Source: a virus
DNA: 25,920 nt
Reading direction: 5' to 3' (one strand)
Virus record (IMG/VR): IMGVR_UViG_3300021389_000137
Span: 1 to 25,920 of that record
Shown here: positions 1 through 25,920 of the stretch, one piece after another
Position numbering within the stretch: position 1 is the stretch's first letter
Layout: each line of letters starts with the position of its first letter
Program-made: the position numbers and the translations under genes
Notes under the pieces: generated by a model
Told to the model about the DNA's origin: nothing
Seen by the model: the letters and a program-made list of their open reading frames with translations, nothing else
Database searches by the model: none

Positions 1-106
1 CGAACTTACTGAGGGCGGAAGAGGCATCTCTACCAGCTGCGATGAGTTTCTTGGCGTTGCTCACGGCTCCTGCTGCTAAAGACAGGGCGGTGAAAGGGTC
101 AATCAT
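1..106 (-). CDS. Partial phage protein of unknown function, N-terminal 35 residues only
   Basis: The ATG at 106-104 opens a reading frame that runs off the left edge. The visible part begins MIDPFTALSLAAG and continues as an Ala/Lys-rich, probably helical segment ending SSALSKF. AAAGG lies six bases upstream of the ATG and a stronger AGGAGG sits further up, so the start is well supported. It overlaps the end of the 60-residue gene by 8 nt, as is usual in this gene block. From memory, short phage proteins beginning MIDPFTAL occur near fibre or lysis genes, with no known function. Too little is visible to assign a role. Confidence 0.7.
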   Translation of the reverse strand, partial: MIDPFTALSLAAGAVSNAKKLIAAGRDASSALSKF

Positions 107-281
107 TGTTAACCTTTATCCTCCTGTGGCATGTGTAGTTTGGGGATACTGCCCAGACACGGTTGTACCAACCACCGTTCAAAGGGGCATCACAGGCGTA
201 GTAACACTTCTTGTGGAACCAGCTGCCTCTGCCATTGATGAACGAATGGGAGTACCCAACGAACACCAATGTACAGAGCAT
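99..281 (-). CDS. Small Cys-containing phage protein, 60 aa, function unknown
   Basis: The gene starts 2 nt after the stop of the upstream 87-residue gene and overlaps the next gene by 8 nt, so it fits the tightly coupled run of minus-strand genes. The protein begins with a short hydrophobic stretch (MLCTLVFVGYSH), then a CYYAC motif around residues 26-30 and a later cysteine near residue 51 in a PNYTCHRRI context. The paired cysteines suggest a small disulphide-stabilised or exported protein, but the N-terminus is a poor signal peptide. I do not recognise a family. An opposite-strand frame covers the same DNA but has no coupling to neighbours, so the minus frame is preferred. Confidence 0.6.
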   Translation of the reverse strand: MLCTLVFVGYSHSFINGRGSWFHKKCYYACDAPLNGGWYNRVWAVSPNYTCHRRIKVNND

Positions 282-283
282 GG

Positions 284-547
284 TTAATCCGCAGCCATCT
301 TCTCGACAGCACCGCGAATGTGTTGGATGTTTTCATCGATACGAGCCATGCTTACCGCTTGGCTTTGTACCATGTTCTCAACTTTCGACACTCGCTCAGA
401 GAAAGCTATAAGTTTCTCAGTGTTCTGCTGGATGTCTGCCATCATCATGCTGACTGTCCATACTATAGCAGCAGCTTGGGTCATGAGGCCGAGAAGAAGA
501 GTTGCGGGGACACTTCTGGAGATGTGCCAACCATCTTGCTCTTTCAT
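284..547 (-). CDS. Membrane-anchored coiled-coil protein, 87 aa, near a likely lysis region
   Basis: The start codon shares its A with the stop of the upstream chaperone gene (TAATG at 549-545), indicating translational coupling. Residues 1-11 are polar (MKEQDGWHISR). About residues 13-36 form one hydrophobic segment (VPATLLLGLMTQAAAIVW). The remainder has heptad spacing typical of a coiled coil (LIAFSERVSKVENMV and onward). One membrane span plus a soluble coiled coil is a recurring design of short phage proteins encoded after tail genes and before endolysins, sometimes annotated as holin- or spanin-related. No lysozyme or amidase is visible here, so a lysis role is inference only. Confidence 0.75.
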   Translation of the reverse strand: MKEQDGWHISRSVPATLLLGLMTQAAAIVWTVSMMMADIQQNTEKLIAFSERVSKVENMVQSQAVSMARIDENIQHIRGAVEKMAAD

Positions 548-963
548 TAGCTAGGCTTAGTCGGCCATGTAATGTCGTGTGGAAAGCCAGATTGCTGTGG
601 TACATCTAGTAACGCTTGGCGGTATGTGGACCATGCAGCCTGTGTATCAGCATCAAGTGCAGCCCAGCGAAGTGCATTGCCAGCAATAGCATCTACTTCT
701 GTAAGACGACCGTCCCGATCTGCACGAACCTGTGCTGCTGCGGCTGCATCTAGCTCTGCTTGTGTAGGCGGAACATATGCCGCGAAGTCATCACCGATCA
801 AAGCCATGACTGCATCGTTGTCAATGGTTGTATCAGTGTCAGCAGGGTCAAGAGTGTAAGGTATCCAGCCGTGCTGTGGGTGGTTAATCTCTACGTCCAT
901 ACGAAGGTTGTCTGCTTGAAGAGATGCCGCATTGCGGATTTGTGTAATTGTTACGGAAGACAT
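547..963 (-). CDS. Phage tail assembly chaperone-like protein (cassette 3), 138 aa
   Basis: The C-terminal part (about residues 85-138) has the layout of the Phage_tail_APC family: RADRDGRLTEVDA, then TQAAWSTYRQALLDVP, then GFPHDITWPTKP. Proteins with this WxxYRQALxDxxxxxGFPxxxxWPxKP pattern are tail-fibre assembly chaperones usually encoded right after the fibre they help fold. The N-terminal half is a separate acidic domain (TLDPADTDTTIDND). It starts 1 nt after the stop of the 106-residue tip-like gene and overlaps the next start by one base. An AAGGA ribosome site lies about nine bases before the ATG. Family assignment rests on the motif; which fibre it serves is inferred from adjacency. 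Confidence 0.8.
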   Translation of the reverse strand: MSSVTITQIRNAASLQADNLRMDVEINHPQHGWIPYTLDPADTDTTIDNDAVMALIGDDFAAYVPPTQAELDAAAAAQVRADRDGRLTEVDAIAGNALRWAALDADTQAAWSTYRQALLDVPQQSGFPHDITWPTKPS

Positions 964-964
964 A

Positions 965-1285
965 TTAGGAAATCCTTAACCAAATAGTGGTTTGATATGC
1001 AGGGTTAGTTCCTCCAGAAACGTAAGACCCCGTATAGACATAACCTGTGTTACCCATGACCTGCCATGTACCTGAAGGAGCCGAATCTCTTGCACCTGCC
1101 GCATCAAGCGGAGAATAATCCCCAGTATTTGCCCAGCGCAGACCAGAACCTGCAACCGTAGTACCCTGAACTCTTTCTATCGCTGAAGTAGTCATCAAAC
1201 AAGCATAAGTCCCAACAGCACCTGCGGTTGTATTACCAACAGTAGCACTATCAAAGTTGTCATCACCTCGTATTACACTAGCCAT
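965..1285 (-). CDS. Short tail fibre tip-like protein (cassette 3), 106 aa
   Basis: The protein ends with SGTWQVMGNTGYVY, a Gly/Thr-rich stretch and the terminal residues TTIWLRIS. The pattern SGTWxxMG followed by a C-terminal xLWLRIS-type strand is common at the extreme C-terminus of phage tail fibres. No trimeric stalk or particle-binding N-terminus is present, so it may be a tip that attaches to another fibre. Its start lies 1 nt beyond the stop of the upstream chaperone, and its own chaperone follows. It resembles the tip-like proteins of the other two pairs in position and size but not obviously in sequence. Confidence 0.7.
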   Translation of the reverse strand: MASVIRGDDNFDSATVGNTTAGAVGTYACLMTTSAIERVQGTTVAGSGLRWANTGDYSPLDAAGARDSAPSGTWQVMGNTGYVYTGSYVSGGTNPAYQTTIWLRIS

Positions 1286-1286
1286 A

Positions 1287-1646
1287 TCATTCCACCGTTA
1301 CGTTAGGGATGGGCTGGATTGCTTTGAGTTCAGCAGGAGTAGTAGCAGCGTCAATGCTTGCTAATGAAGGTGCATCACGCAAGGCTTGCTTGTCAGAGAT
1401 GATCTGTGTCGTGTCAGCACCCGTCTCAAGTGCCTTCATGTAGGCTGTGTCTAGTGCAGCCAATGGCTCAATACGAGCTTGACGTATCTTGTTACGCCAG
1501 ATGTCCTTGGCTGCTGCCATGTCTACAGAGATGACACCAGTATCAGCATTAGCTTCCCAAGCGTCACGGAATGTGCGCTCTGCTGGTACTTCATAGTCTG
1601 CGGCGTCATAAGATGTTGCGCCTATCTTGATGAAAGTTTGTGTCAT
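1287..1646 (-). CDS. Tail assembly chaperone-like protein (cassette 2), 119 aa
   Basis: Around residues 20-33 it carries VPAERTFRDAW, then a helical section (VDMAAAKDIWRNKIRQAR, LAALDTAYMKALE), then KQALRDAP and a final ATTPAELKAIQP. This order matches chaperone-like proteins that follow tail fibre genes in many phages of alphaproteobacteria (pattern known to me from family memory). GGAGT lies six bases upstream of the ATG. The ATG overlaps the stop of a 19-codon upstream frame (ATGA). The VPxxRxFRxAW motif recurs at the very C-terminus of the chaperone of pair 1, which suggests both derive from one ancestral gene. Confidence 0.75.
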   Translation of the reverse strand: MTQTFIKIGATSYDAADYEVPAERTFRDAWEANADTGVISVDMAAAKDIWRNKIRQARIEPLAALDTAYMKALETGADTTQIISDKQALRDAPSLASIDAATTPAELKAIQPIPNVTVE

Positions 1647-1702
1647 TGTGTTACTCCGTGGAAAGTGTGCGGGTCTTCAAAGATTACTCTGTAGTTGCTC
1701 AT
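1643..1702 (-). pseudogene. 19-codon remnant of the MSNYRVIFEDP chaperone gene, now a coupling mini-ORF
   Basis: The frame reads MSNYRVIFEDPHTFHGVTQ and then stops. Its first 11 residues are identical to the start of the 130-residue chaperone of pair 1, and the DNA (1671-1702) matches 2425-2456 at 31 of 32 positions. After residue 11 the two diverge completely. Its ATG overlaps the stop of the upstream tip gene (ATGA) and its TGA overlaps the next chaperone's ATG (ATGA). The simplest reading is that a full-length copy lost its middle by deletion, leaving a short frame that still links translation of its neighbours. Confidence 0.75.
1671..1702. repeat. 32-bp direct repeat, copy A
   Basis: This segment differs from 2425-2456 at only one base. 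Both copies encode the first 11 codons MSNYRVIFEDP on the minus strand and both sit immediately after a tip-like gene. It marks the boundary of the duplicated tip/chaperone pairs and provides short homology for recombination between them. Confidence 0.9.
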
Positions 1703-2067
1703 AGCGTTGTAACCACCGATACTATGTCTAGGTCACCAATTTGACCAACAGAACTAGCACCACCATTGTTGCCAGTCGTGATTTGAACTGAACTTGTGCT
1801 GGGTGTGGTACCGTCCTTAATAGCAGCACCCGCATTGGGGTGGTTAAGAAATCCGATGGCTCCAAAGACCGCAGCGTAATTAGCTCCCGACATACTGGTT
1901 GTAAAATTTACCGTATAAATACCTGTTCCACCGTCAGTAATACTACTTACATTGCCGTCAGCACGGATAGCGACAGTACCAGTGCCGTCGAAGTTCACCC
2001 AAGCCTTAGCCGTGTATTGACCAGCGCCACCTGTAGTCTGTAACGTATCAACCTTTAATGTACTCAT
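1699..2067 (-). CDS. Short tail fibre tip-like protein (cassette 2), 122 aa
   Basis: I choose the ATG at 2067, which overlaps the preceding chaperone's stop (ATGA) and has GGAGG eight bases upstream. A GTG-initiated extension to 2082 is less likely. The protein begins MSTLKVDTLQ and contains GNVSSITDGGTGIYTVNF near residues 38-55, followed by a Ser/Thr/Gly-rich beta-type C-terminus. The same GNVSSxTDGGxGIxTxNFxxSxS pattern occurs in the 142-residue tip-like protein of pair 1, so the two are homologous. Phage fibre C-terminal modules of this kind bind host surface sugars or proteins. Here the module stands alone as a separate polypeptide. Confidence 0.75.
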   Translation of the reverse strand: MSTLKVDTLQTTGGAGQYTAKAWVNFDGTGTVAIRADGNVSSITDGGTGIYTVNFTTSMSGANYAAVFGAIGFLNHPNAGAAIKDGTTPSTSSVQITTGNNGGASSVGQIGDLDIVSVVTTL

Positions 2068-2456
2068 GCTGCTAACCTCCACGCATTACGGAACTGTCTG
2101 TCAGACGGTACATCTGCTGTCTTAACAATCTTAAACATTGGTCTGTTGTACTCCACCGACCAGATATGACGAGGGATGTCTTTCATGATGAGATACTCAA
2201 TAGCTTCTTCTTCTGTGAGAGGCCCAATACGGGGTGCTGTCCACTGTGCTGCATGTTTCTCTGGGTCATGCTTGAAGGTGTCGTGGCGACCCTCAGCCAT
2301 GGCTTGTTGCTCATCATCTTGCAAAGCCCAGTAAACTGAGATGGGTGGCAGTAGCCCAGCCTTGGCTTCTTCAAGCCAGTTGTCACTAGGGACAAGCACC
2401 ATTGCGGGTTGCTCTGGTTGCTCTGGGTCTTCAAAGATTACTCTGTAATTGCTCAT
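2064..2456 (-). CDS. Tail assembly chaperone-like protein (cassette 1), 130 aa
   Basis: It begins MSNYRVIFEDP, has a Pro/Gln-rich linker (EQPEQPAM), a middle domain with EEEAIEYLIMKDIP, and ends with DVPSDRQFRNAWRLAA. The VPxDRxFRxAW motif is a hallmark of chaperone-like proteins encoded after fibre genes. Here the protein stops directly after the motif, whereas the pair 2 chaperone continues for some 85 more residues. Its ATG shares a base with the upstream stop (TAATG at 2458-2454). Its last codons contain the GGAGG ribosome site of the next gene. It may be a naturally short or C-terminally truncated member. Confidence 0.75.
   Translation of the reverse strand: MSNYRVIFEDPEQPEQPAMVLVPSDNWLEEAKAGLLPPISVYWALQDDEQQAMAEGRHDTFKHDPEKHAAQWTAPRIGPLTEEEAIEYLIMKDIPRHIWSVEYNRPMFKIVKTADVPSDRQFRNAWRLAA
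2425..2456. repeat. 32-bp direct repeat, copy B
   Basis: Copy B of the near-identical repeat also found at 1671-1702. It forms the 5' end of the intact 130-residue chaperone gene. The two copies are about 754 bp apart, which is close to the length of one tip-plus-chaperone pair. Confidence 0.9.
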
Positions 2457-2884
2457 TAAAGTACAACCGTAATGGAGTTATACACAGAGTCATATCGAGA
2501 ATTACCATAATACACTGTCGCCGTTTGTACAGAACTAGTTGTCTTTCCAGTGTAGACTCCCATCGTGCGATAAGGGTCATTAGAAGCTGCCCCCGCGGCT
2601 ACACCTAGAGAGTAAGTAGACGCACTTAAACTGTTGCTAAAGTTAGCAGTAGTTATGCCTACACCCCCGTCCGTTAAAGAGCTTACATTGCCACTGTTGT
2701 AAAGGGTATGAGTGCCAACTTGAGTCCAGTTACCCCAAGCCACGATTGAACCCGCACCACCTAAACTACCAAGGTCTACATCTTGGTCAGGTAGTGTAAT
2801 AGTCCGTGCTGAGTTAGTATTGGGCGCTGTGAGTGTAACACTACCCGATCCGCTGGAATTACCCTGTAGTTTAATAGTAGCCAT
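2456..2884 (-). CDS. Short tail fibre tip-like protein (cassette 1), 142 aa
   Basis: The ATG follows the stop of the giant fibre gene with no gap (TAA then ATG). Residues 1-40 contain LQGNSSGSGSVTLTAPNT and RTITLPDQ, a strand-rich pattern common in T4-like and cyanophage fibres. The second half carries GNVSSLTDGGVGITTANF, shared with the pair 2 tip protein, and ends in NSITVVL. It lacks a particle-attachment domain. The likely role is a receptor-binding tip or cap acting with the adjacent collagen-like fibre. That partnership is inferred from adjacency. Confidence 0.75.
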   Translation of the reverse strand: MATIKLQGNSSGSGSVTLTAPNTNSARTITLPDQDVDLGSLGGAGSIVAWGNWTQVGTHTLYNSGNVSSLTDGGVGITTANFSNSLSASTYSLGVAAGAASNDPYRTMGVYTGKTTSSVQTATVYYGNSRYDSVYNSITVVL

Positions 2885-5800
2885 TTAGATCACCGTCCAT
2901 GTTTCGCCAGCACCGACTGTTACAGTCACACCGGAGTTAATCGTGATAGGGCCAGCACTCATTGCGTTCTTGCCATTTGTGATTGTGTAGCTGGAAGTTA
3001 CAGCCTGTCCGTTTTCCCAGAAGATGTCATTAGTAGCACTTGCGGAAATACCTGTTAGGCTTGAACCGTTACCGTGGAAGCTAGGCGCATGGATAGGTTC
3101 AGCAGAAGTAATCTGTGAGTCATTTATCTCAAAGCGTTCAGTACCGCCTGTAACAACACGCCATTGGTTGCCTGAGTGAAACTGCATGTAGGTATCAGTG
3201 TCAGCGGTTGAGGTTATTTTATCATCTACAGTGATATTCTCAACATCAAGAATAGAGTTGTTACCAAGGCTTACGTTACCTGTAAAAGTACCACCGCCAA
3301 ATGGGTTGCCAGATGGACCTGTAGCACCTGTAGCACCTGTAGCACCCGCAGGACCTGTAGGACCTTGAGGACCAGCCGAACCAGTAGCACCTGTGTTACC
3401 AGTATCACCTTGCAGACCCTGAGAACCTTGAGGACCTGTTGCACCCTGTGGGCCTGTAGGACCTTCGTCACCTTCTGGTCCCTGAATGCCTTGAGGTCCT
3501 GTAGAACCCGTAGCTCCGGTGTCACCCGTTGGGCCTTGCGCCCCTGTTGCACCCTGTGGGCCTGTAGCGCCATCATTGCCATCTGCACCAGCTGGACCTG
3601 TAGCCCCTGTGTTGCCAATTGGGCCTTGAGGACCCGTAGCCCCTGTGTTGCCAATTGGACCTTGTGGACCTGTGGCTCCTTGTGGACCTGTGGCTCCTTG
3701 TGGACCTGTGGCTCCGTCTGCTCCGTCTGCTCCTTGAATACCTTGAGGACCCTGTGGGCCTGTAGCGCCAGTAGGACCATCAGCACCATCAGCTCCGTCC
3801 GTTCCGTTAGTACCGTCTGCACCATCTGCACCTGCCGGACCCTGTATGCCTTGGATGCCTTGGATGCCTTGCGCCCCGTCATTACCATCTGCCCCGTCAG
3901 CACCAGCTGGTCCTTGTGGGCCTGTCGGTCCTGTCGGTCCAGCTACAGTACTATCTGCTCCGTCTGCACCGTCTGCACCAGCTGGTCCTTGTGGGCCTGT
4001 GTTACCGATGGGACCCTGTGGGCCTGTAGCACCTGTTGGACCATCATCGCCTTGAGGTCCTTGAGGACCTGTATTGCCTATATTACCCTGTGGGCCTGTA
4101 GGGCCTGTATTGCCGGTAGGACCTTGAGGACCTGTAGCACCTGTAGCACCGTCATCTCCTACGGGACCTTGTGGACCTGTAGCACCTGCAACACCCTGTG
4201 GCCCTTGGACACCATCATCACCCTGTGGTCCCTGTGTACCTTGAGAACCTTGAGGGCCTGTATTTCCAATGGGACCTTGTGGGCCTGTAGGTCCTGTAGG
4301 TCCTGTATCACCTATACCTTGGGGTCCTGTCGGTCCTGTAGCACCCGTAGGTCCTGTATTTCCAATTGGGCCTTGGATACCTTGGGGACCTTGATCGCCT
4401 TGGACACCATCATCACCTTGAGGACCTGTAGGTCCTGTATTTCCGGTCAAACCTTGTGGACCTTGTGGGCCTGTATCACCTTGTGGTCCCTCTGGGCCTT
4501 GAGCGCCAGTCGAGCCTGTATTGCCGATAGGACCTTGTGGTCCTGTAGAACCAGTAGCACCTGTAGCACCTGTAGCACCATCGTCACCCGCAACACCTTG
4601 AGGACCTGTAGGTCCTGTGTTGCCGATAGGACCTTGAGGTCCTGTTGGTCCTGTATCACCTACGTCACCTTGGGGTCCTGTTGGACCCTGTGCGCCTATA
4701 GGAATACCAAATGAAAAAGCGCCTGTTCCATTAGTCGCTGTTACAGACGCCGTAGCTGAGGCCCCAGCGGCCAAAGTAGTAGCTGTTGCAGTTGCATCGA
4801 TAATTACATCTATCGCTTCCGCAGCATCTCGCGCAGCTTCAGCAGCAGCCTGTGCTGTTTCGGCATTAGTCTCAGCCGTTTCAGCATTAGTCTCAGAAGT
4901 TTCAGCAGCGGCCTGCGCAGCAAGTGCAGCGTCTTTGGCAGCCTCAGATGCAGTGGCGGTGGAAGCACTAGCAGTTGCAGATGCAGCAGCTTCTCCAGCT
5001 TTAGTCGTCGCTATGCCAGCTTGCGTTGTGGCTGTCGCGGCGCTTGTGGAAGCATTAGTCTCACTTGCAGCCGCATTTGCCTCACTGGTCGCCGCAGCGG
5101 CTTCTGAAGTCGAGGCTGCGTCCCTAGCAGCTTCACTAGCAGCTTGTGCAGTTTGACTAGCAGTCTTCGCGGTTTCTGAAGCAACCTGTGCGGCCACACT
5201 AGCAATGCGAGAAGTTTCACTAGCTGTCTCGCTGGTTGCAGCATTACCTTCGCTGGTTGCGCTATTGGCTTCACTGGTTGCCGCAGCGTTTTGACTCGCT
5301 AGAGAAGCAGCGGCACTAGCAGCACTCTCTGCCGCTTTAGTCGTAGAGATGCCAGCTTGAGTTGTTGCCACACCTTGCGAGGCTGCGGCATTGGTTTCGC
5401 TAGTTAAAGCATTAGATGCGCTCGTAGATGCAGCAGATTCACTAGCAGCCGCGTTGGTCTCAGACGTATCAGCATTGGTCTCAGCAGTTTCCGCAGCGGC
5501 CTGCGCAGCAACGCTGGCTATACGAGAGGTTTCACTTGCTGTGGCGCTGTTAGAGGCATTTGACTCACTGGTTGAGGCGTTGGCCTCGCTGGTTGCCGCA
5601 GCGTTTTCACTGGCTAGAGCAGCAGAGGCACTAGCAGCACTTTCAGCAGCTTTGGTTGTAGAGATGCCAGCCTGTGTTGTTGCCACGCCTTCTGAGGCTG
5701 CGGCGTTGGTTTCGTTAGTTGAAGCATTAGATGCGCTTGTAGAAGCAACAGATGCACTAGCAGCAGCGTTAGCCTCAGCAGCTTCAGCAGCAACCTTAGC

Positions 5801-6391
5801 CACACCAGCGGCCACGTTAGACGCTTCCGATGCAGCAGAGCTGGTTGCACTATTGGATGCCTCTGTGACAGCTGTGGAGGCGCTAGTGGCCGCAGCATTC
5901 TTGGAGGATAAAGCAGCGGCTGCACTGGCGGCAGCATTGGTCTCTGCTGTTTCCGCAGCAACCTCTGCGGCTCCAGAAGCTACCTCAGATACACTGGCTG
6001 CGTCACGGGCAGTCTCTGCTGCGGTCTTGGCTGTTTCTGCGGCGACCTCAGCGGCCTCAGATGCAACTCTGGATGCCTGTGAGGCTGCGGCAGAGGTGTT
6101 GCTGGCTGCGGCACTAGCTGCGCTCTCAGAAGCCTTTGTGGTGGCTGTGGTTACAGAGGCTGATACAGAAGCAGCTGAGTTTGCAGAGGCAGCAGCAGAG
6201 GCAGCAGCAGCAGCTTCAGAGGCAGCAGCAGCAGCTTCAGAGAGGGCCGCTGCGTTCTTACTGTCCTCAATTGCACTGATATTGTTGGGCACCACAGGGT
6301 TAAGAAGTGGAGAGTTTTCTGGGGCAACTGGGTCAACATTAGGATTGTCAGCTGTGACACCAGTGCTGCTATAAAAGGAAGATTTAGCCAT
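2885..6391 (-). CDS. Collagen-like tail fibre with Ala-rich repeat stalk, 1168 aa
   Basis: The protein has four visible parts. Residues 1-35 form a non-repetitive N-terminus ([17 protein letters not shown]) that would attach to the particle. About residues 40-550 are Ala/Ser/Glu/Thr-rich with repeated ETNAAAS and [15 protein letters not shown] blocks, recalling lambda side-tail-fibre stalks and likely to be helical coiled coil. About residues 567-1030 are uninterrupted Gly-X-Y triplets ([15 protein letters not shown]), a collagen-like triple helix. Residues 1035-1168 form a globular tip with [13 protein letters not shown] and a terminal [18 protein letters not shown] pattern typical of phage fibre ends. 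It directly follows the head-tail adaptor gene. A GAGGT ribosome site precedes the ATG. No self-cleaving chaperone domain is seen. Confidence 0.9.
3310..4690. repeat. Collagen-coding repetitive DNA (Gly-X-Y codons)
   Basis: On the plus strand the region is built from variants of ggacctgta, ggtcct and gggcct, in a 9-base rhythm. This is the reverse complement of GPT, GPQ, GAT and GNT codon triplets. Several larger blocks recur, for example the segments encoding [16 protein letters not shown]. Such DNA expands and contracts easily by slippage or recombination, so stalk length may vary between relatives. The triplet register stays intact along the whole stretch. Confidence 0.9.
4860..6130. repeat. 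Imperfect ~105-112-residue repeats in the Ala-rich fibre stalk
   Basis: The block encoding [17 protein letters not shown] appears around 5630-5690 and again around 5320-5375, exactly 315 bases (105 codons) apart judged by the gagatgcc anchor at 5661 and 5346. A third, more diverged version ([17 protein letters not shown]) lies 336 bases further on, near 5010. Each unit also carries [17 protein letters not shown] and [11 protein letters not shown]-type segments. A fourth, weaker version may lie near 6120. The pattern points to tandem duplication of a stalk segment. Confidence 0.8.
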
Positions 6392-6399
6392 GGGGCACC

Positions 6400-7014
6400 T
6401 CAGTCTGTGTAAGTAGAAGTGGGGCGCATGACTTGGGCCATGCCAGAGGTCTCAGCGGAGTTTGCTTGGTCCTGTAGCTCAAGGAGAAACTGTCCTGACT
6501 TTGCGTCAAACAGGGGACCACGCTCATCAAGGAAGTAATCAGAGGCATAGCTTAGGGCAGTGTAAGTCAGTAGGTCTGAGGCAATGTTAGTTATTACATT
6601 TGTGCTAACGTCAGACGTAAGTGCATCGAACTCGCCATAGTAGTTAAGGTAGATGATGCCAGACGTTGGATTAGGGGAGACCTTGATAACCTCACGCTCA
6701 CGACTGAAGTATTGGGGACTGCCAGAAGCACCAGTCTTTTGCGCTGCGGCCATCTCATTCAAAGGTAGACGCAAAAGGGAAACACCATCATACTGTAGAT
6801 CAATGATCTCTAGCAGATTGGAGGGCATGACAACCTGTGTCAAAGGTGTTCCAGAGGTGACTGAGTAAGCCTGCTGCTTCTCCATGGATGGAATACGCAG
6901 TACACGTTGGATGCGAGTGAGGGCCTGGTCAATGAAGGTATCGGCCAAAGCATCAGTGCAGTCGCTGCGGTTTAGTAGAGCAATAAAGTGCGCTCGGATT
7001 TGGCCTTTGTTCAT
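6400..7014 (-). CDS. Head-tail adaptor (SU10-like adaptor family), 204 aa
   Basis: The N-terminal segment contains [20 protein letters not shown] (residues about 28-47), a signature I associate with the adaptor/connector family of SU10-like podoviruses, which docks under the portal ring. The remainder is mixed helix and strand ([40 protein letters not shown]) and a helical C-terminus ([17 protein letters not shown]). The position after the capsid gene and before the fibre fits such a role. AGGA lies nine bases before the ATG and the preceding stop is 4 nt away. Length is normal for a small adaptor of this type. Confidence 0.75.
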
Positions 7015-7018
7015 TCTG

Positions 7019-7321
7019 CTAGATCCTTTTCTCAGTCGTCATGAATGCAGTCAGATCTTGTTCCTGGAGACGCTTGACGATCGCTGCGCCGGTCTCTTCG
7101 TAGATATTGAAACCTTCGCGTAACCATTGCTCTGCAACTACGGTTGGGATTGACGCCACACGCATATAGTCACCCTCGAGCCGAGCGGTGCTTTCATTAC
7201 GGGCATCCTTCAGGTCATCTAGAAAAGCCTGGGAAATGTTCTGGGTATGTTTCTTGACCAGGTCAAAGCCTTGAGTCAGAAACTCAGTCTGCACACCGTG
7301 CAGTTTAGTCTCTTTAGTCAT
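7019..7321 (-). CDS. Conserved phage structural-region protein, 100 aa, function unknown
   Basis: This is a fully soluble, charged, mostly helical protein (TEFLTQGFDLVKKHTQN, FLDDLKDARNES, PTVVAEQWLREGFNIYEE). I recall similar proteins of about 100 residues, with a central VxxIPTVVxEQWxxEGF motif, placed between the capsid and adaptor genes in marine podoviruses, without assigned function. It is separated from the capsid gene by a long hairpin and from the adaptor gene by 4 nt. A minor head component or connector accessory is possible but unproven. Confidence 0.65.
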   Translation of the reverse strand: MTKETKLHGVQTEFLTQGFDLVKKHTQNISQAFLDDLKDARNESTARLEGDYMRVASIPTVVAEQWLREGFNIYEETGAAIVKRLQEQDLTAFMTTEKRI

Positions 7322-7349
7322 TTATGGGGGTATCCTTGGGAGGTTAGGT

Positions 7350-7408
7350 GAGGACGCCCAGGTCCCCAGGAAAAGGAGAGCAAAAGTCCTGGGAGTTAGG
7401 GCGTCCTC
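7350..7408 (-). promoter_or_regulatory. Long hairpin just downstream of the major capsid gene
   Basis: On the minus strand GAGGACGCCC (7408-7399) pairs perfectly with GGGCGTCCTC (7359-7350). Inside it TCCCAGG (7394-7388) pairs with CCTGGGGA (7370-7363) with one bulged G, around a 17-nt pyrimidine-rich loop. It starts about 9 nt after the capsid stop codon. No run of T follows the outer stem, so it is not a standard intrinsic terminator. A 3' stem protecting the highly expressed capsid mRNA from exonucleases, or a processing site, is a plausible role. Confidence 0.7.
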
Positions 7409-7417
7409 GCACGGGCC

Positions 7418-8302
7418 TTAGGAAAGGCCGGTGATCTTCACACTGTCCGCGAAGTTACTGTGTTTACAGGAATATTCGCCGACCACCATATGGCGATCTG
7501 AGTCGCCTTGCTTGGCTAAGAGTGTGCGTGTGAACGGACGCAGTACGCATGTTTTGAACATGGACGGGTCGATCAACAGGGCGTGTGAAGTCTCTAAGTG
7601 TCTGTTAAGAACCACTTTATATTCGCCATAGGGCGAGACATAGAGGTCAATCACATTCACAAGGGTCTTACCCTGGGCGACTTCACGGTTGCGACCAGCA
7701 GATGCTGAGAAACCGGCGACGATTTGGGCGTCAGCTGGTTTGATCATGAACACTGACGGATCAGAACCATTGTTGAACGCTGTTTGACCAGCTTCAAGCA
7801 ACTTGGCCTCTGTGAGGGCGTCCGTTGCGTTGGCACCGGCGTCAATACCAGTAGAGATCTGGTTGATCATTGATGCCATTTTACGAGCTGTGGAAGACGA
7901 ACCAGCGACAGCTGCTTGGTCAACACCAACAAGGCTGAACTCTAAATCGCGCTTAATGCTCTTGAGAGTTTTACCAAGTTGCAGCGCAGTTTCCTTGGCT
8001 CGGCCATAGGTTTTTACCGCATCAGCAGAACCAGAAATACGGAAGGTTTCTTCCAGGATCTGGGTGTTGTTGGTACGCTCAACGATGTCGATCAGAGTGA
8101 TATCTGCGGCATCTGCGCCCTCGACCTTAGCGTTAGACGCTGCGGCGCGGAGGCTGTCTTCGAGGAATGAGAACGTCCGTGCGGACACTTTCTCAGTCTT
8201 CGTCATTGTCAGCATAGGCGTATCTGTGGGTGTAATATCTGATAGGATATTTGAAACGTCCTCGGCCTTACCGACCTGAGAATAAGTTGTGTAAACAGTC
8301 AT
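7418..8302 (-). CDS. Major capsid protein (SU10-like, HK97 fold), 294 aa
   Basis: The protein starts MTVYTTYSQVGKAEDVSNIL and soon shows ITPTDTPMLTM, a motif of the SU10-type major capsid family. A central AADITLIDIVERTNNTQILEETFRISGSADAV section and a late HLETSHALLIDPSMFK segment agree. This protein forms the icosahedral shell as hexamers and pentamers with the HK97 fold (family knowledge). AAGGAG lies eight bases upstream of the ATG, one of the best ribosome sites in the window, as expected for the most abundant virion protein. It follows the scaffold gene. No N-terminal cleavage domain or prohead protease gene is visible. Confidence 0.88.
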   Translation of the reverse strand: MTVYTTYSQVGKAEDVSNILSDITPTDTPMLTMTKTEKVSARTFSFLEDSLRAAASNAKVEGADAADITLIDIVERTNNTQILEETFRISGSADAVKTYGRAKETALQLGKTLKSIKRDLEFSLVGVDQAAVAGSSSTARKMASMINQISTGIDAGANATDALTEAKLLEAGQTAFNNGSDPSVFMIKPADAQIVAGFSASAGRNREVAQGKTLVNVIDLYVSPYGEYKVVLNRHLETSHALLIDPSMFKTCVLRPFTRTLLAKQGDSDRHMVVGEYSCKHSNFADSVKITGLS

Positions 8303-8339
8303 TTGAATGGCTCCTTGCCGTTTGACTATGAGTTACAAC

Positions 8340-9401
8340 TTAGCTTTCCCAACGTGATAGGAGCATCTCAGCGATATCATCCATGTCACCATTCCGACTT
8401 CTGTTTTCACGGACACGCTTGGACGCAGCAGATTGCTTACGAGCATTGATGTCCGAGGTAGAAGGTGGTGCCTTCTTCGATCGAAGGACCTTCCCCTTAG
8501 CTGTTTTGACGTGCATCGCCTTTGCCTTCTTAGTACCGGCAGCAGCTTTGCCCTGGTCATACAGACGGGCCTTGTTAAGGAGAGTGATGACATTGGGGTC
8601 AACGTATTGGTCAACCTGTTCTCTTGGGAGACCGACAGAGACAGCGTATTCACGGATGTCATTGTACAAGGCATTTCCCCAATCCGGGATAGTCTCTTGG
8701 AGCGTTTTGATACACTCCTGAGCCATCTCCTGGCGCTGGGCTGCCTGCTTTTGTTGCACTTCCTGGTAGAAAGAGTTGGACTCCTCCTTCAGGAACTTGA
8801 GATCCGCTTCAGCTTCTGAGGCTTCCCGGCGTAGTGCGGAGAAATCCTCAACCGACATAGTCCTGGACGCAACGAGCATGTCGAGGTCCTGGTAGGGCTT
8901 ATATCGGGTTTCTGCCCGTTCTAAGAGCTTCTGATAACTGAGATCCGTCCGTTGCAAGGCATCATCTGCCTCTTTACGTTTGGATGCTAAGTCTTGAGAC
9001 TTTCGAGTTAAAGATGCTTCCTGACCATAGAGACGCTTCAGATCCTTCAAGGATGCCTGTTTGGTTTCTCCATCGACTTGGATGTCAACAAGACTGTCGT
9101 CCGACAGTTCAGCTTCGTCAGCCTCGCCATCATCGTCTTCATCGACTTCTTCATCGTCTGGTTCACCTTCATCAGGGTCCTCATCCGTTTCTTCGTCTTC
9201 CTCTTGGTCTTCATTTTCATCTTCTTCATACTCAGCTTCGGAACCCTCTGTCTCTTCTACAGGTTCGTCAGCTGTCGCCTCTATTTCCTCATCGTCAGAT
9301 GGGCTTGCGCCGTCTGTCCAGCGGTCTAGGATGGCTTCTGCTGCTTCATCGACATCGTCGTAGGCAGCGAAAGAAGTAGCTTCATTTTGGACGTTATTCA
9401 T
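8340..9401 (-). CDS. Capsid scaffold-like protein, 353 aa, with acidic N-terminal region
   Basis: I choose the ATG at 9401, which has AGGAG seven bases upstream and overlaps the previous stop by 8 nt. An ATG at 9446 is poorer. The order is a short N-terminal helix with DEAAEAILDRW (residues 18-28), a highly acidic segment (about residues 36-101), a coiled-coil middle (KSQDLASKRKEADDALQ, EASEAEADLKFLKEE), a predicted helical domain, then a basic Lys/Arg/Ser tail ending DDIAEMLLSRWES. Position between portal and capsid genes, the acidic and coiled composition and the length are typical of scaffolding proteins that guide shell assembly and then leave. Assignment is by context and composition. 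Confidence 0.75.
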   Translation of the reverse strand: MNNVQNEATSFAAYDDVDEAAEAILDRWTDGASPSDDEEIEATADEPVEETEGSEAEYEEDENEDQEEDEETDEDPDEGEPDDEEVDEDDDGEADEAELSDDSLVDIQVDGETKQASLKDLKRLYGQEASLTRKSQDLASKRKEADDALQRTDLSYQKLLERAETRYKPYQDLDMLVASRTMSVEDFSALRREASEAEADLKFLKEESNSFYQEVQQKQAAQRQEMAQECIKTLQETIPDWGNALYNDIREYAVSVGLPREQVDQYVDPNVITLLNKARLYDQGKAAAGTKKAKAMHVKTAKGKVLRSKKAPPSTSDINARKQSAASKRVRENRSRNGDMDDIAEMLLSRWES

Positions 9402-9666
9402 GGTCCAGCTCCTCTTGGCGGGTGTCGCCTTTCGCAAGTATCTCATCTTTGATGGACACCTGTTGTTTCAGTGTTTCAACCACGTCTACCAATGCTCGAT
9501 AGTGGTTGTACGCTAACTCTCGGTCTGAGCCCTGGTCGGGCTTAGTGTTAACGAAAGTCTGGAATGATCGCTCGACCAGGTTATTGACTACCTGGTTGAA
9601 CGCAGGTTGAGACAAGACGGCCTCAGCCGCCTCGCCAGTTTCAACGAGTTGCTCTTCTTCGTTCAT
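9394..9666 (-). CDS. Small acidic phage protein between portal and scaffold, 90 aa
   Basis: The protein begins MNEEEQLVETGEAAEAVL, has a helical middle (NQVVNNLVERSFQTFVNTK) and ends with helical repeats (LVDVVETLKQQVSIKDEIL). It overlaps the scaffold start by 8 nt, so translation of the two is likely coupled. The ATG lies 26 nt below the portal stop codon with GAGAG nearby. I do not recognise a family. Its place and acidic helical nature suggest a head-assembly helper, by inference only. Confidence 0.65.
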   Translation of the reverse strand: MNEEEQLVETGEAAEAVLSQPAFNQVVNNLVERSFQTFVNTKPDQGSDRELAYNHYRALVDVVETLKQQVSIKDEILAKGDTRQEELDHE

Positions 9667-9692
9667 GGTTGCTCTCTTTAAGATTGGCTAAG

Positions 9693-11723
9693 TTAGCCGG
9701 TTGGTGATGCGATACCTCTGACATCATCAGCGTTACGCAGGATCTCAAGCTCGGCCATATCGGTCATACGCTTGTGCTCCAGCTGCGCCTCTTTCAGATC
9801 GGTCGCATCAGATTGTATTGCGAAGCCGCGTTCAGCCTTGGTCGCTTCAAGTTCAAGTTTGAGTTGTGCGATTTGTGCGTCCATTTGCTGCTTGAGCTCC
9901 GCAATCTGGGTTTGTCTCTCCTGAAGTTCCAGCTGTTTCTGCTGCATCTGCATCGCCATCTCCTGGGCCTTGTCAGGCTGAGGTGGTGGGAGTTGATCAG
10001 GAGGTGTCAGGTAATCCGCGACATTCTTGATGCCGTTGTTCTCCATGACATGAGACATTAACTTATATTGGTTCTGAGGTTGATACATCGTGGACAGAAC
10101 AGGGTCCTGTGACATCAAACCATGTAGTGCCAGGTATTTCTGGGCTTCTTCAACCTGCTCACCATAACCGAGGTGCATCTCAACAACCACGTCACGTTTT
10201 GACCCCCAGTCCGCCGGGGAGATTTGGACGTAGTTGCCTGCAAGCTCGACGATCTTCTCTTCAGTCTCATGCTCGATGACCAACTTATAGATCATCTGAT
10301 ACAGGGGCTTCAGGAAGTTGTTGGCAAAGTTACGGGCGATAATCTTCTGCCGCTGCTGCGACATAGTTGCCAGCTGTTCAACCATTGCGGCTGAGTTCTG
10401 CTTGCTGATGGCATCTTTGTTAAGGCCCTGGCTAAGACGGGAGACGCCTGTGGTGTCTTCTTTGTCGTCATCCAACATGGCCAACGTCTGGAACACAAAC
10501 GGGTTCAAAGACGCCTGGGGCATAGGCATGATCGCATCTGGGCGTGACACATTCACAATACCACCAACGCGGTTGTCAATCAGTTCACGCGGGTTGGTGA
10601 GGCCACCTTTGACAACCATATAACGTGGGTTGTTGGTGATCATTGTGTGATCGAGGATCGACCGGGTCAGTACAGTCCGGGCATTCTGGATTGGGATAAC
10701 CTTCGATGCGAAGTTGTTACCAAAGAATGCGTGAGGAATAGGAAGTGGGACAAAGGCCACAAAGGGGCGCATCGTTGTAGCTTCCATCTCCAGGATCACG
10801 TTGCCTGCTTTGACAACCCGGTAAAGCTCGGCAACGCCGGTGGCCTCTGGGTCCATCATGACATAGCACTCATAGACAGTCACAGTGCGTACCTGGTCCT
10901 GGTAACCAATGTTTGAGAACCCACGGCTGGTGCCTACTTCTTCATGGCGTGAAAGGACCTCACCGTCTGTGTCCAGGTCTACATCTGAGTGGTCACCAAT
11001 GTTCTCGATCTTCTTCTCATCGTACCCCATCTCACGAAGCTCTGAGATTGTTTTGTTAGTACGGTGTGCGCAGAAGTTTACGCTTTCAAGATCCTTACTT
11101 TGGGCCTCGATGATAAACTCTTCTGGGCTAATACTCTCGATGCAAATCTTCGATGCATCTGAGGTCACCCGTAGCTCTCCCGAGTATAGACCTGCCACGT
11201 CCTCAGTAATCTCTTCGATCTCGACGTTATCCTGGATCAGGATTTCGTCTAGCTCCTCCTCAGTGAGGTCAGTGACCTCCTCGATGTGGCTTTCTTCACC
11301 ATAGTAGTAAAAGACTTTGGCGATACCCGCCCGAGCTATCAGGCCATCGTGGATGACTGTCTGCATGATCTCGAATAGGTTGTTCTGGCGGTTTGCAACG
11401 TAGTCACAATACTCAGTGGCTATCTCAGCAATAGGCTGGTCGTCCGCGTTCTGAGGTGCAAATCGAACGGTCTTGAAGCCTGTAGAGAATGTCTCCAGCA
11501 AAGCAGCTTTCATGCTCTCTACTGTATCGTAGACATCCATCGAAACATATTTAGAGTTCCCATCGTGGGCTGGCTTTGGGAGGACTGCATTATAATAATC
11601 CATGACGCGCTTACGCTCACGCGATAGCTGGCTGTCGTAATAGCCTACGCTGCGGCGAATATTGTCATCCAGGAGGGCAACAATGTTGTCGTCTTCTAGT
11701 TTCTTATAATCTTTCTTATTCAT
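9693..11723 (-). CDS. Portal protein (P22/SU10-like), 676 aa
   Basis: This long protein lies directly after the large terminase (2 nt gap) and before the scaffold and capsid genes, the classical portal position. The N-terminal half includes RKRVMDYYNAVLPKP, SMDVYDTVESMKAALLE and IHDGLIARAGIAKVFYYYGE, patterns seen in podovirus portals of about 650-750 residues. The middle has RTVLTRSILDHTMITNNPRY and FQTLAMLDDDKEDTTGVSRLSQG, as in P22/SU10-like portals. About residues 583-660 form a Gln-rich helical coiled coil (QMQQKQLELQERQTQIAEL), comparable to the C-terminal barrel of P22-type portals. Twelve copies should form the DNA channel at one capsid vertex (family knowledge). Confidence 0.88.
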   Translation of the reverse strand: MNKKDYKKLEDDNIVALLDDNIRRSVGYYDSQLSRERKRVMDYYNAVLPKPAHDGNSKYVSMDVYDTVESMKAALLETFSTGFKTVRFAPQNADDQPIAEIATEYCDYVANRQNNLFEIMQTVIHDGLIARAGIAKVFYYYGEESHIEEVTDLTEEELDEILIQDNVEIEEITEDVAGLYSGELRVTSDASKICIESISPEEFIIEAQSKDLESVNFCAHRTNKTISELREMGYDEKKIENIGDHSDVDLDTDGEVLSRHEEVGTSRGFSNIGYQDQVRTVTVYECYVMMDPEATGVAELYRVVKAGNVILEMEATTMRPFVAFVPLPIPHAFFGNNFASKVIPIQNARTVLTRSILDHTMITNNPRYMVVKGGLTNPRELIDNRVGGIVNVSRPDAIMPMPQASLNPFVFQTLAMLDDDKEDTTGVSRLSQGLNKDAISKQNSAAMVEQLATMSQQRQKIIARNFANNFLKPLYQMIYKLVIEHETEEKIVELAGNYVQISPADWGSKRDVVVEMHLGYGEQVEEAQKYLALHGLMSQDPVLSTMYQPQNQYKLMSHVMENNGIKNVADYLTPPDQLPPPQPDKAQEMAMQMQQKQLELQERQTQIAELKQQMDAQIAQLKLELEATKAERGFAIQSDATDLKEAQLEHKRMTDMAELEILRNADDVRGIASPTG

Positions 11724-11725
11724 GA

Positions 11726-13297
11726 TTAAACCATTTCGATATAGTAAGCGTCAGACGCTTCAATTGGTTCCCAGGCACCCTCATGGATGTGGTTAGCGAG
11801 TGCCAGAGACATGACAGTGTCGTCAAAGCAGCCACCCTCCGCCTCCATGCCGCCCGTAGGGGTAACAATGTAGGTTAACATCTCACGGATTGTGGTCTTA
11901 TCGTTTAGCTCGATCTCTCCCTCGCGGACGTTTGCCCGGAGTTCATCGATGATCAGTGGCTTGGTTTTGGACGTTGTTGTGAAGCCTAATTTCATGGTCT
12001 CTCGATCGGTCAGCTTGTCTACCTGGACTTCAGTAAAGAAGTTTGGATAGGCCATATCTTTACCCAGGCGAGTACAGGTTAAGATGCCGTGAGAGTTGTT
12101 CTCCACAATGATATAAGCAAAGTTGAATAGCTCACCTAACTTGTAAAGGACCTCAGCAAAGTAGTCGGGGTGAACTTGGGCACGATAGGTCGCAACTTGG
12201 CGCTTTTTACTATCGAGGATCTGGGCGACTGAGAAGTCACCTCCTCTGACACCCATCGCAACATCAGCACCGATCGTGTATTTCTCACCAGGGTCGATCG
12301 TCTTGTATAGGGTAAGCTCACCTCGGGTATTATCGATCCATTCACCACCCTCTAGGGCCATACGCTGTGTTGGATCAGGAGCTTCATCTAGGCTCTTCTG
12401 GAGCCCCTCTGGGTTGAAGACAGGCCGCCCGGTCGTCAGGAAGGCTTCTGAAGGCTCTGCGGGATATTCTTGACGATAAAGATCTATGCCGTTCTGGGCG
12501 ATCTTACGGCGCCGAAACATAAGTTGCTCATCGTCTAACTCGTACTTGGCAACCAACTCTTCTTCTTCAGGTGTTGGCTCAAAGTTCTCAGGGACAGGCT
12601 CCCTATATTCAGGGTCGAGAAACCAGGGGATAAACACCGGCACATAGCCATTGGTGCCATCAACAGCACCTTTCCATAAATCATAGAAGATACCACTGAC
12701 GCCGTTAGCTGTACTCTCAACGAAAATAGCAGTGCCAGGCTTGTTAGGGACCGCCTGGGTCATACCATTCCAGTTCTCCAGGGCCGTAGACTTTTGCCAG
12801 AACGCAAGCTCGGAGGCGTGGACGTGCGTAAGGGTCTCACCTCGACCAATGCTCTCACCACCGGCGGTGGCAACAACAAATGAACTATCCAAGACATCAA
12901 ATGTAAGTTCCCGGCGGGAGCTATACTTTGTGTGCGGCTTTAGAAGCTCTGGGCAGTTGTCATGGTATCGTTTGGTCATATCGAAAAGCGCACGGGTGCT
13001 GTCTGAGTGGTGCGTGATGACCATCGCTTTACAGGCTTTGCGTTGCGACACGTTGAAATACAGATAGCCACCAACGTGGGTCGAGAGACCTTGCTGCCGG
13101 GCCTTCAGAATGATGATACGCACCTTACCTTCAGACGCCATCTGCTTCTCTACAGCCTCATGGAGGATGTGCTGGGCAGGCTTGAGTTTTAGGGGTTGGA
13201 TGTCACCATCCTTGGTACGGATCTTGAGTGCAGACTCCGAATAGAAACTAAAGTCGTCGTATAGTCTCTGTCGAACTTGTTTAAGTCTCTTGTCCAT
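11726..13297 (-). CDS. terL: Terminase large subunit (packaging ATPase/nuclease), 523 aa
   Basis: Both catalytic halves are visible. The ATPase half has the variant Walker A KARQQGLST (about residues 65-73), a Walker B-like THVHASELAFW with Glu163 in the catalytic place, and a coupling motif FVESTANG (192-199). The nuclease half has acidic residues of the RNase H-like fold: Asp345 in TIGADVAMG, Glu399 in IIVENNSHG, and Asp492-Asp493 in GCFDDTVMS. Having S-E rather than D-E at Walker B is common in P22-like large terminases. TerL cuts concatemeric DNA and pumps it through the portal. It overlaps the small subunit gene by 17 nt. Length is normal. Confidence 0.95.
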   Translation of the reverse strand: MDKRLKQVRQRLYDDFSFYSESALKIRTKDGDIQPLKLKPAQHILHEAVEKQMASEGKVRIIILKARQQGLSTHVGGYLYFNVSQRKACKAMVITHHSDSTRALFDMTKRYHDNCPELLKPHTKYSSRRELTFDVLDSSFVVATAGGESIGRGETLTHVHASELAFWQKSTALENWNGMTQAVPNKPGTAIFVESTANGVSGIFYDLWKGAVDGTNGYVPVFIPWFLDPEYREPVPENFEPTPEEEELVAKYELDDEQLMFRRRKIAQNGIDLYRQEYPAEPSEAFLTTGRPVFNPEGLQKSLDEAPDPTQRMALEGGEWIDNTRGELTLYKTIDPGEKYTIGADVAMGVRGGDFSVAQILDSKKRQVATYRAQVHPDYFAEVLYKLGELFNFAYIIVENNSHGILTCTRLGKDMAYPNFFTEVQVDKLTDRETMKLGFTTTSKTKPLIIDELRANVREGEIELNDKTTIREMLTYIVTPTGGMEAEGGCFDDTVMSLALANHIHEGAWEPIEASDAYYIEMV

Positions 13298-13781
13298 CTT
13301 CGATTTGCTCTTCTTCTGGGGTGGCTACTAGGAGCGACTCCAGGAAGGCTTCAGCTTTGCCGATGGTGACTTCGCTCTTCGCAGCTGGTTTGGTTTTAGT
13401 GAAATCCAGGACCATCCTGGCAGCTGTTAGACGGTCCCGGTTTTGACCAGGTTCGCGCATGATCTCTACAGCAGCCCGTAGGGCCTCGATCGCATACACG
13501 TCATCAATTTCGTTCTCTTTTGCCATGATCGTTACGATCCTCTCTGCGTCTTCTTTGGCCCTCTTGCGGATAGGCTCAATTGCAGCAGCTGTGTAACCAT
13601 CAGGAGTACCCTTGGGTCTGCCGCCTTTATTCTTTCGATTTGCCAGCATCTGACGGAACTTTTCGCGTCCCTCGGGTGTTTGATGCTGTCTTGCTATTGG
13701 GTTTGTTGATATCGGCCTTGCCTTTTGGGCTTGCTTTGGTGGCCTTGGTGCTTTCTTTCGCGGCTGGTTTGGTGCTCCCAT
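13281..13781 (-). CDS. terS: Probable terminase small subunit, 166 aa
   Basis: It lies directly upstream of terL and overlaps it by 17 nt. The first 62 residues are very basic and rich in Lys, Arg, Pro and Gln, with GGRPKGTPDGYT at about residues 53-64, a likely DNA-contacting segment. Residues 65-130 are helical (IRKRAKEDAERIVTIM, AIEALRAAVEIMRE, RLTAARMVLDFT), and KSEVTIGKAEAFLESLL follows. The start at 13781 is set by GGAGA six bases upstream. A downstream Met at residue 45 would remove the basic tail. The N-terminal 51 codons overlap the previous gene in a different frame. Small subunits diverge widely, so the name rests mainly on position and composition. Confidence 0.75.
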   Translation of the reverse strand: MGAPNQPRKKAPRPPKQAQKARPISTNPIARQHQTPEGREKFRQMLANRKNKGGRPKGTPDGYTAAAIEPIRKRAKEDAERIVTIMAKENEIDDVYAIEALRAAVEIMREPGQNRDRLTAARMVLDFTKTKPAAKSEVTIGKAEAFLESLLVATPEEEQIEDGQET

Positions 13782-13971
13782 CCATCGTCTCCAATATACT
13801 GTTTATGATTGAGAGCGTGAGGCGAGACTGAGGACAGAATACTGGCTCAGGTACGCTCTTCCGTATCTCCCCAAAGATAACCAGGCGCTGGGCTTCAGAC
13901 AGAAGATGTGAGTGTTTTACATCCTCGATTGCCCGTAGGATTGGAACCAGGTCCAGTGCGGTTTTATTCAT
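13627..13971 (-). CDS. Small phage protein upstream of and overlapping terS, 114 aa
   Basis: The ATG at 13971 has GGAGAG four bases upstream. A GTG at 14034 would read through the terminator and is rejected. Residues 1-62 are a helical domain (MNKTALDLVPILRAIEDVKH, SEAQRLVIFGEIRKS, LTLSIINSILETM). Residues 63-114 are a disordered, basic tail rich in Lys, Ser, Thr and Ala. The tail is encoded by the same 155 bases as the N-terminus of the small terminase. It is the first gene after the terminator. I do not recognise the family; a DNA-binding or packaging accessory role would fit the context. The N-terminal domain is the better-supported part. Confidence 0.65.
   Translation of the reverse strand: MNKTALDLVPILRAIEDVKHSHLLSEAQRLVIFGEIRKSVPEPVFCPQSRLTLSIINSILETMDGSTKPAAKESTKATKASPKGKADINKPNSKTASNTRGTRKVPSDAGKSKE
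13787..13792 (-). promoter_or_regulatory. Ribosome binding site that sets the terS start at 13781
   Basis: GGAGA (13792-13788) lies six bases before the ATG at 13781. A second ATG, in the frame of the 114-residue gene, falls only two bases after it and is too close to be served. The site therefore supports true use of the long terS frame despite the 155-nt overlap. Confidence 0.7.
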
Positions 13972-13981
13972 GTTGCTCTCC

Positions 13982-14010
13982 AAAGAAAAAGAGGCCCCCG
14001 AAGGGACCTC
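13982..14010 (-). terminator. Intrinsic terminator with UUCG tetraloop, abutting the next RBS
   Basis: On the minus strand GAGGTCCC, loop TTCG, then GGGGCCTC form an 8-bp stem (one G-U pair) and are followed by TTTTTCTTT. The UUCG loop and T-run make this a textbook rho-independent terminator. It starts 7 nt after the stop of the giant ejection gene (14018). The T-run ends at 13982 and the ribosome site of the 114-residue gene begins at 13981, so no room remains for a promoter between them. Confidence 0.9.
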
Positions 14011-14017
14011 ATTAGTT

Positions 14018-17000
14018 TTACGCGGAAAGGGCACCCATACCCGGAGGTGGGGGACTTAGAGCACCAGGAGGCATCTGCATCCTCTGCTTCTCTTCCTCTT
14101 CTTCAGCCATAGCCTGGGCCAGCATAGCCATGACCGTAGCCATGACGATAGCAGCTGGGTGGTTGAAGAATTTGACCTTGTTGTTACCGGCGTTGTTGAA
14201 TTGTTGCCTGATAAGGGCAGCCGTCTTAGGCATAACCGCTTTCGCCAGCTTAGGGTTGATCAGGTAAACCAACACGGGATCAACAGCCAACTCGCGTACA
14301 CTCTGCATGTAGTTAGTGTAGTAGTCAGCCTGCTCCTCACGGTTGGCCATGCCTGTGTCTACCTCGGCTTGAGAGATTTGACCGGCATCAAATTGCTTCT
14401 GGTAATAACCCTTCCAATCCTTGAGATTGTCCGACAACTTACGAACTTCCCGTACCGCATGACGCTGCGAAGGATCTTTGGTTGTGTAAGTATCCACATT
14501 CAGCTGGAGATTATCTAGCTCGGCCATGATGTCGGCGTCACCCGTCTGTTCCAATAGGGGTCTCATAGCACTACCAGCAAAGGATCCCATGGGTGCCCGG
14601 TCACTTTCCCCGGTCAGGGGGTTGGTAAACAGGGTGTCTTCAACCTGAGAACCATTCAGATCTAAGGGGCTCAATGTCATCCCATGGGCAATCTCATGGA
14701 TCAAATCAGAGAGAGCTTGGATGTTACTTACGGAACCGCCGTCATCCAGCAAAGCTCCTGGGTTGAGACCAAAGACAGTGCCTTCTGCACCTTTTCCGCC
14801 TGTTTCAGGGCCCTTCCGATAGAACGAGGCAACCGCAGTGGGATCGCCAGATCCATATGCAGCAAGGCGCGAGGCATACATCTCACCTTGGCTGTCAAAT
14901 AGACGGACAGTGATGCCGAGGGTGTGTGCCAAGCTCAGAGCCTGGTCGATAGACTGGATCCCATTCTCTTCTGGGGTTCCACGTTTGCCAACCTGGAAGG
15001 TCGCTTTTACCTGGGGGACAAACTTCTTGACCGCTGCAAGAGCTACCCTTGCGAGAGTGCGCCCTTTGGAGGCCCCGCCATCACTGGACCTGGGTGTTCG
15101 TCCACCAGCTGGCCCAGGGGGGCTGAGGAGGGCGGGTTGGATGCTGTTGTCGGGTCCGCTAGAGGCATCAAGTTGCCGTCCATTGGGAACTGCTTGATCT
15201 TGCCGTAGTTGGCCATCAGCTGTTGGAACTTGGTTGCCATATTCAGTAGCCTTTTCTGCTAGGGCATCTAAGTTGACGCCATCTCTAGTGTACCATGGTG
15301 CGTTGCCGCTATTACTGACCGAGAACTTGGCCGGTACGACCTTATTCTTAGGCTTCTTGATCTCATCCAAGAACTCACGGAAAGCGGGTACAGTGAACTT
15401 GAACTCGCCGCGATCTGGTATGCTGTACTTAAACATTGGCTGGCCATTTTCAAGTCCATACTTTGCGCCATAAGCATAAGCACCGTATTCGCCTTCTTTT
15501 GCAGTTACGCCATCGAGAGGATTAGGGTCTCCCTGCGCCTTTGCTAAGATAGCATCGATAGTACCGTGGGACGCCTCCTGCTCAGATGACGCAACCCAGG
15601 TTTCCCAGTGGTAACGCCCGACAGATGCGGCGTCTGGACGCCCAATGTCCCCATATATCTTGGGTAGACGCTGAGACAGGGATTTCTCCATAGCCTCATA
15701 GATCATCAAACCTTTTGCGCCATTTGTCTGAGTGGCTAACCCAGATCCAGTTACTACTTTTGATTTACCATCTTTCGGGTCTTTTTCTTTGTAGCCATCA
15801 TAAAGGTTAATACCATCAAAGCGCCCATCATTGTACATCTGACGGATCTGAACCCTATCAAGAACCATGACATCATTGTACCCGGCAACTAACAGTGTGA
15901 AGGACACTACTTTATTGTCGATACCGACACCCTCACCTATCTTAGTGAACTCGCGGCGCACTTGGTTACCTGTAGTGTTAGGGTCTGACATTAAATCGTG
16001 GATATACTGAAGACGACTACGGTTATCCTCTGGGCTAACATCTTGAGACATCTTCATAAGAAAATCGACACCAAATGCATTTAGGTTGTGCATTGCACCG
16101 GCACCTGGTTGTCCAGACCCCTGTGGCGCAGTTTGAGCAGCCCATGCTTTATATTCAGGGAGACGTTCTTTTAGTGTCTTGTTGGCGGCAGCTTCAATCC
16201 ACTGATCAATACCTTCAAAACTATCCAGAAATAAACTTTCTTGGGTGTAAGGGCTAACCCCTCTGGAAAGAAATGACCAAAGAAACAAACGACCTGTGTC
16301 GGCTATGCCAATTTCATTGTTGATGTATGCCTGCCTGAACATTGCCGCATTTTCAAAACCATGATCCGCATCTGCAATTTGCCCTGGTGTCAGTTTACCT
16401 AAAAGCTCCTGAGCACCGCCATTATTGAGGTCATTGATAAAACCATTTGGTTGGACAGGGACATCTGAGCTCGCCAGGGCATCACCCTGGTAAGCAGACC
16501 AGGCTTCAGGTGATCCTGCGGGGTCGTCGTGCCTAGAAAGAACCTCCGTTAAACCTTCAATTTGCCTGCCAGCATTCGCGTTCTTGGTTGAAGCCAAGAT
16601 CACAGATTTACCATCCCTAGCAGGCGCTGTTGTGCGTAAGTGAGGCAAAAGCCCATGGTTTGTGTTGCGGGGGCCTTGCTGCTCTTCTGGTTTTATCTGT
16701 CCCTCCACTACTATGGTTTTAGGACCAAGTGCAGTAGGCTGGAGTATCTGGGGTGCCGTGATGTTGGGGGTGCGACTGTCGTCAGCTGCTGGTGCAGGTT
16801 TATCAACGTAGATACCCTCTTCAGGAATACTACGAGCATCGTCAGACATAGGTTGGTTGGGTATCTCAATACGGATCGCCGACTGGCCTGGTACTGTACT
16901 GACTTGCGCTGATGGGGCAGACATAGATCGTGCGATAGCATCTGACAGACCAATCACCCGGCTGGCTTTAAGTCCCGGAGCCAGCTCTAATTCATACACT

Positions 17001-19939
17001 GCGACAGCAGGGTCTGAGCTAGCGTTGGTAATCTCACCTTTGACGCCGTAATCATCCAACACGCTTTCCAATACGCGAGAATTGACCTCTAAATCAGCGT
17101 CAGAGATAGGTTGGCCTGGGTTACCAGTGCCCTGGGCTTGCTCTAGGACACTGGGTGCCGGTGCAGTCTCAGTATTGACGGCAGGTCCACCTTGTATTGC
17201 AGCTTGAGTGGCCTGGGCCTGCTTCAGCATCGACGGTTTGCGCTTCTGCTGGCGGCGAACCCGATCGACATAGGGCTTATAGAACTTGTCCACGTTCTCC
17301 TGGGAGACACCCTCATCAACGAGTAGCTGTTGGACCTCTTCCATGGCCTCGATTGGCATATTCTCAGTCTGGACAGCTTCAAGTGCCACATAGAGGGCCT
17401 GGGCCTCATCTTCGAGCATTGTAGGCGTCAGGTTCCCACCGGGGCGGTTCGTAGCCTGGCGGTTCTGGAGATCGAGTGTATCCAAGACCTGCTCTTGAAG
17501 TTTCAAGGCAGTGTCACGGTTAGCCTGGATGCCTGCCTGGTAGTTCTCGGACGTAGTTGTCTGATTGCCGTTAACCGTAGGCTGCGCTGGGGCAGTTGTG
17601 TCAACATTTGGTGCCGGAGACGCCTGGGCAGCAGGGGCTGCGTCCATCTTGGGCGCATTGCCCATCTGGATTGCCCGAGCTTGGGCCAGGGGCTGGTCTG
17701 GAAGGCTAGTACGCTGAACGCTACTTCCGCCGTCCATGAGACTGGCGTCCAGGTGGTTGTTCACCAGGTTGACCAACTGGGTTAGAGCCCGGATAGGCCG
17801 CTGCTCACCGTTAAGACCGGCCTGGGCATCATCGAGGACCTTGTTGACCGCCACATCATTGGGGTTCTTGCTGTCAGCTGGGTGCTTCAAGCGTAATTCA
17901 GAGACCACTGTTTGGATCTCTTCTGCGGGGATACCTGTGCCGACCGCGACAGTGCCCAATGGGCTGCCATCTGTGGCGTTGCCTGTCATGCCTGCAAGTG
18001 TACTGACGATGTTGGCGTCTTCTGCCTCCTGGGCTGCCCTGGCTGCTGCATCGTCAGCCTTAGCTTGCTCTGCCTGCTGTTTTTCGAGTTGAGCGGCGGC
18101 AATCAGAGATGGACCCTGGGGAGCATCTTGGCCAACGAGTTTCTCGAGCTTCGTTACAAAGCGGTTGACCTTGGAACGGCGACCCGTGGCTGCATCAAAG
18201 GCCCGACCGGCGGCAACAATGCCTGCGGACTTCAGTGGGCCAACAACAGATGCACCATAGATGCTACCAATTGTACTGAGACTGCGGTTGGGGTCGTAGT
18301 TACCTGAATTGTCAGTGAAGGGGTTTAGGAAGTCTGTGAATTGACTGACGCCGCCCTTGAGGCCGTCCTGGAAGAGATCTGTGAGGACATCCCCCTGGTC
18401 AAACAGCTGCTGTAGCTGCGCGGCTTCTTGTGTAGGGCCGAGGAGGCGGACGATAGCGTCAGCATTCTCTTTTGTGACCTTAGATTTGACTTTGTTTTTA
18501 CCCTGGCGGATTGCGGTCTGGGCTAGGGCGTAGGTTCCAAGGAGATCCTCGAGGGTAGCCACATTCTTTGGAGAAAGACGGGATTTGACTGCCGGGTCCT
18601 TGGCTATTGCCGAGATCTGGCCCGAGATCTTCTCATGTGCAGCCTCGAGTGTAGCTTTTGCTCCACCACCGGCGCGTACATCCTTGAGGTTGTTGCCTTG
18701 AGCTTCTGATATTTCGCGGAGGGTACGAGCCAGGTCAGCAGCTGCGCCACCATATGCGGGGTCACCTTCAATCTTGGACCGCCAAGGTGCTTGGCCAGCT
18801 ACCATGGCTTCTGGAACGGTAGATGCACCACCGGCGAGGCCTTCTGTGATGTTCTCTTTAAAGCTCTGTTCATCGCCTACAGCTGCGGTTGCTGCGCTTT
18901 CTCCAGCAGCCTCAGACGAACCTTGAGCAAGTGTCTGCCTGGCAAGGCTTTTCTTGAAGAACTCACGCGCAACGAGGCCCTGGCCTGCAAAGTCGGCTGC
19001 CGCAATTACAACACCACGGGTAACGCCTCGGGAGTTCGCCTCATCCATCAACTGTGGGTCGTTAAACATCTTCTTGGCGGCAGTCGGGTCCGAGAGGTCA
19101 ATGCCATTCTCTTCTAGGAAACTAGCAACTTCATTGCCGTACTCTCTGGCAAAACCACCAGATCCCATGACAAGGGCACCGGCTTTAGGTGATCTGGTCA
19201 ATAAAGAGGTTGTCAGGCCTGCCGCAATTTGAGCGCCGCTTTCAGCTACTGTCTCACCTATAAACTCTACGAAACCTACAGGGTCATTTGTTACTGTACT
19301 AAGCCAACCTTTCCAGGTGTCTGGGGCCTTGGCTAATTCTTCGGCATATATACCACCCCTAACACCCCTTGGGATTGCTGCGGCTTTGTCTTGTAAATCA
19401 CCGGCGTATTGGGCGTTAGTTTTGATGCGCTCCCATTGGGCGTCTATCTCGTCCTGTGGATTTGACCGGAGATTAGTGGCATTTTCAATGCGCTTATCTA
19501 AGGTCTGGAGGTAATCAACCTTTTCTCCTGGTTTGAGATTGTACCTGTCCTGTAGTGCATCAACACTGCGGCGACCCTCTAGGGTGTTTACGTCCAGGTT
19601 GACGCTTCTACCCGCCATGGCCTCTAAGGGCACACGGGTTTTCATCAGCTCATCGTAAGCAAGGGCGTTGACACCACCTGGCTGCTGTAGCTGGTAAGCG
19701 TCTTGGAATTTCTGGATGTCAGCCACGGCTAAGGCCGTTGGTATGCCTGCATACGTCTGGATAGCGCCACGCTTCAAAGCACGACCAATAGATACACCTT
19801 CTGGGTTAACCTCGGGTTCAGAGGCTGCGGGAGCCTGGCCACGCTCTTGTTGAGCCAGGTATGCAATAGCGCCTTCTGCGGTGGCACCTTGCACGGTTAC
19901 GGTTCGCCCGTCAGGCGTTTTTATCTTAAATTCAGGCAT
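14018..19939 (-). CDS. Giant internal/ejection protein with zincin-like HEIAH motif, 1973 aa
   Basis: The largest gene here, placed after two smaller ejection-type genes. Residues 1-31 form a small strand-rich domain (MPEFKIKTPDGRTVTVQGAT) common at the start of giant phage virion proteins. About residues 210-390 contain Gly/Ala-rich hydrophobic stretches (ESGAQIAAGLTTSLLTR, GALVMGSGGFAREYGNE) that could interact with membranes. About residues 650-1080 are Pro/Ala/Gln-rich linkers. About 1100-1575 is a folded domain (FLWSFLSRGVSP, SFTLLVAGYNDVMVLDRVQI) like those of polyvalent phage proteins. HEIAH at 1748-1752 is a zinc metallopeptidase signature. A C-terminal hydrophobic helix (about 1926-1946) is followed by an acidic run and a Pro-rich tail. 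It is probably packed in the head and injected with DNA. The third zinc ligand is uncertain. Confidence 0.8.
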   Translation of the reverse strand: MPEFKIKTPDGRTVTVQGATAEGAIAYLAQQERGQAPAASEPEVNPEGVSIGRALKRGAIQTYAGIPTALAVADIQKFQDAYQLQQPGGVNALAYDELMKTRVPLEAMAGRSVNLDVNTLEGRRSVDALQDRYNLKPGEKVDYLQTLDKRIENATNLRSNPQDEIDAQWERIKTNAQYAGDLQDKAAAIPRGVRGGIYAEELAKAPDTWKGWLSTVTNDPVGFVEFIGETVAESGAQIAAGLTTSLLTRSPKAGALVMGSGGFAREYGNEVASFLEENGIDLSDPTAAKKMFNDPQLMDEANSRGVTRGVVIAAADFAGQGLVAREFFKKSLARQTLAQGSSEAAGESAATAAVGDEQSFKENITEGLAGGASTVPEAMVAGQAPWRSKIEGDPAYGGAAADLARTLREISEAQGNNLKDVRAGGGAKATLEAAHEKISGQISAIAKDPAVKSRLSPKNVATLEDLLGTYALAQTAIRQGKNKVKSKVTKENADAIVRLLGPTQEAAQLQQLFDQGDVLTDLFQDGLKGGVSQFTDFLNPFTDNSGNYDPNRSLSTIGSIYGASVVGPLKSAGIVAAGRAFDAATGRRSKVNRFVTKLEKLVGQDAPQGPSLIAAAQLEKQQAEQAKADDAAARAAQEAEDANIVSTLAGMTGNATDGSPLGTVAVGTGIPAEEIQTVVSELRLKHPADSKNPNDVAVNKVLDDAQAGLNGEQRPIRALTQLVNLVNNHLDASLMDGGSSVQRTSLPDQPLAQARAIQMGNAPKMDAAPAAQASPAPNVDTTAPAQPTVNGNQTTTSENYQAGIQANRDTALKLQEQVLDTLDLQNRQATNRPGGNLTPTMLEDEAQALYVALEAVQTENMPIEAMEEVQQLLVDEGVSQENVDKFYKPYVDRVRRQQKRKPSMLKQAQATQAAIQGGPAVNTETAPAPSVLEQAQGTGNPGQPISDADLEVNSRVLESVLDDYGVKGEITNASSDPAVAVYELELAPGLKASRVIGLSDAIARSMSAPSAQVSTVPGQSAIRIEIPNQPMSDDARSIPEEGIYVDKPAPAADDSRTPNITAPQILQPTALGPKTIVVEGQIKPEEQQGPRNTNHGLLPHLRTTAPARDGKSVILASTKNANAGRQIEGLTEVLSRHDDPAGSPEAWSAYQGDALASSDVPVQPNGFINDLNNGGAQELLGKLTPGQIADADHGFENAAMFRQAYINNEIGIADTGRLFLWSFLSRGVSPYTQESLFLDSFEGIDQWIEAAANKTLKERLPEYKAWAAQTAPQGSGQPGAGAMHNLNAFGVDFLMKMSQDVSPEDNRSRLQYIHDLMSDPNTTGNQVRREFTKIGEGVGIDNKVVSFTLLVAGYNDVMVLDRVQIRQMYNDGRFDGINLYDGYKEKDPKDGKSKVVTGSGLATQTNGAKGLMIYEAMEKSLSQRLPKIYGDIGRPDAASVGRYHWETWVASSEQEASHGTIDAILAKAQGDPNPLDGVTAKEGEYGAYAYGAKYGLENGQPMFKYSIPDRGEFKFTVPAFREFLDEIKKPKNKVVPAKFSVSNSGNAPWYTRDGVNLDALAEKATEYGNQVPTADGQLRQDQAVPNGRQLDASSGPDNSIQPALLSPPGPAGGRTPRSSDGGASKGRTLARVALAAVKKFVPQVKATFQVGKRGTPEENGIQSIDQALSLAHTLGITVRLFDSQGEMYASRLAAYGSGDPTAVASFYRKGPETGGKGAEGTVFGLNPGALLDDGGSVSNIQALSDLIHEIAHGMTLSPLDLNGSQVEDTLFTNPLTGESDRAPMGSFAGSAMRPLLEQTGDADIMAELDNLQLNVDTYTTKDPSQRHAVREVRKLSDNLKDWKGYYQKQFDAGQISQAEVDTGMANREEQADYYTNYMQSVRELAVDPVLVYLINPKLAKAVMPKTAALIRQQFNNAGNNKVKFFNHPAAIVMATVMAMLAQAMAEEEEEKQRMQMPPGALSPPPPGMGALSA

Positions 19940-19949
19940 ATGTGGTGTC

Positions 19950-20810
19950 CTATTCGGTAACTATTGAATAACCTGAGGTATCGGGGGCATTGGGGGCATT
20001 GAGAGATTGGCCGCCAGCAATAAACTGACCACTAGTGGACCCGTCTGAGTAGGTGCCCACGGCAGTACCACCAGCCAGGCGGTTGTTCATAACACGCAGA
20101 GCCTCAGCATAATCTCTGACCCAGACCTCCCAGATAGCCTCACCGTCAGTCCAGTTGGGCTGCGCAGAACCAAAGATTGCCATCTCACGATCGGACACGG
20201 CACCTTTAGTTTGAGCAATGTAGGACAACTGGTCGTCTACTTTGAGCTTGGCGATCTTCAAGCGTACGTTTTCACGTTGGTTTCCCGTGATCTGGTCCCA
20301 TTTGCGGAACATATAACCTAAGCCAACGACACCATCATGGTCCTTGAAGCCCTGGAGAACTTGCATGGCATTGTTGTATTTTGCGGAGGCAACAGCTGCT
20401 TCAAAGCCTGCGTCTTTATTTGGCTTATTGGCTTTCGCTGCAATGGCTGCGGCCCGTGCCTGCTCCACTCGGCGGCTTTCCTCGATGGCAAAGGCTTGTT
20501 GTTCGGCCTGGCGGTTGTAATCTTGGATGTTCCCGTATTCCTGGCCCATTGCTGCCATCCAGTTACCGCCAGCCCCTGAAGGATCTGAGGCTGATTGGAG
20601 GCCTGCGGCACCTATACGCATTAAGCCTTCGGATCTCATGTCTATCTGACCAGAAGGGACCTTCGATGAACCTCGGGCATTACCAGACAGAGCTGGAGGC
20701 TTTGGGTTTGGCTGCTTTGGGTCTACTAAGGCTGGCTGACCCTGGGGATACTGCATCCCGTTGACTTGACCCATGGTGAGTGCGGGGCGTCCATAAGTAT
20801 ATGCATTCAT
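19950..20810 (-). CDS. Probable internal virion (ejection) protein, 286 aa
   Basis: I choose the ATG at 20810, whose last base overlaps the upstream stop (ATGA). A TTG extension to 20843 is rejected. The protein starts MNAYTYGRPALTMGQ, has a Pro/Gln/Gly-rich N-terminal linker, a long helix (YNRQAEQQAFAIEESRRVEQ) and a Lys/Ala-rich helical core (LKIAKLKVDDQLSYIAQTKG). A folded part follows with WTDGEAIWEVWVRDYAEALR, and then a flexible Gly/Ser tail. The gene sits between another ejection-type gene and the giant protein, matching the three-protein ejection sets of podoviruses such as P22 gp7/gp20/gp16 or T7 gp14-16. No sequence-level match is claimed; the role is inferred from order and composition. 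Confidence 0.6.
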   Translation of the reverse strand: MNAYTYGRPALTMGQVNGMQYPQGQPALVDPKQPNPKPPALSGNARGSSKVPSGQIDMRSEGLMRIGAAGLQSASDPSGAGGNWMAAMGQEYGNIQDYNRQAEQQAFAIEESRRVEQARAAAIAAKANKPNKDAGFEAAVASAKYNNAMQVLQGFKDHDGVVGLGYMFRKWDQITGNQRENVRLKIAKLKVDDQLSYIAQTKGAVSDREMAIFGSAQPNWTDGEAIWEVWVRDYAEALRVMNNRLAGGTAVGTYSDGSTSGQFIAGGQSLNAPNAPDTSGYSIVTE

Positions 20811-21841
20811 GATCCGAACCATCCTCCAATCTTCTGACCCCAAGTTGTATCTTCACCTTTATTGACCTTGCTGTTTGCAAATCCATAGCCCTGGATGCCC
20901 CCGGTAATTGCTGAACCTAATGGGTCAGAATAGTTGCCGGCAAACTGATTAGAGGTCTGAGGACCATTCTGGGTGAGCATCCCGTTCTTGTAGTCCGCGT
21001 AAACATTTGAAGCGAAGTCTCGGTTGCCCTCAAAGCGCACACGTTCATCATTCATTCGAGCCTGATCATAACCTTGGAGAGCACCACCGGCACCCATGCC
21101 CATTTGGTAACCTGTGTTGGCCGTGTTCATACCTGAGTTGTAGGCATTCTCGATCGAGTTATTGGCTGCACCAGCGTTCACCAATGCGTTACCTTGATCG
21201 GCAAATGCTTGGCGCTGTTCACCCAGAGACTGAGTGCGGAGACCATCAAGGACTTGGGACGACACATCAGCACGGCGGTCATCGTAGGCCCGGTTGGCTA
21301 CTGCTTCGGCTACACCGGCGCGGCTAGAGTTCATGTTGTTTGTGCCGCTTGCTGCTAGGTCGATGCCTGTCAGCGTGTTCTCTTGCAGATTGCGGCGATC
21401 GTCACGCATTGCAGCGTTGACCAGGGGGTTCATGTTGTCCATGGCATACTGGTTTGCAGTGTCCATGCGTCCCTGTGCAGACACGCCATTAGCCATACCC
21501 TGGTACTGGTCGTACAAACCACGGGCGTTTGTACCAAATCCTGCATTAGCACCAGCCATGTTGAAACCACGGTTCATGATGCCCATTGAGGCATCCCCGT
21601 AACCTGTGGCTGCGCCGGTCTGGTAACCATTGGGGCCAGCATAGGTGGGTCCACTGTAGAAACCTGCGGCTAACCGGGCATCGTTGGCAGCTTGGCCGCC
21701 TTCTAATGCTTTGTCTGTGTATGGTTTGTATTGGTTGAAGCCAGCCATGTTCTGGCGGTTTGCTTCGTCTGCGGCGTTACTCTTTTTGTTTGCGCTGTAG
21801 AGACCTACACCGACGGATGCGATTGTTGCGATCCATGCCAT
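20807..21841 (-). CDS. Probable DNA ejection protein with N-terminal hydrophobic helix, 344 aa
   Basis: The ATG at 21841 has AGAGGA eight bases upstream; a GTG start at 21859 is less good. Residues 1-18 form a hydrophobic helix (MAWIATIASVGVGLYSA), followed by Lys and Asn residues and then QYKPYTDKALEGG, a layout known from podovirus internal proteins that leave the particle first and insert in the host envelope. The rest is rich in Ala, Asn, Gly and Met with many NxxNxxxA patterns and few large hydrophobics. It ends WGQKIGGWFGS. Its stop overlaps the next start (ATGA), so the two proteins are probably made in matched amounts. Confidence 0.7.
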   Translation of the reverse strand: MAWIATIASVGVGLYSANKKSNAADEANRQNMAGFNQYKPYTDKALEGGQAANDARLAAGFYSGPTYAGPNGYQTGAATGYGDASMGIMNRGFNMAGANAGFGTNARGLYDQYQGMANGVSAQGRMDTANQYAMDNMNPLVNAAMRDDRRNLQENTLTGIDLAASGTNNMNSSRAGVAEAVANRAYDDRRADVSSQVLDGLRTQSLGEQRQAFADQGNALVNAGAANNSIENAYNSGMNTANTGYQMGMGAGGALQGYDQARMNDERVRFEGNRDFASNVYADYKNGMLTQNGPQTSNQFAGNYSDPLGSAITGGIQGYGFANSKVNKGEDTTWGQKIGGWFGS

Positions 21842-21845
21842 ATTA

Positions 21846-22361
21846 TTATTCCTCTTCACTCATCAGTGTGTGGGTTTGCATAAAGTCCTCGAGGCCAGAC
21901 AGATCTGGTTCCTCCAAACCCATTGCTGAGTAAGTTGGGCTTATGACCTCTTCTTCTATGTCTGAGAGATCTTCTTCTTGGTTGTGCTTTGTTAGATGCA
22001 CGGTCGTTAGGATTGCATCCTCGAGGACGTGAAAGGCCCTCTTGGATCCCGCCGGTGAGACAAAGGTCACAGGTGCAACCAGGTCCTGTTTGCCACCATT
22101 CTCAGAAACAACCAGGACGCGGCCTTGCATCAGGAAAGTCAGGTGAGGCAGCTTGTGTAGCTTACCTACGCAGACCGTACCTTCAGGCATAAACAGCTGA
22201 CGTGCATACTGGGCACAGCCATATTCGTCGCTCACAGGGGTAAAGTAATGCTCAACAGTAGCGTCCAGCTGTCTGTCTTGAATGTCTCCACGCTCAATAC
22301 CAAGGTCGAGAATATACTGAAGAGAGGAGATGTCAGATCGTATGCTAAGGTCATGCTTCAT
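21846..22361 (-). CDS. Cupin-like phage protein, 171 aa
   Basis: The ATG at 22361 overlaps the upstream stop (ATGA). A TTG extension to 22373 is rejected. The core (about residues 60-125) resembles the two cupin motifs: GTVCVGKLHKLPHLTFLMQG for the first, and PVTFVSPAGSKRAFHVLEDA for the second, with histidines at matching places. Cupins are small beta barrels that can bind a metal or a sugar. Here the barrel is followed by an acidic C-terminal tail (EEDLSDIEEE, EEPDLSGLEDF). Cupin-like genes occur in structural regions of several podoviruses, without a proven role. It sits between the nozzle and ejection genes. Whether the histidines hold a metal is unknown. Confidence 0.65.
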   Translation of the reverse strand: MKHDLSIRSDISSLQYILDLGIERGDIQDRQLDATVEHYFTPVSDEYGCAQYARQLFMPEGTVCVGKLHKLPHLTFLMQGRVLVVSENGGKQDLVAPVTFVSPAGSKRAFHVLEDAILTTVHLTKHNQEEDLSDIEEEVISPTYSAMGLEEPDLSGLEDFMQTHTLMSEEE

Positions 22362-22639
22362 ACTGCCACCCAAGCTGTGCCATTGTAGACAACAAGACCC
22401 TCGGATCCGTCACCTTTAGGGTCCCAGGGAGATACAGCATAGCGAACCATGCCCTTCCTGGAGTTATCAGGTTGCCGGTCGGTAGCTTGGATTGACGCAT
22501 CCGCGAGAGACTGGATGACAGCCTCGATTTCGCGGTATTCCTCCTGGACGTAGTTGCCCAGGTTCTCTTTTGCCAACAAAGGTATCTGCCGCCGGACATA
22601 GCGGTTGACCAGGAGATTAAGTTTATCTGATAGAGACAT
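22358..22639 (-). CDS. Small tail-region protein, 93 aa, function unknown
   Basis: A very strong ribosome site (GGAGGT, 5 nt before the ATG) sits inside the last codons of the nozzle gene. The first 60 residues are helical and charged (KLNLLVNRYVRRQIPLLAK, YVQEEYREIEAVIQSLAD). The last 30 (MVRYAVSPWDPKGDGSEGLV, ending YNGTAWVAV) resemble a short beta module often found at the C-terminus of small podovirus tail-region proteins, with the pattern MRYxxxxxWDPxxGxGxYxYNGxxW. A minor tail component is likely. The helical-then-beta layout would suit a trimeric attachment piece, which is inference. Confidence 0.6.
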   Translation of the reverse strand: MSLSDKLNLLVNRYVRRQIPLLAKENLGNYVQEEYREIEAVIQSLADASIQATDRQPDNSRKGMVRYAVSPWDPKGDGSEGLVVYNGTAWVAV

Positions 22640-22642
22640 AAA

Positions 22643-24244
22643 TTACCTCCGACCTGTCACTTGGAGATCAACGTCCATACCTGAGAAGTTAAAGTCTTTT
22701 ATGGTTGCGCTTGTCATCTTGTAGGACAGATAGCGGCCTGAGATCCGGGTATCGACCTTATAGGACGTGTTGCTATCAAAGGTGATGTCGGGACCATAAT
22801 TAGGGGTGCCGGTGGGTATGTCAGCTGCGCCAAAGGTGAAACTAAACTCACCGTCAGAGTTCACCGTTGAAACCTGAGGTAGCATCTTACTGATCACCTT
22901 GTAGCCACTAAGAGACAAGCCTTGCTCATCAAGATCAATACCCTGGCGCTCAAGGATGAAGGGCTCAGAATAAGTCGTATCAACAGAGAAAGACAGGGAC
23001 CCAGTGTCCGCGAGGTCAATACCATAGAGTTTACTCTGGGTCACACCCCCACCAACTGTAGAAATTACGATAGGGTGCCTGGCATATGGGCTCTCCTGGT
23101 CATGGTAGGAACCACCGATAGACGCATAGGTCTGCGTGGCATCTGCATATGAGAACACCGAGTTTACGTTGGCTTCAGTCCCTGTGATTACATTAGGGAG
23201 ATCCTGGAAGGTCCAAACGTCCTCTTTGTAATTGTACACGGCGGCGCGGTTGCACGATGTGCCATCCGTATATACGGCCATGTCATCACCGGAGTGGTAG
23301 CAGAAGTATACTTCCTCGAGATCCGTATTGTGCATAGTGAAGCAGACATTGTGCTTACTGTTATCGATGCCACTGAAGATGTAATCACGGACGCGACCAT
23401 CGCAGATCGAGGTGCGCGTGTTACCATCAGTTATGTATATGTCATCCCGGTCAAAGACATAATGGCGCCCCTCGACCTCCGTGATGCAGTTCTGGTTGAT
23501 TACACCGGCGTCATCAAAGACCTTGCGGAAGTTAAAGATGAACGTACCGCCTACGAACTCCATCATCCACACCTGGTCCTGTGAGTAGACCAGGAAGTTA
23601 GGGCCAAGGGTTGCACCATCGATGATCGGCGTCTTCATCTGTACGAGGTCATTGAAGCCAGCACTGTTGGTGAGATCAGTCTCATCCCATGTAGTAGGCA
23701 CCTGGTTGGCCAGTACGGGGTCTGAGAACCTCACACGGTTCGGGTAGGCTACGTTGGTTTCCACGGTGCCCAGCGCCAACAAGAAGTCGCCAAAAGATCT
23801 AAGAGACGTAGTACGCATCCCTGACGGCCAATTGGGGAGATCAATAAAGTTAGTCTGAGATCCTGTGCGTGAGATAGGCGTCTGATCGTCCCTGTTTAGG
23901 TACTGCACATCAGCAAGGGTTGTGGCTGTGACACCTGGGATAGTAGACGCCGTACCTGAGGTCGTCTTCCGGGTCGTAAAGGTCCCATTAGAGAACTCGC
24001 GGACATCGAAGACATCATCTACGACCAACACTGTGTCAAAACCAGTGAGCGAGGTGATGCCATAAGCAAACACAGGGTCGAAGGAGATATCCGAGACACC
24101 ACGCATGATGGGACCCCGTTGCACAGAACCATCAGAGAACCTTACGTTCTTGGCTCTAGTGAAGGCGTTGATAGGGAGGTTGTAGGGGTCAACATCAGTG
24201 ACCACGCCCACGGACCCTAGTCCACGGATTGGTAGGTTAGGCAT
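22643..24244 (-). CDS. Tail nozzle / stabilisation protein (P22 gp10 / tubular B-like role), 533 aa
   Basis: The protein begins with RGLGSVGVVTDVDPYNLPIN and then NAFTRAKNVRFSDGSVQRGP, a signature I recall from podovirus nozzle proteins. The rest is almost all beta strand, with repeated blade-like units (FGDFLLALGT, GPNFLVYSQDQVWMMEFVGG, VEGRHYVFDRDDIYITDG, NRAAVYNYKEDVWTFQDL) suggesting a beta-propeller. Such proteins form the hexameric tube below the adaptor and close the channel after packaging (family knowledge). The C-terminal 150 residues form an immunoglobulin-like or strand-rich domain ending DFNFSGMDVDLQVTGRR. The start lies 12 nt after the upstream stop. Placement next to the adhesin locus supports a tail assignment. 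Confidence 0.75.
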   Translation of the reverse strand: MPNLPIRGLGSVGVVTDVDPYNLPINAFTRAKNVRFSDGSVQRGPIMRGVSDISFDPVFAYGITSLTGFDTVLVVDDVFDVREFSNGTFTTRKTTSGTASTIPGVTATTLADVQYLNRDDQTPISRTGSQTNFIDLPNWPSGMRTTSLRSFGDFLLALGTVETNVAYPNRVRFSDPVLANQVPTTWDETDLTNSAGFNDLVQMKTPIIDGATLGPNFLVYSQDQVWMMEFVGGTFIFNFRKVFDDAGVINQNCITEVEGRHYVFDRDDIYITDGNTRTSICDGRVRDYIFSGIDNSKHNVCFTMHNTDLEEVYFCYHSGDDMAVYTDGTSCNRAAVYNYKEDVWTFQDLPNVITGTEANVNSVFSYADATQTYASIGGSYHDQESPYARHPIVISTVGGGVTQSKLYGIDLADTGSLSFSVDTTYSEPFILERQGIDLDEQGLSLSGYKVISKMLPQVSTVNSDGEFSFTFGAADIPTGTPNYGPDITFDSNTSYKVDTRISGRYLSYKMTSATIKDFNFSGMDVDLQVTGRR

Positions 24245-24256
24245 GGCCTGAGTTCC

Positions 24257-24802
24257 TTATGAGAATACGAATATGTAAGACTGGGGCTTGGAGAGCTTAT
24301 GGGTGTACCTTACGGTGTAAGGGCTACCATCTGCTGCATCTGCCCAAGCGGCGCTGCCAGTCCAACACGATCTATCAGATACAGCCTCTGGCTCATTTGC
24401 AGATATAAGACGGCCAGAGTTATCATAGCGATCCACAGGGCACAGAAGTGGGCTGGCCTCTGAGGGCTTCTTGTATCTCTTCTCGATTAGCATCTCGTTG
24501 TCAGAAGAGAAGTAGTAGCCAACTATCATTTCATCAGGCTTCTCAGAGTCAACGTATAGACGAACCTTGTCTGAGCCTAGGCTTGCTAGGTCCACAAAGT
24601 ATCTACCTGTCACAGCCTCCTGTATGACTGAGGGGACATCCCCCATAATACGAGAAAGCGTAGAGATACTTGGAGTGACAGCACAGATAGTACCTATGCC
24701 ATCACGACACGAAAAGACTATACCTGTGATGTCACCCAATACTTCAGAGCTTAGGTTACTTAGGCTTGTGTCGGTGTGGGAGAAATAAGTGCCAAGTGAC
24801 AT
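24257..24802 (-). CDS. Unrecognised tail-locus protein, 181 aa
   Basis: GAGGT stands six bases before the ATG, so expression is well supported. The protein is soluble and strand-rich (GIVFSCRDGIGTICAV, GRYFVDLASLGSDKVRLYVD, MIVGYYFSSDNEMLIEKRY) with four cysteines, and ends SKPQSYIFVFS. No transmembrane segment, coiled coil or catalytic motif is visible. It lies between a glycine-rich adhesin and the nozzle gene, each with small gaps. A connector that links the adhesin to the tail tube, or a chaperone for the adhesin, would fit, but I cannot name a family. Confidence 0.7.
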   Translation of the reverse strand: MSLGTYFSHTDTSLSNLSSEVLGDITGIVFSCRDGIGTICAVTPSISTLSRIMGDVPSVIQEAVTGRYFVDLASLGSDKVRLYVDSEKPDEMIVGYYFSSDNEMLIEKRYKKPSEASPLLCPVDRYDNSGRLISANEPEAVSDRSCWTGSAAWADAADGSPYTVRYTHKLSKPQSYIFVFS

Positions 24803-24812
24803 TTAGTAACCT

Positions 24813-25550
24813 CTAACTTGCGGGAACAGTGAAGGTAAACGTACCGCTAGACTTAAACTCTTGCACAGTGTTGCCGACTTGGAGACGTGCGTAGCCTCTA
24901 TGTCCAGCTACACCAGCGCGGTTTCCTCCTACACCACCAGCGCCTCCTGCACCCACGGTCACTGTGATTACAGTGCCTACGGGTACATAAGTGAGAGTGC
25001 CAGCAACACGAGTAGAGGCTGCACCACCATGGCCACCGCCACCAGCTGTACCGTATGTACCGGGGTTGTCACCACCAGCGCCACCAGCACCTGCACCATA
25101 GCTTCCTTCTGGGGCTGGCTGTGATTGCCCTTGCTGACCAACAGCAGAACCACCGGGGCCATAGTAGGAGGCTTCACCAGCAAGACCAGTGTGTGCGCTA
25201 GTTGGAGCATTGAGGCCACCTATGCCCCCTGTGCTTGTGATCGTAGAGAAGGCGATTGCTGCTAGGGTAGTAGTACCACCAGTACCGGCGCGTCCTGAGC
25301 CTGTGCCGTTCTCTAGACCGTAGCCGCCGCCACCACCGCCACCAATGATCTCGTAGGTTACGTTGCTTGCATTGGCTACACCATAGAAGTCTCCAAGGGA
25401 TATGGAGCTACCGCTGTTAGGGACACCAGTGTTGTTAGGAGTTACAATAGAGCCATCAAGGTAAAACTGAGAGAGGCTGACGGGGCTGGAAGTTCCAAAC
25501 TCAGTCTGGAGGTCAGCCAAGGATATTACACCCGATGCTGGCAGTGCCAT
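24813..25550 (-). CDS. Glycine-rich tail adhesin-like protein, 245 aa
   Basis: The ATG shares one base with the upstream fibre stop (TGATG). Residues 1-58 carry a repeated short module seen in phage fibres (LPASGVISLADLQTEFG, then SISLGDFYG). Residues 60-245 are very glycine rich: GGGGGGGYGLENGTGSGRAG, YGAGAGGAGGDNPGTYG, AGGGGHGGA and TVGAGGAGGVGGNRAGVAGH, ending FKSSGTFTFTVPAS. Comparable polyglycine-rich domains form sandwich-like bundles in adhesins such as S16 gp38, where loops between glycine strands bind receptors (family knowledge). Placement directly after a tail fibre gene supports a tip adhesin. Loop sequences between the Gly runs would set host range. Confidence 0.8.
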   Translation of the reverse strand: MALPASGVISLADLQTEFGTSSPVSLSQFYLDGSIVTPNNTGVPNSGSSISLGDFYGVANASNVTYEIIGGGGGGGYGLENGTGSGRAGTGGTTTLAAIAFSTITSTGGIGGLNAPTSAHTGLAGEASYYGPGGSAVGQQGQSQPAPEGSYGAGAGGAGGDNPGTYGTAGGGGHGGAASTRVAGTLTYVPVGTVITVTVGAGGAGGVGGNRAGVAGHRGYARLQVGNTVQEFKSSGTFTFTVPAS

Positions 25551-25920
25551 CAGATAGAACCGAAGCCTGTGACGTTGCCTACAACTGTGAGATTACCAGA
25601 GGCATCCAACTTCATCTTACCTACGCCACCTGTGGAGAACACAAGATTGGTGCCAGTCTGAGTGACCGTCCAGTCGCCTAAGTCAACTGTGGTGACATTG
25701 GCTGTCGTAATGTTCGCTGTAGGGGCCACAAGAGTGCCGGTGAACGTAGGAGACGCCAGCGGTGCCTTAGTGTTCATCTGTGTCTGGATGTTGCTGGTGA
25801 CACCATCAGTGAAGTTAAGTTCAGCTGTGGTGGCTATGATGCCATCGAGGACGTTAAGTTCAGAGGTGGAACTGGTGATGCCATCGAGGACATTCAGTTC
25901 AGCCTGTGTGGCAGTCACAG
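25550..25920 (-). CDS. Tail fibre, C-terminal 123 residues (partial, runs off the right edge)
   Basis: The frame is open to the window end, so the N-terminus lies outside. Visible residues begin with three 13-residue repeats (QAELNVLDGITSS, TSELNVLDGIIAT, TAELNFTDGVTSN), a known stalk motif of T4-like and cyanophage fibres. After it come KAPLASPTFTGTLVAPT and a strand-rich end (VGKMKLDASGNLTVVGNVTG, FGSI). The SPTFTGT and ASGNLTVxGNV motifs are typical of fibre tips. It is followed at once by the glycine-rich adhesin, so the two may act as stalk and tip. Confidence 0.85.
   Translation of the reverse strand, partial: VTATQAELNVLDGITSSTSELNVLDGIIATTAELNFTDGVTSNIQTQMNTKAPLASPTFTGTLVAPTANITTANVTTVDLGDWTVTQTGTNLVFSTGGVGKMKLDASGNLTVVGNVTGFGSI
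25790..25906. repeat. Three 39-bp units encoding ELNxxDG fibre repeats
   Basis: The minus strand encodes three consecutive 13-residue units with the core ELN(V/F)(L/T)DG(I/V). Two of the units share nearly the same bases (gatgccatcgaggac on the plus strand). The array continues to or beyond the window edge, so its full copy number is unknown. Confidence 0.85.

Follow-up and report, generated by a model that had tools for sequence, protein, structure and literature searches.

Independent swapping of small tail-fibre tips in marine phages suggests a putative plug-in system for switching host receptors

The gp38 adhesin of T-even phages is hypervariable, and its gene adjoins the fibre gene. It is a small separate protein that binds non-covalently at the distal end of the fibre and sets the host range (PMC7289586, PMC12892980). 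In other systems (Mu Tfa, Alteromonas phage V22 gp26/gp27 and Phage_tail_APC), a tip end is followed directly by its chaperone gene. Fibre genes are hypervariable in marine metaviromic islands (PMC3909814), the variable region of Cobavirus contains two tail fibres and three tail assembly chaperones (PMC6775973), and the Ackermannviridae exchange by recombination several receptor-binding proteins whose attachment parts are conserved (PMC11414711). Phages are already known to exchange tail-fibre tips, to carry host-recognition islands and to have more than one receptor-binding protein, and a previous sequence-only reading of the locus described here went too far in proposing it as an undescribed system.

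We analysed a stretch of 25,920 nucleotides from a marine bacterial virus (IMG/VR record IMGVR_UViG_3300021389_000137, positions 1 to 25,920; hereafter the window) and compared it with 80 relatives from IMG/VR, with sequenced phages and with contigs of alphaproteobacteria. The six open reading frames (ORFs) proposed at positions 547-2884 are present on the minus strand (142, 130, 122, 119, 106 and 138 aa), and the tip genes lie, as proposed, directly past a long collagen-repeat fibre gene (1168 aa). The features of the locus, read along the minus strand, are as follows.

2885 to 6391, minus strand: stalk, collagen-repeat fibre of 1168 aa (PF01391, E 1.1e-67; PHROG tail fibre families)
2885 to 3025, minus strand: C-terminal domain of the stalk, about 46 residues ('dock'), ending at the stop codon
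2456 to 2884, minus strand: tip1, 142 aa, leader and tip domain (phrog_11355 tail fiber, E 2e-4)
2064 to 2456, minus strand: ChapA, 130 aa, partner linked to the tips, putatively a chaperone or loading factor (90-100% identical among near relatives)
2425 to 2456, minus strand: 32 nt at the ChapA 5' end, the parent copy in a direct repeat
1699 to 2067, minus strand: tip2, 122 aa, an insertion that separates ChapA from ChapB (phrog_11355 tail fiber, E 8e-16)
1643 to 1702, minus strand: footprint of the ChapA 5' end, a 19-codon ORF (MSNYRVIFEDPHTFHGVTQ, then a stop) that overlaps the stop of tip2 and the start of ChapB
1287 to 1646, minus strand: ChapB, 119 aa, partner linked to the tips, putatively for tail-fibre assembly (phrog_20196, E 1.9e-23; phrog_4912 'tail fiber assembly', E 7e-5)
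965 to 1285, minus strand: tip3, 106 aa, separate tip family with the APC partner (family profile against 9b45)
547 to 963, minus strand: Phage_tail_APC tail-fibre assembly chaperone, 138 aa (PF16778, E 1.7e-18; phrog_4628, E 1.4e-32)

The tip2 ORF has 122 aa when read from the ATG at 2067 and 127 aa from an upstream GTG. A further fibre-adhesin-like gene is located in the window at 21846-22373.

The genes had been read as three complete tip and chaperone pairs, but the actual layout is a tip-ChapA-[tip2]-ChapB triple followed by a tip3-APC pair. ChapA and ChapB adjoin in 51 of the 80 loci in which both are visible; in the window, tip2 sits between them. Nor do starts and stops touch throughout, as had been claimed, since tip2 and ChapB are separated by 52 nt, a stretch filled by a leftover piece of the ChapA 5' end. 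Puniceispirillum phage HMO-2011 carries members of this tip family together with ChapA and ChapB (gp36 and gp35) and the stalk C-terminal domain, and HMO-2011-type phages have many stand-alone tips in one array; however, there ChapA and ChapB are adjacent with the tips outside, whereas tip2 splits them in the window. Annotations of the small genes in HMO-2011-type phages go no further than putative tail fibre, tail-related or hypothetical protein.

The window tips resemble the S16-/PP01-type gp38 adhesin of the T-even gp37/gp38 system as small separate proteins that would be placed at the distal end of the fibre, but they match no GP38 family, and the window has several tips of two unrelated families interleaved with conserved partners. 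The tip3-APC pair is like the known fibre and chaperone pairs, whereas the tip-ChapA-ChapB arrangement has two unfamiliar partners and a tip detached from the stalk. The marine islands and Cobavirus were described as variable regions or gene content; the window resolves the exchange unit, its boundaries and its footprints. The Ackermannviridae proteins are large tailspikes in a branched complex, in contrast to tips of about 120 residues with separate partner genes.

Tips 1 and 2 constitute one tip family with ChapA and ChapB as partner genes. They are homologous (BLASTP, E 5e-13) and share the motif noted earlier (GNVSSLTDGGVGITTANF and GNVSSITDGGTGIYTVNF). The tip1 leader (TIKLQGNSSGSGSVTLTAPNTNSARTITLPD) stands at the N-terminus and recurs close to the N-terminus of several different small proteins. 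An AlphaFold2 model of tip2 is all-beta (pLDDT 89) and matched no PDB fold at E<=0.001; a PDB sequence search with the tip1/tip2 family gave nothing significant, and none of the three tips matched a Pfam family, GP38 included, at E<=1. In 15 loci, a domain of this family is fused to the fibre end directly before ChapA, and long fibre ORFs that end in such a domain and are followed by ChapA-ChapB include those of Insolitispirillum contigs.

Tip3 belongs to a second tip family, with Phage_tail_APC as partner; kinship with tips 1 and 2 was considered and rejected, as they are unrelated. The gene at 547-963 passes the curated cut-off of PF16778 (66.7 bits against 26.6) and has the expected APC motif (YRQALLDVPQQSGFPHDITWPTKP; E 1.7e-18), and tip3 ends, as noted earlier, in SGTW..MG...WLRIS. 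The tip3 family profile matches the C-terminus of the solved tail fibre gp47 (9b45; E 1.7e-4). About half of the tip3 relatives are fibre C-termini with APC next: tip3 ends a long ORF followed by APC in 44 matches and stands alone before APC in 43. Tip3-APC is a genuine tip and chaperone pair. Since members of both tip families elsewhere form fibre C-termini with the same partner gene or genes next, the small proteins are fibre tips, and putatively the receptor-binding ends of the fibre.

The partners of tips 1 and 2 are less familiar. ChapA, for which the candidates from a single IMG/VR scan include at least 491 relatives, has no family in Pfam, PHROG or NCBIfam, and is unrelated to Phage_tail_APC (hhalign probability 0.1%, no Pfam match). 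Its model is confident (pLDDT 85.7), with no PDB fold match at E<=0.001; the best BFVD match, to an unnamed phage protein (A0A6J5RLZ7), is weak (E 0.018). PDB sequence searches with ChapA and ChapB gave nothing significant. The likeness earlier noted between these two proteins holds for the motif (VPSDRQFRNAW and VPAERTFRDAW) but not for their full length: they have in common one peptide of 12-19 residues, at the C-terminus of ChapA and near the N-terminus of ChapB. ChapB scored 12.9 bits against PF16778 (cut-off 26.6; Pfam E 0.1), and we rejected the idea that it is a divergent APC, the profile comparison being not significant (hhalign probability 1.2%); a weak link to tail fiber assembly is given by phrog_4912 (E 7e-5). 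As the likeness of ChapB to APC is weak, the label 'chaperone' rests mainly on position and linkage, and both proteins are presumed chaperones. Another possibility, to which we give a minor share of belief, is that ChapA and ChapB are virion adaptors or caps that stay on the tip, as do Mu Tfa or S16 gp38. Tip-bound accessory proteins are already known (PMC7289586), and a confidently modelled ChapA that nevertheless matches no known fold would suit such a role; however, ChapA and ChapB are highly conserved across very different tips, unlike exposed receptor-binding adhesins.

Comparison of relatives showed independent exchange of the tip bodies, both between related phages and between unrelated ones, against a background of conserved partners. 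Among near relatives, ChapA is 90-100% and ChapB 79-99% identical, and the median identities of the tips are far lower (34, 43 and 48%). For example, the relative L010 has 100% identity to the window in ChapA, 97% in ChapB and 88% in APC, with 44-48% in the tips. Over 66 pairs, median identity was 94% for ChapA, 82% for ChapB, 34% for tip1 and 43% for tip2; the tip fell below both partners in 128 of 132 comparisons, and tip1 identity was uncorrelated with tip2 identity. Similarity at the DNA level breaks off inside each tip and returns at the next partner gene, and near relatives show no DNA similarity in the body of tip1. L010 and L011 have tip3 in common (99.4% at the DNA level) but not tip1 or tip2, and L010 and L012 have tip2 in common (94%) but not tip1 or tip3; with near-identical tips thus occurring in differing combinations, each slot reassorts independently. 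The tip and partner module was found on two unrelated podovirus backbones.

Tip cassettes also shift between slots, leaving the first codons of the partner gene as footprints. The tip tree indicates changes of slot, and the sequence past tip2 is identical to the ChapA start at 31 of 32 nt. The footprint is at the same position in L011, and decayed footprints are present in L014, L020, L022, L023, L027, L033 and L057. The earlier proposal of several stand-alone tips per stalk shuffled by recombination is thus strongly supported by hypervariability, independent reassortment, slot moves and relatives that are fibre C-termini.

The extreme variability of the tips might also be produced by dedicated machinery, such as a diversity-generating retroelement or an invertase, instead of ordinary recombination, but this is very improbable: whole tip bodies are replaced rather than single adenine sites, no reverse transcriptase or recombinase is among the PHROG-matched genes of the window (the record is a fragment), and no long inverted repeats flank the tips. 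The inverted repeats found are short and imperfect, and inversion as a tip switch, of the kind in Mu-type invertible fibre cassettes, was rejected on that basis. Slot changes and footprints would also be expected if one tip were displayed at a time and the rest formed a silent or poorly expressed store for recombination. We consider this unlikely, because the window tips are all intact and tightly packed with start-stop overlaps, and two intact tips are kept in 26 of 28 near relatives; a silent store predicts broken tips, which ORF-based detection may under-count.

The window stalk ends in a small C-terminal domain in place of its own tip, and the separate tip genes come next. Of 55 loci with stand-alone tips, 51 have this domain ahead of the tips; of 17 fused-tip fibres, none has it (Fisher p 4e-13, for related phages and uncorrected for kinship). 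Among near-relative loci, a detached tip1 goes together with another tip lodged between ChapA and ChapB in 26 of 28, and a fused tip accompanies ChapA-ChapB adjacency in 18 of 18. The domain is terminal in all 108 matches, from loci fetched with the domain itself. Our first idea, that it is solely a tip dock, was weakened by the 24 of 96 loci (fetched by the domain alone, with enough downstream sequence) in which a 76-aa coiled-coil protein follows in place of a tip; the domain is thus not reserved for tips. These tipless loci, the strictly terminal position and the presence in the window of another fibre-adhesin-like gene (21846-22373) would also fit a self-sufficient fibre end, with the stalk and the small tips in different tail structures and the tips acting as short fibres or tail-hub adhesins. 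The partition between stand-alone (51/55) and fused (0/17) tips, however, fits a tip that is either covalent or docked on the same stalk, and we regard separate structures as rather unlikely.

The explanation that we consider probable is a receptor-binding tip array, in which exchangeable tips are attached non-covalently to one stalk and matured by dedicated partners. The stalk C-terminal domain would be the attachment point and the tip1 leader one attachment element, and ChapA/ChapB and APC may help the tips to fold, trimerise or load. If the partners act on conserved parts of the tips, one partner set could serve many tip alleles. With several tips, a phage could build virions of mixed tip content or have tips ready to choose from, and a swap of a cassette of about 120 residues would change receptor specificity with the stalk untouched. 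More tentatively, we propose that marine phages of several families may possess a plug-in receptor-binding system, in which a stalk with a docking domain takes several stand-alone tips simultaneously, ChapA and ChapB load them, the first codons of the next partner mark the boundaries of the circulating cassettes, and a single virion can bear a mixed tip set that is rapidly reshuffled.

New here are a ChapA/ChapB module split by a tip gene, the footprints of the ChapA head and, at the C-terminus of the stalk, a domain that accompanies detached tips. How uncultured marine phages contend with fast-changing bacterial surfaces is a long-standing question, and the usual answer is a 'variable fibre region'. 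The present locus defines the exchange unit, a tip of about 120 residues in set slots that reassort independently, and it singles out a domain of the stalk, together with two partner proteins not yet characterised, for direct testing. The independent tip swapping in relatives suggests, from sequence comparison, a plug-in system with which the virus could change the host receptor that it grips. If docking is true, small detachable tips would be a simple route to many specificities per stalk.

The window is taken from a virus record in IMG/VR, and the following features are discussed here.

6391-2885, minus strand: ORF for a collagen-repeat fibre of 1168 aa (the stalk)
Downstream of the fibre, down to 547, minus strand: six ORFs of 142 (tip1), 130 (ChapA), 122 (tip2), 119 (ChapB), 106 (tip3) and 138 aa (APC)
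14018-19939: 1973-aa protein without any PHROG match
21846-22373: second fibre-adhesin-like gene (phrog_12032 short tail fiber, E 2.5e-28), at the distal end of the structural genes

The sequence-only reading had described the six small genes as three equivalent pairs of a fibre tip and a chaperone. All of the motifs that it cited were found in the ORFs, and tip1 and tip2 are homologous by sequence comparison; both match PHROG family 11355 (tail fibre), and sequence comparison found no relationship between tip3 and either of them. As for the three chaperones, the last gene is a Phage_tail_APC protein (PF16778, E 1.7e-18), but it is the only recognised chaperone of the array. ChapA and ChapB do have a peptide in common, but only this stretch of 12-19 residues (VPxxRxFRxAW), located at the C-terminus of ChapA (2079-2111) and the N-terminus of ChapB (1554-1586). 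In cyanophage 9515-10a (L006; L numbers denote the compared loci), the peptide closes a 67-aa ORF, directly followed by a ChapB-like ORF without it.

Locus comparison contradicted the three equivalent pairs. Protein searches found ChapA adjoining ChapB in HMO-2011, two cyanophages and Dunaliella virus SI2. In a set of 80 loci with ChapA from one IMG/VR scan, annotated with profiles built for this analysis, the two genes were adjacent in 51 of 80 loci with both visible (scan loci and sequenced phages), and in the other 29 they were separated by at least one tip, by a tip and APC, or by a tip, tip3 and APC. Among near relatives of the window, a tip fused to the end of a long fibre ORF was always accompanied by adjacent ChapA and ChapB (18/18), and a detached tip1 nearly always by a second tip between them (26/28). 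Tip3 and APC move as a unit, seen after ChapB, between tip2 and ChapB, and before ChapA. By gene order, then, the array consists of a triple, tip-ChapA-(tip2)-ChapB, and a pair, tip3-APC. The tip-ChapA order also occurs in genome contigs of alphaproteobacteria (Terasakiella, Curvivirga, Microvirga, Insolitispirillum and MAGs); in every contig except one, ChapB follows. Each of two contigs (L173 and L174) from one Insolitispirillum peregrinum genome has ChapA and ChapB behind a fused tip, which suggests that this bacterium has the module twice.

The small proteins are very probably fibre tips. In Dunaliella virus SI2, Insolitispirillum and many IMG/VR loci, a longer fibre ORF has the tip1/tip2 domain as its C-terminal part, and ChapA and ChapB come next. 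Tip3 is followed by APC in two settings: 44 matches close an ORF that has over 120 residues ahead of the tip3 part, and 43 are stand-alone ORFs. A profile of the tip3 family matches the last 76 residues of the solved tail fibre gp47 (9b45, E 1.7e-4). The AlphaFold2 model of tip2 is an all-beta fold (pLDDT 89) without a significant match among PDB folds. The tip is more variable in sequence in its second half than in its first.

Tips almost certainly reassort independently of each other. L010 and the window have ChapA, ChapB and APC proteins that are 100%, 97% and 88% identical, and tips that are only 44-48% identical. In DNA comparisons of such near relatives, the sequences are about 78-97% similar across the fibre end and into tip1, where the similarity stops after the first part of the gene. 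It restarts at the ChapA start, reaches the first 8-135 nt of tip2 and breaks off, restarts at or just before ChapB, enters the tip3 start, breaks off, and restarts in APC. Median identities over the 66 pairs of twelve near relatives were 94 for ChapA, 82 for ChapB, 34 for tip1 and 43 for tip2, and over 28 pairs 67 for APC and 48 for tip3; in 128 of 132 comparisons, the tip (tip1 or tip2) diverged more than either partner did. Identities of ChapA and ChapB were correlated (rho 0.69) and those of tip1 and tip2 were not (rho -0.15, p 0.22), these figures being descriptions rather than strict tests because the pairs are not independent. L010 shares tip3 with L011 (99.4% over 312 nt) and tip2 with L012 (94% over 354 nt), while the bodies of the other two tips differ in each case. 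In a tree of 82 tips, with few columns and many unresolved forks, the slots were intermixed with at least 12 slot changes, and strongly supported pairs joined slot 2 of L054 with slot 1 of L057, and slot 2 of L014 with the fused tip of L028.

Tip2 and ChapB are separated by a gap of 52 nt, which together with the flanking start-stop overlaps contains a 19-codon ORF, the first 32 nt of which are a copy of the ChapA start with one mismatch. The same footprint lies within a 93% similar block in L011, and shortened or decayed ones were found at the tip2 stop in L027, L014, L022, L023, L020 and L033. The footprint of L057 does not agree with its own ChapA start, and in L017 and L027 a remnant of the ChapB head comes after tip2, with an additional tip between it and the real ChapB. 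On the simplest reading, an incoming tip cassette would carry the first codons of the partner gene that came after the tip in the donor, and the footprints may be their leftovers.

The last 46 or so residues of the stalk, without a significant Pfam or PDB match, end several PHROG fibre families. This domain precedes 51 of 55 stand-alone tip arrays and is absent from all 17 fused-tip fibres (Fisher p 4e-13, uncorrected for relatedness); before stand-alone arrays its end is nearly always the fibre stop codon, and in three of the four arrays without it, the ORFs are 264-284 aa long and look like fusions. All 108 matches in loci fetched with the domain itself were C-terminal; the domain (2885-3025 in the window; L175-L283) is widespread among the fibres of marine phages, always as their last part. 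Of the 96 matches with enough sequence downstream, 36 were followed by a tip or tip3, 13 by an ORF bearing a tip-type leader, 24 by a coiled-coil protein of 76 aa and 23 by something else. Several different small proteins have the tip1 leader, TLTAPNTNSxRTITLPD, close to their N-terminus. Docking of tips on the domain is thus plausible, with the balance about even, but would not be its exclusive use. The coiled-coil protein, in place of the tip in the 24 loci, is conserved and has EKQxxxW.

The window portal shares about 30% identity with the portals of podoviruses of Pseudomonas, PaP4 for example, and the window's backbone genes also occur in L010, L011, L031 and L051. The ChapA of L014 is 97% identical, and the DNA maturases of L014 are 99-100% identical to those of Roseobacter phage CRP-114 (Autographiviridae). 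In L014, L007 and the window, the genes for the fibre end, the partners and the membrane protein downstream have about 82-93% DNA identity, a sharing that crosses unrelated backbones (PaP4-like portal versus Autographiviridae maturases). The virus probably infects a marine alphaproteobacterium of the Roseobacter type. The only phage matches of the 1973-aa protein were short, low-identity stretches.

In marine phages, the exchange of fibre tips and host-recognition islands are already known (PMC3909814, PMC7029224). Also known are chaperones of fibres (PMC7289586, PMC10579305), cobaviruses that have several fibres and several chaperones (PMC6775973), multi-receptor complexes (PMC11414711) and gp38 tips (PMC12892980). 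In a literature search that covered few subscription journals, no account was found of ChapA and ChapB as a module, its interruption by tip2, the footprints or the association of the stalk domain with stand-alone tips; within the literature searched, these are new. Since the confident ChapA model (pLDDT 85.7) had no match among PDB folds, we infer its chaperone role from linkage only. Display of several tips in one virion is conceivable, though we lean against it; it is rather likely that the tips are served by dedicated partner sets, ChapA with ChapB for tip1 and tip2 and APC for tip3.
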